From the NCBI RefSeq assembly GCF_005576615.1, contig NZ_CP040330.1, positions 558,001 through 622,000 on the forward strand: DNA of 64,000 bases, written 5' to 3'. Below, one piece after another: positions 1 to 64,000 of this stretch. Source of the stretch: Natrinema versiforme (GTDB taxonomy: Archaea > Halobacteriota > Halobacteria > Halobacteriales > Natrialbaceae). A program made the position numbers and the translations under genes. The notes under the pieces are model-generated. The model saw only the letters and a list, made by a program, of their open reading frames with translations. It was not told the origin of the DNA and did no database searches. Every line of letters starts with the position of its first letter. Position 1 is the first letter of the stretch.

Positions 1-1040
1 AACTCGGCTTCGAGACCGTCGACGAGATGATCGGGCAGGTCGACGTCCTCGAGCAACGCGACGACGTCGACCACCCGAAGGCGCGCAACGTCGACCTCTC
101 GGAGGTCCTCGCGGACCCCGGCAGCGACGTTCGCCGGAAGATCCGCGAGCAGGACCACGAACTCGAGGACCAACTCGACCGGGACCTCATCGAGGCCGCG
201 GCCGACGCGATCGAGGACCAAGAGCCGGTCAGCCTCGAGGCCGAGGTCACGAACGTCGACCGCACCGTCGGCGCGATGCTCTCGAACCGCATCACCAGCC
301 GCTACGGCGAGCCCGGGCTCCCCGAGGACACGATCACCCTCGACGTGGACGGGACCGCCGGTCAGAGCTTCGGCGCGTTCCTCGCAAGCGGCATCTCGAT
401 GCACTTAGACGGCAGTGCCAACGACTACGTCGGTAAGGGGCTCTCGGGCGGCAAACTGACGATCCGAACACCCGAAACCGCCGCCTACGACCCGACCGAG
501 AACGTCTCGATCGGCAACGTCGCGCTCTACGGCGCGACCGACGGCCAACTGTACGTCAACGGCGTCGCCGGCGAGCGCTTCGCGGTGCGCAACTCCGGTG
601 CCAAAGCCGTCGTCGAGGGCGTCGGCGACCACGGCTGCGAGTACATGACCGGTGGCGTCGTCGCCGTCCTCGGCGAGACCGGGACGAACTTCGCGGCCGG
701 TATGTCCGGCGGCGTCGCCTACGTCTACGACCCGGACGACGAGTTCGAGGCGAAGGCGAACACCGGCATGGTCTCGCTCCACGACGAACTCAAGGAGAAA
801 GACGAGCGGATGCTGCGCCGCCTCGTCGAGAACCACGTCGCCTATACCGGCTCCGAGCGCGGGCAACTGCTGCTCGCAAACTGGGAGCGCGCCCTCGAGG
901 CCTTCGTGAAGGTCATGCCCGAGGCCTACTACGAAGCGATCACCGAGCAGGGAAGCGACGATGTCCGCAACGAACTGCCCGGCGCGCCCGAGGCGACCGC
1001 CGAGGCCGAATCGGCCAGGTTCGCGGCGAGCGACGACTAA
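1..1040 (+). CDS. gltB: Glutamate synthase large subunit, C-terminal part (partial)
   Basis: The reading frame is open from base 3 of the window, so the gene begins outside it; the in-frame ATG at 27 is internal. Seen: the first residues read LGFETVDEMIGQVDVL, matching the junction after the FMN/Fe-S synthase domain. They are followed by a long glycine-rich beta-helix domain (GXGXG type) with motifs such as GQSFGAFLASG, GKGLSGGKLTI and GGVVAVLGETG. Known for the family: GltB converts glutamine plus 2-oxoglutarate to two glutamates in ammonium assimilation, and this domain has a structural role between the active sites. The C-terminal tail is short and acidic, typical of haloarchaea. The next gene lies on the opposite strand, so this is the end of its transcript. 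Confidence 0.93.
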   Translation, partial: LGFETVDEMIGQVDVLEQRDDVDHPKARNVDLSEVLADPGSDVRRKIREQDHELEDQLDRDLIEAAADAIEDQEPVSLEAEVTNVDRTVGAMLSNRITSRYGEPGLPEDTITLDVDGTAGQSFGAFLASGISMHLDGSANDYVGKGLSGGKLTIRTPETAAYDPTENVSIGNVALYGATDGQLYVNGVAGERFAVRNSGAKAVVEGVGDHGCEYMTGGVVAVLGETGTNFAAGMSGGVAYVYDPDDEFEAKANTGMVSLHDELKEKDERMLRRLVENHVAYTGSERGQLLLANWERALEAFVKVMPEAYYEAITEQGSDDVRNELPGAPEATAEAESARFAASDD

Positions 1041-1116
1041 CGCGGCCGTCGGCTTCGACGCTCCGTTTTCATCGCGATTCGATTCCGATTCGTCCCCGGT
1101 CGAGACCGCACAGTAC

Positions 1117-1524
1117 CTACTCGAGGACGCCGCCCGCGTCGACTGCAGCCTCCCGAATCGCCGCCGCATTCGGTGCTGCGAGCAGGTGCGCCCCGCAGTC
1201 GCAGTCCGAGGTACCGAACGCGGGAACCGGGTCGCCGGGAAGCGACGCCGCCAGTTCGTACTCCCGGTCGGCGTCCGGAAACGTGATCGCCGTCTCGAGG
1301 CTCGCGGCCGGGTGACCGAGCAGGTAATCGATGTGCCAGTGGCGCGTCTCGCGCTCGCCGGCAGCAAGTTCGCGGTGGCGGTCGACGCGACTGAAGCCGC
1401 CGGGACCGAACGCGCTGCCGACGTAGGCGTACGCGCCGGCGGGGAACTCGCGGTCGCCCAGCGCGCCGACATCGATCGATGTCGATCGGGCCACGTCGAT
1501 GACGAGGACGTACGTCCCGCTCAT
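1117..1524 (-). CDS. DUF123 / GIY-YIG-like domain protein
   Basis: 135 residues starting at the ATG at 1524. An upstream in-frame extension exists, but it is Arg/Ala-rich and looks non-coding. Seen: MSGTYVLVIDV at the start, AYAYVGSAFGPGG in the middle, then RHWHIDYLL and a Cys/His-containing end (DCDCGAHLL). These are hallmarks of the DUF123 family, whose fold is related to GIY-YIG nucleases. In archaea the domain occurs alone or fused to endonuclease III. The biochemical role of the stand-alone form is not established, and a DNA-repair link is inference from the fusions. It is convergent with gltB. Confidence 0.85.
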   Translation of the reverse strand: MSGTYVLVIDVARSTSIDVGALGDREFPAGAYAYVGSAFGPGGFSRVDRHRELAAGERETRHWHIDYLLGHPAASLETAITFPDADREYELAASLPGDPVPAFGTSDCDCGAHLLAAPNAAAIREAAVDAGGVLE

Positions 1525-1600
1525 ACCGGCCGATCGGACGGCGGCGGAAAAACGAGTGTGTTTTCGGCTCGCAGCGGCGGCTCCGCTCTCGCTCGCGGCG

Positions 1601-3028
1601 TTAGCTCGACCAGTCCTCGTCGCGGGCCCGATCCTCATCGGCGGTGGGATCGCGTTCGTGGACGTGGCGACGGTTGCTCATGTCGTCCTGCAGTTGCTGA
1701 TTTCGGTCGCCGCTCGAGCCCCGATCCGACTCGCGGGACTCCGTCCAGTCACCCTGCTCGGATCGCCGGCCCCGTTGTTCGTACTCGAGACCGCCGCCGG
1801 ATTGTTGCTCTCGGTTCATGCGTCCGCCGGAGCGATCGCCGGTATCGCCGTACTCGCCGCCGCGGTCGTACTGCTGGGTGTCCCCGAAGTCACGCTGCGA
1901 TCGACCCCCTCGCTGGTCGCCGCCGCGGTCGCGCTGCATTCCCGATTCGTGGCCTTCGCTCCGCTGGTGGCGACCGTACTCGGGCTGGCCCTGCTGGTAC
2001 TGGCTGCCGTGTTGCTCGCCGCCCCGCCGGGACTGGTTCTGCTGTCCCTCGCCTCGAATTCCGCTCTGCTGGCCGCGGTGGTGGCGGTCCTGTTGGCCCT
2101 GCATGCGTCCCGTCGCATCGGACTGGGTATCCCGGTTCTCGTGCCAGCGCTGCTGGGCACCCATCTGTTTCTCGCCGCGCTGCGTGCCCTGTTGGCTCCG
2201 GTCGGATTGGCCGCTGCGCTGTTGTCCCTGTTGTCCGCGATGGCCGTGCATGCCACCCTGTCGCTGCTGGCCCTGCCGGTTCTGCATGTCACGCTGCTGT
2301 CCGCGCTGTCCCTGCTGGTCTTGCATTCCTCCCTGCTGACCCTGCATACCGCCCTGCTGTCCGCCGCGACGCTGCTCGTGTCGGGCCTCGCCGCCGTACT
2401 CGAGGTTCGCCTCGTCCATCGCGTCGGTTTCGAACCCGCTGCGCTGCTGGCGACCGCCCTGCTGTTGTCCGGATTGGCCGCGCTGTCGGCCGGATTGCTG
2501 GCCGCGCTGTCGGCCGGATTGCTGGCCTCGCTGTCGGCCGGACTGCTGGCCTCGCTGTCGGCCGGACTGCTGGCCTCGCTGCTGTGTCTCTTGTTGGCCG
2601 AACTGTTGGCCGCGCTCGCCGCGTTGCTGGCTTCGTTGGCCTCGCTGCCCCTCCTGTTCGCGTTGCTGCTGGGACCGACTGCGCTGCGGGTAGTCGCCCT
2701 GGCCTCCGCCGGACTGCTGGCCACGCTGGCGGTCTCGATCGGTGGTCGTGCCGGAACCGCGTCCCCAGCCGGTATCGCCGGACGAGCCCTGCTGCCCCTC
2801 CGTTTGCCGTCGCTCGCGCTCCCGTCGGTCGGGACCCTGCGCACCGACATCGTCGCTGTCGCCGCGGCTGAACATGCCGTGGAGCCAGCCGCGGTCGCCG
2901 CCCTGCCGGCTCCGATCGGTCTCTTGGCCCTGTCCCTCACGTCGATTCTGACGCCGGTTCTCCGTATTGCTCGAGCGCTCTTCTCGATCCTCCGTCTCTC
3001 GTCGGTCGCTGTCGTATCGGTCGTTCAT
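1601..3028 (-). CDS. Gln/Arg/Gly-rich low-complexity repeat protein
   Basis: 475 residues from the ATG at 3028 (MNDRYDSDRRETEDRE). Almost the whole protein is built from Gln, Arg, Gly and Ser with scattered Asp/Glu and no predicted globular domain. Residues around 150-180 are four perfect or near-perfect 8-residue repeats (GQQSGRQR) encoded by 24-bp DNA repeats. The composition is far more basic and Gln-rich than normal haloarchaeal proteins, and resembles disordered RG/Q-rich RNA-binding or condensate-forming segments; that comparison is inference. The opposite strand is also open and would encode a Leu/Ala-rich product. I prefer this strand because it has a clear ATG and a plausible charged start, but strand choice is not certain. 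No function assigned. Confidence 0.6.
   Translation of the reverse strand: MNDRYDSDRRETEDREERSSNTENRRQNRREGQGQETDRSRQGGDRGWLHGMFSRGDSDDVGAQGPDRRERERRQTEGQQGSSGDTGWGRGSGTTTDRDRQRGQQSGGGQGDYPQRSRSQQQREQEGQRGQRSQQRGERGQQFGQQETQQRGQQSGRQRGQQSGRQRGQQSGRQRGQQSGRQRGQSGQQQGGRQQRSGFETDAMDEANLEYGGEARHEQRRGGQQGGMQGQQGGMQDQQGQRGQQRDMQNRQGQQRQGGMHGHRGQQGQQRSGQSDRSQQGTQRGEKQMGAQQRWHENRDTQSDATGRMQGQQDRHHRGQQSGIRGEGQQNQSRRGGEQHGSQYQQGQPEYGRHQRSEGHESGMQRDRGGDQRGGRSQRDFGDTQQYDRGGEYGDTGDRSGGRMNREQQSGGGLEYEQRGRRSEQGDWTESRESDRGSSGDRNQQLQDDMSNRRHVHERDPTADEDRARDEDWSS
2483..2578. repeat. Four tandem 24-bp repeats
   Basis: Units start at 2483, 2507, 2531 and 2555, each beginning CTGTCGGCCGGA and ending GGCC(G/T)CG. 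The last two units are identical and the others differ at one or two bases. The unit length is a multiple of three, so copy-number changes would keep the minus-strand Gln/Arg-rich gene in frame. Related but degenerate Gln/Gly units extend on both sides. Confidence 0.85.
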
Positions 3029-3298
3029 GGGTATGACTGTGTGGATCGTCGGCTGTGGATTCGATATCGATCGCTGACTCGCCCCGATCGACGCGCTGGT
3101 CGCTGGTGGTCGTAGTGCTGCGGTGGGTGCTAAACCGAACGAGCGGATAAACGCTGAGCGCGCGCTCGCATGCAAGACGGGGCCGATCGCGAGCGCGATT
3201 CGAATCGCTCGAGCGCAGTCAGGGACCGAGACCGTCTCTGATCGGTGACCCTCTCCGAACGGCAAGTATCGTTATTACAGTCTAGTTGCTCCACCGGG

Positions 3299-4651
3299 AT
3301 GATGGAGTCACGCAGATCTCCCTACCGACGGCGAACGTTACTTGCTGCCATCGGATCAGTCACATCCGCCGGTATCGCCGGCTGTCTCGAGGAATCCGAT
3401 CCGGAGTCGACGAATTCCTCACCCACGGACGGCGACCAGCAACGCCGGACGGTCGGTGACGATACCGTCGACCAGATTTTCGTCGACACTCGGAACAGTA
3501 TGTACCAACAGGGGGCGACGGTCACGACGAGCGAACCGTCCCTCGCCTGGAAACGGGATCTCGATGTTGACTACTACAGCCGGATCGGTCGCGGACCCCT
3601 TCTCTCCGAAGACTCGCTCTTCATCAGTAACAACCGAGACATTCTCGCGGCGATCTCGCGGACCGACGGCTCGGTTCGCTGGCGCTTCAGCGAGACGGCC
3701 GTGGACCCGTATACCGCTCATCGCGCCTCGGTAGCGCGTACTAACGGCGTCGTCGCCACTCTCGTGTTGAACAAGCGGACGCGCGACTCGGAAGTGATCG
3801 GAATCGATCCCGAAACGGGTCAGAAACAGTGGGCTGTCCCGATTCCCCTCGACGAGAGCGACGACGAACACGCAACGGCGTTCAAAGTCGACGGTGACCG
3901 AGCGTACGTCGGAACGACGACGCGGACCGACGACGGCGTTTCGAAACTGTACGTCGTCGACGTAGCGAACCGACGCGTCGAGTGGCACGCGCCGCTCGCG
4001 GCCGGGAATTTGTATCCCGAGGACATGGCGATCGATGACGGGACGGTGTTCCTCACGACGGACGAGGCACCGGACGACGTGGCGAACGTCGTCGCGTTCG
4101 ATTTGGAGTCACGGAAACGACGCTGGGACGCGACACTCCCGATCGGTGAAGGAATTCCCGTCGTCGATACCGACCACGTCTACCTCCCGGTGAAGGCTGC
4201 GGACGGCCCGGACAGTATCACGGCGCTGTCACGGACTGACGGAACTGTGGCGTGGCGGTTTGAACAGCGGGACGCACCGCGAACGGGCGTGACCGTCGAT
4301 GACGAGCACGTCTATGTCGTCGACGACAATCGACTGTACGCGCTTGAGCCGACGGACGGGACCCCGACGTGGTCGTTTCAACCTGACGGCGGGCCCAGAC
4401 TGGCGGGGAGCAGTGACACGCTCCCCGTCGTCACCGAAAACCTTCTCGTCACCGGCTCGTGGCCCGGCGACGAGGCACGAATCCGTGCGATCGACAAAGC
4501 GAGCGGGGAACTGGTGTGGAGTTACGATGTCCCCCACGGAACGGTCACGTCGCCGTTCGTCGCTGACGAGACGCTGTGGGCCATCGGCAACGACCATTCG
4601 GACGAGGGGCCGATCACGCTGTACGCACTGGCCGATCAGGCGACGGAGTGA
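3299..4651 (+). CDS. Tat-exported lipoprotein with PQQ-type beta-propeller (BamB-like)
   Basis: About 450 residues from the ATG at 3299 (a second ATG follows at once). Seen: an N-terminal twin-arginine region (YRRRTLLAAIG) followed by a lipobox with its cysteine (GIAGC) near residue 29, then a Thr/Ser/acidic linker. After that come repeated blades of the PQQ/WD-like kind, for example DGSVRWRF, TGQKQWAVP, SRKRRWDATLP, DGTVAWRFEQ, DGTPTWSFQP and SGELVWSYDV. Family knowledge: such proteins are eight-bladed propellers and, in haloarchaea, are lipid-anchored on the outer face of the membrane, where they probably bind partners rather than catalyse. No partner is evident from the neighbours. Not a proven quinoprotein dehydrogenase, because no catalytic residues can be assigned. 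Confidence 0.85.
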   Translation: MMESRRSPYRRRTLLAAIGSVTSAGIAGCLEESDPESTNSSPTDGDQQRRTVGDDTVDQIFVDTRNSMYQQGATVTTSEPSLAWKRDLDVDYYSRIGRGPLLSEDSLFISNNRDILAAISRTDGSVRWRFSETAVDPYTAHRASVARTNGVVATLVLNKRTRDSEVIGIDPETGQKQWAVPIPLDESDDEHATAFKVDGDRAYVGTTTRTDDGVSKLYVVDVANRRVEWHAPLAAGNLYPEDMAIDDGTVFLTTDEAPDDVANVVAFDLESRKRRWDATLPIGEGIPVVDTDHVYLPVKAADGPDSITALSRTDGTVAWRFEQRDAPRTGVTVDDEHVYVVDDNRLYALEPTDGTPTWSFQPDGGPRLAGSSDTLPVVTENLLVTGSWPGDEARIRAIDKASGELVWSYDVPHGTVTSPFVADETLWAIGNDHSDEGPITLYALADQATE

Positions 4652-4736
4652 TGACGGCGATCGGACGAGAGCCGACACTCCGGTAAACCGTCCCCGTTGG
4701 CACTCGTCCTGTTCGGTCCGTGTCCGCGCCGGACGG

Positions 4737-5741
4737 CTACCGGGGCCGATCTGGCTGTGTGGGCCCGTTCCCGAAATCGTAGACCTGCCGCGCGTCCGTG
4801 TTCGGACCGAACGCGAACAGGCCGCGAGCGGGTTCATGTTCGTAAGTCACCCACTGGGGCAGGAACTGGGCCCCGGTCAGTTTGCGGACGGCGAGCTGTT
4901 TGAGCCGCGCCTCCGGCGTGAGGTGGTCCGTCAGCCGCAGATCGACGATCCCGTCGAAGACGTGTGCCGCCCCCGGCGGGCCGCCCTGCTCCGCCGTCGT
5001 CGCCGCCGCGACGATCGGCACGAACCGCGCCTTACAGACCGTCGCCCGAACGTCCGTGAGGAACTCCCGAACCGACTGTTCGGTGAACACTGCCTCGAGG
5101 TCGTCCAGCGAGTCGATCGTGACCAGTCCGGTCTCGGTCATCTCGAGGTCGTCGAGCGCGCCGTGGAGCCTGTTCGCCAGCTCGCTGCGGTCGCTCGGAT
5201 CGCGCACGTCCACGATGGCGTCTTCGGCGGCCTCGCCGATGAACGTCGACCAATCGTTGCGGTCGTCGAGGAAGCCGTCCCGGTCGTCGAGCCGATAGGT
5301 GAAGCAGTCGATGATCCGCAACCGGTCATTTTCGAGCGCGGGAAGCACGTTCCAGCCGTTCTGGTAGAATCGCTCGAGCGTCGCCGTCGGCGGGTTTGCG
5401 ATCGAGCAGACGACGGCGGGTTCGCCCCGCTCGAGGGCGCGCCACGCGAGTTCGATCCCCAGTTCGGCGCGGCGAGTCCCCTCGTCGCCCGAGAGGAGGA
5501 CCAACGAGTCCGCGGGAATCCCGTTCGGGACGAGCGAGTCGAGCGGCTCGACGCCGGTCGCGACCCGTTTGTAGGCGTCGGGCTCGGACATCGTCGAGTC
5601 CTCGGCGGCGGCTTCGCGGCACGCGGTCGAACAGTACTGTCCGTCGTCGTTCTCGACGGGATCGTCCGGGATCGGATAGTGACAGTGGTCGCACTCGAGG
5701 GGATACGCTCGAGCGCGGTCCGTCCGGAGCTGGTCAGACAT
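4737..5741 (-). CDS. KaiC/RecA-superfamily protein with N-terminal zinc finger and degenerate P-loop
   Basis: 334 residues from the ATG at 5741. Seen: an N-terminal Cys4-type finger (C17xxC20 ... C37xxxC41). A KaiC-like fold follows, with the usual lead-in GVEPLDSL..GIPADSLVLLSG, but the P-loop region reads GDEGTRRAE (about residues 85-93) instead of the GxxGxGKT pattern, so the ATP-binding Lys-Thr pair is absent. A Walker-B-like strand GLVTIDSLDD is present further on. Known: haloarchaea encode many RecA/KaiC paralogues of unknown role, often linked to signalling. I infer a non-hydrolysing or regulatory member. It stands alone between a lipoprotein gene and a divergent epimerase gene. Confidence 0.75.
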   Translation of the reverse strand: MSDQLRTDRARAYPLECDHCHYPIPDDPVENDDGQYCSTACREAAAEDSTMSEPDAYKRVATGVEPLDSLVPNGIPADSLVLLSGDEGTRRAELGIELAWRALERGEPAVVCSIANPPTATLERFYQNGWNVLPALENDRLRIIDCFTYRLDDRDGFLDDRNDWSTFIGEAAEDAIVDVRDPSDRSELANRLHGALDDLEMTETGLVTIDSLDDLEAVFTEQSVREFLTDVRATVCKARFVPIVAAATTAEQGGPPGAAHVFDGIVDLRLTDHLTPEARLKQLAVRKLTGAQFLPQWVTYEHEPARGLFAFGPNTDARQVYDFGNGPTQPDRPR

Positions 5742-5942
5742 ATCGAACCGCCCTACCACGGACGGACCAATAGAACCCTCCCCTGAGGGTCACCGCGCTT
5801 ACCGGTCCGACCCGGACTCGAGCGACGGATCGGAGGTCGTCACCGATCGCCTCAGTCGAATCGAGACGCTGATCGGACGACGACTCGAGGCGATCGAGCG
5901 TCGTCCGCCACCGTTTTCTCTCACAGCCGTGAGGGGCCACAC

Positions 5943-6932
5943 ATGGACAGCGCACTCGTTATCGGCGGCACTCGCTTTATCGGTCGCCACCTCGTGGAGG
6001 ATCTGCTCGAGCACGAGTACGACGTGACGATCTTCAATCGCGGAACCAGCGAGAACCCGTTCGAAGACGACGACCGGGTCGACCACGTCGAGGGCGACCG
6101 CACGAACGACACCGCCCTCGAGTCGGCCGCGATGACGGTCACGCCGGACGCCGTCTTCGACTGCGTCGCCTACCACCCGAAGGACGTCCGCGCCGCGACC
6201 CGGATCTTCGACGACTGCGAGGCCTACGTCTACGTCTCGAGCGGCGCGGCCTACGGCGACGAAGAGATTCCGAAGCGGGAGGGCGAGACCTCGCTGCACC
6301 CCTGTACGGCCGAGCAGGCGACGGACGACTCCTTCGAGACCTACGGCAATCGCAAGGCCGAGGGCGACCGCGCCGTCTTCGCGGCGGCCGACGACGGCGT
6401 CCGCGCCATGGCGGTCAGACCGCCGATCGTCTACGGCCCCCACGACCACACCGAGCGACTGGACTGGTGGATCGACCGGGTGAACCGATTCGATCGCGTC
6501 GTGGTCCCCGGCGACGGGACGAACCTTCGACACCGCGTCTTCGTCGAGGATGTCGCCAGCGCCCTGCGGATCGTCGCCGAACGCGGCGACGCGGGCGAGG
6601 CCTACAACGTCGGCGACCGGCGGCTCGTCACGCTCGAGGAGATGGTCGAACTGATCGCCGACGCGCTCGAGACGGCGGTCGATCTCGTCCACGCCGGCCC
6701 CCGCGAACTCGCGGCCGGCGACATCGAACTCGACGACTATCCCCTCTACCGGACCTATCCGCACGTCCTCTCGACGGCGAAACTCGCGGCCCTCGGCTGG
6801 GAGTCGACGCCGCTCGAGACGGCGATGGATCGCTCGGTCGCGGCTCACCTCGAGAGCGACCGCGACGGGGACGAGAACGGGCCGGACCGGGAGGCCGAAG
6901 AGCGCGTGTTGGGAATTCTGGAGACGCTCTAA
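5943..6932 (+). CDS. NAD-dependent epimerase/dehydratase (atypical SDR)
   Basis: 329 residues starting MDSALVIGGTRFIGRHLV. Seen: the glycine-rich dinucleotide-binding motif GGTRFIG (residues 8-14), the active-site pair YGNRK (Tyr...Lys) in the middle, and the RPPIVYGPHDH segment typical of extended SDR sugar-nucleotide epimerases. The start resembles the CSP41-like atypical SDR group, several members of which bind RNA or have unknown substrates. The substrate here cannot be deduced: no sugar-nucleotide or glycosylation cluster surrounds it. It ends four bases into the convergent M48-like gene. Confidence 0.88.
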   Translation: MDSALVIGGTRFIGRHLVEDLLEHEYDVTIFNRGTSENPFEDDDRVDHVEGDRTNDTALESAAMTVTPDAVFDCVAYHPKDVRAATRIFDDCEAYVYVSSGAAYGDEEIPKREGETSLHPCTAEQATDDSFETYGNRKAEGDRAVFAAADDGVRAMAVRPPIVYGPHDHTERLDWWIDRVNRFDRVVVPGDGTNLRHRVFVEDVASALRIVAERGDAGEAYNVGDRRLVTLEEMVELIADALETAVDLVHAGPRELAAGDIELDDYPLYRTYPHVLSTAKLAALGWESTPLETAMDRSVAAHLESDRDGDENGPDREAEERVLGILETL

Positions 6933-8011
6933 CCGGACTCCCGGAGGCGCTCGAGGCGTCGCGCCGTCGACGGCGTCGAGGCGAGCCGTTCGTGGAGACG
7001 GCCGCGACTATCGGTCAGGTCGGGGTGTGCTTCGTAGGCGCTCGCGAGGGGCCCAGCCCCGATTTCGCGAGCCGCACGGCGGTCGGCGGCGAACTCGCAG
7101 TGCTGGAGGTGCCAAACGAGGAGCGGCCAGGTGACGGCGAGGCCGACGAGCGCGACGAGCACCGATGTCCAGACGGTCACGGTCAGAAACAGCCCGAACA
7201 GAACCGCCACGACGAGCGATCGACGCTCGAGCAGTCGGAGGTCGTCCGCGGCGCGTTCGCGTGCACACAGCGCCGCCAGCTCCTCGTCGCCGAGGACGTC
7301 GAACGCGTAATCGGTCGCGTATAGCTGCCGGTTCCAGAACGGGCCGTCGAGGTAGAGTCCGGCCGTTTCGGTTTCACGGCCGGAAAACACGCCGGCGACG
7401 GTCGCCGTCAGATCGGCCCGATCGGCCGCGGTCTCGAGCCGTCGTCGCTGTTCGGCCGTCGGGTCGGAGATGTCCTGTGTGAGTCGAATACTGTACTGCA
7501 GCCAGGCGTAGACGCCGATGGCGAGGACGGCGAACACGACCGGAATCAACAGCGGGCTCGGGTTCGACGCGCCGAGAAGTGCCGTGAAGGGCGCGAGCAA
7601 CCCCAAACAGAATATCGCGACCGCCACGAGATACTTGCCGAGACGGGCCACTGCCGTCGATGCGCTGATCTCGAGCCCTCGCCGCTCGCGAGCGGACGGA
7701 AATACGCCGAGGTACGCGACGAGGATCGCGACGATCGTTCCGGCCGCCGCCGGTGCCCACGCGAGCGGCGTGGCGAGGCCACTGCCCAGTATCGGATGGA
7801 CGGACGAGAGGGCCGTCTCAGTCGCATCGATGAGGCCGGAAAACGTGAGGACGAGAAGGGCGGCGATGCCGACGACGGCGAGAAACCGATACGTTCCTCG
7901 CGATCCCTGACCGTCGGTACCCCTGCGTCGAATTGCGAGCCGCCCGTACAGTCGACCGGCGATATAGCCGACGACGAGCAGGCCGAGCCAGCGCACGAGC
8001 ACGCCGATCAT
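6929..8011 (-). CDS. M48 (HtpX-like) family membrane protein lacking zinc-binding histidines
   Basis: 360 residues with four N-terminal hydrophobic segments within residues 1-175 and two more near 265-300. The spacing and flanks match HtpX/M48 peptidases: the segment LGDEELAALCARERAADD sits where LxxxELxAVLAHExxH is expected, and CEFAADRRAA matches the downstream glutamate motif. The first His is Arg251 and the second is Ala255, while Glu252 and Glu306 remain. Known: M48 zinc peptidases need HExxH, so this protein is probably not an active protease. A TATA-like element (minus strand, 8034-8043) lies about 27 bases upstream of the ATG, indicating a leaderless transcript. Confidence 0.8.
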   Translation of the reverse strand: MIGVLVRWLGLLVVGYIAGRLYGRLAIRRRGTDGQGSRGTYRFLAVVGIAALLVLTFSGLIDATETALSSVHPILGSGLATPLAWAPAAAGTIVAILVAYLGVFPSARERRGLEISASTAVARLGKYLVAVAIFCLGLLAPFTALLGASNPSPLLIPVVFAVLAIGVYAWLQYSIRLTQDISDPTAEQRRRLETAADRADLTATVAGVFSGRETETAGLYLDGPFWNRQLYATDYAFDVLGDEELAALCARERAADDLRLLERRSLVVAVLFGLFLTVTVWTSVLVALVGLAVTWPLLVWHLQHCEFAADRRAAREIGAGPLASAYEAHPDLTDSRGRLHERLASTPSTARRLERLRESG

Positions 8012-8033
8012 ATCTCACCGTTCATCTTAGCAA

Positions 8034-8043
8034 GTATATAAGA
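8034..8043 (-). promoter_or_regulatory. TATA-like promoter element for the M48-like gene
   Basis: Minus-strand reading TCTTATATAC, centred about 27 bp before the ATG at 8011. This is the spacing expected for an archaeal leaderless transcript. Confidence 0.6.
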
Positions 8044-8162
8044 CATCGTTTTCGACGCGACGGGACTCGAGCCGATGAGCGCGAAGCTGACGGATCGGAG
8101 TTCCGCCCACCCAGCGCGCCGACGAGGAAAAACACATGTCCCGGGGGTGTGTCAGGGCCACT

Positions 8163-9221
8163 ATGTTCGAGAAGTCGACGTGGATTCGCCTCCCGCGAAA
8201 CGTCGTCGTCGGTCACGGCGTTCGCGACGAGGTCCTCGACGTGGTCGATGATCTCCACCTACAGGGGCGGCCGCTGTTCATCACGAGTCCGACGCCTCGA
8301 GAGGTTGCCGCAGACCCCATCGCGGCCGATTTCGAGGCCGCCGGGATCGAGCCCGCGATCGTCACGATCGAAAAGGCGACCTTCGACGCCGTCGAGCGAG
8401 TAATCGAGGCCGCCGAAGCCGAGGAGGTCTCCTACCTCGTCGGGATCGGCGGCGGGAAGGCCATCGACATAGCGAAACTGGCCAGTCACCACCTCGATAT
8501 GGGCTTTCTCTCGGTGCCGACGGCGGCCAGCCACGACGGGATCGTCAGCAATCGCGGCTCGGTTCCGGACGGGGACTCTCGCCACAGCGTCGCCGCGGAA
8601 CCGCCGCTCGCGGTCGTCGCCGACACCGGCATCCTCGCCGACGCGCCGTGGGACCTGACCACGGCCGGCTGTGCCGACATCATTTCGAACTACACCGCCG
8701 TGATGGACTGGCGACTCGCCCGACGACTCCAAGACGTCGAGTACTCCGAGTACGCCGCCGCGCTCTCGGAGATGACCGCCGAAATCCTCGTGGACAACGC
8801 CGATCTGATTCGCCCGGGCCTCGAGGAGTCCGCGTGGGTCGTCACCAAGGCACTCATGTCCTCGGGCGTCGCGATGAGCATCGCCGGCTCCTCGCGGCCG
8901 GCCAGCGGGGCCGAACACCTCTTTTCCCACCAGCTCGACCGGCTGGCACCCGAGGCGGCCCTGCATGGCCATCAGGTCGGCGTCGGCTCGATCATAACCG
9001 CCTACCTCCATCAGGGCGAAGACGGGATCTGGCGGGACATCCGCGACGCGCTCTCGAGCATCGACGCGCCGACGACCGCCGAGGAACTCGGAATCGACGA
9101 CGAGACGATCATCGAGTCGCTGACGACCTGCCACGAGATCCGGGACCGCTACACGATTCTGGGCAACGGGATGAACGAGCGCGCGGCTCGAGACGTAGCG
9201 ACGAAAACGGGCGTGATCTGA
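8163..9221 (+). CDS. egsA: NAD(P)-dependent glycerol-1-phosphate dehydrogenase
   Basis: 352 residues from the ATG at 8163 (MFEKSTWIRLPRNVVVGHG); an upstream GTG/ATG extension is not conserved-looking. Seen: the nucleotide-binding GIGGGKAIDIAKLA, the SVPTAASHDGIVSNRGS loop, and metal-ligand positions in NYTAVMDW (Asp), GAEHLFSHQLD (His) and LHGHQVGVG (His). Function known for the family: reduces dihydroxyacetone phosphate to sn-glycerol-1-phosphate, the first committed step of archaeal ether lipids, in the cytosol with a bound zinc ion. The length is normal for the family. It is a single-gene unit here, convergent with the ABC permease 47 bp away. This gene is one of the strongest archaeal markers in the window. 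Confidence 0.96.
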   Translation: MFEKSTWIRLPRNVVVGHGVRDEVLDVVDDLHLQGRPLFITSPTPREVAADPIAADFEAAGIEPAIVTIEKATFDAVERVIEAAEAEEVSYLVGIGGGKAIDIAKLASHHLDMGFLSVPTAASHDGIVSNRGSVPDGDSRHSVAAEPPLAVVADTGILADAPWDLTTAGCADIISNYTAVMDWRLARRLQDVEYSEYAAALSEMTAEILVDNADLIRPGLEESAWVVTKALMSSGVAMSIAGSSRPASGAEHLFSHQLDRLAPEAALHGHQVGVGSIITAYLHQGEDGIWRDIRDALSSIDAPTTAEELGIDDETIIESLTTCHEIRDRYTILGNGMNERAARDVATKTGVI

Positions 9222-9268
9222 GAAAACGGGTGGTGAGTCAGTGGACCGAGCGGATACCGCCGATTCGT

Positions 9269-10105
9269 TCAATCCAGGTCGGTCCGGTTGAACCGCCACA
9301 GACCGAACGCAATCGGAACGACAAGCCAGGCGACCAGAATGGTGAATGCAACTTCGGGTGTGAGGTAGGATGGGGCCGAGGGATCCGCGTTCGCCGGGAA
9401 CACCGTCACGTCGTTCGGCACGACGAGCGGGAGGGATTTCCTGAAGGCGATCGTCGGACTGAGCATGCGGATAAACTCGAACAGGTGATCGGAGATACCC
9501 ATCCCGAGCCGACCGTTCAGCACGTACTCGAGCGCGGCGACGATCGAGAGGTTCGGACTGATCATCAGCAAGTTACTGACGAAGTAGAACCCGATCGCCC
9601 CGGTCATCGCCTGCGATCGCGCTCCCGTCGCCGCGGAGATGCCGATGGCGACCGAGACGTACGCAAGCGTGAGGAGCACCGTCAGGCCGGCGATGCCGCC
9701 GAAGACGGTCGCTTCGAACGACGGGTACCACAGCACCGTCATCACCGCGCCCACGCCGAACGCGACGAGGATGACGCCGGTACCGACGGCCCCGCGGGAG
9801 AGGTACTTCCCGATGACGATGTCCCGTCGCGTGTTCGGAAGCGAAAGCAGGTACCTGATACTTCCCGACTCCCGCTCGCCGGCGATCGTGAGATACACCA
9901 TCATGAGCGCGACGATCGGAACGAACAGCGTCCCGACGGTTGTGAGAGTCGACAACTGATAAATGACGTTCGGGTCCGTCGGTCCGTTCTGGCCGAAGTA
10001 GAACAAAAACGCCACGAGCAGCATGTACAGTCCACTGACGACCCAGACGCTCTTCGCCCGCCGGACATCGAGGAAGTCCTTCTTCGCCACGGCGAGGACG
10101 CTCAT
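9269..10105 (-). CDS. ABC-2 type transporter permease
   Basis: 278 residues starting MSVLAVAKKDFLDVRRAKSV, the typical N-terminus of NatB/NosY-like permeases, followed by six hydrophobic segments spread to the C-terminus. The loop GERESGSIRYLLSLPNTRRDIVIGKYL is the diagnostic GExE/LPxSR..GK signature of ABC-2 exporters. Its start overlaps the stop of the ATPase gene by four bases (ATGA), so the two are translationally coupled and form one exporter. The substrate is unknown; relatives move Na+, drugs or copper-related cargo. Confidence 0.9.
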   Translation of the reverse strand: MSVLAVAKKDFLDVRRAKSVWVVSGLYMLLVAFLFYFGQNGPTDPNVIYQLSTLTTVGTLFVPIVALMMVYLTIAGERESGSIRYLLSLPNTRRDIVIGKYLSRGAVGTGVILVAFGVGAVMTVLWYPSFEATVFGGIAGLTVLLTLAYVSVAIGISAATGARSQAMTGAIGFYFVSNLLMISPNLSIVAALEYVLNGRLGMGISDHLFEFIRMLSPTIAFRKSLPLVVPNDVTVFPANADPSAPSYLTPEVAFTILVAWLVVPIAFGLWRFNRTDLD

Positions 10106-11073
10106 GCCGACACCTCCGTCTCTGCGTCGGCCCGCTCCGCGTCGGTGTCCTCCTCACGCGGCTGCTCGCCGTTCGTGTACGTGTTGAACAGCCGTTCGAG
10201 GGAGGCGTCCTCGGAGACGATATCGCGGACAGTCGTCGCCGCACCGATTTGTGTCACGACATCGTACTTGGTGTCCGTCGACGCACAGGAGACCGTTATA
10301 GTCGATCCGTCGACGGTCGTCGAGCGGACGCCCTCGTGGTTCTCGAGGTCGGCGACGAGCGCGTCGGGGACGGTGTCGACCGTCAGCGAGATCGAGGCGT
10401 CGAGATCGAGATTCTCGCGCAACGCGTCGAGAGTTCCCGTCGCAACGAGTCGTCCGTCGTTCATGATGCCGACACGGTCACAGACCGCCTCGACTTCCCC
10501 GAGGATGTGACTCGAGAAGAAGACGGTCGTACCGCGGTCGGCTTCGGCAGTGATAATTTCGCGCATTTCCTGCATTCCCTTGGGATCGAGTCCCGAGGAC
10601 GGTTCATCGAGGATCAGGAGGTCGGGGTCACCGACCAGTGCCATCGCGAATCCGAGACGCTGGGCCATCCCCTTCGAGTAGCCGCCGGCAGATCGCGCCG
10701 CGGCCTCGGGCTCGAGGCCGACCAGTTCGAGGAGTTCGTCGGCGTCGTCGTCGCTGCCTTTGTTGTCGATGACCCACTCGAGGTGTTCGCGGCCGGTCAG
10801 CCGATCGTACAGCGTCGCACCTTCGGGGAGGACACCGATGCGCGAGCGGATCGTTTTCGACTCTCGCTGGATATCGTGTCCGAGTACCGTCGCGGAACCT
10901 TCGGTCGGGCGGACGAAGTCCAGAAGCATGTTAATCGTCGTCGACTTCCCAGCCCCGTTGGGGCCTAAGAAGCCGAATATCTCGCCTTCCTCGACGACTA
11001 AATCGAGGTCGTCGACGGCGAGGACCGAGTCGCCGTACCGTTTCGTCAGGCTGGAGGTTTCGATAGCGGGCAC
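10102..11073 (-). CDS. ABC transporter ATP-binding protein (ABC-2 exporter)
   Basis: 323 residues from a GTG start at 11073. Seen: Walker A GPNGAGKST (about 36-44), Q-loop region, signature SAGGYSKGMAQR (a variant of LSGGQ with YSKGM, typical of NatA-like exporters), Walker B DLLILDEPSSGLDP, and the switch histidine in FFSSHIL. A C-terminal extension of about 90 residues follows the ATPase core, with VTVSCASTDTKYDVV-like content and an acidic Glu-rich tail, as in CcmA/NatA relatives. It is the first gene of a two-gene operon with the permease. Confidence 0.93.
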   Translation of the reverse strand: MPAIETSSLTKRYGDSVLAVDDLDLVVEEGEIFGFLGPNGAGKSTTINMLLDFVRPTEGSATVLGHDIQRESKTIRSRIGVLPEGATLYDRLTGREHLEWVIDNKGSDDDADELLELVGLEPEAAARSAGGYSKGMAQRLGFAMALVGDPDLLILDEPSSGLDPKGMQEMREIITAEADRGTTVFFSSHILGEVEAVCDRVGIMNDGRLVATGTLDALRENLDLDASISLTVDTVPDALVADLENHEGVRSTTVDGSTITVSCASTDTKYDVVTQIGAATTVRDIVSEDASLERLFNTYTNGEQPREEDTDAERADAETEVSA

Positions 11074-11181
11074 GTGGTTCCCTATTTCGGGGACGTGTAA
11101 AAATCTCTGGATCTTATTCCAATGCTTTTCGTTGCCGATCCGGACGGCAGGTTGGTGTGCTCACGCCGATCACTCGAGGAC

Positions 11182-13134
11182 TCAGACGTGCTCGTCGAGG
11201 AAGTCGGCGATCGCGGAGTAGGCCTCGATGCGGTTCTCGAGTTTCGAGAAGCCGTGGCCCTCATCTTCGAAGATCAGCTTTCGGACGGGGACGCCCTGTT
11301 CGGCCGCTTTCTCCGCGATCTGTTCGGCCTCGCCGACGGGCACGCGGGGGTCGTTTTCCCCGTGGAGGACGAACAGCGGTGCCTCGATGTTCTCGACGTT
11401 GTTGATCGGCGAGATTTCCGCCAAGAACTCCCGGTCGTCCTCGAGGGACCCGTACTCCGCCTCCCTGAGTTCCCGTCGCCAGTCGCCCGTATTTTCGAGG
11501 AAGGTGACGAAGTTGGCGATGCCGACGGTGTCGATACCGGCGGCCCAGAGGTCGGGGTACTCCGTCAGCGTGGCAAGCACCATGAAGCCGCCGTAGGAGC
11601 CGCCCTTCGCCGCGATCCGATCGGGATCGACGGCAGGGTGATCCTGCAACCACTCGACACAGGCCTCGATGTCCGCCACGGAGTCCATTCGCTTTTCGAC
11701 GTCGTCGAGGCTCGCGTAGTCGGCACCGTACCCCGACGAGCCCCGGACGTTCGGCTCGAAGTAGGCGTAGCCCCGGTCGAGGAAGTACTGTTTGACACTC
11801 GAGAAGGAGGGTCGCCGTTGGCTCTCGGGGCCGCCGTGGATGTCGACGATGACGGGGACGCCGTCGCCGTCGTTCGCGTCACCCGCCTCGTAGTCGTCCG
11901 GGAGGGTGAAGAATCCGGGCACCTCGAGGTCGTCGAAACTCTCGACGTGGACCAGTTCCGAGTCGTCGAACGATTCGGGGGGAATGCCCGCGGTCGGCGC
12001 GCTCGTCCACTGTTCGGCCTCGCCGGTCTCGATATCGACGACGAAGACGTTCGTGTTGACCGTGTCGCCGCTCGTCGACAGCGCGAACCGCTCGGCGTCG
12101 GGGTCGAAGCCCACGCCGCCGGAGATCCCGCCCGGTAGGTCGGGCTCGGGGAAGGTCTCGAACTCGGTCGGCGCGTCGGGATCGAACTCGCCCACGGTGA
12201 GGTCGGTGTAGCCCTCGACGTTCCGCGAGTAGACGAACCGCCCCGTCTCGTCGTCCAGTGCGATACCGCCGACGTTCCAGCCATCGCCGTCGGCGACCGT
12301 CTCGAGGTCGCCGCTCTCGCGGGTCGTTTCCCTCCCCGTCTGCTCGCGGGTCTTCGACCCGCTCGCATGGTCCGAGGGACTCTTCGAGTCCGTCGCTACT
12401 TGAGTTTCCGGGGCGCTCCGCGCCCCGCCCTCGAGGTCGAGATAGGCCAGATACAGGGTATCGGTGTCGCCCTCGTCGGTGACCAGATAGATACCCTCAC
12501 CGTCGGGAGCCCAACTCGCGCTCTGATAGCGAACGTCGCCCTCGTGGGGCGTGAGGTGCTCGAGGTCGGGGTCGTCCGCCTCAAGGTCGAGCACGTACAG
12601 GTCCTGATCGAAGTTGGAGTAGGCCTGCGAGACGAGCAGCCGCGAGTCGTCGGGGCTCCAGCCGGACAGCGAGAGCCAGCCATCGCCCTCGTACACCAGC
12701 TGTGCCTCGTCTCCGCGCTCGTCGCGGCCCTGCACGTAGACATCGAAGACGGACTCGTCGCGGCGGTTCGAGGTGAAGGCGAACCGCTCGCCGTCGTGGC
12801 TCCAGCCGCCCCAGCGGTGTTTCGCGTCGGGCATCGCGGTGACGTTCTCGATCTCGCCCGTTTCGGCGTCCAACCGAAACAGCTGTGCGCGTTCGTTGCC
12901 GCCTTCGTCCATTCCGAAGATCAGCTCCGGGCACTCCGGCGACCACGAGGCGAAGGTCACCCGCTCGTCGTAGAACGTCCGCTGCTCGGGCCAGCCGCGG
13001 GACTCCTCGAGGGTCCAGACCTGCGGGGTCCCGGTCGTGTTCATCAGGAAGGAGAGGCGTTCACCGTCGGGGCCGAAGGACGTACCGTAGGCGCTGCGAA
13101 CGTTGAGATAGCGCTCGATGTCGTAGCTGCTCAT
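11182..13134 (-). CDS. S9 family peptidase (acylaminoacyl/prolyl-oligopeptidase type)
   Basis: 650 residues. Seen: an N-terminal seven-bladed propeller region (repeated WSPDG/WAPDGEG-type strands, WSHDGERFAFTS) to about residue 400, then an alpha/beta-hydrolase domain. The nucleophile motif is GGSYGG near residue 513, the Asp is in HGENDPRVP and the His in DEGHGFSK. Together they form a complete catalytic triad, so it should be an active cytosolic serine peptidase trimming peptides or acyl-peptides. A disordered Ser/Thr/Glu-rich insertion interrupts the propeller at roughly residues 238-278, longer than usual. Single-gene unit. Confidence 0.93.
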   Translation of the reverse strand: MSSYDIERYLNVRSAYGTSFGPDGERLSFLMNTTGTPQVWTLEESRGWPEQRTFYDERVTFASWSPECPELIFGMDEGGNERAQLFRLDAETGEIENVTAMPDAKHRWGGWSHDGERFAFTSNRRDESVFDVYVQGRDERGDEAQLVYEGDGWLSLSGWSPDDSRLLVSQAYSNFDQDLYVLDLEADDPDLEHLTPHEGDVRYQSASWAPDGEGIYLVTDEGDTDTLYLAYLDLEGGARSAPETQVATDSKSPSDHASGSKTREQTGRETTRESGDLETVADGDGWNVGGIALDDETGRFVYSRNVEGYTDLTVGEFDPDAPTEFETFPEPDLPGGISGGVGFDPDAERFALSTSGDTVNTNVFVVDIETGEAEQWTSAPTAGIPPESFDDSELVHVESFDDLEVPGFFTLPDDYEAGDANDGDGVPVIVDIHGGPESQRRPSFSSVKQYFLDRGYAYFEPNVRGSSGYGADYASLDDVEKRMDSVADIEACVEWLQDHPAVDPDRIAAKGGSYGGFMVLATLTEYPDLWAAGIDTVGIANFVTFLENTGDWRRELREAEYGSLEDDREFLAEISPINNVENIEAPLFVLHGENDPRVPVGEAEQIAEKAAEQGVPVRKLIFEDEGHGFSKLENRIEAYSAIADFLDEHV

Positions 13135-13341
13135 GCCAGTGGCGTACGGACTCGAAGGGGTAGTCGTTTCGGTCGGTGGGATCGGTCGGCCCGGCGGACG
13201 CGGGCGAGTAGGGACCAGTTACGGTCCACACGGCGGTATCCCGCGACGCGCGTGACACGGGGTCGATCCCCCGCCGTCGTGTCGGGAACGGGGGACGATG
13301 GCGGCGCTTAACAAAGCCGTATAGCGTCCCGAACACGGTCA

Positions 13342-13929
13342 ATGGCAGACGAGATCGACGAGTCGCCGGTCGGGACCGTCCTCGTGACGACCGTACTCAT
13401 CCTCGCGGCGTTCGGGATGACCGTCGCGGCCGTCGGCCCGGAGCTGTTCGTGGCCGATTCGGTCGAGATGCCCGACTCCGACGGCGAAATAGAGTCGCTG
13501 GGGAGTCAGGGCGCTGACTCTGAAACGGCGGGTGGCGGCTCCGAGAACGAGAGCACCGACGGGGACGAGGAGGGCGACCTCGAGGACAACGAGTCCGATA
13601 CCGACCCGATCGATATCGGCGGCAACGAGAGCAGTGACAACGAGAGTATCGGTGGCAACGAGAGCGACGGTAACGAGAGCGACGGCGGCAACGAAACCGA
13701 GGACGGCTCCGGGGACGATGACGACGCGGGACCCGGAACCGATGAGGACGACAGCGATGACGGCGAGGGTGATGGTGACGATGAGAGCAGTGATGACGAG
13801 AGCGATGGGGACGACAGCGAGAGCGAGAGCGACGATGGCGAGAGCGATGGCGATGATGGGACGGATGATAGCACGGACGACGATAGTACGGACAACGAGA
13901 CGGACGATACCGACGATGGCTTTTTCTAG
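13342..13929 (+). CDS. Membrane-anchored, extremely acidic protein with repeated N-glycosylation sequons
   Basis: 195 residues: a hydrophobic segment at residues 11-33 (VGTVLVTTVLILAAFG) resembling a pilin-like or signal-anchor helix, then about 150 residues made almost only of Asp, Glu, Ser, Gly, Asn and Thr. Eight N-X-S/T sequons (six NES, two NET) fall in that segment, most of them between residues 68 and 118. Inference: the tail faces outside and may be N-glycosylated, as haloarchaeal S-layer and pilin proteins are. No recognised domain. The next gene downstream is a GT4 glycosyltransferase on the same strand. The antisense strand is open for long stretches but is Arg/His-rich and non-coding in appearance. 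Confidence 0.7.
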   Translation: MADEIDESPVGTVLVTTVLILAAFGMTVAAVGPELFVADSVEMPDSDGEIESLGSQGADSETAGGGSENESTDGDEEGDLEDNESDTDPIDIGGNESSDNESIGGNESDGNESDGGNETEDGSGDDDDAGPGTDEDDSDDGEGDGDDESSDDESDGDDSESESDDGESDGDDGTDDSTDDDSTDNETDDTDDGFF

Positions 13930-13993
13930 CCGTCTCGGCGACGCACGTTCGTGACCCGGTGACTGTGGGACCCGGATTCGACCGAAACAGGGA

Positions 13994-14003
13994 GTTTTTA
14001 ACC
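13994..14003 (+). promoter_or_regulatory. TATA-like promoter element for the GT4 gene
   Basis: GTTTTTAACC lies about 28 bp before the ATG at 14027, so this gene can be transcribed on its own as a leaderless message. Confidence 0.55.
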
Positions 14004-14026
14004 TCTCGCTCGCATTCTGCGAGCAG

Positions 14027-15088
14027 ATGCGAATCGCGTTCGTCTCGTTCGAAACGGCTCACCACCGCGCCACCGAGACGAACGAGCGGTTGCGGACCGT
14101 TTGCGAACTCCTCGCGGAGCACGGCCACGATGTCCACTGGTACTGCGCCGGCTTCTGGGCCGGCGAGGAGTCCACGTTCGACGCGGACGGAATCACCTAT
14201 CACGCGGTCTCGAACGGCCCCGAAGCCCGGAGTTCGTTCCTCCTGCGACTCCCGTTCGTTCTCGCGGCCGCGAGTCCGGATATCGTTCACGCCAGCGCAC
14301 AACCGCCGAGTCAGGTCGTCGCAGCCAACTGGGGGGCGACGCTCGCGCGAGCGCCGCTGGTCCTCGAGTGGTACGGCGACGGCGGCGTTACCGACACCCG
14401 CTGGACGCGGTTCGCGACGGGCCGTCCGGACCGGATCGTCACGCCCTCGAAACTCGTGGGGACGTGGGTCCGAGAGATCGGGGCCGACGGCGACATCGTC
14501 GAGACGGTGCCGAACCCGATCGACTGCGACCGGATTCGGGAGGTCGAACCGGGCGAGGAAGTCGACGTGATCTACGCTCGCCGACTCGACGAGGGAGCGA
14601 ACCTCGAGAGCCTGCTGTTGGGACTTGCCGAACTCCGCGACCGGGACTGGTCCGCGAACGTCGTCGGCGACGGACCGGAACGGGACGCCTACGAGCAACT
14701 GACGCGGGACCTCCGGATCGAGGATCGGGTAACGTTCCTCGGCGACCTCGACCTCGAGGAGCGGATCGCGGCCTACCGCGGGGCCCACGTCTTCGCCCAG
14801 ACGGCCGACCACTGCGTCTTCCCGACGGAGATGCTGTGGGCGATCGCCGCCGGCTGCGTGGGTATCGTTGAGTATCACGCGGACTCGAGCGCCCACGAAC
14901 TCGTCGAGGGCTGGGACCGCGGGTTCCGGACCACCAGCGAGGACGAGTTGGCGGAAGCCATCCTCGCGGCGGGCGACTTAGAGCACCGCGAGTACGACGA
15001 GGCCTTTGCCGACTACGATCGCTCGGCGGTGGCAGACCGGTATCTCGAGTCGTATCGAACGTTACGGGACGAACGCGGTCTCCTGTAA
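14027..15088 (+). CDS. Glycosyltransferase family 4 (GT-B fold)
   Basis: 353 residues beginning MRIAFVSFETAHHRATETNERLR, the usual GT-B N-terminal Rossmann strand. Further motifs: IVTPSKLVGTWVRE, the donor-domain segment VVGDGPERDAYEQL, VTFLGDLDLEERIAAYR, and the C-terminal FPTEMLWAIAAG region that holds the EX7E-type acidic residue of retaining GT4 enzymes. It probably transfers a sugar from a nucleotide or lipid-linked donor; the acceptor is not known. It follows an acidic sequon-rich surface protein, so a link to glycoprotein decoration is possible but unproven. Confidence 0.88.
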   Translation: MRIAFVSFETAHHRATETNERLRTVCELLAEHGHDVHWYCAGFWAGEESTFDADGITYHAVSNGPEARSSFLLRLPFVLAAASPDIVHASAQPPSQVVAANWGATLARAPLVLEWYGDGGVTDTRWTRFATGRPDRIVTPSKLVGTWVREIGADGDIVETVPNPIDCDRIREVEPGEEVDVIYARRLDEGANLESLLLGLAELRDRDWSANVVGDGPERDAYEQLTRDLRIEDRVTFLGDLDLEERIAAYRGAHVFAQTADHCVFPTEMLWAIAAGCVGIVEYHADSSAHELVEGWDRGFRTTSEDELAEAILAAGDLEHREYDEAFADYDRSAVADRYLESYRTLRDERGLL

Positions 15089-15134
15089 GCGTCCAACGAT
15101 ACCGGACACCGACGGGCGACCGTCGGATGGAGAT

Positions 15135-15143
15135 ACCTATATG
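15135..15143 (+). promoter_or_regulatory. TATA-like promoter element for the HIT gene
   Basis: ACCTATATG, centred about 28 bp before the ATG at 15167, consistent with a leaderless transcript. Confidence 0.6.
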
Positions 15144-15166
15144 TCGATTCAGTAGAGAGTTCGGCC

Positions 15167-15580
15167 ATGCACGACGACTGTGACTTCTGTCGGATTCTCA
15201 GCGGTGATCGATCGGCGCACGTCCTCTACGAAGACGAGCGAACGGTTGCGTTTCTCGACCGGAACCCGGCCGTGCCCGGACACTGCCTCGTTATTCCGCG
15301 CGCCCACGAGGAAGACGTGCTGACGATCGACGAATCGGTCTCGACGGCCGTCTTCGAAACGGTCCGGACCGTTTCGAACGCGCTGGAGGCGGCACTCGAG
15401 CCGGAAGGGTTCAGCGTCTTTCACACCAGCGGGCCGTTAGTCGGGACTGTCGATCACGCACACGTCCACCTCCTCCCTCGCTTCGGGGACGACGACGTGG
15501 CGCTGTCGCTGTCGCGGGATCGGCTCGACGACGACGCCGCGGCCCTGATGGGTCGCGTGCAGGCACACCTCGAGCGCTGA
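15167..15580 (+). CDS. HIT family nucleotide hydrolase/transferase
   Basis: 137 residues. Seen: N-terminal CDFCRILSGD with two cysteines (CxxC, a zinc site seen in many archaeal HIT proteins), the central AVPGHCLVIPRAHEED, and the catalytic histidine triad DHAHVHLLPR. Known: HIT proteins hydrolyse adenosine phosphoramidates, Ap4A or related nucleotides. The compact length fits the Hint/HinT branch, which probably acts on AMP-lysine-type substrates. It is convergent with trpB. Confidence 0.93.
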   Translation: MHDDCDFCRILSGDRSAHVLYEDERTVAFLDRNPAVPGHCLVIPRAHEEDVLTIDESVSTAVFETVRTVSNALEAALEPEGFSVFHTSGPLVGTVDHAHVHLLPRFGDDDVALSLSRDRLDDDAAALMGRVQAHLER

Positions 15581-15610
15581 ATCGACGGCCGACGGGATCG
15601 GAGTCGCCGC

Positions 15611-16762
15611 TCAGAGGTCGAACTTCGCGGCCGCCGTCTCCATGTCCTTGTCGCCGCGACCCGAGAGGTTCACGAGGATCGTCTCGTGCTCGCCCGCCTC
15701 CGCGAGGTCGATCGCTCGAGCGATCGCGTGGCTGGACTCGAGGGCCGGGATGATCCCCTCGGTCTCGCTCAGTTCGCGGAAGGCCGCCAGCGCTTCGTCG
15801 TCGGTGACGCCAGTGTACTCACAGCGGCCGACGGCCCGGAACATGGCGTGTTCGGGGCCGACGCCGGGGTAGTCGAGCCCCGCCGAGACGGAGTGGACGT
15901 CGACGTCCTCGTCGAGGACCCGCGTCTTCATCCCGTGGAGCACGTCGTCTCTCCCCTGTGCGAGCGGGGCGGCGTGCTGACTCGAGTCCGAGCCTTTCCC
16001 GCCGCCTTCGGCGCCGTAGAAGTCGACATCGTCCTCGCGGAACGCGTGGAACAGGCCGATCGCGTTCGAGCCACCGCCGACGCAGGCGACCGCGGCGTCG
16101 GGCAGGTCGCCCGTGCGCTCCTGTATCTGCTCGCGGGCCTCCCGACCGATGACGCTCTGGAAGTCCCGGACCATCCGCGGGAACGGGTCGGGGCCGACGA
16201 CGCTGCCCACCAGATAGTGGGTGTCTTCGACGTTTTCGGCGAAATCCTCGAGCGCGGCATCGACGGCGTCGGCCAGCCCCTCGTCACCTCGGGTGACCTC
16301 GTTTACTTCGGCACCCATCAGGCGCATCCTGAAGACGTTCATCTCCTGCCGTTCGACGTCTTTCCGTCCCATGTAGATCTCCGTCTCGAGGCCGAGCAAG
16401 GCGCCGACCATCGCGGTCGCGGTGCCGTGCTGGCCGGCCCCGGTCTCGGCGATCAACCGATCGCGGCCCGCTCGCTTAGCGAGCAGGGCCTGCCCGAGCG
16501 CGTTGTTGATCTTGTGAGCCCCGCCGTGGAGCAGGTCCTCCCGCTTGAGGTAGATCTCGGCCCCGTAGCGCTCGCTCAGGTTGCGCGCGTAGTACAGCGG
16601 GGTCGGCCGGCCGGCGAACTCCTCGAGGAGTTCGCGCAGTTCAGCGTCGAACTCGTCGGTATTCGCCACGTCGTCGTACGCCGCGGCGAGTTGCTCGAGC
16701 GGTTCCTGCAGCGGGTCGGGGACGTGACGTCCGCCGTAGCCTCCGAATGCGCCGTCGGTCAT
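15611..16762 (-). CDS. trpB: Tryptophan synthase beta chain
   Basis: 383 residues. Seen: the PLP lysine in [13 protein letters not shown] (Lys84), the catalytic glutamate in AETGAGQHG, the phosphate-binding GGGSNAIG, and the C-terminal SGRGDKD. This is the TrpB1 type that pairs with TrpA to turn indole-glycerol phosphate plus serine into tryptophan in the cytosol. trpA and the other trp genes are not adjacent in this window, although halophile trpB often sits in a trpCBA cluster; whether a second copy exists elsewhere cannot be seen. It lies about 400 bp downstream of pstB on the same strand. Confidence 0.95.
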
Positions 16763-16892
16763 GTGTCATGACTGGGACGCCGGCAGCAAATACGTTCCGT
16801 GCTCCGGTTGCGGTTCGACTCACTAGTCGAGCGGCGTCTCCGCTGGGTACAGGCGTATTCGAGCGTTCGTGGTCGCGACCGGACGGTTAGCG

Positions 16893-17135
16893 ATGTCTCG
16901 AATCAGTTCGGACGCGAGCCGTCGGGCTGCCGGGTGACTCCGCCGTGAGCGTCTCGCGGCTGCTCTCGGACGATCGGTCGACGTCGTTCGCGTCCAGAAC
17001 TTCGAGAATCCGAGGGACCTGAGCCCGTTCGTCGCCGACTGGTCTCGCGAGCGCTGGTGCCGATCGATTCGCTTCGACGAGATTGCCGACGCGTATCCGA
17101 TCGAGTGGACGACCCCGAAGAGCGATCGCGATTGA
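16893..17135 (+). pseudogene. Possible gene remnant between trpB and pstB
   Basis: This roughly 400-bp gap has no intact gene. On the plus strand an ATG at 16893 opens a frame that hits TGA at 16935, then continues in the same frame with strongly GC-biased third positions to a TGA at 17133. The downstream part includes VDVVRVQNFENPRD and RFDEIADAYPIEW, a protein-like composition. It could be a decayed gene, a small gene with an unrecognised start, or chance. I do not recognise the family. Confidence 0.3.
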
Positions 17136-17160
17136 CCGGTACGTCGGGGCCGATCCGCCG

Positions 17161-17991
17161 CTATCGCTCGGTCACCGCCTCGGTCGGCGTCGACTCCGGC
17201 GTCTCGTCGTCGCCGTACTCGACCATCGTCGGACCGTCGACGAACTCCCGAGTCCGTTCGTTCTGCGGATTCTCGAAGAACGATCGCACGTCGTTGGCCT
17301 CGACGAGTTCGCCGAGATAGAGGAAGACTACCTCGTCGGCGAGCCGCTTCGCCTGGTCCATGCTGTGGGTAACCATGACGATAGTGTACTCGTCTTTGAG
17401 GTCGGCGAGGGTTTCCTCGACCTGCTCGGCCGAGACTGGATCCAGCGCCGACGTCACCTCGTCGCACAGCAACACCTCGGGTTCGACTGCCAGCGAGCGG
17501 GCGAGACACAGCCGCTGGATCTGGCCAGTCGACAGCTCCGCACCGGGGGTATCCAGTCGGTCCTTTACCTCCTCCCAGAGGTTCACCTTTCGAAGGTAGC
17601 TTTCGACCTGCTCGTCGAGGTCCGCCTTCGAGTCGTAGGCCCCGTGTATCCGCAGTCCGTAGGCGACGTTCTCGTAGATCGAGAGGGGTAACGGCGTCGG
17701 CGTCTGCGGGACGTAGCCGATCCGCCTGCGAAGCTCCGGGACGGGCTCGTCGGTGTCGTAGACCGACTGCTCGCCCAGATACACGTCGCCGGAGATTTCG
17801 ACGTCGGGCTGGATCTCGTGGAGCCGGTTTAGTGACTTCAGCAGCGTCGACTTCCCGCAGCCTGACGGACCGATGATGGCGGTCAACTGGTTCTCCGGGA
17901 ACTCCACCGAGACGCCCTTCAGCGCCTCCACTTCGCGGTTCCCGGTGTACGTTACGGCAAGGTTGTCGGTGGTGAGTGCAGCGTCTGTCAT
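17161..17991 (-). CDS. pstB: Phosphate ABC transporter ATP-binding protein
   Basis: 276 residues. Seen: Walker A GPSGCGKST (about 42-50), the PstB-typical FPENQLTAIIG lead-in, Q-loop GYVPQTPTPLPLS, signature LSTGQIQRL, Walker B LLCDEVTSALDP and the switch His in VTHSMDQ. It energises high-affinity phosphate uptake on the inner face of the membrane. Its ATG overlaps the pstA stop by four bases. It is the last gene of pstSCAB; the phoU regulator that normally follows is missing here. The C-terminus carries a short Thr/Glu-rich tail. Confidence 0.95.
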   Translation of the reverse strand: MTDAALTTDNLAVTYTGNREVEALKGVSVEFPENQLTAIIGPSGCGKSTLLKSLNRLHEIQPDVEISGDVYLGEQSVYDTDEPVPELRRRIGYVPQTPTPLPLSIYENVAYGLRIHGAYDSKADLDEQVESYLRKVNLWEEVKDRLDTPGAELSTGQIQRLCLARSLAVEPEVLLCDEVTSALDPVSAEQVEETLADLKDEYTIVMVTHSMDQAKRLADEVVFLYLGELVEANDVRSFFENPQNERTREFVDGPTMVEYGDDETPESTPTEAVTER

Positions 17992-18848
17992 GAGTTTCGA
18001 CCTCCCGGTGCGTATCGAGCGTACCGTCCGGCGAGCAGTTTCGAGACGAGAATCAGGCCCAGCACGGCGACCGTGAGGATGAACGACGCTGCGTACGCGT
18101 GGGACCTGACTTCGGCGTTGAACGACATCGCTTGATCGAAGATGAGAACCGGCAGCGTCGTCGACGGTTCGAACAGGCCGGACGGCATTCGCGTGCTCCG
18201 TCCGGCAGTGAACAATACCGTCGCGGCATCGCCGATTCCGCGGGCAAAGCCCATGACGATCCCGGCGATGACGCCCGGAAGCGCCGCTCGAACGGTCATT
18301 CGTGCGGTTTCGAACCGCGTCGATCCGAGCCCGTACGCGGCTTCCTTGACCGTCTCCGGCGCCGACCGTAACGCCTCGTCGGTGTACCGGGTCACGATCG
18401 GGTACTGGAAGATCGCGATGGCGACGATCCCGAAGAACAGGCTCGTCTGGGCACCGATCGCGATGATCACTGTCAGAATGAACACGCCGTAGACGATCGG
18501 CGGCGTCCCCCAGAGGACGTTCAGAAACATGTTTACGACATCCGAGAACCGGTCGCTCGAGTAGTCGCTCTGGAGGTAAACGGCCGTTGAGACGGCCAGT
18601 ATCGTCGAGATGACCGTCGCCGGGACGACGATGAAGACGCTCCCCAACACCGCGTGGAAGAAGCCGCCCTCTCCCTCGAGCATGTACCGCGAGCCGGGCG
18701 GCGTAAACGCGATCGCTGGGTCCGTGAGGAAGACGCGACCGCCCCTGTAAATCGTCACGCCGATTACTAGGATCAGAACGCTCACGACGAGCGCGGCAGC
18801 ACCGCGAGCGAGCCAGCCGAAGAGTCGCTGTTCGGCGTAGCGATCCAT
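17988..18848 (-). CDS. pstA: Phosphate ABC transporter permease PstA
   Basis: 286 residues from the ATG at 18848, which overlaps the pstC stop (TGATG). A longer upstream frame exists but overlaps pstC in another frame and is rejected. Seen: six hydrophobic segments, the permease motif EAAYGLGSTRFETARMTVRAALPGVIAG (EAA loop contacting PstB), and a large first periplasmic loop. It forms the channel with PstC for phosphate import. The C-terminal tail is short and basic. Confidence 0.94.
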   Translation of the reverse strand: MDRYAEQRLFGWLARGAAALVVSVLILVIGVTIYRGGRVFLTDPAIAFTPPGSRYMLEGEGGFFHAVLGSVFIVVPATVISTILAVSTAVYLQSDYSSDRFSDVVNMFLNVLWGTPPIVYGVFILTVIIAIGAQTSLFFGIVAIAIFQYPIVTRYTDEALRSAPETVKEAAYGLGSTRFETARMTVRAALPGVIAGIVMGFARGIGDAATVLFTAGRSTRMPSGLFEPSTTLPVLIFDQAMSFNAEVRSHAYAASFILTVAVLGLILVSKLLAGRYARYAPGGRNS

Positions 18849-19786
18849 CAGTACTGCCACCTCCGCTGGAGGCGCTGGCGGACGAGCATCGCCGTGAAGT
18901 TGAACAGCCAGACGACGATCACGAGCATTAGTCCCACGAAGATCAGCGCCGACTGGGTCAGCGGCAGGCTCATCAGTTCGCCGAAGTCGTTGACGATCAG
19001 CGTCGGCAACGTCTGGCCGGTCGCAAACGGCGAGTCCGGAAGCTGGGTCTGGCCGCCGATGAGCATCGCCGGCACGATCGTCGCGCCGAAGACGCGGCCG
19101 AATCCGAGCAGGATCGCCGAGAAGATTCCGGGGCCCGCAGCCCGCAACAGGACCGACTTGATCGTCTCCCACTTCGTTGCGCCGACGCCCAGCGAGGACT
19201 CGCGCAGTTCGTCGGGCAGGGCCTCGAGCGACTCGGCGGACAGCGAGATCATAAAGGGCGTGACGACGATCGCCATCACGAGACTGACCGTGAAGATCCC
19301 CAGTCCGGTCCCGCCGGAGCCGACCGCCGGCGCGAGGTAATCTCCGACGAAGGGAACGACGACGATCAGTGCGACCAGTCCGAAGATAACGCTCGGAATC
19401 GCCGCAAGCACGTCGATGAACGACGAGACGATGACCTTCGTCCGGCCCTCGGCGTACTCGGCGATATAGATCGCCGTGAGGATCGCGATCGGCGTCCCCA
19501 TGAGCATCGTGAGCCCGGTCACGTAGATCGTGCCGACGATGGCCGGCAGGAACCCGAACTCGTTTCGTGCGGGATCCCAGTTCGACGACGCCAACACTTG
19601 GACGAGCGAGTACTCCGAGAGCAGCGGCAGCGACTGATAGAGCAGCATCAGCACGATCAACGCGAACAGCGCGATCGCGAAGTAGCCTGCACCGCGAAGC
19701 CACTGACTGCTCAGTCGCTCGGCGAGCAGCCGTCGGTCGATACGCGCGCCCTGCTCCGGGTCAGTCGGTTCCGTCGACTCGACCAT
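18848..19786 (-). CDS. pstC: Phosphate ABC transporter permease PstC
   Basis: 312 residues: an N-terminal cytoplasmic stretch, then six membrane segments. The EAA loop reads ESSLGVGATKWETIKSVLLRAA, and MAIVVTPFMISLSAESLEALP is the usual PstC helix before it. The stop codon overlaps the pstA start, and the start lies 8 bp after the pstS stop, so the operon is tightly packed and coupled. Pairs with PstA. Confidence 0.95.
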   Translation of the reverse strand: MVESTEPTDPEQGARIDRRLLAERLSSQWLRGAGYFAIALFALIVLMLLYQSLPLLSEYSLVQVLASSNWDPARNEFGFLPAIVGTIYVTGLTMLMGTPIAILTAIYIAEYAEGRTKVIVSSFIDVLAAIPSVIFGLVALIVVVPFVGDYLAPAVGSGGTGLGIFTVSLVMAIVVTPFMISLSAESLEALPDELRESSLGVGATKWETIKSVLLRAAGPGIFSAILLGFGRVFGATIVPAMLIGGQTQLPDSPFATGQTLPTLIVNDFGELMSLPLTQSALIFVGLMLVIVVWLFNFTAMLVRQRLQRRWQY

Positions 19787-19794
19787 CGTTCAGT

Positions 19795-20775
19795 TCACGG
19801 CCCCGTTTCGAGGTCGTTCTGCGCTTCCTCGAGTCGCTCGTCCTCGAGCGGAACGTAGCCGTTTTCGCGCACGTGTTCCTGTCCGTCCGTGAGCACCCAC
19901 TCGACGAAGTCGTAGGCCTCGTCTTCGAACTCGCCGTTCGAGGCGAGGAACATCTCGCGCGCCGGCGGTGCCGGATACCGACCCTCGTCGACGGCGGTGA
20001 GGAACTCGTTGCGGGTCTCGTAGAAGTCCTCCTCCTCGGAGATCGTTCCGTCGCCGTCCCGATCGAGCGGCACCGGCCGAATGTTGCCCTCGAGTTCGCC
20101 ACTATCCAGATCGTAGACGTAGTTGATGTTGTTCAGCGAGATGGCGTTCTCGTTGGAGCCGACAGCCTCGGCGACCTGCTGGTCACCGTTGTGGTTGCCG
20201 TCCGCGAGATCCTCAAGGTCCTTCTCGGTGTAAGCATCGTCTTCGCCGCCAAGGAAATCGCCCCACTTCTTGTAGGCGGCCGAGGCGTCCGACCGGCCGT
20301 AGACGATAATCTCCTCGTCGACGTCGGCGTCGACGACTTCGCCCCAGTTCGTGATCTCCTTCGTAAAGATGGCCTCCATCTCCTCGCGGCTCAGGCCGTT
20401 CTCCTGTAGTTCCTCGAGGACGGGGTTGTCGACGTTGACCGTCGCGACGACGGTGTCGATGAGCATCGGGACGGCGAACAGTCCCTGATCGATCTCTTCC
20501 TGTTCCGGTTCGCGACCCATCATCGCGATGTCGACCTGATCGTTGAGGACGTCGGAGACGCCGACGCCGGTTCCGCCACCGGAGATGTCGAACGCGATGT
20601 CGTTCTCCTGTTCGTACATATCGGCCCACACTTCGACCATCGGCAGCGGTCCGACGCCACCGGAGATACGAACGTCGGCACTGTCGCCGAGAAGAGACGC
20701 ACAGCCGGCGAGAGAGATCGTAGAAGCGACTCCCGTGAACTGTAACGCAGAGCGACGTGAATAGACTCGTTCCAT
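19795..20775 (-). CDS. pstS: Phosphate-binding lipoprotein PstS
   Basis: 326 residues from the ATG at 20775 (MERVYSRRSALQFTG). Seen: a Tat motif (SRRSALQF) and a lipobox ISLAGC giving a lipid-anchored Cys near residue 25. The phosphate-binding fold follows, with ISGGVGPLPMVEVWAD at the N-lobe, DISGGGTGVGVSD, FTKEITNWGEV and YGRSDASAAYKKWGDF. It captures phosphate outside the cell for PstCA. First gene of the operon; a possible TATA (CATACATAG on the minus strand) lies about 40 bp upstream of the start. Expression is expected to respond to phosphate starvation. Confidence 0.94.
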   Translation of the reverse strand: MERVYSRRSALQFTGVASTISLAGCASLLGDSADVRISGGVGPLPMVEVWADMYEQENDIAFDISGGGTGVGVSDVLNDQVDIAMMGREPEQEEIDQGLFAVPMLIDTVVATVNVDNPVLEELQENGLSREEMEAIFTKEITNWGEVVDADVDEEIIVYGRSDASAAYKKWGDFLGGEDDAYTEKDLEDLADGNHNGDQQVAEAVGSNENAISLNNINYVYDLDSGELEGNIRPVPLDRDGDGTISEEEDFYETRNEFLTAVDEGRYPAPPAREMFLASNGEFEDEAYDFVEWVLTDGQEHVRENGYVPLEDERLEEAQNDLETGP

Positions 20776-21128
20776 GCGTCTCCCGACGTAGTAACCGACC
20801 CTATGTATGCCCTCGTTCCTCAGCAATTCTTCGATCCGGAACTTGAAATGAGCAAAATTCGCGGATCGTGAGTGGGAAACGCAATCGTTGCTGTGACGAT
20901 CGAGTACTGATCCCGTCGAAGCGGCGGAGAAGCAGTGAACCCGTTTTGGTCTCTGCGGCTATCAATTCACGCAAACCGAGCGGTATGCGCGTTCTCGAAA
21001 TAGATCTCATCGAAACTCGAGTAACCGTCGATATCGAAAAGCTCGATCGCTTACGGTCGGTTTTGTGTTTATTGCCGCTATCTTCGACGCAACATGTCGC
21101 TCGGAGATTGCTGTGCAGGCGATCGGAC
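20776..21128. other. Intergenic region upstream of pstS
   Basis: About 350 bp between the divided ends of pstS (start) and the yeiH-like gene (stop), both on the minus strand. It must contain the pst promoter; AT-rich stretches occur around 20820-20870. No convincing gene, hairpin or named operator was recognised. Confidence 0.5.
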
Positions 21129-22112
21129 TCAGAACGCCACCAACAGCACCGTAAGCGAGAGCGTACTGCTCGCGAATAACACGAGCAGGACGACGATCGC
21201 GGGTGTTACGCCGGTGTCGCGAAGATCGGCGAGTCGAATCTCGGTCCCGAGGCCGACGAACGCGAGCACGAACAGCCAGTTGTAGGCGTTCTCGATCGAG
21301 TTCAACTGGGCGGCGGAGAGGATGCCCGCGCTCGCGACGACGGCGAGCGCGAGAAAGCCGAGCACGAACTTCGGGAATTCGTCCCAGAGGGTCCGAACGG
21401 AGGGGCGGCGACCGCCAGCCGTGCGGGCGTAATAGCTAGCGTAGGCGAGGACGACGACGCCGATCAGGGCGTTCCGCGAGAGCTTCGTCATCGTCGCCCA
21501 CTGCCCGGCGACCTCGGAGTGAGCGAAACCGACGGCGACGACGGGTCCCGTAGAGAACATGCTGGTGCCGGCCCACGCGCCGAACACCATCCCGGAGAGG
21601 TTCAGCAGGTCACCGACGATCGGATAGACGACGATGGTGATCGCGTCGAACAGGAGGACCGTCGTGGCTGCGTAGGCAATCTGTTCCTCGCGGGCGCGGA
21701 CCGCGCCGGCGACCGCGACGACCGCGGAGACGCCACAGATGCTCGCACCGGCCGCGAGCAGCGATCCCATCCGCTCGGCCAGCCCGAACACGTTGCGCGC
21801 GAGGAATTCGACGACGAGCAGCGTCGTCGCGGTCACCCCGACCACGAGCAACAGGACGAGCCCGCCGACCTCGAGGACGGTCTCGAGCGATATCGACGCG
21901 CCCATGAGGACGATTCCCCCGCCCAGCAACAGCTTGTGCGTCGCGATTCCGGGCTCGAGCCGATCGGGAATTCCGACGACGTTCGCTGCGACGAACCCGA
22001 GCGCGATCGCGAGCAGGAGGTGATTGACCCCGAGGACGGCGGCGACCCCTCGAGCGAGTATCGCACCGAGACAGAGGGCGAGGAGACCCGACGCCAGTCG
22101 ACGGACGATCAT
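21129..22112 (-). CDS. YeiH/UPF0324 family putative sulfate exporter
   Basis: 327 residues with about ten hydrophobic segments. Seen: the family signature ASICGVSAVVAVAGAVRA in the middle, GIATHKLLLGGGIVLMGASISLE near residue 60, and the closing FVGLGTEIRLADLRDTG. Known: the family is annotated as putative sulfate exporters, with little direct biochemistry. A 46-residue gene stops four bases before this ATG, so the two are probably co-transcribed. Confidence 0.9.
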   Translation of the reverse strand: MIVRRLASGLLALCLGAILARGVAAVLGVNHLLLAIALGFVAANVVGIPDRLEPGIATHKLLLGGGIVLMGASISLETVLEVGGLVLLLVVGVTATTLLVVEFLARNVFGLAERMGSLLAAGASICGVSAVVAVAGAVRAREEQIAYAATTVLLFDAITIVVYPIVGDLLNLSGMVFGAWAGTSMFSTGPVVAVGFAHSEVAGQWATMTKLSRNALIGVVVLAYASYYARTAGGRRPSVRTLWDEFPKFVLGFLALAVVASAGILSAAQLNSIENAYNWLFVLAFVGLGTEIRLADLRDTGVTPAIVVLLVLFASSTLSLTVLLVAF

Positions 22113-22116
22113 CGCG

Positions 22117-22257
22117 TCACCACGGAATCTGCAACTCGAGGAGGGAGACTGGGGCGACGATCGCCGCGCCCACGAGGACGCTCTGCCAGTCGCGCTCGAG
22201 GTCGCTCCAGCGATCCATCACGGAGCCGGCGGTCGGCTGCCAGCCGTCGATCCACAT
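22117..22257 (-). CDS. Small protein (46 aa) upstream of the YeiH-like gene
   Basis: ATG at 22257, TGA at 22117-22119, leaving four bases before the next start. The protein begins MWIDGWQPTAGSVMDRWSD, continues LERDWQSVLVGAAIVAPVSL and ends with a Trp. It has an amphipathic Trp/Asp-rich first half and one hydrophobic stretch. No family is recognised. Tight coupling to the transporter suggests a small accessory subunit or leader peptide; this is inference. Confidence 0.45.
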   Translation of the reverse strand: MWIDGWQPTAGSVMDRWSDLERDWQSVLVGAAIVAPVSLLELQIPW

Positions 22258-22538
22258 GTATTCCGTATTGGAGTGACGGTTGCAGTTAACTGTTGTCGAT
22301 TTCGTCGTAGATACCGGATTATATTCCCGGTATCTGTGGCAAAGGATCCACCGATCGACGTATCGCCGACTCGATGGTGGGGTGATGATCGAGGTGTGAG
22401 CATTTCCGCGTTCGTGCCCTCGTCAGACCGAATGAGCGCCGACGAACACCTGCCTCGAGTGCGCGAGCGACTGCAGACGACGCGGACGAGCGGTTGCGGG
22501 TCGGCGAAACGACGTCGTCCCGCCGCTCGAGTCCGTCG

Positions 22539-24236
22539 TCACCGGTCGACGCTCCCTAACACGATATCGAGACTGCCGAGCGTCGCGATCAGATCCGCGA
22601 CGTACTCTCCTTCGGACATTTCGGGCAGCGCCGAGAGGTTGTGGAAACACGGACTGCGGATCTTGAACCGGGCCGGCGAGTTCGAGCCGTCCGCGCGGAT
22701 GTAGATCCCGAGTTCGCCCTTCGCGCTCTCGACGGCGCGGTAGGTCTCGATCCCCGGATCAGGTTTGAGTGTCCGCGGGACGTTGCTCTGGACCGTGCGT
22801 TCGTCTTCCGGCCAATCCTCGAGTAGGTCGAGACACTGCTCGATGATCTTCGCGGACTCCTCGACTTCGCGCAGCCGAACGAGGACGCGCGCGTGGTTGT
22901 CGCAACTGTCCTCGGTGACCACGTTCCACTCGAGGTTCTCGTAGTAGCCGTAGGGGTCGTCACGGCGGAGGTCGTAATCGATGCCGGAGCCGCGAGCCAC
23001 GGGACCCGTACAGCCGTAGTCTTTGGCCACCTCGGGCTCGAGCACCCCCGTTCCCATCGTCCGTCGCTGGAAGATTTCGTTGCCGGTCAGCAGGCTGTGG
23101 TACTCGTCGACCTTCGCGGGGAGTTCGTCGAGGAAGTCCCGGCATTTCTCGATGAACTCCGCGCGGGGCTCGGGGAGGTCCCAGCAGACACCGCCCAGCC
23201 GGAAGAAGTAGAACATCATCCGCTGGCCGGTCAAGTCCTCCAAGATGTCCTGGACGACCTCGCGGTCGCGCATGCCGTACTGGAAGATGGCGGTGAAGTC
23301 GCCGTAGACGTCCAGCGCGAACGTCGAGACCGCGAGGAAGTGGCCGAGCATGCGTCCGAACTCGGTCGCCATCGTCCGCAGGACCTGCGCGTACTCGGGG
23401 ACCTCGATGTCGGCGATGTCCTCGATGGCGCGGGCGACTGCCCACTCGTTGGGCAGGTTCGCGGTGTAGTCCCAGCGATTCGAGTAGGGAATGATCTGGT
23501 GGCGGTAGGTCCCCTGCTGGCACATCTGCTCCTCGCAGCGGTGTAGGTAGCCAATATCGGGTTCGACGTCGGCGACCGATTCGCCGTCCAGCACCGTCTC
23601 GAGGTGGAGCACGCCGTGGGTCGCCGGATGGTGGGGGCCGATGTTGAGAAACATCGTCTCCGATTCCTCGTCGCGCCGATCCTCGGCGAGGGGGTTGGCG
23701 TGTTCGGTGTAGCTGACGACCTGCGGTTTGTCCTGATCGTAGTCCAGCGCGAGCGGGTGGCCCTGCCACGACTCGGGGAGGAGAATGCGGGTGAGGTTGG
23801 GGTGGTCCGCATACTCGATCCCGACGAGGTCGAAGGCCTCCCGCTCGTGCCAGTCGGCGGTTCGGAAGACGGGTTCGGCGGACTCGCAGACGGGCGCCCC
23901 CGTCGGCAGCGGGACGATCAGCGTCACCTCGTGGGTCCGCCGATCGTACTTCGTCATGTGGACGATCGACTCGTAGCGATCCTCGTACTGCTGGGGCGTG
24001 ATACACGAGAGGTGGTCGAACCCCGCCTCGTCGCGCAGTAGGCGAACCACCGCCTGCACGTCGTCCGGCCGGATCACGAACGCCGGCGCGTTCTCGTGGT
24101 CGTCCCGGCCGATCGCGTACTCGGAGAGCAGGGCCTCGAGTGCGGCCTCGTCGATGCCGTCCTCGCGCTGGTGGTCGTACTCCGGATCGATGCGTTCGCG
24201 CTCGGATTCGGGTTCTGGTTCCGATGTCTCACTCAT
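22539..24236 (-). CDS. nuoCD: NADH dehydrogenase-like complex, fused subunit NuoCD
   Basis: 565 residues from the ATG at 24236, with a Glu-rich N-tail. Seen: a NuoC domain (about 30-190) with FDHLSCITPQQYEDRYE and ADWHEREAFDLVGIEY, then a NuoD domain with LNIGPHHPATHGVLHL, DIGYLHRCEEQMCQ, FRLGGVCWDLPEP, the GCTGPVARGSGIDYDLRRD loop and a C-terminal IRSPCFHNLSALPEM ending LGSLDIVLGSVDR. The fusion is normal for haloarchaeal complex I. What is odd is the isolation: no nuoA, B, H, I or later subunits flank it, so it is either a second copy or a displaced gene. Confidence 0.93.
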   Translation of the reverse strand: MSETSEPEPESERERIDPEYDHQREDGIDEAALEALLSEYAIGRDDHENAPAFVIRPDDVQAVVRLLRDEAGFDHLSCITPQQYEDRYESIVHMTKYDRRTHEVTLIVPLPTGAPVCESAEPVFRTADWHEREAFDLVGIEYADHPNLTRILLPESWQGHPLALDYDQDKPQVVSYTEHANPLAEDRRDEESETMFLNIGPHHPATHGVLHLETVLDGESVADVEPDIGYLHRCEEQMCQQGTYRHQIIPYSNRWDYTANLPNEWAVARAIEDIADIEVPEYAQVLRTMATEFGRMLGHFLAVSTFALDVYGDFTAIFQYGMRDREVVQDILEDLTGQRMMFYFFRLGGVCWDLPEPRAEFIEKCRDFLDELPAKVDEYHSLLTGNEIFQRRTMGTGVLEPEVAKDYGCTGPVARGSGIDYDLRRDDPYGYYENLEWNVVTEDSCDNHARVLVRLREVEESAKIIEQCLDLLEDWPEDERTVQSNVPRTLKPDPGIETYRAVESAKGELGIYIRADGSNSPARFKIRSPCFHNLSALPEMSEGEYVADLIATLGSLDIVLGSVDR

Positions 24237-24392
24237 TGCGATTCCCTCGCGACGCCGACCGGTGGCGCGTCTCGATAGCGTACAGGTGACGCGGAAATGA
24301 GGGTTTTTCCGCACTCCGGTGACTCTCTGCCGCCGTGAAATGAGTTCGGCAGTCGCGTTCGATGTCGGTCCCGACGTCCGGCCGAGCGGAAT

Positions 24393-24402
24393 CGCTTATA
24401 TG
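24393..24402 (+). promoter_or_regulatory. TATA-like promoter element for the PAP2 gene
   Basis: CGCTTATATG about 28 bp before the ATG at 24426; leaderless transcript expected. Confidence 0.6.
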
Positions 24403-24425
24403 GTCCGTCGGTCGTAACGTGAGGT

Positions 24426-25361
24426 ATGTCCCGAGGAATCGGCTGGTTCGACTCGTTTCGCGAACTCGCCCCGGAGTGGGCGGTCGTCGTGCTCGGGCTG
24501 GTCACCCAGCTCGGCGACGTGTGGTTTCTCGGCCTGCTCGTCGGCACCCTCTACTGGAGAGCGGCCGACGACCGGGACGGGATCGCCGCCGTCGCCGGCG
24601 TGCTCTTGGCGGGGCTCTCGCTCATCACCGGTCTGAAACACGTCTTCGCGCTCCCGCGACCGGAGCGCGTCCTCGTCGAGGTCGGGGCGCTTCCGGAGAC
24701 GGTCCACCCGCTGTACGAAGCCACCGCGACCGCGACGGGCTACGGCTTTCCGAGCGGTCACGCCCTGCTGACGACCATCGTCTACCTGAGTCTGGCCGAA
24801 TACCTGTCCGTCGGCACGCGGCGGCGGCGATATCTCGGGGCCGTCGGAATCGTGACGATCGTCTGTTTCTCCCGGGTCGGCCTCGGCGTCCACTACCTCG
24901 TCGACATCGTCGCCGGCATCGGGGTCGGATTGGTCTTCCTGCTCCTCACGTGGGGGCTCCTGAACCGGTATCCGCCCCACCGCGGGACGCTCGGATTCGG
25001 CCTCGCGGTCGGCCTCGCCGCCATCGCCGTCGTCGTGAGCGGCGCGGACCCCGACGCCGTCCTCCTGTTCGGCGCGTCCCTCGGCGCGTTCGCCGGCTGG
25101 CAACTCGCCGTCCTCGCTCGAGCGCTGGACTCGGGTCGCGGTCCGATTCGAGACAGCGGCCGGCTTACCGCGAGGGCCGTCGGTGCGGCGCTCGTGATCG
25201 CGGCTCTCATCGCCGCCACCGGCTACTACTGGCCCGTCACGCTCTTCGCCGGGAGCGGTGCGCTCGGACTGGCCGTCGCCGCGTTGGTGGTGTTGCCCGT
25301 CCTCTACCGCTCCGAGCGTGTCAGCAGTTTCCGGCGACGATCACCGTCCCGCTCGCAGTAG
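24426..25361 (+). CDS. PAP2 family membrane phosphatase
   Basis: 311 residues with about eight hydrophobic segments. The three phosphatase motifs are complete: KHVFALPRP (KX6RP, about 75-83), PSGH (about 115) and SRVGLGVHYLVD (SRX5HXXXD). Known: such enzymes remove phosphate from lipid phosphates, for example polyprenyl pyrophosphate or phosphatidate, with the active site at the outer face. The exact substrate is unknown. Its convergent neighbour is an acidic membrane protein. Confidence 0.92.
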   Translation: MSRGIGWFDSFRELAPEWAVVVLGLVTQLGDVWFLGLLVGTLYWRAADDRDGIAAVAGVLLAGLSLITGLKHVFALPRPERVLVEVGALPETVHPLYEATATATGYGFPSGHALLTTIVYLSLAEYLSVGTRRRRYLGAVGIVTIVCFSRVGLGVHYLVDIVAGIGVGLVFLLLTWGLLNRYPPHRGTLGFGLAVGLAAIAVVVSGADPDAVLLFGASLGAFAGWQLAVLARALDSGRGPIRDSGRLTARAVGAALVIAALIAATGYYWPVTLFAGSGALGLAVAALVVLPVLYRSERVSSFRRRSPSRSQ

Positions 25362-25458
25362 CTCGTCCCCGTTGTGCGTCGACTGTTTCGTGTCGGCGGC
25401 TCGAGTCGAAATTATCCACCGTCAGTCACAGAGACGGCACGCGGGCGAGACCGAGCGG

Positions 25459-26256
25459 TTACTGCTCGCTCTCGTCGTCAGAATCGTCGGCGTCGTCGGT
25501 GTCGGCGTCGCTGTCTGCCTCCTCCGACTCCGAATCGCCCTCGTCCGGTGGCTCGACCTTCATGTCGGAGGCGTCCTCGGCGGGACTCTCCTCCGGTTCG
25601 GTGTCGTCGGTCTGAGTCGGCTGGGCCTGTTCGGGCGACGGCCCGGTCGCCTCGCTGGCCTCGTCGGCCATCGCCGGATCGGAGATGTCGACCGCTACGC
25701 CCTCGGTGTCGGTATCGCGCCGCGGCTCCTCCTCGTCCGCGCCGAGATCTGGCCGCGAGCGGGAGTCGTCCTCGTCCGGCGTTTCGGTGAACTCGATCTG
25801 CGAGCCCGAGTCCGCCGTCTCGTCGATTTCGGGCTCGTCCGAAATCTCGCCATCCGGCTGGATCTCGGATTCCCGCCCGGAATCGACGCGCTCGGCGGCG
25901 GCGCTCGCCTGATCCGAGGTCTCCTTCCCTTCGGTTCCGCCCTCGACATCCGGGACCCCAGCGGACTCCTCGTCGCTCGAGCGGCGTTGCTGAAGGCCGA
26001 AGCCGACCAGCCCGCTGCCGGCGATACCGAGCGGAATCGCCCGCGCCCGGTTGCGGGCCATCGAGCGGATCGCGGCGACCAGCAGGAGGCCGCCGCCAAG
26101 GATCGGGAGCGTCCCGCTCGAGACCGCGTCGGACGCCGCCGAAGCGGCTCGTCCGGCGGGAGCGTCCAGTTCATCGAGGGCCTCGAGGTCGTCTATCTCG
26201 TCGAATGCGCCCATCGAACCGTCCGTCGTCGCGTCGTGATCGTGGTGTTCAGTCAT
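25459..26256 (-). CDS. Haloarchaeal membrane protein with long acidic disordered tail
   Basis: 265 residues from the ATG at 26256. Seen: a His/Asp-rich start (MTEHHDHDATTD), two hydrophobic stretches near residues 45-80 (LPILGGGLLLVAAI and IPLGIAGSGLVGFGL), then about 180 residues dominated by Asp, Glu, Ser and Pro without domains. No function is recognised. The tail probably lies in the cytoplasm or is exposed depending on topology, which is undetermined. Confidence 0.7.
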   Translation of the reverse strand: MTEHHDHDATTDGSMGAFDEIDDLEALDELDAPAGRAASAASDAVSSGTLPILGGGLLLVAAIRSMARNRARAIPLGIAGSGLVGFGLQQRRSSDEESAGVPDVEGGTEGKETSDQASAAAERVDSGRESEIQPDGEISDEPEIDETADSGSQIEFTETPDEDDSRSRPDLGADEEEPRRDTDTEGVAVDISDPAMADEASEATGPSPEQAQPTQTDDTEPEESPAEDASDMKVEPPDEGDSESEEADSDADTDDADDSDDESEQ

Positions 26257-26536
26257 CGGAGTCTCCGAGCGACAGTGCCGGTGGCCGGCCATCGGACTCG
26301 CGACCGTCGGGCCACCGGCGTCCGCTCACGGGGCCTACACCGTCCGGTCGGATGAAGATTCGACCGGCAGATGAATACCCGGCCCGCGTCGCACTCGCCC
26401 GTGGATGACTGCAGCGCGATATCAGATATTACCGCACTCAGGCGTGTTCGACCGAAAATCGGCCGGTGTCTCCGATTACGGCCCTGCATACTCCGGGCAG
26501 GCGACCTTCCCTGCCTGCGGATAACGTAGGGTATCC

Positions 26537-28126
26537 ATGGCGGACTCTAACGGACGTGACGACGAATCACATACCACTGTGCGGAACGTCGTTCTCGTGG
26601 TTCTCGATACGGCCCGGGCGAAGAGCGTCGGAATGCAGCCGTTTCCGGACGATCGAACCGCACCGCCGGCCGACCGCGCCGGGACCCGACTCGCTCCGGG
26701 CGACCGACCGACCGCGGACGGCGATTCCGTCGGCGCACACCCGACGCCGATGCTGACCCGCCTCGCCGAGACGGGGACCGCGTTCGAGAACGCCTTCGCG
26801 ACCGCCCCGTGGACGCTTCCCTCTCACGCCTCGTTTTTCACCGGGACCTATCCCTCCGAACACGGCACGCACGGGGATCACACCTATCTCGACGACGGAC
26901 TGCGGACCCTGCCGGAGGCGTTCGACGACGCGGGATACGAGACGATCGGCGTCTCGAACAACACGTGGATCACCGAGGAGTTCGGCTTCGACCGCGGGTT
27001 CGACGAACTCCGCAAGGGCTGGCAGTACGTCCAGTCCGACGCCGACATGGGCGCGGTCGTCCGCGGCGAGGACCTCCGGGAGAAGCTCGAGGCGACCCGA
27101 AACCGGCTCTTCGACGGGAACCCGCTCGTCAACGCCGCCAACATCCTCTACAGCGAACTCCTCCAACCCGACGGCGACGACGGCTCCGCGCGAGCGACGG
27201 ACTGGATCGGCGACTGGCTCGGGAGCCGAGACGAGAGTCGCCCCTTCTTCCTGTTCTGTAACTTCATCGAGCCACACGTCCAGTACGACCCGCCCAAGGA
27301 GTTCGCCGAACGGTTCCTTCCCGACGGTGCCAGCTACGAGGAAGCGACCGCGATCAGGCAGGATCCCCGCGCCTACGACTGCGGCGACTACGCCATCTCC
27401 GATCACGAGTTCGCCCTGCTCCGCGGGCTCTACCGGGCCGAACTCGCCTACGTCGACCAGCAGGTCGGCCGGCTCCGGAGCGCCCTTGAGGACGCCGGCG
27501 AGTGGGAGGACACCCTGTTCGTAGTCTGTGGCGACCACGGCGAGCACATCGGCGAGCACGGCTTTTTCGGCCACCAGTACAACCTCTACGACACGCTGCT
27601 CAACGTCCCGCTGGTCTGTCACGGCGGCCCCTTCACCGACGGCGGGCGACGCCACGACCTCGTCCAGTTGCTCGATCTCCCCGCCACGCTGCTCGAGACG
27701 GCCGGAATCGACGACCCCGAGCTACGCGAGCAGTGGTCGAGCCGGTCGCTCCATCCCGACTCGAACGCGGACTCGCGCGAGGCCGTCTTCGCCGAGTACG
27801 TCGCGCCCCAGCCCTCGATCGAGCGCCTCGAGGCCCGCTTCGGCGAGATTCCGGATCGGGTGCGGGAGTTCGACCGCCGGCTCCGGGCGGTCCGCACGGC
27901 CGAGTACAAGTACGTCCGCGGCGACGATGGCTTCGAGCGCTGTCACCGCGTCCGGACCGATCCGCTCGAGCACACCGATATCAGCGACGACGAACCCGAG
28001 CGGGTGCGGGCGCTTCGGCGGCGACTCGAGGAGCGGTTCGAGCCGCTCGGCGAGGCCGGTGCGTCGGGCGAGGTCGAGATGCGCGAGGGGACCAAAGAGC
28101 GGTTAGCGGACCTGGGCTATCTGTGA
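26537..28126 (+). CDS. Sulfatase / alkaline-phosphatase-superfamily hydrolase
   Basis: 529 residues. Seen: the N-terminal metal site VVLVVLDTARA (Asp), the nucleophile region APWTLPSHASFFTG, and the second metal site VVCGDHGEHIGEHGFFGHQ. The canonical Cys/Ser of true sulfatases (C-X-P-S-R) is Thr here and the Arg is His, so formylglycine chemistry is unlikely. Thr is the nucleophile in other members of the superfamily, such as phosphodiesterases. No signal peptide, so it is cytosolic. Haloarchaea carry many such proteins near polysaccharide genes, but none is adjacent here. Confidence 0.88.
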   Translation: MADSNGRDDESHTTVRNVVLVVLDTARAKSVGMQPFPDDRTAPPADRAGTRLAPGDRPTADGDSVGAHPTPMLTRLAETGTAFENAFATAPWTLPSHASFFTGTYPSEHGTHGDHTYLDDGLRTLPEAFDDAGYETIGVSNNTWITEEFGFDRGFDELRKGWQYVQSDADMGAVVRGEDLREKLEATRNRLFDGNPLVNAANILYSELLQPDGDDGSARATDWIGDWLGSRDESRPFFLFCNFIEPHVQYDPPKEFAERFLPDGASYEEATAIRQDPRAYDCGDYAISDHEFALLRGLYRAELAYVDQQVGRLRSALEDAGEWEDTLFVVCGDHGEHIGEHGFFGHQYNLYDTLLNVPLVCHGGPFTDGGRRHDLVQLLDLPATLLETAGIDDPELREQWSSRSLHPDSNADSREAVFAEYVAPQPSIERLEARFGEIPDRVREFDRRLRAVRTAEYKYVRGDDGFERCHRVRTDPLEHTDISDDEPERVRALRRRLEERFEPLGEAGASGEVEMREGTKERLADLGYL

Positions 28127-28180
28127 GGAATTCGGTCGATGACCGCTCGGATAGTGCCCGACCGGTCACACCTCGTGGGG

Positions 28181-28503
28181 TGGCGCGCGCTGGCGGCTCC
28201 CCGAACGCTGGTGAGGGGAGACGACGACGCTGCGCGAGGGATGAGCGAAGGAACGAAGTGACTGAGCGAATCGGCTGGGGTGGACGTGGTACTCCCTCGC
28301 AGCCACGATAGCAGCACGCTCTTTTGCGCCGATTTTCTCAATAGATCGGTCGAGAGTAATATTACAACGCGCGTTCTGCTATCGTGGCAACACGGAGTGG
28401 CCTCACCCTCCCCACCCGATTCGCTCACTGCGTTCGCTCATCCCTCGCGCAGCGTCATCGGCCGCCCTCACTAGCGTTCGGACGACCGATAGCGCGCGCG
28501 CCA
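28181..28503. repeat. Large imperfect inverted repeat (about 130-bp arms)
   Basis: The arm at about 28181-28319 and the arm at about 28371-28503 are reverse complements with mismatches and small gaps. Shared blocks include TGGCGCGCGC, CCGAACGCT(A/G)GTGAGG, GACGCTGCGCGAGGGATGAG, GAGCGAATCGG and CCACGATAGCAG. The loop of about 50 bp is AT-rich. Short open frames in it are not credible genes. It fills most of the 470-bp gap between the sulfatase and Hsp20-like genes and could fold into a long RNA hairpin or cruciform, or be the remnant of a non-autonomous mobile element. Confidence 0.75.
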
Positions 28504-28597
28504 CCGCATGTCGGTTCGACGGCCGTAGCGCGCATGCGGTATCAAACACGCAACTGTACACGCCGGGACGTTTCCGTCCATCGTCGGAACTGCGACC

Positions 28598-28885
28598 ATG
28601 TCCTCTCCCTCCCAGCCTCGAGTGGCGTCGTTTCCCTATCCGATGCAGTTCGTCTACGAAGGGCCGGCCGACCGCCTCCGCGCCGCCGTCGATGTCGCCC
28701 CCGCAGCCATCGACGATGTGACGGTCGAAGTCGGCTCGCGTCGCGTCCGGATCGCGGTCGACTGCGACGGCGACATCGCCGAGCGAACCGTCACGCCGCT
28801 CCCGCCGGGGCTCGCCTTCGGCGACGACCGGCGGGCGAGCTACAACAACGGCGTCCTCAGTCTCTCGATCGAGACGCGGTCATAG
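28598..28885 (+). CDS. Hsp20/alpha-crystallin-like small protein
   Basis: 95 residues. The last half resembles the end of an alpha-crystallin domain: VEVGSRRVRIAVD, ERTVTPLPPGLAFGDD and then RASYNNGVLSLSIETRS, comparable to the ENGVLxVxxPK ending of Hsp20 proteins. It is short, lacks an N-terminal arm and the C-terminal IXI motif, and is also similar in layout to GvpH-type proteins. Probably a cytosolic chaperone-like protein; function not proven. Confidence 0.65.
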   Translation: MSSPSQPRVASFPYPMQFVYEGPADRLRAAVDVAPAAIDDVTVEVGSRRVRIAVDCDGDIAERTVTPLPPGLAFGDDRRASYNNGVLSLSIETRS

Positions 28886-29007
28886 ACGAACGCACCGCCT
28901 CAGCACGCACGCGGCGGCGACGTGCGGAGCGGCGTCGCTGCGAGCGAACCACCGGTATTCGCTTGCTCCACGTTGATCCGTCGCGGCGTCGAACCACGGC
29001 TACCGCG

Positions 29008-29673
29008 ATGAGCGACGACTACTACACGAAAGACGACTTCGCGGACGACCTCGCGGTCGACGAGTCGCGCTTCGACCGAGCGCCGGACGAGGAGACGATC
29101 GAGCGCGTCGTCTCGAACGTCGAGGAGCGAAACGTCGCGGTCCACGTCTTCGACGACGGCGAGAGCGCTCGCGAGCACCTCCGCGACCAGCTCCCCGACG
29201 GTGCCGAGGTGATGGACGGCCACTCCACGACGCTCGAGGAGATCGGCTTCACCGACGACCTCGAGGCCGAAGACGGGTTCGACTACCTCGGGGCCCGGTT
29301 ACAGGAGATCGACGACGACGAGGAGCGGTTTCGGGCGCGCCGCGAGGCGACGACCGCGGACGTCTTCGTCGACAGCGTCAATGCCATCGCCGAGAGCGGC
29401 GAACTGGTCGGGGCCAACGCGCTCGGCAACGCCGTCGGTGCGTGGGCCTTCGCCGCCGAATCGCTCGTCCTGGTCGGCAGCACGAACAAGATCGTCGACG
29501 ACTGGGAGACGGCCGTCGAGCGCGTCAGGGAGTTCGCCTACCCGCTCGAGGATGCCCGCGCCGAGGAGGTCTACGGGCAGGGCAGCGTCGTCGGCAAGCT
29601 CGTCTCCCTCGAGCACGAGCGGGTCGACGACCGCACCCAACTCGTGTTGATCGACGAGCCCCACGGGTTCTAA
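29008..29673 (+). CDS. LUD-domain protein (LutC/YkgG-like)
   Basis: 221 residues from the ATG at 29008; the frame is open further upstream, but that part is Arg-rich and not conserved-looking. Seen: DGAEVMDGHSTTLEEIGF and the SVNAIAESGELVGANALGNAVG...SLVLVGSTNKIVDDWETAV core typical of the LUD family. Known: LUD proteins act in lactate or glycolate oxidation when linked to LutAB, but many stand-alone copies, including archaeal ones, have no defined role. No lutA/lutB is nearby. Confidence 0.85.
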   Translation: MSDDYYTKDDFADDLAVDESRFDRAPDEETIERVVSNVEERNVAVHVFDDGESAREHLRDQLPDGAEVMDGHSTTLEEIGFTDDLEAEDGFDYLGARLQEIDDDEERFRARREATTADVFVDSVNAIAESGELVGANALGNAVGAWAFAAESLVLVGSTNKIVDDWETAVERVREFAYPLEDARAEEVYGQGSVVGKLVSLEHERVDDRTQLVLIDEPHGF

Positions 29674-29736
29674 CCCGTGCCTGCAGCACGCTTTTGCTCG
29701 CCAGTCGGATAGGGAGACCACGCCCGGGTTCGACCA

Positions 29737-31158
29737 ATGGCTACCCACGATTCGCGATCCGGCGACGGCTTCGCCCCCTTCTTCCGCCGCTACGCGAAGT
29801 CGTGGGTTCACGCGGTCGCGGCGGCCGGCATGACCGCGTTCGGGACGCTGACGATCGTCCACCGCGGCTTTGCGGTGCTCGCGCTCGCGTCCTACGTCGT
29901 GCCGCCGATCGCGCTGTACCTGTGGCAACTGTCGAGCGACGGCACCGGCGGCGAGAGAACGGGCGAACGCACCGGGAGCAACGGAACGAGCGATAGAGCG
30001 GACGCCGCGGCGACCGATACTCGAGCAATGGACGCGGAGACCGCACCGCGCAACCAAGCCGCGATCGGGAACGGCCTCGAGACCGGTAGTGAAACCGAAA
30101 TCGCCGATCGCACGGTGACCGAGGGCAGCGCCGGGACCGCCGACGGCACGGCGACCGCCGCGACGCCCGACAGCGCCGAGACCGAAGCGGGCAGCGGCGG
30201 TGGCTCGGCCGCCCCCTCCGAAGATGACGAGACCGCGGCCGAGCACGCGAGCGAACCAGCGCCGTCTCGCGACTGGCGTCTCGTCGACGTGCCGACAGAG
30301 ACGACGCTCCGCGATGTCAGCGTGACCGAGACCGGCGCGGTCTACGCGGTTGGCGGCGGCGGACTGGTTCTCGCCGCGGGTTCTTCCGACGGCAGCGACG
30401 GCGACTGGTCGATCATCCTCGAGGACGGCCCGGCCGCCGCGGGCGAGGACCTCGCGGGGGTCGACGCGACCGCCGCGGGCGAGGCGGTCTGGGTCGCGGG
30501 CGACAGCGGCTCGGTGGGTCGGCTCGAGGCCGAAACCGGAATCCACACGGATTACACGGCTCCCGCGGACATCACCGACAACTGGCTCGGCGTCGCGGTC
30601 GCCGGCGCGAGCGGCGACGAGACGGTCCTGCTGATCAACGGCTCCGGGGCGGTCCTCCGCGGGCGCTATCGCGACGGGGACTGCTCGTGGGCCGAGCCGG
30701 TCACACCGGGCAGCGGCTCGAGTCTGAGCGGGATCGCCCTCGCCGACGCGTCGATCGGCTACTGCTGCGATACGAACGATAGCGTCTTCGAGACGACCGA
30801 CGGCGGGGAGTCCTTCGAGCGCGTCGGGCTCGGCGACGCGAGCGGCACGCTCGAGAACCTCGCGACGCTGGGGCGAGACGACTGTCTGGTGAGCGCGGAC
30901 GACGGGATCGTCCACCGCTACGGCGGGTCGACGTGGACGCCCGAGCGGGTCGGCGAGGAGGCGATCTGTGGCATCGCCCGCCGCGAGGCGGAGACGATCG
31001 CCTGCGACGCGGACGGGGTGATCTACGAGCGAGCGGCGACCGGATGGGAACAGGTCGACGCGAGCGCGCCGGAACCGCTCATGGCCGTCTCGGTCGAGAC
31101 GGGCGGGGACCGGGCGGTTGCGGTCGGCGAGGACGGCACCGTCGTCGAACGGCGGTGA
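29737..31158 (+). CDS. Membrane-anchored beta-propeller (YCF48/BNR-like) protein
   Basis: 473 residues. Two hydrophobic segments near residues 22-65 (VHAVAAAGMTAFGTLTIV and LALASYVVPPIALYLWQL) are followed by an acidic Thr/Ala/Gly linker to about residue 180. Then come repeated strands of the BNR/YCF48 kind (LRDVSVTETGAVYAVGGGG, EAVWVAGDSGSVG, VLLINGSGAVLRG, VFETTDGGESFERVG, LVSADDGIVHRYGG). This propeller class often assists assembly of membrane complexes, but no partner can be named. It is preceded by LUD and followed by a gap of about 300 bp. Confidence 0.75.
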   Translation: MATHDSRSGDGFAPFFRRYAKSWVHAVAAAGMTAFGTLTIVHRGFAVLALASYVVPPIALYLWQLSSDGTGGERTGERTGSNGTSDRADAAATDTRAMDAETAPRNQAAIGNGLETGSETEIADRTVTEGSAGTADGTATAATPDSAETEAGSGGGSAAPSEDDETAAEHASEPAPSRDWRLVDVPTETTLRDVSVTETGAVYAVGGGGLVLAAGSSDGSDGDWSIILEDGPAAAGEDLAGVDATAAGEAVWVAGDSGSVGRLEAETGIHTDYTAPADITDNWLGVAVAGASGDETVLLINGSGAVLRGRYRDGDCSWAEPVTPGSGSSLSGIALADASIGYCCDTNDSVFETTDGGESFERVGLGDASGTLENLATLGRDDCLVSADDGIVHRYGGSTWTPERVGEEAICGIARREAETIACDADGVIYERAATGWEQVDASAPEPLMAVSVETGGDRAVAVGEDGTVVERR

Positions 31159-31465
31159 GTCGGCTGGCGGCGACAGCGAGGCGACCAGCAGCGACAGTGG
31201 ATCGACGCCTGTGCCAGCCCGGCGGGATTTCCGCGTCTCGAGTTCCGATCGACCGGTATTTCGGAGCGCTCGAGCCGCCGGTCCCGGCGCATATTCGATC
31301 CGAACGGGTCGGCTGACCGTCGGTTCTCGTGACTGCTTCGCGGACCTGTCGGATCGGCGTATTCAAGGCCAATCGGCTTTCCCTTTCGGGGCGGATATTC
31401 ACTCGTCACGACCGCACAGCGGGGCCTCTCCGATCCCCCGCAAACGGGCGTGAACGACCTCGATC
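31159..31465. other. Intergenic region, nothing recognised
   Basis: About 307 bp without a credible gene. Composition is slightly less GC-rich towards the end (around 31360-31400), where the promoter for the GNAT gene probably lies. No repeat or hairpin stands out. Confidence 0.5.
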
Positions 31466-32596
31466 ATGAGTACACCTACACGAACGGCGACGCGATACAC
31501 CGTCCGCACGTTCGAACCCGACGATCGAGAGGCGTTCCTGTCGCTGTACGAAACGGTCTTCGGTCACGACAGGGGCGCGGACTGGTTCCGCTGGAAGTTC
31601 CGCGAGAACCCGTACGTCGATCACGTCCCGATCCTCGTGGCGAGCGCCGACGGCGAGCCCGTCGGCTTCCGGTCGTTTTTCGCCCAGGAGATGCGCGTCG
31701 GCGATACCGTCCGTATCGCGTTCCAGCCCTGTGATACGATGGTCCACGCGGACCACCGCGGACGCGGGCTGTTCGGGCGCATGAACGAGCGGGCCATCGA
31801 GCGCTACGCCGACGGCCGGCCGTCGTTCTTCTTCAACTTCCCGAACGAGAACTCGAAGCCCGGCAACCTCGCACACGGCTGGCGAGAGATCGGGACGGTT
31901 CCGGCCTATTACCGGCCCCAAAACCCCGTCTCCGCCCTCGGGGAGACCCGCGACGCCGAGCCGCGGGGCGGGAGTACCGAACTCCAATCGGCCGACGAGG
32001 GGGCCGCGAACGCCGTCGCCGACACGCTCGAGGGGGCGATCGCGACCTCACACCGAGCCGGCGACAAGTTGCTCGTCGACTCCGACGGCGATTTCGACGT
32101 CGAACGCTACGAGACGCCGCCGGCCGACACGCTCGCGGCGATTTATCGGCGCTCGATTCCCGATTCGATCCATACCAATCGGTCCGTGGCGTTCTACCGC
32201 TGGCGGTTCGCCAACCCCGAGCACTCGTACGCGGCCTACGTCGCTCGACGGGACGGCGAGCCGGTCGCCGCGCTCGTCGTCTCGAGCGTGGGCGACCACG
32301 CACGGATCGTCGACACGCTCCCGCGGACGCTCGAGCAGGAATCGGACGCGCTCAACCGCCTGCTCGTGGCGGCGCTCGATCAGTATTCGGACCGGAGCTA
32401 CGTCGAGGCGTTCGGGGAGACGGTGCCGGCCCCGCTGCGGTTCCGGTTCTATCCGGACACGCGATTGCCCCTTTCGGCGCTGATCCGGCCGACCTCCCGG
32501 ACGCTGCTCGCGCGCGATCTCGAGGACGGACTCGACCTCGAGTCGAGTTCGGCCGCGGCGTGGACGTTCTCGCGGCTCGATCTGGACACGACGTGA
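31466..32596 (+). CDS. GNAT family N-acetyltransferase (two GNAT-like halves)
   Basis: 376 residues. Seen: the N-terminal RTFEPDDREAFLSLYE, the acetyl-CoA-binding motif VHADHRGRGLFGRMNERAI (about 92-110), and a second half (about 230-376) with VAFYRWRFANPEHSYAAYVARR and a beta-strand ALVVSSV, resembling a degenerate second GNAT. This layout is common in Eis-like proteins. The acyl acceptor is unknown. It is 90 bp upstream of the P-type ATPase on the same strand; a functional link is not evident. Confidence 0.82.
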   Translation: MSTPTRTATRYTVRTFEPDDREAFLSLYETVFGHDRGADWFRWKFRENPYVDHVPILVASADGEPVGFRSFFAQEMRVGDTVRIAFQPCDTMVHADHRGRGLFGRMNERAIERYADGRPSFFFNFPNENSKPGNLAHGWREIGTVPAYYRPQNPVSALGETRDAEPRGGSTELQSADEGAANAVADTLEGAIATSHRAGDKLLVDSDGDFDVERYETPPADTLAAIYRRSIPDSIHTNRSVAFYRWRFANPEHSYAAYVARRDGEPVAALVVSSVGDHARIVDTLPRTLEQESDALNRLLVAALDQYSDRSYVEAFGETVPAPLRFRFYPDTRLPLSALIRPTSRTLLARDLEDGLDLESSSAAAWTFSRLDLDTT

Positions 32597-32686
32597 CGAG
32601 CGGGCCGCCGACTCGAGGGGACCGCGCGATCGAGGGAGCGGCCGGATTCGGCCACTGTTATTGCCGTCGAACACGCAGTACCACGC

Positions 32687-35263
32687 GTGAGTAATCGACG
32701 CCCGAGCGACCGACGCGGCGGCTGTCGGCTGTGCGGGACGCCGCTCTCGGAGACCGCCGCGGGTGAGACGGGAGCAGACGAGTTCTGTTCGCCCGGCTGC
32801 CGCGACGTGGCCGCCGAATTCGGGACGAGCGATAGCGGGGGCGATGGCGACGGTGAGGGCGACGAGCAGAGCGACGGCGCTAGCGCCGCCCCGACCGAGA
32901 GCGCGGGTGCCGATCGGTCCGAGGGCGACCCGACCGATCGGCCCGACGGCCCCGCCGAGGACGGGACCGTCCGCACGTTCTTCCGGGTCGACGGCATGCA
33001 CTCGGCGACCTGCGAGGCGTTCCTCGAGGCCGTGGCCGAGGGCCGAGACGGCGTGACTGCGGCCGAGGCGAGTTACGTCACGGAGACGGTTCGCGTCGAT
33101 CACGATCCGGACGAAATCACGACGGACGCGCTCGAGGATGCGCTGAGCACGCTCGGGTACACGGCGTACCTGCGGGACGAGGCGACCGCCGACGAGGAAA
33201 CGGGCGGCACGCAGCGCTCGCGCGAGATGTCCGGGCTGCGAAAGCGCCGATCGGACGACATGCTCGAGATGCGGTACGTCGTCGGCGTCGTCTTCGGCTC
33301 CTTCCTCCTGTTGCCCTTCGTGGCCGTCCTCTACCCGATGTTTCTGACCTCGTTTACCGACTGGGGGGCGATCGAACACTTCGAGGGGGCGTTCACCGGC
33401 TTTACCGGCCCGCTGTACCTGCCCTTCTTCCTCGTGATGACGGGTGCGATCGTCTACCTGACCGGCGGCCCAGTCCTGCGGGGCGCGTACGTCAGCCTGA
33501 AGCTGCGGCGGCCGACCACGGACCTGCTCGCGGTCCTCACGATACTTGGCGCGTACGCGTTCAGCATCCTCGTCTCCGGGCTCGGGCGCAACGACCTCTA
33601 CTTCGATCTGACGATCGCCGTCGCCGCCATCGTGATGGGCGCGACCTACTACGAGGCGACGGTCAAGCGCCGCGCGACGGACCGGCTGACCGACCTCACC
33701 GTCTCGCAGGTCGACACGGCCCGGCTGTACGCCGACGACGGCTCGACGACGGAGCTCCCCGTCGCCGACCTCGAGTCCGACGACCGCGTGCTCGTCCGCG
33801 AGGGCGAACGCATCCCCGTCGACGGCCGGCTGGCCGAGGGCAAGTGTGCGGTCGACGAGGCCGTGGTGACGGGGGAGTCGCTGCCGGTCACGAAACGCGC
33901 GGGGGACGACGTGGTCGGCGGCTCGGTCGTCACGACCGACGCGGCGGTGGTCGACATCGGCGAGCGGACGACCAGCAGCATCGAACGGCTCACGCGAGTC
34001 GTCTGGAACGTCCAGAGCGCGGACCACGGCGTCACGCGCCGGGCCGACGAACTCGCCGCGGTCCTCGTGCCCGTCGTCCTCGCCGCCGCGGTCGTCGTCG
34101 GCGCGGGCGCGCTGCTCACCGGTGCGAACGGGGTTGCCACCGCGTTGGCCGTCTGCATGACGCTCATGGTCGCGAGCCCGTGGGCGCTCGGGTTCGCGAC
34201 GCCGTACTCCGTCGCCGCGAGCTTACAGCAGGCGCTGGAACGCGGCATCGTCGTCTTCGACGAGACGGTCTTCGAGCGGCTGCGAGCGGTCGACACCGTC
34301 GTCTTCGACAAGACCGGCACGCTCACGACCGGCGAGATGACCGTCCGCGAGGCCGACGCGCCCGACGACCTGCTCGCGGCCGCCGCGGCCCTCGAGCGCC
34401 GCGCGGCCCACCCCGCCGCGGCGGCCATCGCGGGCGCGTTCGGCGGCGACGAGGGCTCGGTCGACGGCGATCACGATGGCGAGCCGACTCGAGCGGACGG
34501 CGGGTCGACCGCTACCGATGGTCTCGAGGTCCGAGACTTCCGGACCCACGCGACCGGGGTCGAGGGAACCGTCGACGGCAGCTCCGTGCTCGTCGGCCAT
34601 CCGGATCTGTTCCGGGAGCGAGCGTGGGACCTCGAGAACGACCTCGCGGAGCGGGTCGACCGCGCACGCGAGGCCGGTCACCTCCCGGTCGTCGTCGGCC
34701 GGGACGGGACCGCCGAGGGCGTCGTGATTGTCGGCGACGAGCCTCGCGAGGCGTGGGACGAGACGCTCACGGCGCTCGACGAGGACGGGGTCGACGTCGT
34801 CGTTCTGACCGGAGACGACGGGACGGCGGCCGAGGTCTTCGATCGCCATCCGGGCGTCGATCACGTCTTCGCCGGGGTCTCGCCCGACGGCAAGACGGCG
34901 GCGATCGAGCGGATGCGAGCCGACGACCGCGTGGCGATGGTCGGCGACGGGACGAACGACGCGCCCGCGCTCGCCGCGGCCGATCTGGGTATCTCGCTGG
35001 GCAGTGGCACGGCACTCGCCGCCGACGCGGCCGACGTCGCGATCGTCGACGACGATCTGGCCGCGGTCGAGGAGGCGTTCGCGCTGGCGGGGGCCGCACG
35101 CGACCGACTCAGGCAAAACCTCGGGCTCGCCTTCGTCTACAACGCGATCGCGATTCCCGCCGCCGTCCTCGGCGTCGTGAACCCGCTGATCACGACCGTC
35201 GCCGTTGTCGCCGGCACCCTGCTCATCGTCGGGAACGCCGAGCGACCGCTCGTCGGCGACTGA
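32687..35263 (+). CDS. P1B-type (heavy-metal) ATPase with atypical metal site
   Basis: 858 residues. Seen: an N-terminal Cys finger (C13xxC16, C34xxxC38), an acidic linker, and a ferredoxin-like HMA domain whose motif is GMHSATC (103-109), lacking the first Cys. Membrane helices and an actuator with TGES (395-398) follow. The TM6 metal motif reads SPW (497-499) in place of CPC. Then phosphorylation DKTGTLT (541-547), the HP pair (575-576) and the hinge [10 protein letters not shown] (753 on). Known: P1B ATPases export Cu, Zn and similar metals through CPx. The catalytic engine is intact, but the usual ligands are lost, including the last-helix MSxSS motif, so the substrate is uncertain. GTG start. 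Confidence 0.9.
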
Positions 35264-35435
35264 CTTCTCCTTTTTCTCGAGGCCTTCCGCCGGCGAGTTC
35301 CGGTTCTCGAGGTCGTCGAGCACACGTGGTGACGGACGACGCGCCGGCGGAACGCGCTTGTTGTTCTCCGCCGACTCCGGGGAGTCGTACCGCTACGCCA
35401 AACTACACGGGCCGGCGTCACCCATCCACGATCGG

Positions 35436-36674
35436 ATGACCGAACGGATGGGACGCCGTCGCGCGTACGGAGCCGTCGTCGTCGGGACGCTGACCTACAC
35501 CTTCCTGATGTTCAGTTGGTTCTCGCTGCCGGCGTACCTCCCGGTGATCATCGACGAACTCGGGCTCTCGAGCACGCAGGCCGGCGTGGTCGCGGGGGCG
35601 GTTCCGCTGACCTACATCCCGATCGCGCTGTTTACCGGCGTGGCCGTCGACCGGATCGGGCCGGGACGGAGCCTCGCGGCGGGCGTCCTGATATACGGCG
35701 TCGCACAACTCGTGCGAAGTTTCGCGACCGGGTTCCCGTCGCTGCTCGCGGCGACCCTGCTGCTCGGCGTCGGCGCGACGGCGATCACGTTCGGGCTGCC
35801 GAAGCTCGTCTCGGTGCTGTTCCCGCCCGCGGAAACCGGCTTTCCGTCCGCGATCTATCTCGTCGGCTCGGCGGCGGGGACCGCGAGTGCATTCGCGCTC
35901 GGCCGGCCGATCTTGGGGCCGCTGCTGGGCGGCTGGCGCGGGCTCTTCTTCTGGACCGGTGTCGTCGCGATCGGCTACGGTCTGCTGTGGGCCGTCGTCT
36001 CGCGGCGACTGGGGATCGACGCCCGCAACCGCGCGGCCAACGACGCCGACGCGGCCGACTCCTCGCTCACGCTCGCGGCGATCCGCCGGGACCTGAAAGC
36101 CGTCCTCACCCACCGCGAACTGCAACTCGTGGTCGTCGTCGGGACCATGTACCTCATGATCGCCCACGGGATGCAGGGGTGGCTCCCGACGCTGCTCGAG
36201 GCCCGAGGCTACGCGCCGGATCGGGCGGGACGGATGACCAGTCTGCTCGTCGCCGCCAACGTCGTCGGTGTGCTGACCGTCCCCGCAGTGGGCGACCGGT
36301 TCGGCGCTCGCCGCACCGCGTTGCTGGTCTGCGGGCTGATCGCCGGCCTCGGGATTTCCGGCGTGATCGCGAGCGAACTCGGCCTGCTCCTGCTCGGGAG
36401 CGTCGTCGTCACCGGCTTCGGTTTCGGCGGGCTTTCGCCGCTGATCAGGGCCATCCCGCCGGAACTCGAGGGGATCGGCGCGCGGCTGACCGGTACCGCG
36501 GTCGGCTTCATCTTCGCCGTCGGCGAGATCGGCGGTTTCCTCGGCCCGGTGCTGGTCGGGACGCTGTACGATCTCACCGGGTCGTACGCGCCGGGACTGG
36601 GGTTGCTCGCCTCGGGAGGACTCGTCGTGGCGGTCGCCGGCGGCGTGTTGCGGTATCGGGACGGTGATTTCTGA
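35436..36674 (+). CDS. MFS transporter (CynX/NimT-like)
   Basis: 412 residues from the ATG at 35436; the frame upstream overlaps nothing useful and is Ser/Arg-rich. About twelve hydrophobic segments. Motif A occurs after TM2 as GVAVDRIGPGRSL, and a weaker copy appears in the second half as VGDRFGARRTALL. Likely imports or exports a small organic solute by proton or ion coupling. Function beyond the family cannot be assigned. It follows the P-type ATPase by about 170 bp on the same strand. Confidence 0.88.
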   Translation: MTERMGRRRAYGAVVVGTLTYTFLMFSWFSLPAYLPVIIDELGLSSTQAGVVAGAVPLTYIPIALFTGVAVDRIGPGRSLAAGVLIYGVAQLVRSFATGFPSLLAATLLLGVGATAITFGLPKLVSVLFPPAETGFPSAIYLVGSAAGTASAFALGRPILGPLLGGWRGLFFWTGVVAIGYGLLWAVVSRRLGIDARNRAANDADAADSSLTLAAIRRDLKAVLTHRELQLVVVVGTMYLMIAHGMQGWLPTLLEARGYAPDRAGRMTSLLVAANVVGVLTVPAVGDRFGARRTALLVCGLIAGLGISGVIASELGLLLLGSVVVTGFGFGGLSPLIRAIPPELEGIGARLTGTAVGFIFAVGEIGGFLGPVLVGTLYDLTGSYAPGLGLLASGGLVVAVAGGVLRYRDGDF

Positions 36675-36733
36675 CACTGAGAGCGCACCCGCACGCGTCA
36701 CTCCTTTGCCCGTCCGCGGAGTTACGGCCGGGT

Positions 36734-38194
36734 ATGTGGCAGGGCGACGGCTACTGGCTCGTCCGCGTCGTCTTCCAGCGCGGCCTCGCGTTGTTGTACC
36801 TGCTCGCCTTCCTCGTCGCAGCCAAGCAGTTCCGGCCGCTGGCCGGCGAGGACGGCCTGTTACCCCTCGAGCGGTACGTCGACGGCGTCTCGTTTCGCGA
36901 CCGGCCGAGCCTCTTCTATTTCGTCTCGAGCGATCGCGCGATCGGGATCGCGGCGTGGACCGGCGTCGGACTGTCGGCGCTCGCGCTGGTGGGGGTCCCC
37001 TACTGGCTGCCGACGGGGTACGCGACGCCCGCCTCGATGGCCCTCTGGGCGGCGCTGTGGGCGCTGTATCTCTCCTTCGTGAACGCAGGCCAGACGTTCT
37101 ACGGCTACGGCTGGGAGTCGATGCTCTGTGAAACCGGCTTCCTCGCGATCTTCTTGGGCGCGGGATCGGTCGCGCCGCCGTTCATCGTCATCCTGCTCGT
37201 TCAGTGGGTACTCTTTCGCAACATGTTCGGAGCCGGGCTCATCAAGCTCCGCGGGGACGACTGTTGGCGGGACCTGACCTGCATGGACTACCACTACGAG
37301 ACCCAACCGATTCCGAATCCGGTGAGCTGGTTCGCCCATCACCTGCCGGACCGCTTCCATCGCGTGGAGACCTTCGGGAACCACGTCCTCGAGTTGCTGA
37401 TCCCTTTCCTGTACTTCGCCCCGCAGCCGCTGTCGGCGCTGGCCGGCGCGGCCACGATTGGCTTTCAGGGCTGGCTCATGGTCACCGGGAACTTCGCGTG
37501 GCTGAACGCGCTCACGATCGTGCTGGCGATTCCGACGTTCAGCGACGGGACGCTCGCAACCGTACTCCCGATTTCCGCGCCGGCGACCGCCCCAACGCCG
37601 CTGTATCTCGAGGTGCTCGCGATCCTGTTGGCCGCCGTCGTGGTCGTCTTGAGCGTCCGGCCGGTCCAAAACATCCTCTCCGAGCGCCAGTTGATGAACA
37701 CCTCGTTCGATCCGCTCAACCTCGTCAACACCTACGGCGCGTTCGGGTCGGTCACGCGGGACCGGTACGAGGTCGTCGTCGAGGGAACCACCGACAAGGA
37801 GATCACGGCGGCGACGGAGTGGCAGCCGTATCGATTCAAGGGGAAGCCGACCGATCCCGAGCGCCGGCCGCCGCAGGTCGCGCCCTACCACCTCCGGCTC
37901 GACTGGCAGCTGTGGTTCGCCGCCATGTCGCCGACTCCGCGCCGCCATCCGTGGTTCCACCGGTTTCTGGCGAAGCTCCTCGAGGCCGACGCGGACACGC
38001 TCGCCCTGCTCGCCGAGGACCCCTTCGACGGGGAACCGCCGACCCACGTCCGCGCGGCTCGGTACCACTATCGGTACACGACGCCAGAGGAGCGGGCCGA
38101 AAGCGGCCGCTGGTGGTCCCGCGAGCGCGTCGGGACGTACGTCCACCCGGTCTCGCTCGAGGAGTTGCACGTTCGCGAGCCGCGGCTGCGATGA
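36734..38194 (+). CDS. Lipase maturation factor (LMF1-like) membrane protein
   Basis: 486 residues. Seen: MWQGDGYWLVRVVFQRGLALLYLLAF, an N-terminal helix with the family's FQR segment, YGYGWESMLCETGFLAIFL, GLIKLRGDDCWRDLTCMDYHYETQPIPNP, RFHRVETFGNHVLELLIPFLYF, and the C-terminal VNTYGAFGSVTRDRYEVVVEGT plus WQPYRFKGKP and LDWQLWFAA. These are the most conserved blocks of the LMF family, which in animals aids lipase folding in the ER. The microbial role is not known. It is convergent, 21 bp apart, with a DCC thiol-disulfide oxidoreductase gene, a recurrent type of neighbour. Confidence 0.92.
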   Translation: MWQGDGYWLVRVVFQRGLALLYLLAFLVAAKQFRPLAGEDGLLPLERYVDGVSFRDRPSLFYFVSSDRAIGIAAWTGVGLSALALVGVPYWLPTGYATPASMALWAALWALYLSFVNAGQTFYGYGWESMLCETGFLAIFLGAGSVAPPFIVILLVQWVLFRNMFGAGLIKLRGDDCWRDLTCMDYHYETQPIPNPVSWFAHHLPDRFHRVETFGNHVLELLIPFLYFAPQPLSALAGAATIGFQGWLMVTGNFAWLNALTIVLAIPTFSDGTLATVLPISAPATAPTPLYLEVLAILLAAVVVVLSVRPVQNILSERQLMNTSFDPLNLVNTYGAFGSVTRDRYEVVVEGTTDKEITAATEWQPYRFKGKPTDPERRPPQVAPYHLRLDWQLWFAAMSPTPRRHPWFHRFLAKLLEADADTLALLAEDPFDGEPPTHVRAARYHYRYTTPEERAESGRWWSRERVGTYVHPVSLEELHVREPRLR

Positions 38195-38215
38195 CTCGGC
38201 ATCGGAACGGGACGG

Positions 38216-38602
38216 TTAGGTGTCGTCGGAATCCTGGCGCGCCGGTGGTGTCCTCGAGAGGTATGTCCCCCACCGGTCGCGGTTGTCCGCGACCCACCGG
38301 TAGGAGCGCTCGCGGAAGTGCTCGTAGTCCTCGAACTGCCCGAGGAACTCGACGACGTCTTGTGCAGGCTCGGCGACGTCGGTACGGACGAACGCCTCCT
38401 CGATCGAGGCCCCACAGGAGTAGACGCCGTCTTCGGCGACCAGATGCGAGCAGTCCTCGTAGTCCTCGGGCAGTCGCTCGCGCAGGTCGTCCGTGAGGTC
38501 GCTGAAGCCGACGATGCGTAGGTCCGTCCGCTCGTCGAAGTACTCCGCCCACCACGTACAGAAACCGCAGTCGTCGTCGTAGACGAGTGTCGCCTCGGTC
38601 AT
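38216..38602 (-). CDS. DCC family thiol-disulfide oxidoreductase (DUF393)
   Basis: 128 residues from the ATG at 38602 (MTEATLVYDDDCGFC). The active-site motif DDDCGFCTWW (D-x-x-C-x-x-C, Cys about 12 and 15) gives the family its name. Further: FSDLTDDLRERLP and the YSCGASIEEAF segment with a third Cys. Known: a thioredoxin-like fold, with function little studied; members sit near vitamin-K carboxylase-like or LMF-like membrane proteins. The convergent pairing here with an LMF protein suggests both act on disulfide or folding processes at the membrane. Confidence 0.88.
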   Translation of the reverse strand: MTEATLVYDDDCGFCTWWAEYFDERTDLRIVGFSDLTDDLRERLPEDYEDCSHLVAEDGVYSCGASIEEAFVRTDVAEPAQDVVEFLGQFEDYEHFRERSYRWVADNRDRWGTYLSRTPPARQDSDDT

Positions 38603-38748
38603 ATCCGAAGCAAGGGGCTCGAGACACAAACGCTTGGCTCGGCTCGAGGTCCGTGGCGCGCCGCGCGGAACGCCGCGGGATGTCGAGCGAGTTCCGACGG
38701 GCGACTCGAGCGCCGGGATACTTGGGCCGGGGCAGCGAAGCGGTTCCC

Positions 38749-38943
38749 ATGGAGCGGTTCGTGCAGTCGATCGTCGCCGGCGGGGTCGTCCTCATCGGCG
38801 CGTGCTGGCTCGTGGCGCTCGTCGAGTTCGGCTCGGCGCCGTGGTTAGTTGGCGTCGCACTCGCGCTGCTCGGGTCGGGAGCCGTCGTCGCCGGCATTCT
38901 GACCGAACTCGAGTCGGGGGCGTTCACCGTCGGCGAGGAGTGA
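38749..38943 (+). CDS. Small two-helix membrane protein
   Basis: 64 residues from the ATG at 38749 (MERFVQSIVAGGVVLIGAC). Two hydrophobic segments (about 7-26 and 32-51) joined by VEFGSAP, then an acidic C-terminus ending VGEE. No recognised domain; small integral membrane proteins like this are common in haloarchaea. It ends 57 bp before the nuclease-like gene on the same strand. Confidence 0.6.
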   Translation: MERFVQSIVAGGVVLIGACWLVALVEFGSAPWLVGVALALLGSGAVVAGILTELESGAFTVGEE

Positions 38944-39000
38944 GCCGGTTTGCCGGCCTCTCGCCAGAACATTATTGAGACCGGTGGCCAATGCTGAGCC

Positions 39001-40251
39001 ATGAGTAGCGCGGCCCGGCCGCTCTCGGAACCGCGGGTGCTGGCCCACGCGAAGCGGCGGCTCTTTCCCGACGAGGACGAGCCGACCGCCTACGCGGTAG
39101 CCGACACCCAGTTCGCGCAGGCGGAGTGGCTCCCCGGTCAGCCGGTCGAGGCGGCCGTTCGGGACCGGCTGGCCCCGTTCAATCACGTTCGGATCGGCGG
39201 CGGCTACCCCGACCTCGTCGGCGTTCGAACCCTCGAGTCCGACCTCCTCGCCGTCGAGCGACTCGGGGACGACCCGCCGCTGATCGCCGTCGAGGCGAAA
39301 GGCGAGACCAGCGGCGGCGTCGATACCCAACGCGGGATCGTCCAGGCCTACGACCGGCTTCACGAGGCGAACGCGGCGTATCTGGCCGCACCGGCCGCGT
39401 CGATCTCCGAGACCGACCGCACGCTCGCCCGGGAGTTGAACGTCGGGGTGCTCGGCGTCGATTCCGCGGGGACCGTGGATCCGCTCGAGGTGCCCCGCGT
39501 CGTCGGCAATCGAACGACGACCGAGGCGACGGCGATCCGATTTCAGGCCAGCGCACAGGGCGTCGCGGACAAGTCGTTCGGTCTGAACCACCCCAAGAAC
39601 TACCTCGGCTATCCGCTGGCTCACTACGCGGCCGGCGATACCGAGGCGCTGTTGTCGGCGTACAAGGTGGTGAGCGCTGTCGAGAGCGCTCGGCAGGGCG
39701 CTGCGTTCCTCGGATTGATCGAGGACGGTGTCGGGGTCGAGGGCGTCGACCTGACCTCGCTGGGCGAGGAGGTCGTCCGGTTCGCGACGGCGCGCTACGG
39801 GAGCGTCGAGGCGGCCCTCGAGGAGTTCGAGAACTGGTACCGGTCGAGCAAGCGATTCGTCGATCTCGCGCCGGCGTGGGGGCAGTTAGCCCGTCGGGTC
39901 GTCTTCGACTACCGGGCGACGGAGTTGCTCGTCCGGGAACTCCAGTGTATGCACGAGGACGGGATCACGGAGCCGTCGCTGGTCGACCTCGTCGAGTACC
40001 TGCACGAACTCCACCCGACCTTTACCGTCGAACTGTTCGTCCGCGGCACCGACGGCGTCCGCAGTCGCGTCCTGACCGAAGACGGCGACCTCCGCCCGGC
40101 GGCGCTCGAGGACGGTTCGGTCTACCACTCGCCGACCGTGTTCCAGTTGAAGGCGATGCTGTTTCACACCGGGATTCTCACCGACCGCGGGGCAGAGCCG
40201 AGTCGGCTCGAGCCCCTCGAGGACGTTTGGGCGCTTCGAGAGCCCGTTTGA
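39001..40251 (+). CDS. PD-(D/E)XK nuclease-like protein, halophile hypothetical
   Basis: 416 residues. An N-terminal region has the core of a restriction-endonuclease-like fold: Glu50 in PGQPVEAAVRD, Asp71 in GGGYPDLVGV, then Glu98 and Lys100 in LIAVEAKGE (E-x-K), followed by DTQRGIVQAYDRL (Gln/Tyr helix). The spacing D-27-ExK is normal for such enzymes. A mixed helical C-terminal half with no named domain includes NHPKNYLGYPLAHYAAG and SSKRFVDLAPAWGQLARR. Inference: a DNA- or RNA-cleaving or binding protein, possibly with a winged-helix part near the C-terminus. No methylase partner is nearby. Confidence 0.7.
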   Translation: MSSAARPLSEPRVLAHAKRRLFPDEDEPTAYAVADTQFAQAEWLPGQPVEAAVRDRLAPFNHVRIGGGYPDLVGVRTLESDLLAVERLGDDPPLIAVEAKGETSGGVDTQRGIVQAYDRLHEANAAYLAAPAASISETDRTLARELNVGVLGVDSAGTVDPLEVPRVVGNRTTTEATAIRFQASAQGVADKSFGLNHPKNYLGYPLAHYAAGDTEALLSAYKVVSAVESARQGAAFLGLIEDGVGVEGVDLTSLGEEVVRFATARYGSVEAALEEFENWYRSSKRFVDLAPAWGQLARRVVFDYRATELLVRELQCMHEDGITEPSLVDLVEYLHELHPTFTVELFVRGTDGVRSRVLTEDGDLRPAALEDGSVYHSPTVFQLKAMLFHTGILTDRGAEPSRLEPLEDVWALREPV

Positions 40252-40278
40252 TTCGGTTCGGAACGCTCGAGATGTCAT

Positions 40279-40334
40279 CGTGCGAAAGCACGTGTCGCGA
40301 CCCACCGCTAGGTGGGACTGAAAGGGGCTTTCAG
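40279..40334. other. Three tandem perfect hairpins after the nuclease-like gene
   Basis: Stem 1 CGTGC/GCACG with a GAAA tetraloop (40279-40292); stem 2 CCCACC/GGTGGG with GCTA loop (40301-40316); stem 3 CTGAAAG/CTTTCAG with GGG loop (40318-40334). They begin 27 bases past the stop codon at 40251. Copies of the core GTGGGACTGA(A/G)AG recur at 40432, and partly inverted near 40387. The layout could be a structured RNA, a terminator of the upstream gene, or the end of a mobile element. A lone CRISPR-like repeat is another reading (hairpin plus GAAAG end), but no array follows. Confidence 0.65.
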
Positions 40335-40470
40335 AGAGTTGTTGGGAGGTATAGTGGTGGTTAGACGGAGTCGACAACATCATGAAAGTCCCACCCAGCG
40401 ATGTTTGATACACCAGCTATCGCGTTTTCGAGTGGGACTGAGAGCAAGCAGGTGGGGATCAGTGTGGCTG

Positions 40471-40755
40471 TCACTCGTTGGTTGCTTCGAGATCGTCGGC
40501 GTCGAGTTCGCCCTCGAGATACGAACGGCCGCGATCAGAGAGTTGGTAGATCCCGCCGGTTTTATCGTAGTATTCGACGAGTCCGTGCTCACGAAGTGTC
40601 ATCACGTGTTCCCGAACCGTTTGACGACTCCAATCGATATTCTCTGCGATGATTCGAGGGGACAAAACGAGTTCGCGCAACCCCCCGTCATTGTGGAGCA
40701 ACTCGAGGATATCTCTATCGACCGGCGTCATCCAGTCGGCTAACCTCGGGCGCAT
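40471..40755 (-). CDS. Small winged-helix regulator (PhiH1-repressor-like)
   Basis: 94 residues; an alternative start is the second Met at 40731. Seen: MTPVDRDILELLHNDG, then SPRIIAENIDWSRQTVREHVMTLREHGLVEYYD (helix-turn-helix and wing) and YQLSDRGRSYLEGELD. This pattern is the haloarchaeal PhiH1-like/ArsR-like winged helix seen in provirus and plasmid repressors. Three similar 14-bp boxes lie upstream of its start, implying autoregulation. Confidence 0.8.
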   Translation of the reverse strand: MRPRLADWMTPVDRDILELLHNDGGLRELVLSPRIIAENIDWSRQTVREHVMTLREHGLVEYYDKTGGIYQLSDRGRSYLEGELDADDLEATNE

Positions 40756-40810
40756 CTGCCACCACGACGTTCTCTCCCCGTTTGACTATTTTCATTGGAC
40801 AGTTGCTAGA

Positions 40811-40878
40811 AACAATATGGTTTGATAAACAAACAGTACTGTCGTTAGCTTTAATTCGTTCGAAAACAATACTGTTTG
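40811..40878. promoter_or_regulatory. Three 14-bp operator-like boxes
   Basis: Box 1 (plus, 40811-40824) AACAATATGGTTTG; box 2 (minus, 40830-40843) reads GACAGTACTGTTTG; box 3 (plus, 40865-40878) AACAATACTGTTTG. The three match at 10 or more positions, and the middle one is inverted. They lie 56-123 bp upstream of the winged-helix gene start, next to a possible TATA, so they are candidate binding sites for that regulator. Confidence 0.55.
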
Positions 40879-41340
40879 TCACGGGAACGATATACGGGTC
40901 TATTCGATCGATCCGTGGCAAAATGCAGTCCAGTGTATGGGCACCGGACTGCGCCAGCTCCCGTACAGTGCTACGGAAGCCATGTCCGACCACAATTCGC
41001 GGGACCTGGAAGGCCGCGACCGATCAGTGGCATCGATTTCGAACGCTCGAGTCCGTGCCGATGGCGGTACACAAAACGAGTCCGTCCGCGATTGCCTCAC
41101 CGCGATCGACTCCACTCGAGGACCGCCGCTTCGGTCGGACTTTCGGTAACGATATAGTTGCAGAGCCGCTCGAGGACGGCCGTGTAGTTCCCCGCGCCGC
41201 CGAAAAATCGAACCGCGATAGTGCGTGTATCCCCTCCCATCGTGACAGTCAGTACTGCTGTCGTTGTGAGGACACGAGTATAAAACGAGCGGCGGGAGCG
41301 GCTCGGCGGCGAGGCCCGCGGAAATCGTCGCGTCGCTCGG

Positions 41341-41661
41341 AGACACACCGGCCTTACAAGTGAACCGGACCGGGACACACCACGGTTGCATGTGAAGGCT
41401 GCCCGACCCTCGAGTCCCGGTTCCCAACGGGACCACAGACACCACTCTTTCATGTGAACAGTCAACACTGCCGCTGCGATCGATCCCTGACAGCGGGTTG
41501 GCCGAGATCTCTCGGGGAGAACAAGGTGTGATGGCGGTGTACGGCTAGAATTCGCCGCACTATGACCCCACTGATACAAGTGAACAGTGACGGTCGTCAC
41601 GACGCCGTCACCGAGGACGGTATCGTGTTATCCGCCGTTCACTTGTAACGGTGGTGTGGGG
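41341..41661. other. Origin-recognition-like repeats, cluster A (downstream of orc1)
   Basis: Five copies of a TTCAC(T/A)TGNAA...GTGGTGTGT element. Four are on the minus strand (about 41341-41365, 41373-41396, 41436-41459, 41564-41585) and one is on the plus strand (41638-41661, TTCACTTGTAACGGTGGTGT). The half-palindrome TTCACNTGNAA followed by a G/T-rich tail is the layout of haloarchaeal ORB elements bound by Orc1/Cdc6. The plus copy faces the four minus copies across a stretch of about 50 bp. Confidence 0.75.
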
Positions 41662-41666
41662 CGGAC

Positions 41667-42893
41667 TCAGACGACGCCATTCATCCGCGCGATCTCCCGG
41701 ATCGTCTCGATTTCCTCGTCGAGGTAGAGCACGTCGGCCATCGCGTCCACGGCGCTCGAGAAGGGCACGTCGAGTTCGTAGCTGTAGTAGTTGCCGCGGG
41801 AGCCGCTCCGGTTTTCCTTCGCCGAGAGGATGCCGAGCATCCGGAGATCGGAGAGGTGGTTGTGGACCGACCGCTGGGCGAGGGAGTCGGTCCCCGACGA
41901 CTCACAGAGCGCTTCGTACTCCTGATAGAGTTCGCGGGTCCGGCAGGGCGTCGACTCCTTGGCGGCCTTCGAGACGACCGCCAGCAGGGCGAGTCGGCCG
42001 TGGGTCGTCAGCTCCCGCATCCCCTCCTCGACTCGCTCTTGCTCGAGTTTGGATCGTGCTTGCTCGACGTGGTGTTCCTGAATCACGTCGTCGTCGTTGT
42101 TCTCCGCGACTTCACCTGCTAGCCGGAGCAAATCGAGCGCCTGTCGGGCGCTGCCGCTGTCGCGGGCGGCGAGGGCCGCACAGAGGTTCAAAACCCCGCC
42201 GTCACAGCCGTTCTCGGTGATCGCGACCTCGGCTCGAGACTCGAGGATGTTGGTCAGTTCCGAGGCCTCGTAGGGCGGAAACTGCAGTTCGCGCTCGCAG
42301 AGCGTATCCTGGACGCGGGGATCGAGTTGCTCACGGAATTTGAAATCGTTGCTGATGCCGATGAGACCGACCTTCGTCGACTCGAGGTAGCCGTTCGACC
42401 GTGCTCGCGGCAGTTCGTACAGCAACTCGTCGCGGTCGCCGATCGAATCGATTTCGTCGAGGACGATGACGACGGTTCCGCCCAGTGCCTCGAGTTCGCT
42501 GTAGAGTTTCTTGAAGACGGTCTGTTGGGGGTAGCCGGTCGTGCTGATCTCGGCGCCGGCGGGGCGGAGCGTGTTGACCAGTTCGACCGCGACCTGATAC
42601 GACGAGTTGAGCGTCTTGCAGTTGACGCCCAGCACCGAGAGGTCGACGTCGTCGTACTCGGTGACGTCTTCCTGGAGCACGTCGAGGAGATAGTCGGTGA
42701 CGGCGGTCTTGCCGACGCCAGTGTTTCCGTAGAGAAAGACGTTGTTCGGCTCCCAGCCGTCGATGATGGGCTGGAGCGCGTCCATGTAGGCCTCGATTTC
42801 TTCGTCCCGTTCTTCGATCCGTTCGGGTTGGTACGACTCCCCCAGTGCGTCCTTGTTCCGGAAGATGTTCTGCTTCCGCTCGAACCGAGGCAT
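41667..42893 (-). CDS. orc1: Orc1/Cdc6 family replication initiator
   Basis: 408 residues. Seen: an N-terminal basic segment (FERKQNIFRNKDAL), the AAA+ domain with Walker A GNTGVGKT (56-63), Walker B VVIVLDEID (141-149), sensor-1 ISNDFKF, the initiator-specific helix region, sensor-2 SARQALDLLRLAG, and a C-terminal winged helix (TRELYQEYEALCE..., RSVHNHLSDLRMLGIL). It binds ORB repeats and loads the MCM helicase. It is bracketed by ORB-like repeats on both sides, so it is probably the cognate initiator of this origin. The promoter TATA lies at 42915-42924. Confidence 0.95.
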   Translation of the reverse strand: MPRFERKQNIFRNKDALGESYQPERIEERDEEIEAYMDALQPIIDGWEPNNVFLYGNTGVGKTAVTDYLLDVLQEDVTEYDDVDLSVLGVNCKTLNSSYQVAVELVNTLRPAGAEISTTGYPQQTVFKKLYSELEALGGTVVIVLDEIDSIGDRDELLYELPRARSNGYLESTKVGLIGISNDFKFREQLDPRVQDTLCERELQFPPYEASELTNILESRAEVAITENGCDGGVLNLCAALAARDSGSARQALDLLRLAGEVAENNDDDVIQEHHVEQARSKLEQERVEEGMRELTTHGRLALLAVVSKAAKESTPCRTRELYQEYEALCESSGTDSLAQRSVHNHLSDLRMLGILSAKENRSGSRGNYYSYELDVPFSSAVDAMADVLYLDEEIETIREIARMNGVV

Positions 42894-42914
42894 GCCCGTA
42901 TCAAGAGAGATGTA

Positions 42915-42924
42915 CTATTTAAAG
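42915..42924 (-). promoter_or_regulatory. orc1 promoter TATA element
   Basis: Minus-strand CTTTAAATAG, centred about 27 bp upstream of the orc1 ATG at 42893. The adjacent bases (42925-42940) belong to an ORB-like repeat, so initiator binding would overlap the transcription factor B site. Confidence 0.65.
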
Positions 42925-43199
42925 CCACTCTTTCATCTGATGCAAGTGAACTCAGACACACCACTCTTTCACGTGAAGACTAGTCTAGTACGAGTCGTCT
43001 AGAGAACAGTCCACTATTTCATCTAAAGCGGTGACATTTCGCTCCATCGAGAGCGAACTCGCGACAGCGCGAGTCCTCAACCGTCTCTTTTCAACGCTCT
43101 GGGTCGAAATAAAAGTCGCGACGGAACGGGCGTTCGCGGAGTCCCGTCTGTCCCACGCCCCGTCACGCTGCTTCACTTGCAACAGTGGTGTGTGTCTGT
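42925..43199. other. Origin-recognition-like repeats, cluster B (upstream of orc1)
   Basis: Minus-strand copies at about 42925-42951 (hybrid), 42953-42978 (CTTCACGTGAAAGAGTGGTG) and a partial one at 43009-43030, then a plus-strand copy at 43172-43199 (TTCACTTGCAACAGTGGTGT). Minus and plus copies face each other across about 140 bp that is less GC-rich than its surroundings (TTTCAACG, AAATAAAAG around 43090-43120), a candidate unwinding element. No gene lies in the 517-bp gap from 42894 to 43410. Confidence 0.75.
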
Positions 43200-43410
43200 C
43201 GATAGCGATCCGAGACGCGGTCGATCGCATCCGAACCGAGCGACGTGTCCGCAACGTCCTCTCGAGAAAATAGTCGCGGAGGAGAGTCCCGAGAAAAACG
43301 GTCGCCGAGGCAGTCTCGAGAAAGTCCGTCGCCGAGGAAGCCGAACCGCCTCCTCGTTCTCCCTACTGAAACACGATGCCGGCGGTAAATCTCACGTCGC
43401 CTGTAACCCC

Positions 43411-43722
43411 TTACGTCGACGACTCGGTGTCCATGAGATCGCTGCGCGATACGTCGGCGGAAATCTCCGCTCCCTCGAGGCTCACGTCGACGCCGTCGTC
43501 GGTGTCCGCGACTGCGACGGTATAGCCCTGATAGGAAAACTCGAGCGAGGTGAATCCGGTCGAATCCGGAAGCGAATCGAGGAGATCGGGATCGATCGCA
43601 TCGTACAGCGGGTTCAACTCGATGGGATCGGCGTCCTCAACCTGCGCGACGAGATCGATAACGGCCATGCTGAGTTGGTCAGTTGCTGTGACGGAAACGG
43701 ATGTCGACTCGAGCGAATTCAT
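43411..43722 (-). CDS. HalOD1-domain protein
   Basis: 103 residues from the ATG at 43722. Seen: LSMAVIDLVAQVEDADPIELNPLYDAIDPDLLDSL followed by SLEFSYQGYTVAVAD, the pattern of the haloarchaeal output domain HalOD1, found alone or at the ends of signalling proteins. Its role is presumed regulatory. It has a short Thr/Ser tail. It is the last gene before the origin region. Confidence 0.85.
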   Translation of the reverse strand: MNSLESTSVSVTATDQLSMAVIDLVAQVEDADPIELNPLYDAIDPDLLDSLPDSTGFTSLEFSYQGYTVAVADTDDGVDVSLEGAEISADVSRSDLMDTESST

Positions 43723-43906
43723 AACTGCTGGTGTGGGACCGGGAGTAAAGAAGGTGTCCCAATATTTCACGCCACTGTTCCCGGAGAAAAGAACGATTCA
43801 ATACGCCGGAATAGGCGGTCGAGTGAACCTGACTGCCACCGAGTATTCCGAAGTCAGATATACGTGTTCCGATATCGCGCTTCCGATATCGGATACGGTC
43901 GAGTCG

Positions 43907-44806
43907 CTACTCGCGGCGCGGGACCTCGTGGCGACCGAACCCGTACCGGAGCCGGTTCGCGAGCCGCCGCGAGAACCGGCCGTCGTCGGCCCGTGAGCCG
44001 AACCGTTCGGAGAGCGCGGTGTAGATCAGCGGCAGCGGCACCTCCTGCTCGAGCGCCTCCTGGACGGTCCACGTCCCCGTCGATCCACCTTCGATGCGGT
44101 CGGCGACGGTGCCCAAGTCGTTGCCCTCCTCGCGGAACGCCTCCTCGCAGAGTTCGAGCAGCCACGACCGGATCACGGCGCCGTTGTTCCAGACCGAGGC
44201 CACGCTCTCGAGGTCGAGGTCGTACCGGCCCTCGTGGAGGAGTTCGAACCCCTCGCCGTAGGTCTGCATCAGGGCGTACTCGACGCCGTTGTGGATCATC
44301 TTGACGTAGTGGCCCGAACCGGCGGCCCCCATCCGCTCGTGGCCGTCGGGACCGGTCGCGACGGCGTCGAAGACCGGCTCGAGTTCGTCGTAGGCCCACT
44401 GGGGGCCGCCGACCATCAGGGAAAAGCCCAGCTCGGCACCGGCGGGGCCGCCGGAGGTGCCACAATCGAGGTACGCCGCGGGACAGGACTCGGCGCGGCG
44501 CACGGAGTCCTCGAAGTAGGAGTTCCCGCCGTCGACGACGATATCGTCGCCGTCGAGGTGGTCCGCGAGTTCCTCGAGCGTGACATCGACCGCCTCGCCG
44601 GCGGGGACCATCAGCCAGATGCGCTTGTCCGATCCCAGCCGGTCGACGAGGTCGTCGATCGAGGCGGCGGGGTCAGCGCCGGCGTCGGCCGCCGTCGCGA
44701 CGGCTTCCTCGTCCAAGTCGAAGGCGACGACGTCGTGGCCCGCCGCGAGGGTCCGCTCGACGACGATCTGTCCCATCCGTCCGAGTCCGATCAGGCCCAG
44801 TTGCAT
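43907..44806 (-). CDS. gnd: 6-phosphogluconate dehydrogenase, decarboxylating (short type)
   Basis: 299 residues. Seen: the Rossmann start MQLGLIGLGRMGQIV, VDGGNSYFEDSVRR, the substrate loop LDCGTSGGPAGAE and the catalytic lysine in GHYVKMIHNGVEYALMQ. The length fits the short form (GndA-like) used in haloarchaeal oxidative pentose phosphate metabolism, converting 6-phosphogluconate to ribulose-5-phosphate with NAD(P)+. The C-terminal helix ends RHEVPRRE. Single gene near the origin. Confidence 0.94.
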   Translation of the reverse strand: MQLGLIGLGRMGQIVVERTLAAGHDVVAFDLDEEAVATAADAGADPAASIDDLVDRLGSDKRIWLMVPAGEAVDVTLEELADHLDGDDIVVDGGNSYFEDSVRRAESCPAAYLDCGTSGGPAGAELGFSLMVGGPQWAYDELEPVFDAVATGPDGHERMGAAGSGHYVKMIHNGVEYALMQTYGEGFELLHEGRYDLDLESVASVWNNGAVIRSWLLELCEEAFREEGNDLGTVADRIEGGSTGTWTVQEALEQEVPLPLIYTALSERFGSRADDGRFSRRLANRLRYGFGRHEVPRRE

Positions 44807-44917
44807 GGATAGGCGTCGGCCGGCCGCTGTGGTAGTGGTTGCGGTTCCGCGGCGAACGCGACCGCTATGGGAGATCGGCGGGCCGGTCAGCTGTGTGATG
44901 TCTGTCGGCCGGTCGAG

Positions 44918-46810
44918 TCACGTCGCGTCCACCGCGTCGGCCACCTCCGACGGGGCGGCCTCGAGGACGATTTCGACGCGGCTGCCGCCCAGTTCGGACG
45001 CCGAAAACGAGATGGAGCCGCCGTAGCTATCGACCATCCAGCGGACGAGCCAGAGGCCGAGCCCGCTGCTGTGGGTGAGCTGCGTGATGTCGCTCTCGCC
45101 GGTGATAACGTCGATCTCGGCGGGCGGGATCCCGGGACCGTCGTCGGCGATCGAGAGCCGGACCCGATCGCGCTCGCGATCGGCCGAAATTTCGACGGTC
45201 GGTGCCGGTCCCGCGTGTCGAACCGCGTTCTCGAGGAGGTTGTCGACGACGAGTCCCAGTCCCGCGTCGGCCCAGGCCCGACAGTCGCCAGTCGTCGAGA
45301 CGGAGACGGTCGCGGCTTCGTCCTCGACGGCAGCGACGGCGTCCGCCGCGACTGCGCCGACGTCGACCGGCCGCAGGTCGTCGTCCCGGTCGAGCGCGTC
45401 TTGGATGGCCCGGGTCTTCTCGCTGGTGCGGGCGAGATCGGTCGCGGTCTCCCGGAGCGTGCCGGCGGCGTCCGTGAGATCGCCGTCCTCGAGTCGCTCG
45501 CGGAGGAGTTCGGCGTAGCCGATGACGACGGTGAGATCGTTCCGGAGGTTGTGCCGGAGGACGCGGTTGAGCACCTGCAGGTACTGCTCGCGCTCCTTGC
45601 GCCGGGTGATGTCCCTGACGACGCTGACCGCGCCGCGGAACGTTTCGTTCTCGATCTCGTCCGCATCGCGGGGTAACAGCGAGCACTCGATCTCGACCGG
45701 AAACTGCTCGCCGTCGGCGGTCGCGTAGGTGGCCTCGAAGGCGCCGCTCTCTTTCTGGGGCTCCTCGAGCAACTCTTCGACGTGTTCGACCGCGCGATCG
45801 TACGAGTCGTCCTCGAAGATGAGAGGGACGGGTTCGCCGATGAGTTCCTCGCGGTCGTATCCCAGCCGCTCGGCGAGGGGGTCGGTCACCAGCGTCAGCC
45901 GGGCGTCTCCGTTGACCGCGTACACCATCCCCTCGACAGTCTCGAGGACCCGTTCGTGCCGGCGAAGCTCCTCGCCGCGATCGGTTCGCTCGAGCGCGGC
46001 GGCCGCGCTGGCCGTCAGCAGTCGTGCGAGCCGGACGTGGCGGTCGTCGAACGTATCGCTGACCGGTGACCCGACGTTGAGGAGTCCGTGGTCGCCGATC
46101 GGGACGCACATCATCTCGGGGAGCCGTTCGTACTCGTCTGCCCGGCCGGTCCGGACGTCCGCGAAGATGATCGGCTCACGGCGGCGGAACGCCTCGCCCA
46201 TATCGCTGTCGCGAATCTCGACTCGTTCTCGCTCGTCGAACAGCTGGTTGAGGGCGTCGGAGGCGGCCGTCAGGGCCAACTCCTCCGTTTCCGGATCGTG
46301 GAGGCGAACGGTGACCATGTCGAACCCGAGGACGCGCTCGGCGGCGTCGACGACGATGTCCGCGACGGCCGCGCGCGACTCACAGGAGAACAGCGCCCGC
46401 GTCGCCTCGAGCAGTTCGGCCTCTCGCTCGTGGCGCTCGGTGGTGTCGGTCGCGGATCCGTGGCCGGCCGAGACGGCCGCGATACGATCGACGAGCGTCT
46501 CGTCGGTCCCGCGGACGAAATACTCCGTCGCCCCCGCACGCGTCGCGGCCGCCGCGGCGGTCCCGTCAGGCACTGCCGTCACGTAGATGATCGGTACCGC
46601 CGGCGCTCGCTCGCGTACCGCAGCGACGGTCCCGACGCGGTCGGCGTCGGTCGCGTCGATGACCACGCAGTCGACGGCGGCCGTTTCGAGACGGGCGATG
46701 GCCGCCGCTCGATCCGCCGGCGCGGCGACATCGAACGCGGCTCTCTCGAGATCGCGTGGCGGCGTCGCCCCGTCTCCGACGAAGACGACGTGCTGTTCGG
46801 TTCCGGTCAC
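44918..46810 (-). CDS. Sensor histidine kinase (REC-like, GAF, PAS domains)
   Basis: 630 residues, all soluble. Domain order: a receiver-like N-terminus (about 1-115) with CVVIDATDAD and PIIYVTAV; a GAF domain (about 130-275) with SDMGEAFRRREPIIFAD and CVPIGDHGLLNVGS; a PAS/PAC domain (about 285-405) with YDREELIGEPVPLIFE and VVRDITRRK; a dimerisation H-box LNRVLRHNLRND with the phospho-accepting His; and an HATPase domain (N-box VVDNLLENAVRH, G1 DDGPGIPPAEID, G2 GLGLWLVRW). The REC-like part lacks an obvious full acidic triad. Target unknown; no response regulator nearby. Confidence 0.9.
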   Translation of the reverse strand: MTGTEQHVVFVGDGATPPRDLERAAFDVAAPADRAAAIARLETAAVDCVVIDATDADRVGTVAAVRERAPAVPIIYVTAVPDGTAAAAATRAGATEYFVRGTDETLVDRIAAVSAGHGSATDTTERHEREAELLEATRALFSCESRAAVADIVVDAAERVLGFDMVTVRLHDPETEELALTAASDALNQLFDERERVEIRDSDMGEAFRRREPIIFADVRTGRADEYERLPEMMCVPIGDHGLLNVGSPVSDTFDDRHVRLARLLTASAAAALERTDRGEELRRHERVLETVEGMVYAVNGDARLTLVTDPLAERLGYDREELIGEPVPLIFEDDSYDRAVEHVEELLEEPQKESGAFEATYATADGEQFPVEIECSLLPRDADEIENETFRGAVSVVRDITRRKEREQYLQVLNRVLRHNLRNDLTVVIGYAELLRERLEDGDLTDAAGTLRETATDLARTSEKTRAIQDALDRDDDLRPVDVGAVAADAVAAVEDEAATVSVSTTGDCRAWADAGLGLVVDNLLENAVRHAGPAPTVEISADRERDRVRLSIADDGPGIPPAEIDVITGESDITQLTHSSGLGLWLVRWMVDSYGGSISFSASELGGSRVEIVLEAAPSEVADAVDAT

Positions 46811-46890
46811 TGTCTATCCGACGAAAGTAGTCGTCGGTGATTACTGTTGTGGCACGCCGATACGAGGCAGACGAAAATCGACGACTGCAC

Positions 46891-47325
46891 CTACGGAATC
46901 GGTTCCTCGAGGTGAGCCCAGCCGATCGCGTCGAGCACGACGATCCGGTCGTTGTACCGGACGTAGACGCCGTTGTACTCGTCGCCGTCGGCGTCGTAAT
47001 AGGGCAGCGTCTGGCGGATACTGTCGACGACGGACCACGCGCCGTCGCGTTCGAGCGTGATATGTTCCCACTCCTCGTGTGCGCCGTGACGGATCGCCCG
47101 GTCGAGCGCTCTGCGCGCGCCGGGAATCTCGCCGAGTCGTTGTGCGGACGCGTCGACGACGATGGCGTCGTCCGGGATGTCTTCCGACTCGATGACGCGT
47201 GCGCCGAGGTTTGCCTTCGATCGTGATGTGCGGGCCGCTGACTGCTCCGAATGCAGGACGTAGCCGGCCACGGCAGCCGTCCCCACCGCGAGGAGCGACA
47301 GGGCCATGTCTTTACCCCTAATCAT
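46891..47325 (-). CDS. Haloarchaeal hypothetical protein with N-terminal membrane segment
   Basis: 144 residues: MIRGKDMALSLLAVGTAAVAGY gives one membrane anchor or signal helix, followed by a soluble alpha/beta domain (DDAIVVDASAQRLGEIPGA, WEHITLERDGAWSVVDSIRQTLPYY, NDRIVVLDAIGW). No recognised family. It lies 80 bp past the sensor kinase start, on the same strand. Confidence 0.6.
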   Translation of the reverse strand: MIRGKDMALSLLAVGTAAVAGYVLHSEQSAARTSRSKANLGARVIESEDIPDDAIVVDASAQRLGEIPGARRALDRAIRHGAHEEWEHITLERDGAWSVVDSIRQTLPYYDADGDEYNGVYVRYNDRIVVLDAIGWAHLEEPIP

Positions 47326-47409
47326 TAGCGAGTATCTTACAGTAACTGACTAAGTATCTTTCGCAAGAATGTTCGTTACTAAGGGGTTCGTCGCCGAAAA
47401 ACCAACCGA

Positions 47410-47874
47410 CTAAAGCAGGCGGCCGACGTTGGCCGAGAGCAGGCCCGCGACGACCAACAGCCCGAGTGCGGCCACCGCTGCGGCACGGAACACCGGCAGC
47501 GCATCGCGAGCGGGTTCGCGGATCTTCTTCCCGGTGAGGCCGGCCTCGAACCGTTTCGTCCCGATTTCGACGAGCGCGGTCAGGACCAACCAGAGCGCGA
47601 CCATCGCGATCACCAGTCGGCCGTTAGTGGAGCCGAACAGCGTCTCAGTCGTGTATGTTCGGCCGGCCAGATGGCCGCCGGTGAGAAAGAGAAGGAGCGA
47701 GCTCACCCGCGAAACCGTCGTCAGTTTCCCCGAGATGACCTCGAGCGGCCGGGTCGTGTTGAACGCGCCGTCGCGTGCGAGCGGGATGACGACGGCGGCG
47801 ACGAAACAGACGCTACCGGCCCAGAGTGCGGCAAAGACCAGATGGATCGTTCTGGCGGCGAGCACGTCGACCAT
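47410..47874 (-). CDS. CopD-like four-helix membrane protein
   Basis: 154 residues with four hydrophobic segments. The first helix TIHLVFAALWAGSVCFVA carries the His and aromatic pattern of CopD/DUF2269-type proteins, and a second histidine sits in LFLTGGHLAGRTY. Such proteins bind haem or copper in some members; whether this one does is unknown. It stands as a single gene. Confidence 0.7.
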   Translation of the reverse strand: MVDVLAARTIHLVFAALWAGSVCFVAAVVIPLARDGAFNTTRPLEVISGKLTTVSRVSSLLLFLTGGHLAGRTYTTETLFGSTNGRLVIAMVALWLVLTALVEIGTKRFEAGLTGKKIREPARDALPVFRAAAVAALGLLVVAGLLSANVGRLL

Positions 47875-47962
47875 ACGGGGTCGCTCGGAGAGCGGCCGTA
47901 TCAGGGTTCCGACTTCCGACCGACTGAGAGTCCGCTCGAGACGAACGTCGAAACCCGGTCTG

Positions 47963-48517
47963 TCACTCGAGCCAGTCGGGCGTCCACGCGACCAGTCGTC
48001 GCCGGAGGAGCGCGTAGACCAGCGAGACGACCACCCCGCCGACGATCGCGGCGGTGAGCCACCCGTCGAAGACGAGCAGCGCCGGGATCGCGAGCGCGAT
48101 ACCGAGAGCGGCGTCCTCGGGCGCGCCGTCGTAGCGGATCAACCGCCGGGGGCGGAGCCACCGCCCGCGGACGTGGTCGTAGACCGCGCGCTCCGTGCGC
48201 TCGTTCCACGGGTCCATTTCCGGGCCGCCGCCGAGGGAATCGCTCGCGGCGTGGAGCCACGCGGTGACGGCGAACGCGGCGACGCCGACGGTGAGCGCTG
48301 CGGGGACGATGGTGGCGATGACGACCGCAGGAACGGCGACCGCGAGTCCGGCGACTGGAAAGTGCAGCGTCCGCCGATGCGTGAAGACGAGGTCGAAATC
48401 GGGGGCGAGCCCGCCGAGGATCGCGCCGACCGCGAGCGCGACCGCGAACTCGGGGACGACGTACGCCACCGGCGCGACGACCGCGAGCCCGGTAAACACG
48501 TGGGTCGTCGCCATCAT
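47963..48517 (-). CDS. DUF457/YdjM-like membrane-bound metal-dependent hydrolase
   Basis: 184 residues from the ATG at 48517 (ATGATG). Seen: MMATTHVFTGLAVVAP with His6, LGGLAPDFDLVFTHRRTLHF (Asp, His), and TAWLHAASDSLGGGPEMDPWNE, the three metal-ligand blocks of the inner-membrane metal-dependent hydrolase family. Four or five membrane helices. Substrate unknown. Confidence 0.85.
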   Translation of the reverse strand: MMATTHVFTGLAVVAPVAYVVPEFAVALAVGAILGGLAPDFDLVFTHRRTLHFPVAGLAVAVPAVVIATIVPAALTVGVAAFAVTAWLHAASDSLGGGPEMDPWNERTERAVYDHVRGRWLRPRRLIRYDGAPEDAALGIALAIPALLVFDGWLTAAIVGGVVVSLVYALLRRRLVAWTPDWLE

Positions 48518-48635
48518 CGGTGTCTCACTCGAGCGGAGGGTCGGGAACGGGAAAACGGTACGCGAACCGGCACGCTCGTGACGACGCCGCGTCGATCGTC
48601 GCCGCACCGACGAGGCTCACGCGAGCCGCGAGGGG

Positions 48636-49118
48636 TCACTCGACGTTCTCGCCCTGATAGCTGCCGTCGTAGAGGTCCTCGTGGTTCGCTTCCGCGAACA
48701 CCAACTGCGCGATCCGGGCCCCGCGCTCGAGTTCGATGTCGTGGTGGACCTGCAACAGGCCCTCGCCGCGGCCCTCGTAGCCCGCGTCCCAGACCGCGGT
48801 GTTGAGCATACAGGAGTTGCGCATGAGCGACGAGCGGGGGTAGACAAAGCCGATGTGGCCCTCGGGGATCTCGATTCGTTCGCCGTACCGGACGATGTAG
48901 GCACCCTCGGGCAGGTAGTAGGTGGCGGGCTCTTTCTGCTCGAGTTCCTCGAGCGGACGGGCGACCCGGTCGCCGATCTGTTTCCCGTCCCGGCCGATAC
49001 GGCCCGGTTCCAGTTGCTCGAAGACGACGTCGGCGGTGAGATCCACCCCATTTGGCTGGACCTGCGAATCGGTCGTCGGCGAGACGTGGTCGGCGACGAA
49101 GGCACCGGATCGGAACAT
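48636..49118 (-). CDS. dUTPase/dCTP deaminase family enzyme
   Basis: 160 residues from the ATG at 49118 (MFRSGAFVADHVSPTT). Seen: VQPNGVDLTADVVFEQ, GFVYPRSSLMRNSCMLNTAVWDAGYEG (catalytic core with Arg-Ser-Ser and Asp) and HHDIELERGARIAQLVF. The fold is the dCTP deaminase/dUTPase trimer. Haloarchaeal sequences of this exact type are usually annotated as dUTP diphosphatase, and the reaction cannot be settled from sequence alone. It keeps dUTP out of DNA and supplies dUMP. It is divergent from aconitase. Confidence 0.85.
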   Translation of the reverse strand: MFRSGAFVADHVSPTTDSQVQPNGVDLTADVVFEQLEPGRIGRDGKQIGDRVARPLEELEQKEPATYYLPEGAYIVRYGERIEIPEGHIGFVYPRSSLMRNSCMLNTAVWDAGYEGRGEGLLQVHHDIELERGARIAQLVFAEANHEDLYDGSYQGENVE

Positions 49119-49386
49119 GACGGTCTCTGTCCACCTAACGCCGCGGCGACGGGAAAAGCGTATCCGTTCGCGACGGCCCGACGATATGGTATCGTCCCGT
49201 ACGCCACGGGTCGCCACCGCACAGAATTATGCGAACATGTTGCAGTGGAGGCCGTATCGCCGGAACGAACGGTCACCTGCACGGCAATACTTACTCGAAC
49301 CGGACCCGTTTTGCGGGGATTGTAGCGGTCGTCCCTGACAGAAACACGCTGGATTTATCAGGACGGAAAGCCGAGTTCAGGGTGCT

Positions 49387-51357
49387 ATGGGACAGACTCT
49401 CACCGAAAAGATTCTCGACGACCACCTCGTCGAGGGCGAACTCGAGACCGGCGAGGAGATCGGGATCGAGATCGACCAGGTGCTTACTCAGGACACGACC
49501 GGGACCATGGTTTGGCTCCAGTTCGAAGCGATGGGGCTGGACGAGGTCCAGACCGAGATCGCGGCGCAGTACTGCGACCACCAGACATATCAGTTCGACT
49601 TTAAGAATACCGACGACCACCGTTTCCTGCGTTCTGCGGCCGGCAAATACGGCGCTCACTTCTCTCGACCCGGTAACGGTATCTGCCACAACGTCCACCG
49701 CGAGAACTTCGCGGCCCCCGGCAAGACGCTGCTGGGTTCGGACAGCCACACGCCCACGCCCGGCGGCCTCGGCGAACTCGCCATCGGCGCCGGCGGGATC
49801 GACGTCACCGTCGCCATGGGCGGCGCCCCCTACTACATCGAGATGCCCGAAGTCGTCAACGTCCGACTCGAGGGCGAGCTCCCCGAGTGGGCCACCGCGA
49901 AAGACGTCATCCTCGAGCTGCTCCGTCGCCTTTCCGTCAAGGGCGGCGTCGGCAAGATCCTCGAGTACACCGGTCCGGGCGTCGAAACCCTGACCGCACC
50001 CGAGCGGATGACCATCACCAACATGGGCACGGAACTCGGCGCAACGACGTCGATCTTCCCGACCGACGAGCAGACGGAGGACTACCTCCAGCGCGTCGGC
50101 CGCGGCGAGGAATACACCGAGCTCCAGCCCGACGACGACGCCGACTACGACGACGAGATCGTCGTCGACCTCTCCGACCTCGAGCCGCTGATCGCACAGC
50201 CCTCGATGCCGGACAAGGTCGTTCCCGTCAGCGAAGTCGAAGGCGAGTCCGTCGAGCAGGTCATCGTCGGCTCCTGTACGAACGGCGGCTACGAGGACAT
50301 CCTCCCCGTCGCCAAGATGCTCGAGGGTCGCGAGACCTCGATGGAAACCGACACGATCGTCGCGCCCGGCTCCAAGCAGGCCTCCGAGATGCTCGCCCGC
50401 GAGGGCTGGGTCGCGGAGATGATGGCCGCCGGCGTCAACTTCTCCGAGGCGACGTGCGGTGCCTGTATCGGCATCGGCCACGTCCCCTCCTCGGACTCTG
50501 TCTCCCTGCGAACCTTCAACCGCAACTTCGAGGGTCGCTCGGGTATCGAAGACGACAACGTCTACCTCTGCTCGCCGGAGGTCGCGGCCGCTGCGTCGCT
50601 CAAGGGCGAAATCGTCGACCCGCGTACCCTCGCCGACGAACTCGGCGACCTCGAGGCCCCCGGCGTCGAGCTCCCCGACGAGTACGACGGCTCCAAGACG
50701 GACCTCATCAGCCCCGACGAAGCCGTCGACGACGAGCTCATCAAGGGCCCGAACATCGGCGACGTCCCGCTGAAAGACCAGCTCGGATCGGACATCTCCG
50801 GTGAGGCGCTCCTGAAGATGGAGGACAACATCACGACCGACCACATCATCCCTGCGACGCAGGACATTCTGATGTACCGGTCGAACGTCCCCAAACTCAG
50901 CGAGTTCACCCTGAGCCGCGTCGACGAGACCTTCGCCGACCGCGCGCTTGAGGCCGACGGCGGCTTCCTCGTCGCCGGCGAGAACTACGGGCAGGGCTCC
51001 TCGCGAGAGCACGCCGCTCTCTGTCCGATGTACCTCGGTATCGAGGGCGTCCTCGCACAGAGCTTCGCACGCATCCACCGCGCGAACCTCTTCAACTTCG
51101 GGATCGTCCCGCTGACGATCGACGAGGACACCTACGAGAACATCGACCAGGGCGACGAGATCGAGATCGTCGACGACGTCTACGACGCCGTCACCAGCGG
51201 ACAGGAGGAGTTCACCGTCCGCGTCAACGGCGACGAGTACACGGCGACGCTTGATGCCTCCGAGCGCGAGCGCGCAATCCTCGCGGCCGGCGGCAAGCTC
51301 TCGTGGACGAAAGAGCAGGCCGAAGGCGGCAGCGGCGCGACGCCCGCTGACGACTGA
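49387..51357 (+). CDS. acnA: Aconitate hydratase
   Basis: 656 residues. Seen: HTPTPGGLGELAIGAGG (with the DSHT loop), the Fe-S ligand Cys in GSCTNGG (near residue 297) and the pair in ATCGACIGIGH (near 357 and 360). Swivel-domain motifs are ENYGQGSSREHAA and RIHRANLFNFGIVPL. It isomerises citrate to isocitrate in the TCA cycle through a [4Fe-4S] cluster. Length and domain order match the shorter archaeal/mitochondrial-like aconitase. Codons are very GC-rich and regular, as for highly expressed genes. Confidence 0.96.
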   Translation: MGQTLTEKILDDHLVEGELETGEEIGIEIDQVLTQDTTGTMVWLQFEAMGLDEVQTEIAAQYCDHQTYQFDFKNTDDHRFLRSAAGKYGAHFSRPGNGICHNVHRENFAAPGKTLLGSDSHTPTPGGLGELAIGAGGIDVTVAMGGAPYYIEMPEVVNVRLEGELPEWATAKDVILELLRRLSVKGGVGKILEYTGPGVETLTAPERMTITNMGTELGATTSIFPTDEQTEDYLQRVGRGEEYTELQPDDDADYDDEIVVDLSDLEPLIAQPSMPDKVVPVSEVEGESVEQVIVGSCTNGGYEDILPVAKMLEGRETSMETDTIVAPGSKQASEMLAREGWVAEMMAAGVNFSEATCGACIGIGHVPSSDSVSLRTFNRNFEGRSGIEDDNVYLCSPEVAAAASLKGEIVDPRTLADELGDLEAPGVELPDEYDGSKTDLISPDEAVDDELIKGPNIGDVPLKDQLGSDISGEALLKMEDNITTDHIIPATQDILMYRSNVPKLSEFTLSRVDETFADRALEADGGFLVAGENYGQGSSREHAALCPMYLGIEGVLAQSFARIHRANLFNFGIVPLTIDEDTYENIDQGDEIEIVDDVYDAVTSGQEEFTVRVNGDEYTATLDASERERAILAAGGKLSWTKEQAEGGSGATPADD

Positions 51358-51546
51358 TCGGTCTCTGACGACTCGGCTGTACGCACACTCGATTTTCATT
51401 TTTGTTCCGCCGGCGAGTGGCAACGCGCTCTCTCGCGGTCCAGCCGTCCGTCGCCGCGACCGGAATCGGCAGCCGGCGCAGTCGAAACCGGCAACGGTGG
51501 TCGGACAGCGCCATCGTCATACCGCTGGGTCCGATAGCACGACCGA

Positions 51547-52470
51547 ATGCCTGCCGGTGGACACGAGAACGCGGGCTACCGACGCCTGTTCGACAGCGAC
51601 GGGCTGACCTTCGGCGTCGGCTTCCCGCTCACGGGGGCGAACCGCTCGACGCCGACCGTCGGGGACGAACTGGGGCTCGCGAACCACGCCGAGGCGGTCG
51701 GCTTCGACGGCCTCTGGGCCCGAGACGTCCCGACCTACTGGCCGAAGTTCGGCGACGCGGGCCAGTCCTTCGACACGTGGCCGTGGCTCTCACACGTCGC
51801 CGCCCGCACCGACGAGATCGCGCTCGGCACCTCGAGCGTCGTCCTCACGCTGCGCCATCCCCTCCACGTCGCGAAGTCCGCGGCGACGGTCGACCAGCTC
51901 TCTGACGGCCGGCTCGTCCTCGGCGTCGCCTCCGGCGACCGCGACCCCGAGTACCCCGCCTTCGGCGTCGACCGCGAGGAGCGCGGCCGGCTGTTCCGCG
52001 AGTCCGTCGACGCGCTCCGAACCGTCTGGCGCGAGGAGTTCCCGGAGTGCGAGGGCCAGTGGGGCAGCCTCGAGGGCGACCTCGAGGTGGTCCCGAAGCC
52101 GACGACCGAGACGCTCCCGCTGTTGCCCACCGGCCACGCCCGCCAGTCCCGCGAGTGGATCGCTGAGCACGGCGACGGGTGGCTGTTCTACCATCTCCCG
52201 GAGTCGACCCTCGAGAGCTATCTGACCGACTGGCGCGAGGCCGCGGGCGAGAAACCGTTTGCCATCGCGGTACAGGTCGAACTGGCCGACGACCCGACGG
52301 CCGAGCCCGAACCGCTCCACCTCGGCTTCCACGCCGGCATCGAGTGGTTCCGCGACTACTTCGCCCGGCTCGCGGACTACGGCCTCGATCACGCGATTAT
52401 CGGAATCAGAAACGACGACAAAGAAGCGGCGCTGTCGACGTTCGCCGACGAGATCATCGACCAACTGTAG
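51547..52470 (+). CDS. LLM-class oxidoreductase (flavin/F420-dependent)
   Basis: 307 residues. Seen: GLTFGVGFPLTGANRS, AEAVGFDGLWARDVPTYWP, SSVVLTLRHPLHVAKSAATVDQLSDGRL with VLGVASGD, and a C-terminal barrel end with DHAIIGIRNDDK. Luciferase-like monooxygenases use FMN or F420; the SGDRDPEYPAFG loop resembles the TIGR03571 subgroup, a set of LLM proteins of unknown substrate. A cytosolic redox enzyme; reaction unknown. Confidence 0.85.
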   Translation: MPAGGHENAGYRRLFDSDGLTFGVGFPLTGANRSTPTVGDELGLANHAEAVGFDGLWARDVPTYWPKFGDAGQSFDTWPWLSHVAARTDEIALGTSSVVLTLRHPLHVAKSAATVDQLSDGRLVLGVASGDRDPEYPAFGVDREERGRLFRESVDALRTVWREEFPECEGQWGSLEGDLEVVPKPTTETLPLLPTGHARQSREWIAEHGDGWLFYHLPESTLESYLTDWREAAGEKPFAIAVQVELADDPTAEPEPLHLGFHAGIEWFRDYFARLADYGLDHAIIGIRNDDKEAALSTFADEIIDQL

Positions 52471-52541
52471 CCCGTCGCCGCTCACGAGCGACGCCAGCCG
52501 CCCTCGACGCCACTCGAGGTTGCGAGGCCGGCCCCGGCCGC

Positions 52542-52976
52542 TTACTCCTCGCTCCGGGCGCGGTCCCGTAACTGCTGTTTCTGGCGGCGTTCGGTCACGT
52601 GATCGACGCCGTCGGCCAGTTCGTCTCTGACGCGCGTCTCGAAGGCGTCGACCTCCTCGAGGAACGCTTCGGAGAACTCCTCGACGAGTTCGAACGTCCA
52701 CTGATCGCTGATCGCCCCCGCGGGGAGGTGGTCGTCCCGGAGGTCGTTCGCCCACTCCTCGTGGCCGGCCTCGCGCAGTTCGGCCTCGGCGTCGCTCATC
52801 CGGTCCATCGCGTGGCCGAGTTCGTGGTGGAACTCGAGGAGGGTGCCGTAGGCCCGGTGGACGTGCTCGATTCCCAACTGGAGTTCGTGGAGCGCCGCCT
52901 GTTCGGCGTCGCTCAGTTCGAGTTCCGCCGGGTCGGTCTCCGTCTCAGGGCCGGCGTCTGAATCGGTGTCAGTCAC
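52542..52976 (-). CDS. Halophile-specific helical acidic protein
   Basis: 144 residues from the GTG at 52976 (VTDTDSDAGPETE). Mostly charged helices: LSDAEQAALHELQLGIEHVHRAYGTLLEFHHELGHAMDRMSDAE, then ISDQWTFELVEEFSEAFLEEVD and a basic end. The HELGH string resembles a metalloprotease motif but sits in a long helix with no supporting residues, so I do not call it an enzyme. No family recognised. Confidence 0.65.
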   Translation of the reverse strand: MTDTDSDAGPETETDPAELELSDAEQAALHELQLGIEHVHRAYGTLLEFHHELGHAMDRMSDAEAELREAGHEEWANDLRDDHLPAGAISDQWTFELVEEFSEAFLEEVDAFETRVRDELADGVDHVTERRQKQQLRDRARSEE

Positions 52977-53064
52977 GCACGCGACGACCACGACGCGAGG
53001 CAAAACCGTATCCGTTGAACGTGCCGGACCGGCGGTCGCCGTCGCGCCCGCCTCGGCCGCTCGA

Positions 53065-54303
53065 TCAGCACTCGATCCGCTCGCCCAGTTCGGGTGCGGA
53101 CGCGTCGTAGCCGTCCGCCCGCAGTTCCGCGGCGAACGCCTCGCAGCGGTCGCCGTGATTGACGAGCACCCGCGCGTCTTCGTAGGCCTCGAGGAACGAA
53201 CGCAACCCCTCGCGGTCCGCGTGCGCGGAGAAGTCGTACTGTTCGACCTGCGCGCTGACCGGCATCATCCGGCCGTCGATTTCGGCGCTCCCGGTCTCGA
53301 GCAAGTCGCGTCCGGGGGTGCCCTCGACCTGATAGCCCGTCATGGCGATCTTGTTCGTCGGGTGCGAGCGGATCGCGGGGACGTAGGTCATGGCCGGGCC
53401 GCCGTGGAGCATCCCGCTCGTGGTGACGATGACGGTGTTTTGTTCCGCGATCCGTTTGCGCTGGCCGTCGCGGCCGTCGACGAACCGGGCGTTGCCCTTC
53501 GCTCGGCGCAGTAGGTCCGGATCGCGCAGGAACTCGCGGTTTTGATCGCGCAAGAAGAGTTCTGTGACGTGTTTTCCCATCCCGTCGACGTAGCACTCGA
53601 GGTCGTATTCCTCGCAGAGACAGAGTACCTCCTGCGTGCGGCCGATGCCGAACGCGGGGACGACGACGGTGCCGCCCTCCCAGATCGTCGTACGGAGACT
53701 CTCGGCGAACTCGCGTTCGATCTCCTCGCGCGGCCGACGCGTCACGTCGGAGTAGGTACTCTCACAGAGGACGACGTCGGCGTCGGGCCGCGCGGTAGTG
53801 CCGGCCAGCAGCCGCTGTCCCTCGATGTGAAAGTCGCCGGTGTAGAGCAGTCGCGTCTCGCCGTCATCGACGAGGACGTGGGCGCTCCCGGGAACGTGGC
53901 CGGCGTCGAAGAAGGTGACCTCGTAGCCGGCGACCTCGAACGTGTCTTCGTAGCCGTGGGTTTCCGAGACCTCCGCGACGCGGGCGAGTTCCGCCTCGGT
54001 GAACGGGCAGTCGTAGCTGCCGCCGTGGAGTTTCAGCGTGTCGCGGGCGAGGACCATCGTGAGGTCGTAGGTCGGCGGCGTCCAGTGGATCGACGGCCGC
54101 GCGTCGCCCGACAGAAGCGCCGGGACCGAGCCGACGTGATCGAGGTGGCCGTGACTGACGACGACGGCCTCGGGATCGATGTCGCCGATCGGGAACGCCG
54201 GTGGGTTCCCCGAATCCATCCCGAAATCGAGCAAGAGCGTCTCGTCGATATAGATCGCGCTCCGGCCGATCTCGCCGGCACCGCCCAGCAACTGAACGTC
54301 CAT
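53065..54303 (-). CDS. Beta-CASP metallo-beta-lactamase RNase (aCPSF2-like)
   Basis: 412 residues. Seen: metal motif SHGHLDHVG (HxHxDH), FFDAGHVPGSAHVLVDD (His), LLYTGDFHIEGQRLL (Asp), a beta-CASP insert with VVVPAFGIGRTQEVL, and the C-terminal HADREGL motif with FSAHADREGL plus VLVNHGD. No N-terminal KH domains, so this is the short form. Known: such proteins are 5'-3' exonucleases or endonucleases in RNA decay and 3'-end formation. Zinc-dependent and cytosolic. Single gene. Confidence 0.92.
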   Translation of the reverse strand: MDVQLLGGAGEIGRSAIYIDETLLLDFGMDSGNPPAFPIGDIDPEAVVVSHGHLDHVGSVPALLSGDARPSIHWTPPTYDLTMVLARDTLKLHGGSYDCPFTEAELARVAEVSETHGYEDTFEVAGYEVTFFDAGHVPGSAHVLVDDGETRLLYTGDFHIEGQRLLAGTTARPDADVVLCESTYSDVTRRPREEIEREFAESLRTTIWEGGTVVVPAFGIGRTQEVLCLCEEYDLECYVDGMGKHVTELFLRDQNREFLRDPDLLRRAKGNARFVDGRDGQRKRIAEQNTVIVTTSGMLHGGPAMTYVPAIRSHPTNKIAMTGYQVEGTPGRDLLETGSAEIDGRMMPVSAQVEQYDFSAHADREGLRSFLEAYEDARVLVNHGDRCEAFAAELRADGYDASAPELGERIEC

Positions 54304-54383
54304 GACGACTCTCTCGGACCTCGCGCGGCTTGCCTCCGTTGGTTCCGGTCGCCGGGTGTCGGGCTCTCGCGGACAGCGCCAGC

Positions 54384-54803
54384 CTACCGATCGCGGAGCC
54401 GCCGCGTCTCGTTCGCCGTGGTGTGTCCGCTCGCCCGCCCGCTCTCGGTTCGGTCCTGTCGATCGTCCGCGAGGAGCCGCTCGAGTTCGCGTTCGAACTC
54501 CTCGTCCTCGAGTTCGCCGGCGACGTACCGGGAGCGAAGGCGTTCCTCGGGATCGGGCTGGTCAGTCGACTGCCGTTGTGAATCCGGCTCCTCGGCGGGG
54601 CTCGAGCGACCGCTGAGCATCGAGAATAGTCCGACGACTGCCAACGCGAACAGACCCATGATCGCGAGCGACACGATCATCGAGAGGACGGCCGCGATGA
54701 CCGAGAGCGCGATCCCGAGGATCGTTCCGACGACGCTCAGTACGATGAGCGCGAGCACGAGCACGCCGACTCCCTTCAGCAGGACGGAACTGAGTCGTCC
54801 CAT
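54384..54803 (-). CDS. Membrane protein with C-terminal SHOCT domain
   Basis: 139 residues from the ATG at 54803 (MGRLSSVLLKGVGVLV). Two or three hydrophobic segments up to residue 65, a Ser/Pro-rich linker, then DPEERLRSRYVAGELEDEEFERELERLL, the SHOCT motif, which probably mediates protein contacts. Function unknown; common in haloarchaea. Confidence 0.85.
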   Translation of the reverse strand: MGRLSSVLLKGVGVLVLALIVLSVVGTILGIALSVIAAVLSMIVSLAIMGLFALAVVGLFSMLSGRSSPAEEPDSQRQSTDQPDPEERLRSRYVAGELEDEEFERELERLLADDRQDRTESGRASGHTTANETRRLRDR

Positions 54804-54893
54804 ACACACCGTTCGTCGGACGCGCACAAAAACCACGCGGCGACACCGGTCGGATCGCGGCCCGTTTGACTCGCGTCGCGGCTCGAGGAGCCG

Positions 54894-55238
54894 TCAGGAA
54901 CTGTTCGAGCGGCGGTCGTCCGCCCCGGCCACCGGGACGCCGGCCCGTTCGGCCAGCCCGATGAGATACACGTCGAGTAGGCAAATAAGGAGGATCGCGA
55001 GCGGCACGGCCACGTCGGTGTAGCTCACCGCGTCGAACTGCAGGGCCGTCACGACGAACGGATTACCCGGCTCGAGCGCGCCCGACAGCGACCGCGCGCT
55101 CAGGAACGCGAGCGCGAGCCCGTAGCAGCCGAACCAGATCCCGCCGCGTTTCCACTGACCGAGGTAACAGTGGCCGAGGCCGGCAACGAGCGCGGACAGC
55201 GGATACGCCGGCCAGACCGGTCGCGACAGCTCACTCAT
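54894..55238 (-). CDS. Small multi-pass membrane protein
   Basis: 114 residues from the ATG at 55238. Segments: YPLSALVAGLGHCYLGQWKRG (the GLGHxYLGxWxRG pattern recalls TM2-like proteins), then FGCYGLALAFLSAR and VAVPLAILLICLLDVYLIGLAE. Ends in a short polar tail. Function unknown. Confidence 0.75.
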   Translation of the reverse strand: MSELSRPVWPAYPLSALVAGLGHCYLGQWKRGGIWFGCYGLALAFLSARSLSGALEPGNPFVVTALQFDAVSYTDVAVPLAILLICLLDVYLIGLAERAGVPVAGADDRRSNSS

Positions 55239-55290
55239 AGGCCCCCGTACGTCACGGAGGACAATCGGTGTTGCCATCCGACCCGGGCGG

Positions 55291-55569
55291 CTATTTCCGA
55301 TACGTCCGGATTCCGAACCGGCCGTAGCCGCCGTATGCGATCTCGAGCGACCCGATCCACCAGTTCCACCGCTCCGGCGGGGTCCCCTCGGGAGCGTCCG
55401 CCAACTCCTCGAGGACGAGGTCGTTCGTCAGCGCCTCCCCCATATCGGCCTCGTACTGGCCGGAATCGGCCAGATCGACGGCCTGTCGAACGACCACCCG
55501 CGACTGCCCGCTCGTCCCGCCGAACTCCTCGCGCAGGCGCACCTCGAGTCGCCCGGGATCGATGAACAC
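55291..55569 (-). CDS. Haloarchaeal hypothetical protein
   Basis: 92 residues if the GTG at 55569 is the start (VFIDPGRLEVRLREEFGG). The frame is open upstream, but that part is Arg/Pro-rich and protein-unlike, so the start is a choice. Contains VVVRQAVDLADSGQYEADMGEAL, then PERWNWWIGSLEIAYGGYGRFGIRTYRK with an aromatic-rich beta end. No named domain; probably a small cytosolic protein. Confidence 0.6.
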   Translation of the reverse strand: MFIDPGRLEVRLREEFGGTSGQSRVVVRQAVDLADSGQYEADMGEALTNDLVLEELADAPEGTPPERWNWWIGSLEIAYGGYGRFGIRTYRK

Positions 55570-55806
55570 GATTCCTCGTAGGCGTTCGACATACTTGACT
55601 GTTCGAGCGAATTGGATGCCGAGGTAGACAATTCTCCTCGTAGTGGCCGGGAGGACGGCTCGAGCAACGCGAGAGCCGTGCGACCCGGGGAAGGGCAGGA
55701 CGTTACCCGGTACCGACCGCGAGCGAACCCGAAGGGTGAGCGAGCGGGCCGACGACCGATGTGGAGACCCCGGAGGGGTCGAAACGGAGGGAGGAGTGCT
55801 TTTAAT

Positions 55807-55875
55807 CGAAATTTTACCGAGGGACATCGCGCTCGCGGTGGTCGCGAGCGCGATAGACCGCAGCGTAAAATTTCG
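55807..55875. other. Nested perfect palindrome upstream of rps6e
   Basis: Outer arms CGAAATTTTAC (55807-55817) and GTAAAATTTCG (55865-55875) match exactly. Between them lies an inner 12-bp stem ATCGCGCTCGCG/CGCGAGCGCGAT (55826-55837 and 55843-55854) with a 5-base loop. The upstream AT-rich CTTTTAAT may be a TATA element. The structure lies 45-113 bp before the S6e start. It could be an attenuator, a small RNA, or a residue of a mobile element. Confidence 0.75.
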
Positions 55876-55919
55876 GCGGGATCGATGTTCTTTTGAGCGA
55901 CGGCCGTCTTCCGTCGGGC

Positions 55920-56315
55920 ATGGCAAGTTTCACTGTCGTTGTCGGCGACCCAGAGTCCGGGTCGTCCCACCAGCTCGAGGCGGAGGACCAGGACGCGAAC
56001 CGATTCATCAGCAAGTCGATCGGCGACGAGGTCGACGGCGGCTCGGTCGGACTCGACGGCTACACGCTCGAGATCACCGGCGGCTCCGACGAGGCCGGCC
56101 GGCCGCTCAACGAGGAGGTTGCAGGGCCGAACCTGAAGGAGGTCCTGATGACCGGCGAGCAGACCGGCTACAAGCCGTCCCGAGACGGCGAGCGCCGCCG
56201 AATCACCGTCCGAGGCCGCGAGGTCTCCGACGCCGTCGCACAGATCAACGCCTCGATCACCGAGCGCGGCAGTACCGATGTCGACGAACTGCTCGGCGAC
56301 GCCGACGACGAGTAA
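55920..56315 (+). CDS. rps6e: 30S ribosomal protein S6e
   Basis: 131 residues from the ATG at 55920 ([14 protein letters not shown]). Seen: [27 protein letters not shown] and [22 protein letters not shown], matching eukaryotic/archaeal S6e; the bacterial-type S6 is unrelated. Acidic for its class, as in other halophile ribosomal proteins. It is followed 30 bp later by a small conserved halophile gene on the same strand, probably co-transcribed. Confidence 0.95.
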
Positions 56316-56345
56316 GCAGCGTCGATTTCAATCCGATTCGTTTTC

Positions 56346-56783
56346 ATGTCAGACAGAATTGCGAGCGACCACCCCGCCGTAGACACGGTTAGATCGACGT
56401 GTACGGAGACGGCGACGGGGGTCAAACTCGAGGTGCCGGCCGACGATCGCGACCAGTTCCCGACCGACGAGGTCGTCCGGGTTGCACTCGACGGCGAGGA
56501 ACGGTTCGCGCGGGTCGAGCGCGCGCTAACGGGCGAAGAACTGTCGATTCCGGGTATTTACGACACGCCGGATCTGGCTCGAGACCCCAGCGGCGCGACC
56601 GACCGGCTGGCCGAGTGGACCGACGACCACGACGTACCGGCGGGCGGCTCGGTGCTGATCGACGTCGTCGAACCCGAGTTCCTCTACGGCTGTCGCGCGC
56701 CCGGCGAGACGGCCTACTACGACGCCCGCGAACCGCCAACCGAGAGCCTGAGCGAGATTGCGAAGGATCTCGAGGAGTCCTGA
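56346..56783 (+). CDS. Conserved halophile hypothetical protein downstream of rps6e
   Basis: 145 residues: MSDRIASDHPAVDTVRSTCTE, VPADDRDQFPTDEVVRVALDGEERFARVE, GIYDTPDLARDP, SVLIDVVEPEFLYGCRAPGETAYYDAREP. Beta-rich and soluble with two cysteines. The 30-bp spacing to rps6e suggests one operon. No family name is claimed. Confidence 0.75.
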   Translation: MSDRIASDHPAVDTVRSTCTETATGVKLEVPADDRDQFPTDEVVRVALDGEERFARVERALTGEELSIPGIYDTPDLARDPSGATDRLAEWTDDHDVPAGGSVLIDVVEPEFLYGCRAPGETAYYDAREPPTESLSEIAKDLEES

Positions 56784-56943
56784 CGGACGGGATCGATACC
56801 GGCGACACAGCGGCCGGTAGCGGCGCATCTCGTACTCGAGTTTTGTCGTCCGAGGAGCGATTGGGTCGCGGTTCTCGCTAGCTAGGTCTGTTTTCGGACA
56901 GCGAGTGCTCTCGGAGTTCGAAGAAACGGAAACCGCGACCGGC

Positions 56944-57444
56944 TCAGAGCCGGGGGAGGAAGGCGTACAGCAGGAGTCCGAAGGCGAGATGCTGGACCAT
57001 CGTTCGCTCGACGGTCGCACGGACGTACTCCTCGTCGGCGATGGAGTACTCCTTGGTTCGAACCTTGGCGTGCATCGAGAGCACGTCGTCTTCCTCTAAG
57101 TTGTGCAGGCTCGGGTAGACGGTACCCGGGCTGAGCTGTGCACCGAAGAGGTGGGTCAGGTCAGAGAGGAGTTCCTTGCCGTGGGTCTCCTCGTGGAGCG
57201 CGATGAGCATCAGGAGGATTTCATCGAGGTTCTCCTTGATGATGGCCTCGTCGAACTGGACCTCGTCGGTCGGGAGCGCGCTGTTTACCTGCTCCATCAG
57301 CTCGTCGAGTTCGCGCTCGATGTCTTTCGTTCCGTCCTCGGTCGATCCGAGGGAGAGGTCGTACGATTCCGACTGGTTGTCCGCAGTCGCCGCCCTCGAC
57401 AGTTCGTCGAGCACGGATTCGGTATTGGGTGTGTCCTCACGCAT
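56944..57444 (-). CDS. PadR-like transcriptional regulator
   Basis: 166 residues. N-terminal part acidic with no fold (Asn/Ser-rich, about 1-70), then DEAIIKENLDEILLMLIALHEETHGKELLSDLTHLFGAQLSPGTVYPSLHNLEEDDVLSMH, the PadR winged helix, followed by a short hydrophobic C-terminus FGLLLYAFLPRL. Known: in haloarchaea a gene of this kind often sits beside the archaellum operon. It is read in the same direction as the archaellum genes but separated from them by 340 bp. Confidence 0.85.
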   Translation of the reverse strand: MREDTPNTESVLDELSRAATADNQSESYDLSLGSTEDGTKDIERELDELMEQVNSALPTDEVQFDEAIIKENLDEILLMLIALHEETHGKELLSDLTHLFGAQLSPGTVYPSLHNLEEDDVLSMHAKVRTKEYSIADEEYVRATVERTMVQHLAFGLLLYAFLPRL

Positions 57445-57784
57445 TGACGATCACCAGATGGGGGTTTCGTGAGAGGCCCGTTTTGCGGCCGCCGACCACG
57501 CACGTCGACGGGCGCTCGAAGACGGGACGCCTTCACGACTACTGAATTCCTGACGCTGAGACGTATTAAGGGACGGGGAACCGAACAATCTACTTTTGCT
57601 ATAAATCAAGACGCAGTGAATGACGCAATAACTGGCTACTGGTCGACTCGTATCGTGATTGCCGGGTGTGGGTGTGAAAAGAAGACGAACGGTCGATTAA
57701 CGCATATATCGTATGGATATATCCATTTCTACGATGGTGGTGGGTCTCCTTGATAACTGTTGTGGCCCTTCGTCGGATATATGG
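57445..57784. promoter_or_regulatory. Intergenic region between arlD/E-like gene and PadR gene
   Basis: About 340 bp, less GC-rich than its neighbours. A perfect 14-bp palindrome ATGGATATATCCAT lies at 57713-57726 with ATATATCG just before it, a plausible operator for the nearby PadR-type protein. The promoter of the regulator must be here. No gene seen. Confidence 0.6.
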
Positions 57785-58252
57785 TCAATGAGATGACGGG
57801 CCGTCGCGGATGATACTGACCATCTCGTTCGGTTCGTCGGCGTCGTCCTCGCCGTCCTCGTCGTCGATCCGTCGTTCGACTCGCCGTTCGGCCATCCGCG
57901 CGATCATTACGTGTTCCTCGAGGTCGTCGCCCCGAATCATCGCGATGTACTCGAGGCTCTGGGCGTGTGCGCTAAAGAGCGTCCCGCTCAGGGACTCGAG
58001 GGGGTACTCCAGCGTCGTCGGTTCGTCGTAGCGTTTGTTGTGAATCTCGCCGAGCGAGAGCCCGCGCAGGTAGGAGGTCATCTGCTCGCGGACGAGCGGG
58101 CTGATCCAGCCCAGGTCCTCGTAGTAGCGCAGGCAGTTCAGCGCGCCCGTCGTCCCGAAGGTCTCGCCGAGAAAGCGCGCCCACTGGATGGTGGCGTCGG
58201 TTCGCCCGGCCGATCGTTCGAGCGTCTCGAGGTAGGGCTGTGAGTCTGACAT
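57785..58252 (-). CDS. Archaellum accessory protein, ArlD/E-like domain
   Basis: 155 residues: YLETLERSAGRTDATIQWARFLGETFGTTGALNCLRYYEDLGWISPLVREQMTSYLRGLS, the conserved ArlD/ArlE domain, then HNKRYDEPTTLEYPLESLSGTLFSAHAQSLEYI. Known: these domains form cytosolic rings around the archaellum motor and link it to chemotaxis proteins. It is the last gene of the operon, 184 bp after arlJ. Its domain resembles the one in the operon's first gene. Confidence 0.85.
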   Translation of the reverse strand: MSDSQPYLETLERSAGRTDATIQWARFLGETFGTTGALNCLRYYEDLGWISPLVREQMTSYLRGLSLGEIHNKRYDEPTTLEYPLESLSGTLFSAHAQSLEYIAMIRGDDLEEHVMIARMAERRVERRIDDEDGEDDADEPNEMVSIIRDGPSSH

Positions 58253-58436
58253 GGGGTGGCCGGCATCGCCGGTCTATTGCTGTTCCAGTCGCGGAACGGT
58301 CAAGAAGATTCGCGTCATTACGAGCGGTGAGTCGCCACCGGAAACGGCTGCCGCACGGCGGCCGAGAGGCGGACCCGGCTCTCGAGTCGGTGTTTTGAGT
58401 CCACCCAAGAAGCGATTCCAACCCGAACCGCCGGCC

Positions 58437-60164
58437 TCAGACGCTGATGACGACGTTGACGACGTACTGCGTGATGACGGCGATCACCGCACCGAGCCAC
58501 GTCATGATGACGAAGTGGACCAGGGCGCTGATCATGTGGCCGCGGTCGGTGATGCGGATCATGACCGCCGAGAGCGCGGCGTTGATGAGGATCGTTAGGA
58601 TCAGCAGGTACTCGATAGTCTGAATGTTATACTGTTCGGTACTGAGCAGGTTCCCGGCGACGTCGCTCTGTTCCTCCAAGTTCATCTCGCTCGTGATGTT
58701 CATCATGATCTCGACGACCTCGAGGCCGACGAAAAACGAGAAGACGGCGGCGGCCGTGATGCCGTAGAGCACCCCGATCAGCGTCATCGTCGCCTGCTGG
58801 CGTTGCTCGCGGACTTTGAGTACCTCGTTCTGGTTCTCGCTGATGACCTGTCCGAGCACCTGCGGGTCGCCGCCCATCTGGCGACCGATGACGTACATGT
58901 CGCCGAACTTCTGGATGAGGTAAGAGCCGGTTTCGGCGGCGAACAGCCGCCACGAGCGGATGTCGTCGATCCGCATGTTCAGACGCTTGTAGAGCGCGTC
59001 GACGTTATCGGTCAGGGCCCCGAAGTCCTTGCGCCGCAGGCTCTCCAAGACGCTGCCGGTCGAGGTCTGTTTGACGCTCTCGACGGCCCCGAGTGCGCGG
59101 ATGAAACTGGGGAACTCCCCGTCGCGGACCTTGACCTTCTGTTCCTCTTGGCGCATCCGCCAGCCGGGAAGCAACAGCGGCGTGACGGGAATCGCGGCCA
59201 TGAGCGGGAGCGGGACGCGATCGGCGATGACGGGAACGATCCCGAGCGCGGCGAGGACCATGACGAGCGCGAGGACGACGCTGCACCCGATCCCGATCGC
59301 GAGCGCCCGCGGGATCCGGGTCAGCGGGCCGGTCCCCTCGGTCTCCTCGATGTACCAGATGGGATCGTACGGCGAGACGACGTGGATCGCGTAGACGAAC
59401 GCCACCTGCACGATCGAGAACATGACGATGGTACCGCCGATCAGCACCGTCGGATTGGTCCCGATCAGGATCGGCAGGACGATGGCAAACACGAGGATAA
59501 ACGCCACCGACAGCATCATCGACATGTACAGCTCCTTCATCACGTCGAGTTTCGCCAGATCGGCCTCGTAGCGGGTGACGAACTGCTGGATGATCGTATC
59601 CTGTTCGTCCATCAGGAACTCGCTGATCTGCTGGCCGCCGCCGACGGTGTACGCGAGCCGCTCCAAGAAGTCGGTTAAGAGCGGGCTCGTGGTCTGTTTG
59701 GCGCGCAGCCGGCAGGCGTCGTCTAAGCTCTGATTCCACGTGTCGACCATCGCGACGAGATGCCCCATCTCCTCGGCGAGGGCGTCGTACTCGTCTTCCT
59801 CCGCGAGGGTCCGGAAGATCTCGACGCGGTTGATGTTCGTCATCGAGAGGACCGTGATGTGGGTCAGGAAGAGGTGAAAGCGCTGGCGGACCTGCTTTCG
59901 CTTGCGGTCTTGGGCCAGCTTGGGGTAGATGATCGCGACGACCATCGCCAATAGCCCCAACAGGACGACCGGGAGCCCGATCATCAGCGAGAGCCCGAGC
60001 GCGAGGACTGCCACTCCCGATCCGAGGAAGAACACGAACGCGGGCGCGATGACCAACAGGAGATACCGCGAGGCGGACATCTCCATGTTCGCGTACGCCA
60101 TGTTGAGCGACTCGAGGACCGATCGAGCGCTCATATCGGGCGCGGACTGGGAGTCGGTCGACAT
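58437..60164 (-). CDS. arlJ: Archaellum motor membrane protein ArlJ
   Basis: 575 residues: several membrane segments at both ends (SRYLLLVIAPAFVFFLGSGVAVLALGLSL, LMIGLPVVLLGLLAMVVAIIYP) and T2SSF/GspF-type cytoplasmic loops such as LFLTHITVLSMTNINRVEIFRTLAEE and EFPSFIRALGAVESVKQTSTGS. The platform protein that anchors the ArlI ATPase and holds the filament base. It starts 7 bp after the arlI stop codon, so they are coupled. Confidence 0.95.
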   Translation of the reverse strand: MSTDSQSAPDMSARSVLESLNMAYANMEMSASRYLLLVIAPAFVFFLGSGVAVLALGLSLMIGLPVVLLGLLAMVVAIIYPKLAQDRKRKQVRQRFHLFLTHITVLSMTNINRVEIFRTLAEEDEYDALAEEMGHLVAMVDTWNQSLDDACRLRAKQTTSPLLTDFLERLAYTVGGGQQISEFLMDEQDTIIQQFVTRYEADLAKLDVMKELYMSMMLSVAFILVFAIVLPILIGTNPTVLIGGTIVMFSIVQVAFVYAIHVVSPYDPIWYIEETEGTGPLTRIPRALAIGIGCSVVLALVMVLAALGIVPVIADRVPLPLMAAIPVTPLLLPGWRMRQEEQKVKVRDGEFPSFIRALGAVESVKQTSTGSVLESLRRKDFGALTDNVDALYKRLNMRIDDIRSWRLFAAETGSYLIQKFGDMYVIGRQMGGDPQVLGQVISENQNEVLKVREQRQQATMTLIGVLYGITAAAVFSFFVGLEVVEIMMNITSEMNLEEQSDVAGNLLSTEQYNIQTIEYLLILTILINAALSAVMIRITDRGHMISALVHFVIMTWLGAVIAVITQYVVNVVISV

Positions 60165-60171
60165 GGTGATC

Positions 60172-61851
60172 TCAGGCGAACTGATCGATGCCGCTGATCC
60201 GGATGGGAAGCCCCTCGAGGCCGTCGCGCTGGAAGTCGGCGATCGCGTCGTTGACCTCGTGGTAGCCGAGTACGTCGGCGTCGATGAGTTGGCGGATGAT
60301 CTCCGCCCGGCGGTCGAGTTCGTCGTAGATTTTCCGGGTGTCCTCGTAGCCCAGCAGCGTCGCGATCTGTTCCTCGAGGACGAAGGAGTTGTTGCGGCCG
60401 GTGAAGGCGACCTCGTCGTCGCGGGGGTCCCACTTGAACGCCTGTCGGGTGACGACCCCGCCCTCGTAGTCGGAGTAGCCCTCGATCTCCTGGACCGAGG
60501 TCACCCGACGGAGGACGTCGTCGCCCTGTTTGACCCGGTTCTGGAACAGCGCGACGTCGCAGTTGTCCATGAACGTCTCGGGGACGTTGATCGGGGCCCC
60601 GGTAAAGCGCTGGATCATCGAGACGATGTCGCTGGCGTGGAAGGTCAGCATGACCGGGTGGCCGGTCTGGGCCGCCTGAAACGCCATCTGCCCCTCCGCT
60701 CCGCGGACCTCACCCACGACGATGTAGTCGGGACGGGATCGGAGCGCGGCCGCGACCAGATCGAACATGTCCACGTCGGCCGACTCGTCGCCCGACCCCT
60801 CGCGGGTGAGCAGTTGCTGCCACGTGTTGTGGGGCGGAATGACCTCCGCGGTGTCTTCTGCCGTGTAGATCTTCGCGTCCCGCGGGATGAACGACAGCGC
60901 GGCGTTCAGCGTCGTGGTCTTTCCGGATGCCGTCTCGCCGACGACGAAGACGGTCTGTTCGTTCTCGAGACAGAGCCAGAGGTAGGCCGCGAGCTCCGGA
61001 CTCAGGGTCCCCCACTTCGTGATCTGGAAGACCGACAGCGGGATCTCCTCGCCCTGTCGGATGGTCAGCGAGGGCCCCTGCACCGAGACGTCGTCGGAGT
61101 AGATGATGTTGATACGCGAGCCGTCGGGCAGGGTCGCGTCGATGACCGGATCGGAGTCGCTGACGGGGTGGTTCATCCGCTCGCCCATGTTGCGCAGCCA
61201 CTGCTCGAACTCCTCGGGCGTCCCGAAGTCGACCGTCGCCGAGATCATCCCGTAGGTGCCGTGATCGAGGTAACACTGTTTGGGCCCGATCACGTGGATG
61301 TCCTCGTTGGCCGTATCGACCATTACCGGTTCCAGCGGGCCGAGGCCGACGATGTCGCGCTGGAGCTGGTATCGCAACCGGGTGAACTGGTCGCTCGAGA
61401 GCGCGATCTTGCTCGTCCCGAACGACTTGAGCCGGCCGATCGACTGCCCGGTGATTCCCGAGGTCACTTCGACGACCTCGTCTAGGAGTTCGTCCAGATG
61501 CTCCTCGAACTCCTCGTCGTTGCCCGGTGCCGGCCGGGTGACGCTCTTGTCGAGGATTTTCTGGCGGATGCGGTTGTACAGCGCCTTGTCCTCGTCCTCG
61601 AGGGTCGGCTCGACGCAGTAGTAGGTGGTGTCGATTCCCAGATCGCCGTGGACGTGGCAGAAGATCGGTGCCTCGGCCTCGTAGATGACGTTGGGTCGAT
61701 CCGACTCCCACTCGCCGCTTGGCTCGTCGATGAGCTTCGGGTACTCGCCGTACTCCTCGTAGAACCACTCGAGGTGCTCCCTGAGATGCGGGTAGTCGTC
61801 GGCCAGCGCGTCGAGTTTGCTCTCGAGTCGAGCGGTGCCGAAGTCGGACAT
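60172..61851 (-). CDS. arlI: Archaellum motor ATPase ArlI
   Basis: 559 residues. Seen: Walker A VVGETASGKTTTLNAAL (near 300), Asp-box, Walker B PDYIVVGEVRGAE (near 378), His-box GHPVMLTFHASDIVSMIQRF and an N-terminal domain (DYPHLREHLEWFYEEYGEYP). A type II/IV secretion ATPase that drives filament assembly and rotation. Its ATG directly follows the arlH stop codon. Cytosolic, bound to ArlJ. Confidence 0.97.
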   Translation of the reverse strand: MSDFGTARLESKLDALADDYPHLREHLEWFYEEYGEYPKLIDEPSGEWESDRPNVIYEAEAPIFCHVHGDLGIDTTYYCVEPTLEDEDKALYNRIRQKILDKSVTRPAPGNDEEFEEHLDELLDEVVEVTSGITGQSIGRLKSFGTSKIALSSDQFTRLRYQLQRDIVGLGPLEPVMVDTANEDIHVIGPKQCYLDHGTYGMISATVDFGTPEEFEQWLRNMGERMNHPVSDSDPVIDATLPDGSRINIIYSDDVSVQGPSLTIRQGEEIPLSVFQITKWGTLSPELAAYLWLCLENEQTVFVVGETASGKTTTLNAALSFIPRDAKIYTAEDTAEVIPPHNTWQQLLTREGSGDESADVDMFDLVAAALRSRPDYIVVGEVRGAEGQMAFQAAQTGHPVMLTFHASDIVSMIQRFTGAPINVPETFMDNCDVALFQNRVKQGDDVLRRVTSVQEIEGYSDYEGGVVTRQAFKWDPRDDEVAFTGRNNSFVLEEQIATLLGYEDTRKIYDELDRRAEIIRQLIDADVLGYHEVNDAIADFQRDGLEGLPIRISGIDQFA

Positions 61852-62580
61852 CTAGGCCACCGTCCTGCTGACGATCGAGAGCCCGCGGCCCTGCTGGACG
61901 CTGAAGCCGATGGAATCGTCGACCGGGTTCTTCATGTTCTGGAACCGCCGGACCAGGACCTTCCGTCTGATCTCCTGTCCGACCGTGTTCGTCTCGATCT
62001 CGAGGTAGATGTCGGCGACGTTTCGCAGCGGTCGCAACGCGTCATCGCGGACGCTCGTCGGATCGACGGTCAGCACGACGGACTTGTCCCGCATGGTCAC
62101 CTGCCGCAGGAACGTGACGAGCCGCTGGATGACGTGGTCCTCGTCGCCCTCGTTGATGACCGCCTCGTAGTTCGGATCGTTCCGCAGGAGCGACGACAGC
62201 GTGTCCACGAAGACGACGTCTGCCTTCCAGAGCGTCTCCGCGCCCGCGAGCCGACCCAGCAGTTGTCGTTCCTGCCCTTCGTTGCGGGTGTCGACGTTCG
62301 CGTGCAAGAATAGCAACTGCTCGTCCAACAGCAGGTCGACCACGTCGTAGGATAACGAATTCATCTGCTGGACGAACTCCCACGATTTCAGCTCCGTCGA
62401 GACGTACGTGACGTAGGCGTCCTCGGTCGCCATCCCGTAGGAAAAGCGCTGGGAGAGCGCGCTCTTGCCCGCGCCGTCTTGGCCTTCGATGAGGACGATA
62501 CTCCCTGCTGGGATTCCGCCGCCGATGGCGTTGTTCACGCGGTCGCGATCGGTCAGTCCGATGGAGTGATACGCTGTCAT
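61852..62580 (-). CDS. arlH: Archaellum KaiC-like protein ArlH
   Basis: 242 residues from the ATG at 62580. Seen: Walker A GQDGAGKS (33-40), YVTYVSTELKSWEFVQQMNSL, DVVFVDTLSSLL (Walker B) and a beta-strand MRDKSVVLTVDPTSVRDD. A KaiC-fold ATP-binding partner of ArlI that checks nucleotide state. Its start overlaps the arlG stop by four bases (ATGA); its stop abuts the arlI ATG. Confidence 0.95.
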   Translation of the reverse strand: MTAYHSIGLTDRDRVNNAIGGGIPAGSIVLIEGQDGAGKSALSQRFSYGMATEDAYVTYVSTELKSWEFVQQMNSLSYDVVDLLLDEQLLFLHANVDTRNEGQERQLLGRLAGAETLWKADVVFVDTLSSLLRNDPNYEAVINEGDEDHVIQRLVTFLRQVTMRDKSVVLTVDPTSVRDDALRPLRNVADIYLEIETNTVGQEIRRKVLVRRFQNMKNPVDDSIGFSVQQGRGLSIVSRTVA

Positions 62581-63041
62581 GAGACGTAGAATTCGAACAC
62601 CTCTTCCGCACCGTTGACGGTCACCTGCACCCGGTGTTCCGCGCCCGTCGCGAGCGACTGGTCGATCTCGAGTTCGGCGACTGTGCCCCGTCGCCACGGC
62701 CCGCCGTCGTCTTGCACCGTGACCGTCATCGCCTCGTCCGAGATGTACGAGCCGTTGACCAGCACGTCGAGACCGGTTCCGTCGTCGGCAAGGGTCTTCT
62801 GGCCGGTGTTTTTCACGAGGAGCGTGACGTTCTCCGCGCCGTCCGAGTTGTACACCGCATCGCTCCCCGGATCGCTGATGATCTCGATGTCGGTATCGAT
62901 CTTGTCCGTCACGTCGGCACTCTGGGTATCGACCGAGTTGCTGAGTTCGTTGACGTTGGTCACCAGCGTCCCGGCGACGCCGGCCGCGACCAACATCGCG
63001 GCGATGAACAGGATCAGCGTCGAGACGGAATCGCCCGCCAT
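62577..63041 (-). CDS. arlG: Archaellum stator protein ArlG
   Basis: 154 residues from the ATG at 63041 (MAGDSVSTLILFIAAML). One N-terminal membrane helix, then a beta-sandwich domain outside: IEIISDPGSD, VTLLVKNTGQKTLADDGTGLDVLVNGSYI, EHRVQVTVNG. It lacks a class III peptidase site, as expected. With ArlF it forms the stator that holds the motor to the S-layer. Overlaps arlH. Confidence 0.93.
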   Translation of the reverse strand: MAGDSVSTLILFIAAMLVAAGVAGTLVTNVNELSNSVDTQSADVTDKIDTDIEIISDPGSDAVYNSDGAENVTLLVKNTGQKTLADDGTGLDVLVNGSYISDEAMTVTVQDDGGPWRRGTVAELEIDQSLATGAEHRVQVTVNGAEEVFEFYVS

Positions 63042-63043
63042 AG

Positions 63044-63475
63044 TTACCGCACCACCGTCTCGGCGATTCCGTGTTCGGTCACGAGCTTTACCCTGTTCGG
63101 GTCGGTCGAGACCGTGACGTTCAGTGTCTCTCCGGGCTGCCACAGTTCGCGGTCGGCGACTCCATCGACGCTCGTCTCGTAGGTGCTCCGGCTTTGATAA
63201 TCGCCGTCGATCAAGAGATCCGTCTCGGCGACCGAAAGCGTCGTCGAGCCGGTGTTATTCACGTGCATGATGAACTCCTCGTTCCCGCTCTGGTTGTAGC
63301 CCTGCGAGTCGATCTGGATCGCCGTGTTTCGCATCTCGAGGCGTCGATCGTCGCGGTCGTCGATCGCCGTTGACCGATTTTCGTGGGCCGTCTGGAACAC
63401 CGGGTAGGCGATCCCCGCGGCGACGAGGACGCCCACGACGATGATCGCCGTCGCCCCGCTGGTACTGAATCCCAC
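63044..63475 (-). CDS. arlF: Archaellum stator protein ArlF
   Basis: 143 residues: MGFSTSGATAIIVVGVLVAAGIAYPVFQTAH (membrane helix), then a beta-rich extracellular domain with FIMHVNNTGSTTLSVAETDLLIDGDYQS and VDGVADRELWQPGETLNVTVSTDPN. Binds the S-layer and partners ArlG. It stops two bases before the arlG start. Confidence 0.93.
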   Translation of the reverse strand: MGFSTSGATAIIVVGVLVAAGIAYPVFQTAHENRSTAIDDRDDRRLEMRNTAIQIDSQGYNQSGNEEFIMHVNNTGSTTLSVAETDLLIDGDYQSRSTYETSVDGVADRELWQPGETLNVTVSTDPNRVKLVTEHGIAETVVR

Positions 63476-63513
63476 GTCGAATCACCGTCCTCCGTCGTCG
63501 GCTCGGATCACGG

Positions 63514-64000
63514 CTACGTCCCCGTCTCGGCGTCCGGTTCGATCTCCCGTTTGGTCTTGTGGATCTCCTGGAGCTTCATGATGTACGTGTAGCTGTCGGC
63601 GTGATCCTCGGCGGTCAGTTCGTCCGGCGTCGTCCCCGGATCGACGTGAATGTCGAGGTCCGGACCGCTGAGCATCGCCTCGAGGTGGTCCCTGACCTCC
63701 TCGTCGATCCAGCCGATCTCGCTGTAGTACGAAATCGCACGCAGCGTCGCGGCCGGGCCGGCCGTCCGGACCAGTTCGGTCAGCCACTCGAGGACGATGA
63801 TATCTGTCGCGTACGTGTCCGCGAGCGTCTCGAGGGTGACGTCGGAGCCACCCTCGTCGTTCCCATCGTCTTCGTCCGCGTCGTCCGCGTCCGACTCGTC
63901 GACGCTCTCGGTGGCTTGCACTTCGACGGTGGTGTCGTCGGCGTCGCTGTCCTCGTCGAACGCGATCGTCTCACCACTGCCGTCACCGTCGGACTGGGCC
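63514..64000 (-). CDS. arlCE: Archaellum accessory protein ArlCE, C-terminal part (partial)
   Basis: The reading frame stays open to the window end, so the N-terminal part (ArlC-like) lies outside; a GTG at 63921 is internal, and an acidic Asp/Ser/Glu linker precedes it. The visible domain reads ATDIIVLEWLTELVRTAGPAATLRAISYYSEIGWIDEEVRDHLEAML and ends DSYTYIMKLQEIHKTKREIEPDAETGT, the ArlD/E domain. Known: haloarchaea fuse ArlC and ArlE. First visible gene of the operon, 38 bp upstream of arlF. Confidence 0.88.
   Translation of the reverse strand, partial: AQSDGDGSGETIAFDEDSDADDTTVEVQATESVDESDADDADEDDGNDEGGSDVTLETLADTYATDIIVLEWLTELVRTAGPAATLRAISYYSEIGWIDEEVRDHLEAMLSGPDLDIHVDPGTTPDELTAEDHADSYTYIMKLQEIHKTKREIEPDAETGT

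Follow-up and report, generated by a model that had tools for sequence, protein, structure and literature searches.

Introduction

P1B-type ATPases are sorted, and their metals predicted, by a motif in the sixth transmembrane helix (TM6), whose first or third residue varies between subgroups, as in P1B-4 and P1B-5 (SPC, TPC) and in P1B-3 (CPH). To our knowledge, no P1B subgroup has Trp at the third position of this motif, and none was found in the papers searched. In the P4 and P5 ATPases, whose substrate is not a cation, the residue at the canonical cation site (in TM4, equivalent to TM6 of P1B) is non-charged or hydrophobic. The P1B subgroups have been described (PMC10654040). The known pumps closest to the protein considered here are CopA (P1B-1) and the FixI/CcoI-type (CopA2-type) copper ATPases. 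In R. capsulatus CcoI, the double mutation C417A/C419A abolishes the Cu(I) transport current and lowers ATPase activity by only about 30% (PMC8475189).

Here a group of haloarchaeal ATPases is described in which a conserved Trp replaces the key second Cys of CPC, thus breaking the rule by which the TM6 motif is read. The group, referred to as XPW, shares with FixI/CcoI the eight-helix P1B core and the Tyr-Asn pair of TM7. Its N-terminal Cys finger followed by one HMA domain resembles the FixI/CcoI arrangement, and its nearest relatives in the same genomes are CPC pumps of that layout. Unlike FixI/CcoI, XPW replaces CPC, lacks the Met-Ser pair of TM8, has an HMA motif that is mostly SxxC and adds an invariant Cys387. 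CopA is the top match by sequence among solved structures and among the top by fold; unlike CopA, XPW is without any of the membrane Cys and Met ligands of Cu(I) and scores below the copper cut-off of TIGR01511. The presence of XPW and its putative CPC ancestor in the same genomes is a natural experiment, and XPW makes it testable how a P-type ATPase alters or abandons its substrate with its engine retained.

The window protein

The window is a stretch of 64,000 nucleotides of the Natrinema versiforme genome (4.67 Mb), and the gene under study sits on a contig of 3.75 Mb. Its features are given below, with counts referring to XPW homologues and to their CPC relatives.

32687..35263, + strand: XPW-type P1B-derived ATPase, 858 aa, GTG start, stop codon ending at 35263
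32723..32800, + strand: N-terminal Cys finger, C13xxC16...C34xxxC38, with the four Cys in 91/91 XPW and 12/12 CPC proteins
32981..33163, + strand: HMA domain, residues 99-159 (PF00403, 7.2e-11), with Ser106 replacing the first Cys of CxxC; position 106 is Ser in 75/92 and Cys in 8/92 XPW, and the second Cys, Cys109, is present in 90/92
33845..33847, + strand: Cys387 of the actuator domain, 8 residues before TGES, in 92/92 XPW and 0/12 CPC relatives
33869..33880, + strand: TGES, residues 395-398, phosphatase motif of the actuator domain, E397 in 90/92
34175..34183, + strand: S497-P498-W499, in the unwound part of TM6 at the CPC position, Trp in 92/92 and Pro in 92/92
34307..34321, + strand: D541-KTGT, phosphorylation site, 92/92
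34409..34414, + strand: H575-P576 of the nucleotide-binding domain, 92/92
34943..34960, + strand: GDGTND, hinge motif, residues 753-758, 92/92 with the final Asp in 91/92
35138..35143, + strand: Y818-N819 of TM7, retained pair of the copper site, Tyr in 87/91 and Asn in 91/91
35204..35218, + strand: position of MxxSS in the last helix, residues 840-844, here VVAGT; the motif is lost, and Met840 is present in 12/12 CPC relatives

The open reading frame bears out what the initial annotation had read from the sequence: SPW at residues 497-499 (bases 34175-34183, with the codon of residue 497 at 34175-34177), an HMA motif GMHSATC (residues 103-109) without its first Cys, with Ser at 106 and Cys109 retained, the loss of MxxSS from the last helix, where VVAGT is found, and the presence of TGES, DKTGT, HP, GDGTND and C13/C16/C34/C38. 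Its summary that the usual metal-binding residues are absent is right for CPC, MxxSS and the first HMA Cys but too broad for Tyr818-Asn819 of TM7 and HMA Cys109, which are retained.

Pfam assigns E1-E2 ATPase, HAD hydrolase and HMA domains to the protein. It is a P-type ATPase of the HAD type, with a phosphorylated Asp, by DKTGT, TGE, GDGxND, the P, N and A domains and the fold, and it is P1B by descent, by two extra N-terminal transmembrane helices, HP, HMA and the NCBIfam model TIGR01525 (404 bits, above the cut-off of 346). It lies outside P1B-1 by CPC, MxxSS and its score with the copper model TIGR01511 (356.1 bits, below the NCBIfam cut-off of 397), with the P1B-1 Tyr-Asn of TM7 present. 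Two CPC relatives in the same genome pass TIGR01511 (446 and 424 bits), and two other XPW/CPW members fail it. The closest PDB relatives by sequence are CopA and ZntA. An AlphaFold2 model, for which 46 XPW sequences from this analysis and from public sources were used, has a mean pLDDT of 77 (above 88 for about residues 451-520), and in this predicted model the helix bearing SPW is broken at 497-500, as the P1B fold expects. In VIA-align, the model reaches Z 28.0 over 574 aligned positions (rmsd 6.2) with 4umv, a crystal structure of ZntA, and Z 26.9 over 623 (rmsd 6.9) with CopA 3rfu.

Distribution and phylogeny

Full-length similarity selected homologues at E up to 1e-250 in 87 of 121 family genomes, with others taken from further families, and each one read carries either CPC or XPW, with Trp in every XPW protein. 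After removal of duplicates, the XPW set comprises 92 distinct homologues (75 SPW, 11 CPW, 5 TPW and 1 NPW); a homologue from another Natrinema genome is 91% identical to the window protein. Since P-W stands at the same place in all non-CPC homologues read, from many independent assemblies, SPW is neither chance nor error, and a sequencing error at this motif was ruled out. An exact DNA pattern scan for the PW codons upstream of DKTGT at a set spacing matched 135 of 391 Halobacteria genomes and, as counted from the scan table, 89 of 101 Natrialbaceae genomes; the reversed control pattern gave 0 matches among the matches listed for the 391 genomes. The invariance of Trp is counted from the homology-selected set only, as the set fetched by the pattern is circular for Trp.

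The search and tree of SPW ATPases that the initial annotation had proposed for the Halobacteria yield one haloarchaeal clade, as XPW is monophyletic (FastTree LG, support 0.996) and nested inside the haloarchaeal CPC group. Along the XPW tree position 497 has switched repeatedly between S, C, T and N, and Trp499 never. As W499 is fixed while its neighbour drifts, it looks selected more than tolerated, which speaks for an active contribution of the Trp side chain. Outside the Halobacteria, XPW occurs sporadically among the matches listed from public genomes (118 stretches), for example in Salinisphaera (CPW), Facklamia, Massilia and Bradyrhizobium (a fragment), and VPW in Thermoplasmatota, again among those listed, belongs to another P-type group; all non-Halobacteria XPW matches added to the tree branch apart from the haloarchaeal clade. 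The protein of a Salinisphaera MAG (L238) is an isolated case, a CopA-like bacterial ATPase with CPW in which MxxSS is kept and the other copper motifs are ordinary.

The literature searched contained nothing relevant on CPW or SPW ATPases; a characterised SPW homologue that moves Cu or Zn normally was not found in the open literature searched and may still exist. As judged from the sequences, XPW is a widespread and previously unsorted haloarchaeal group, descended from copper pumps and absent from the papers searched, and many haloarchaeal entries named 'heavy metal translocating' or 'cation-translocating P-type ATPase' are probably not ordinary copper pumps.

Residues of the former copper site

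The residues of the catalytic cycle are retained throughout XPW. In particular, D541KTGT, H575P576, T708GD, K736 and GDGTN are present in 92 of 92 proteins, D758 in 91 and TGE in 90, and the four finger Cys, N819 (91/91 each), C109 (90/92) and Y818 (87/91) are likewise kept. The ligands of Cu(I) have a different fate. Both Cys of CPC are found in 12/12 CPC relatives; every XPW protein is without the second, and 11/92 have the first. Met840 and Ser844 of TM8, again in 12/12 CPC relatives, are lost in XPW, with no Met at 840 among the residues listed. In the first helix (TM-A), M205 is lost and M208 largely lost, each being present in 12/12 CPC relatives, and HMA C106, also 12/12, remains in 8/92 XPW proteins; some CPW members still carry GMHCATC. 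Gained and invariant in XPW are W499, C387 in the actuator, Y197 and F206, with P210 in 90/92. The predicted Cu(I) site is dismantled in XPW, as the CPC Cys pair, the Met and Ser of TM8, the TM-A Met and the first HMA Cys are gone, and canonical Cu(I) transport by these proteins is unlikely. The earlier proposal that an intact catalytic core combined with an altered membrane site points to another substrate or to a role outside transport is supported, and it now describes a property of the whole clade.

The N-terminal finger had been put forward as a substitute metal site. Since the same finger is present in 12/12 CPC relatives and resembles the FixI-type metal-binding domain, it is evidently inherited from the CPC relatives and not a replacement. 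The FixI-type family PF12156 gives weak, sub-threshold matches in relatives; it is not among the matches listed, at E up to 1, for the window protein. Two Natrinema orthologues (L018, L019) carry GMQSAID, in which both HMA Cys are gone, a further step of metal-binding loss. Trp814 of TM7 is present in 12/12 haloarchaeal CPC relatives and in no XPW protein. A coupled swap of Trp between 814 in TM7 and 499 in TM6 was considered and rejected: this position is Phe in the unrelated CPW protein L238 and Leu in L251 and varies in other P1B pumps, so that Trp814 is counted as a mere difference.

Selection within Natrinema

Median pairwise dN/dS values, calculated within Natrinema by a Nei-Gojobori script, were compared between XPW and the plasmid CPC paralogue, a contrast that is descriptive since pair numbers are unequal between the sets and pairs are not independent. 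For the whole protein, the values are 0.205 for XPW and 0.090 for the paralogue. By region, they are 0.129 and 0.120 in the actuator, 0.187 and 0.045 in TM1-4, 0.333 and 0.063 in TM5-6, 0.232 and 0.125 in P/N, 0.161 and 0.098 in TM7-8, and 0.214 and 0.064 in HMA. XPW is under purifying selection, with a membrane path 4-5 times looser and an HMA domain freer than those of the CPC pump, and with an actuator that is equally constrained. In-frame TGA occurs within the matches of a few plasmid copies (G148:C5:66083-68296, G268:C3 and G290:C11), and some XPW copies may therefore be decaying.

CPC relatives and gene neighbourhoods

Two CPC paralogues in the genome of the window share 50% and 48% identity with the XPW protein; both have the N-terminal finger and GMHC[AS]TC, and more distant P1B pumps are also present. 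The chromosomal CPC relative (C2:3275436-3277940; L115:11949-14846) adjoins COX2- and COX1-like genes, and at least one match to it was found in 29 of the 29 Natrinema genomes searched; the Cu(I) job thus appears already filled. Other CPC relatives adjoin a TauE/SafE-like gene, assigned by eye, of which the one copy scanned has no Pfam match.

In the window, the XPW gene is flanked by genes for a GNAT acetyltransferase and an MFS transporter, followed by a lipase maturation factor-like protein. Across the Natrialbaceae no constant operon partner was found, the neighbours being only loosely shared, and oxidase or oxidase-assembly genes lie beside XPW neither in the window nor on Natrialbaceae chromosomes; they are present in some plasmid islands. 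Outside the Natrialbaceae, XPW is often found on plasmid-size contigs next to copper genes. The stretch read holds another P1B ATPase, a multicopper oxidase, a halocyanin/cupredoxin or oxidase genes at 17 of 27 such loci, with multicopper oxidase at 11, a CopB-type CPH ATPase at 9 and another P1B ATPase at 16, and these copper islands are not independent, as several are near-copies of one another. By public annotation, the island on Haloarcula marismortui pNG600 includes a copper-translocating ATPase, a plastocyanin-family protein, a multicopper oxidase, DsbB and CtaA; that on Halorubrum salinarum pHAR02 includes cytochrome oxidase subunits I and II and a multicopper oxidase; and a Natronorubrum daqingense plasmid island includes SCO and CcdA. 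The COX1/COX2 neighbours, the copper islands and the CPC relatives in 29/29 Natrinema genomes support an origin of XPW in copper or oxidase biology, from a CPC parent whose probable role was a FixI/CcoI-like copper supply.

Possible functions

Among the explanations weighed, the one ranked first, to which we give a little less than even weight, is that XPW is an active P-type ATPase whose transport site has been rebuilt and whose cargo is something other than free Cu(I). XPW would have arisen by duplication of a haloarchaeal FixI/CcoI-type, oxidase-supplying Cu(I) ATPase, and its transport site would have been rebuilt around Trp499. Position 499 is the canonical cation site, at the place of the second CPC Cys and of Glu309 in SERCA, and Trp499 could act there as a bulky hydrophobic gate or platform. 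With no Cu(I) coordination expected at the former CPC site, the protein would still run the E1/E2 cycle with ATP and may move another cargo tied to copper or oxidase biology, and the finger and the lone HMA Cys probably still sense or receive a metal or thiol, thereby regulating the ATPase. In favour of this reading are the monophyly of XPW inside the CPC group, the retention of the catalytic residues with loss of the Cu(I) ligands, the fixed Trp499, the regional dN/dS contrast, the CPC relatives in all Natrinema genomes searched and a predicted fold that matches ZntA and CopA with the TM6 break kept. From the behaviour of CcoI C417A/C419A (PMC8475189), XPW plausibly hydrolyses ATP without moving Cu(I). 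Weighing against this reading are the observations that the copper-island neighbours would also suit a pump still handling copper, that Tyr818-Asn819 is retained and that a looser membrane path may reflect decay instead of a new cargo. A wider proposal, possible but doubtful, is that XPW would form a novel subclass of P1B descent whose Cu(I) site became an aromatic gate for a non-metal or complexed-metal cargo, an independent parallel to the P4 and P5 ATPases; XPW has no sequence kinship with these past the common P-type core, the parallel is one of analogy, and nothing here points to a lipid or polyamine cargo.

Ranked second, and rather improbable in our judgement, is a regulatory or assembly partner that does not transport, in which metal at the finger would gate the ATPase cycle, Trp would plug the path and the cycle would drive or sense the state of a CPC pump or oxidase. 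The loss of transport ligands from a relaxed membrane part, with an actuator as constrained as that of the CPC paralogue, the full retention of the finger Cys and the co-occurrence of CPC relatives in every Natrinema genome searched would all fit such a role. However, the whole E1/E2 machinery, the TM6 break and the Tyr-Asn of TM7 are kept, beyond the needs of a pure sensor, and Natrialbaceae have no conserved operon partner. Third and less likely again is a pump that has kept Cu(I), or another soft metal, as its cargo and moves it with lower affinity through Tyr818, Asn819 and Cys387 or an exchanged path, and that serves the copper islands. The copper context of the 27 loci outside Natrialbaceae and the first Cys in the 11 CPW proteins, some with GMHCATC, speak for it, but no XPW protein has the second Cys, Met840 was seen in none, the islands already hold CPC or CPH pumps, and CcoI CPC mutants do not transport (PMC8475189). 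That XPW is a decaying paralogue, with both transport and ATPase function gone, is very improbable: the whole-protein dN/dS exceeding that of the CPC paralogue and the in-frame TGA stops of a few plasmid copies are set against catalytic residues that are invariant across 92 proteins, a dN/dS far below 1 and a gene kept in most Natrialbaceae genomes.

Other neighbouring genes

A membrane protein with several helices, marked by a CTCGCCGP motif and without a Pfam match (L116:11098-12309, - strand), adjoins or lies near XPW in the mobile copper islands; its relatives occur at 14 of the 27 loci outside Natrialbaceae, and it is a possible XPW partner. In the window, positions 36734-38194 encode an archaeal protein resembling lipase maturation factor 1 (domains LMF1 and LMF1_C), which is adjoined by a gene for a DCC1-like thiol-disulfide oxidoreductase (38216-38629). 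The product of 29737-31158 has a sub-threshold YCF48-like (PSII_BNR) match, and this family is found near the XPW gene in several genera.

Follow-up and report, generated by a model that had tools for sequence, protein, structure and literature searches.

A chromosomal orc1 locus of Natrinema versiforme as a probable replicator-initiator module with its own origin recognition box

Introduction

What does an orc1 gene framed by two clusters of one repeat do in the chromosome of a haloarchaeon whose genome holds 14 matches over the cut-off to the Cdc6_C domain? The gene lies in a stretch of 64,000 nucleotides that we analysed as a whole (hereafter the window; positions 558001-622000 of a contig of 3.75 Mb) in the genome of Natrinema versiforme, 4.67 Mb in size. 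A first-pass annotation of the letters alone had read the gene and the repeats around it as a replication origin, possibly with its own specificity. The reading that we consider probable is that of a chromosomal replicator-initiator module, in which the upstream pair of origin recognition boxes (ORBs) would fire, the downstream cluster would titrate the initiator and a further copy over the TATA box would repress the initiator gene.

The orc1 product matches Pfam Cdc6_lid, Cdc6_C and AAA_22 as well as NCBIfam TIGR02928, all above cut-off, and its relatives in the PDB, 2qby and 2v1u, are solved initiators. With 408 amino acids it lies within the size and domain limits set for such proteins in PMC3528665 (more than 300 amino acids, AAA+ plus winged helix). 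Among named relatives, the closest locus is that of Natrinema versiforme JCM 10478, with an Orc1 of 99.8% identity. A virus source of the gene was rejected, the best of six phage records being only 26.7% identical.

Results

Strong and degenerate ORB copies around orc1

Seven strong copies of a 24-bp element with the consensus TTCAC[T/A/G]TGNAA..GTGGTGTG surround orc1 (Table 1), with five downstream of the gene, all but one on the minus strand, and two upstream, one on each strand. All copies were scored with a matrix built from these seven, and single positions given below are 5' ends. The nine repeats of the first-pass annotation, five downstream and four upstream, are present at its positions and on its strands, but two of the nine, those at 42950 and 43027, are degenerate (scores 12.2 and 15.1), the former consisting of a left half only. 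A tenth, degenerate copy, absent from that annotation, lies at 42941 on the minus strand (score 10.4) and overlaps the orc1 TATA box. Stray sites in the window score like the copies at 42950 and 42941 (8131 plus, 12.1; 43788 minus, 11.6), so that these two are not supported by score; conservation in relatives speaks for them. The facing strong copies bracket 53 bp downstream, matching the earlier figure of about 50 bp, and 194 bp upstream, where the earlier figure of about 140 bp is recovered (144 bp) only by counting the weak copy at 43027. The locus thus has facing pairs on both sides of orc1 among its seven strong copies, the inverted-ORB arrangement by which PMC3528665 recognizes origins. 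In the terms of the G-string criterion of the same paper, the ORB end is G/T-rich (GTGGTGTG), and GGGG is entered only by the copy at 41638.

Table 1. Features of the orc1 locus in window coordinates.
Feature	Position	Strand	Score and remarks
Strong ORB, downstream cluster, last copy	41341..41364	-	30.6
Strong ORB, downstream cluster	41373..41396	-	30.9
Strong ORB, downstream cluster	41435..41458	-	34.3
Strong facing ORB of downstream cluster, 53 bp away from copy at 41638	41561..41584	-	26.8
Strong ORB, downstream cluster, facing member	41638..41661	+	31.1
orc1/cdc6 initiator gene	41667..42893	-	408 aa with AAA+ ATPase, lid and C-terminal winged-helix domains
Degenerate composite ORB, with half-site starting at 42950 and second core at 42941	42918..42950	-	From alignment of 45 promoters; weak by score
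Inner strong ORB of upstream pair, 84 nt ahead of orc1 start codon	42954..42977	-	34.1
Interval between facing upstream ORBs, proposed initiation/unwinding zone	42978..43171		Role proposed from architecture
Weak ORB-like copy, TTTAGATGAAATAGTGGACTGTTC	43004..43027	-	15.1
Strong ORB, outer member of upstream head-to-head pair, TTCACTTGCAACAGTGGTGTGTGT	43172..43195	+	36.0; J7 primer match

The repeat is concentrated at this locus

A genome-wide search for the repeat, proposed by the first-pass annotation, returned five zero-mismatch matches of TTCANNTGNAANNGTGGTGTS in 4.67 Mb, all at the orc1 locus, and three two-mismatch matches, of which two are at the locus. The claim that the repeats occur only around orc1 therefore stands for every perfect match. 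A single one-mismatch match lies on another replicon (C3:417587-417607), distant from every Cdc6_C match and possibly an outlying Orc1 site. At three or fewer mismatches, TTCANNTGNAANNGTGGTGTS matched 37 times genome-wide compared with 15 times for a reversed control. The matrix found seven matches scoring at least 20 in the 400 kb around the locus, all at orc1, and none in one 2 Mb first-order Markov simulation (one at 18 or more). The 12 other orc-bearing stretches of the genome that were examined contained no match of at least 20; their best scored 15.2, compared with 26.8-36.0 at the orc1 locus. Because the matrix was trained on the seven copies themselves, the independent test lies in other genomes.

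The upstream pair is present in all 46 relatives

Relatives were counted if their Orc1 was at least 73% identical (73-100%) and at least 360 bp upstream and 450 bp downstream were available, with one relative per distinct protein (n = 46); these 46 are not independent of one another, least of all within Natrinema. A head-to-head ORB pair upstream of orc1 is present in all 46, and a facing pair downstream in 35. Matches of at least 20 number 292 within 700 bp of orc, whereas the 56,310 bp of orc coding sequence contain none and the 344,159 bp of farther flank only eight. The inner member of the upstream pair lies, in most relatives, between -83 and -98 relative to the start codon, and a site similar to the weak copy at 43027 is found between -200 and -110 in 17 of the 46. 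Strong downstream copies are more variable, with a mean of 3.6 and a range of 0-6.

A species-genome scan covering 36 loci gave at least four matches at a score of 14 or more in 35 of them, the exception being L043 with none. Two loci with an Orc1 of 55% identity (L039 and L042) carry a variant element beginning AACACTTG. The module occurs on chromosomes as well as plasmids (pNG500, pHTUR04, pNATPE01). Of the 40 plasmid matches listed, 12 were analysed, besides H3 and H11, which are loci L022 and L031; the element was present in all nine plasmid loci analysed that have an Orc1 74-84% identical. The locus cleanly exemplifies an origin-initiator pair that is self-contained and keeps its own recognition element, whether on the chromosomes or on the plasmids of many genera of haloarchaea.

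The orthologous locus of Natrinema sp. J7 has been cloned

A study of Natrinema sp. J7 predicted twelve oriCs and cloned seven fragments, and the locus orthologous to ours was published there as oriC7/oriC8, ARS-4 and plasmid pFJ4 (PMC5350488). The ARS-4 forward primer equals window 43171-43196 with no mismatch and corresponds to the outer ORB of the upstream pair. Applied to N. gari (L012), the primers, with zero and two mismatches, predict a product of 2204 bp; the published ARS-4 coordinates (2,211,560-2,213,764, the oriC limits plus 100 bp on each side) span 2205 bp (PMC5350488). In N. gari the start codon lies 343 bp from the primer, which would place the J7 start at 2,211,903, no more than one base from the published end of oriC7, and the 1227 bp gap between oriC7 and oriC8 is the length of orc1 including its stop codon. 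Primer match, product length and gap together identify ARS-4/pFJ4 as the orthologue of the orc1 locus, spanning both clusters. As judged from sequence, the locus is thus supported as an Orc1/ORB origin of a known kind, and the replication-origin reading of the first-pass annotation gains support from this identity and from the upstream pair found in every relative.

In effect, the autonomous-replication assay which that annotation had proposed has been carried out on the J7 orthologue. Plasmid pFJ4 transformed with (2.1 +/- 0.1) x 10^3 cfu/ug, persisted through about 100 generations in the absence of selection and could be recovered without rearrangement; on Southern blots some of it had probably integrated, and the authors call for further experiments (PMC5350488). 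Maintenance of the fragment is therefore established while autonomous firing is not cleanly proved. Plasmids with the oriC2 of Haloarcula hispanica likewise showed a tendency to integrate when the host carried that origin, a parallel to pFJ4 that is our own. The available part of the J7 paper counts 2 + 2 ORBs (Ori-Finder 2), compared with two strong copies upstream and six downstream that we find in N. gari, and in that part the element is not printed and neither a promoter copy nor titration is discussed (PMC5350488).

The interval between the upstream ORBs has an AT content of 43.8% compared with a window mean of 34%, and the mean at -260 to -100 in 45 relatives is 50.9%; a strongly AT-rich unwinding element between the upstream ORBs is lacking, which is a weak point of the origin reading. 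The GC-skew shift that the first-pass annotation expected at the locus did not appear: over the 400 kb around it, cumulative skew (-1550 at 565 kb, -1279 at 605 kb, -1339 at 645 kb) passes through a slight local high on a falling trend and wiggles without a clear turn, and we counted it neither for nor against an origin. Among the titles listed by our literature search, none is a marker-frequency study of Natrinema.

The two clusters probably differ in role

In the mechanism that we propose, the orc1 product would bind the copies of its own ORB, and the upstream head-to-head pair (42954-42977 and 43172-43195) would be the initiating origin, Orc1 opening the DNA between these copies and loading MCM. 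The upstream pair is the likelier origin since it is found in all 46 relatives, whereas 8 of the 46 have no or one strong downstream copy. The downstream cluster of five copies (41341-41661) would not be a second origin; most likely it soaks up Orc1 and so restrains firing, in the manner of oriC2D of H. hispanica.

In H. hispanica, the ORB-rich oriC2D downstream of cdc6E has no ARS activity alone, is not deletable alone and restrains the upstream oriC2, probably by titrating Cdc6E (PMC3936714). The orc1 locus is similar to oriC2-cdc6E in that the putative origin lies upstream of the initiator gene and an ORB-rich region downstream; a cluster downstream of the initiator gene, here of five strong copies (41341-41661), is one mark of the titrating type. 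The number differs, oriC2D having 11 downstream ORBs compared with five at orc1.

The downstream-poor relatives inform the proposed titration in two ways. Five of the eight (three Haladaptatus, two Haloarchaeobius) have six strong upstream copies, as if copy number mattered more than side, and the titration cluster may change sides of the gene. The remaining three (L022, L024 and L025) have only three or four strong copies in all, which argues against a fixed-number titration rule.

An ORB copy embedded in the orc1 promoter

The composite site upstream of orc1 runs into a TATA-like TTTAAA at 42918-42923, 25-30 nt before the start codon. An alignment of 45 promoters shows the half-site TTCACTTG, followed in most of them by a second core nine bases on, which merges into a TATA-like box (TTTTATA or TTTAAA) lying about 20-35 nt ahead of the start codon. 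A TATA-like box was found in 45 of the 46 relatives and the double half-site CACTTG.A..A..TG, just before or on it, in 44.

With locus-specific matrices from whose training the promoter was left out, the highest-scoring site in the 75 bp preceding the gene beat all sampled windows of orc coding sequence (taken every 40 bp as the null) for 43 of the 44 family members and for 20 of the 31 other orc genes, two rows with fewer than four training copies being left out of each set. Shuffling was less favourable: the promoter match was reached by at most 2 of 200 promoter shuffles in 28 of the 46 relatives and, among the 33 orc genes of different and more distant types, in 24, and the window's own orc1 promoter copy was matched by 2 of 200. 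That only 28 of 46 relatives pass counts against the reading of the locus that we prefer.

The most likely function of the degenerate copy over the TATA box would be to let Orc1 repress its own gene. The wider proposition, that an ORB copy forming part of the initiator gene's TATA region is a conserved autorepression switch, we regard as tentative, the balance tipping slightly against it. Among the titles and abstract openings listed by our literature search, none reports autorepression of an archaeal Orc1/Cdc6 gene, and among the papers listed by a word search none on haloarchaeal ORBs gives the half-site TTCACTTG; the available part of the H. hispanica paper mentions autoregulation only for bacterial dnaA (PMC3936714). 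If true, autorepression together with a titrating cluster on either side would resemble dnaA/datA control of bacteria in haloarchaeal Orc1 origins, and a functional promoter ORB would provide a simple, testable rule for restraining a dozen haloarchaeal initiator genes. The remaining interest of the locus lies in these two proposals, the promoter-embedded ORB and a titration cluster that may change sides.

The element goes with its Orc1 subfamily

According to the first-pass annotation, the core of the element differs from that of the textbook haloarchaeal ORB, and the origin might therefore have its own specificity linked to this Orc1. Correlation supports this: the best match in the 12 other orc-bearing stretches examined scores 15.2, several of their orc genes and other Orc1 families have other cores, and core distance tracks Orc1 distance. 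In the same genome and in relatives, those families combine a similar right half with other cores, for example AACAGCGGACATNGTGGTGTG, AACGTTTGAATCGGTGGTGT, AGCTTCGGAAACGGTGGAGTG and AACACTCGACACGGTGGGGTG, and AACAGCGGACATNGTGGTGTG also occurs beside an orc of the Natrinema versiforme genome (L047). Across 27 Orc1 clusters, Mantel r was 0.47-0.54, with none of 999 permutations as high. By domain it was 0.49 for AAA+, 0.47 for the lid and 0.54 for the winged helix, and the right half also correlates (r 0.28-0.32); as these values do not separate the domains, the assignment of core reading to one Orc1 domain was dropped. In the core table several rows are out of register (e.g. L060, L061, L036, L037 and L091), and the conservation of the right half is overstated because rows were aligned on it. 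No ORB-like consensus emerged from de novo motif finding at L017, L042, L045, L056 and L068, nor anything convincing for the genome's own orc genes L045, L048, L054 and L056. On these correlations, the element appears to go with this Orc1 subfamily as a private Orc1-ORB pairing.

Such linkage is not peculiar to the orc1 locus, having been published as a general haloarchaeal rule by Wu et al. 2012 (PMC3528665). That study treats every Cdc6 protein encoded by pNG500, pHTUR04 and H. jeotgali plasmid 2 as origin-associated (PMC3528665). Each of these three plasmids has an Orc1 80.6-81.8% identical to that of the window, exceeding the 80% that Wu et al. 2012 set as the threshold for one family (PMC3528665).

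The locus shares with oriC1 of haloarchaea the inverted ORBs beside an orc1 gene, but differs from it in lacking both the long-G-string ORB type and the conserved Orc1 by which oriC1 is recognized. Judging by ORB type, a separate oriC1-like locus is probably located at C2:1-3100, where the elements read TCCA[C/G]T[C/T]GAAAC..GGGGTGGGG and the Orc1 is about 42% identical over the aligned part.

Patchy distribution within Natrinema

Orthologues (Orc1 95-100% identical) are present in 16 of the 29 Natrinema genomes examined, that of the window included, and one further Natrinema genome has an 84% copy of the pNATPE01 type. Among nine named Natrinema-type loci, including L011, which is labelled Haloterrigena sp. 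H1, gnd flanks orc1 in eight, a HalOD1 gene in six and a gene for a 416-aa protein in seven, counted over the flank available for each locus. Of the ten neighbours tried, only the 416-aa protein has a counterpart in other genera, a 43-44% relative at two Halorubrum loci. In the tree, the Natrinema chromosomal copies form one clade (100/100), and the plasmid copy of Natrinema pellirubrum groups with Halobellus clavatus (98/88).

The syntenic site was examined in 8 of the 13 Natrinema genomes without a chromosomal orthologue. All eight have gnd and the 416-aa gene and seven have HalOD1, with no orc1 match between these neighbours. One of them (L120, genome G024), without such an orc1, carries a lone strong ORB at the syntenic site (2506-2529 minus, score 29.7), which looks like the relic of a lost origin. 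With 16 of 29 genomes having the locus and the others lacking it, Natrinema offers a natural setting for testing the effect of an extra origin.

Alternative readings of the locus

The patchy distribution also speaks for the reading of the locus as a dormant origin, a once mobile plasmid replicator that was fixed in the chromosome and keeps its Orc1 and ORBs but is silent in normal growth. The Orc1 subfamily is plasmid-borne in several genera, the Natrinema plasmid copy groups with Halobellus outside the Natrinema chromosomal clade, and the solitary ORB of L120 is what loss would leave behind. Dormant haloarchaeal origins exist, and the 14 Cdc6_C matches in the genome also weigh against the module reading that we prefer. 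Nevertheless, Orc1 is 95-100% identical across the 16 orthologues, the upstream pair is kept with all 15 distinct Orc1 proteins of the orthologue group as well as in L013, and the J7 fragment is reported to transform with high efficiency, all of which make dormancy unlikely in our view, if far from negligible.

Turning to the clusters themselves, the five strong copies downstream, compared with two upstream, and their facing pair could mark the main origin there, or both clusters might fire; J7 is indeed annotated with an oriC on each side (oriC7 and oriC8). We think this improbable, given the eight relatives nearly or wholly devoid of strong downstream copies, the constancy of the upstream pair, a downstream facing interval of only 53 bp with 35.8% AT, and the H. 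hispanica precedent of a downstream ORB-rich region without ARS activity alone (PMC3936714). That the repeats serve as operators only, with Orc1 as a transcription regulator and not an initiator, would suit the degenerate copy on the orc1 TATA box and has a precedent in an archaeal Orc1-2 described as a non-initiator transcription regulator (PMC9738581). However, a set of about ten copies that spans 1.9 kb, flanks the gene on either side and includes facing pairs has the anatomy of an origin, the J7 fragment was maintained as a plasmid at least in part, and the same module occurs on plasmids, so that we give operators alone very little credence. The replicator-initiator module, used by the cell as an origin, is thus the reading that we retain as probable.

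Further observations on single loci

Directly upstream of the putative origin, the window encodes a HalOD1-domain protein (43411-43770, minus), which matched the DdfA disk-determining model below cut-off. At L063, on pHTUR04 of Haloterrigena turkmenica, the element extends beyond 1.5 kb to either side of orc1 with 14 matches of at least 14, wider than at the other loci examined. A second group of copies, three of them scoring 27-28, lies 4.8-5.9 kb downstream of orc1 in the halophilic archaeon SHRA6 (L024), well away from where the copies normally cluster. Finally, L025 (PUOX01000009.1) is labelled as a Mollicutes bacterium and has a haloarchaeal orc1 with ORBs; it is almost certainly a mis-binned haloarchaeal contig.
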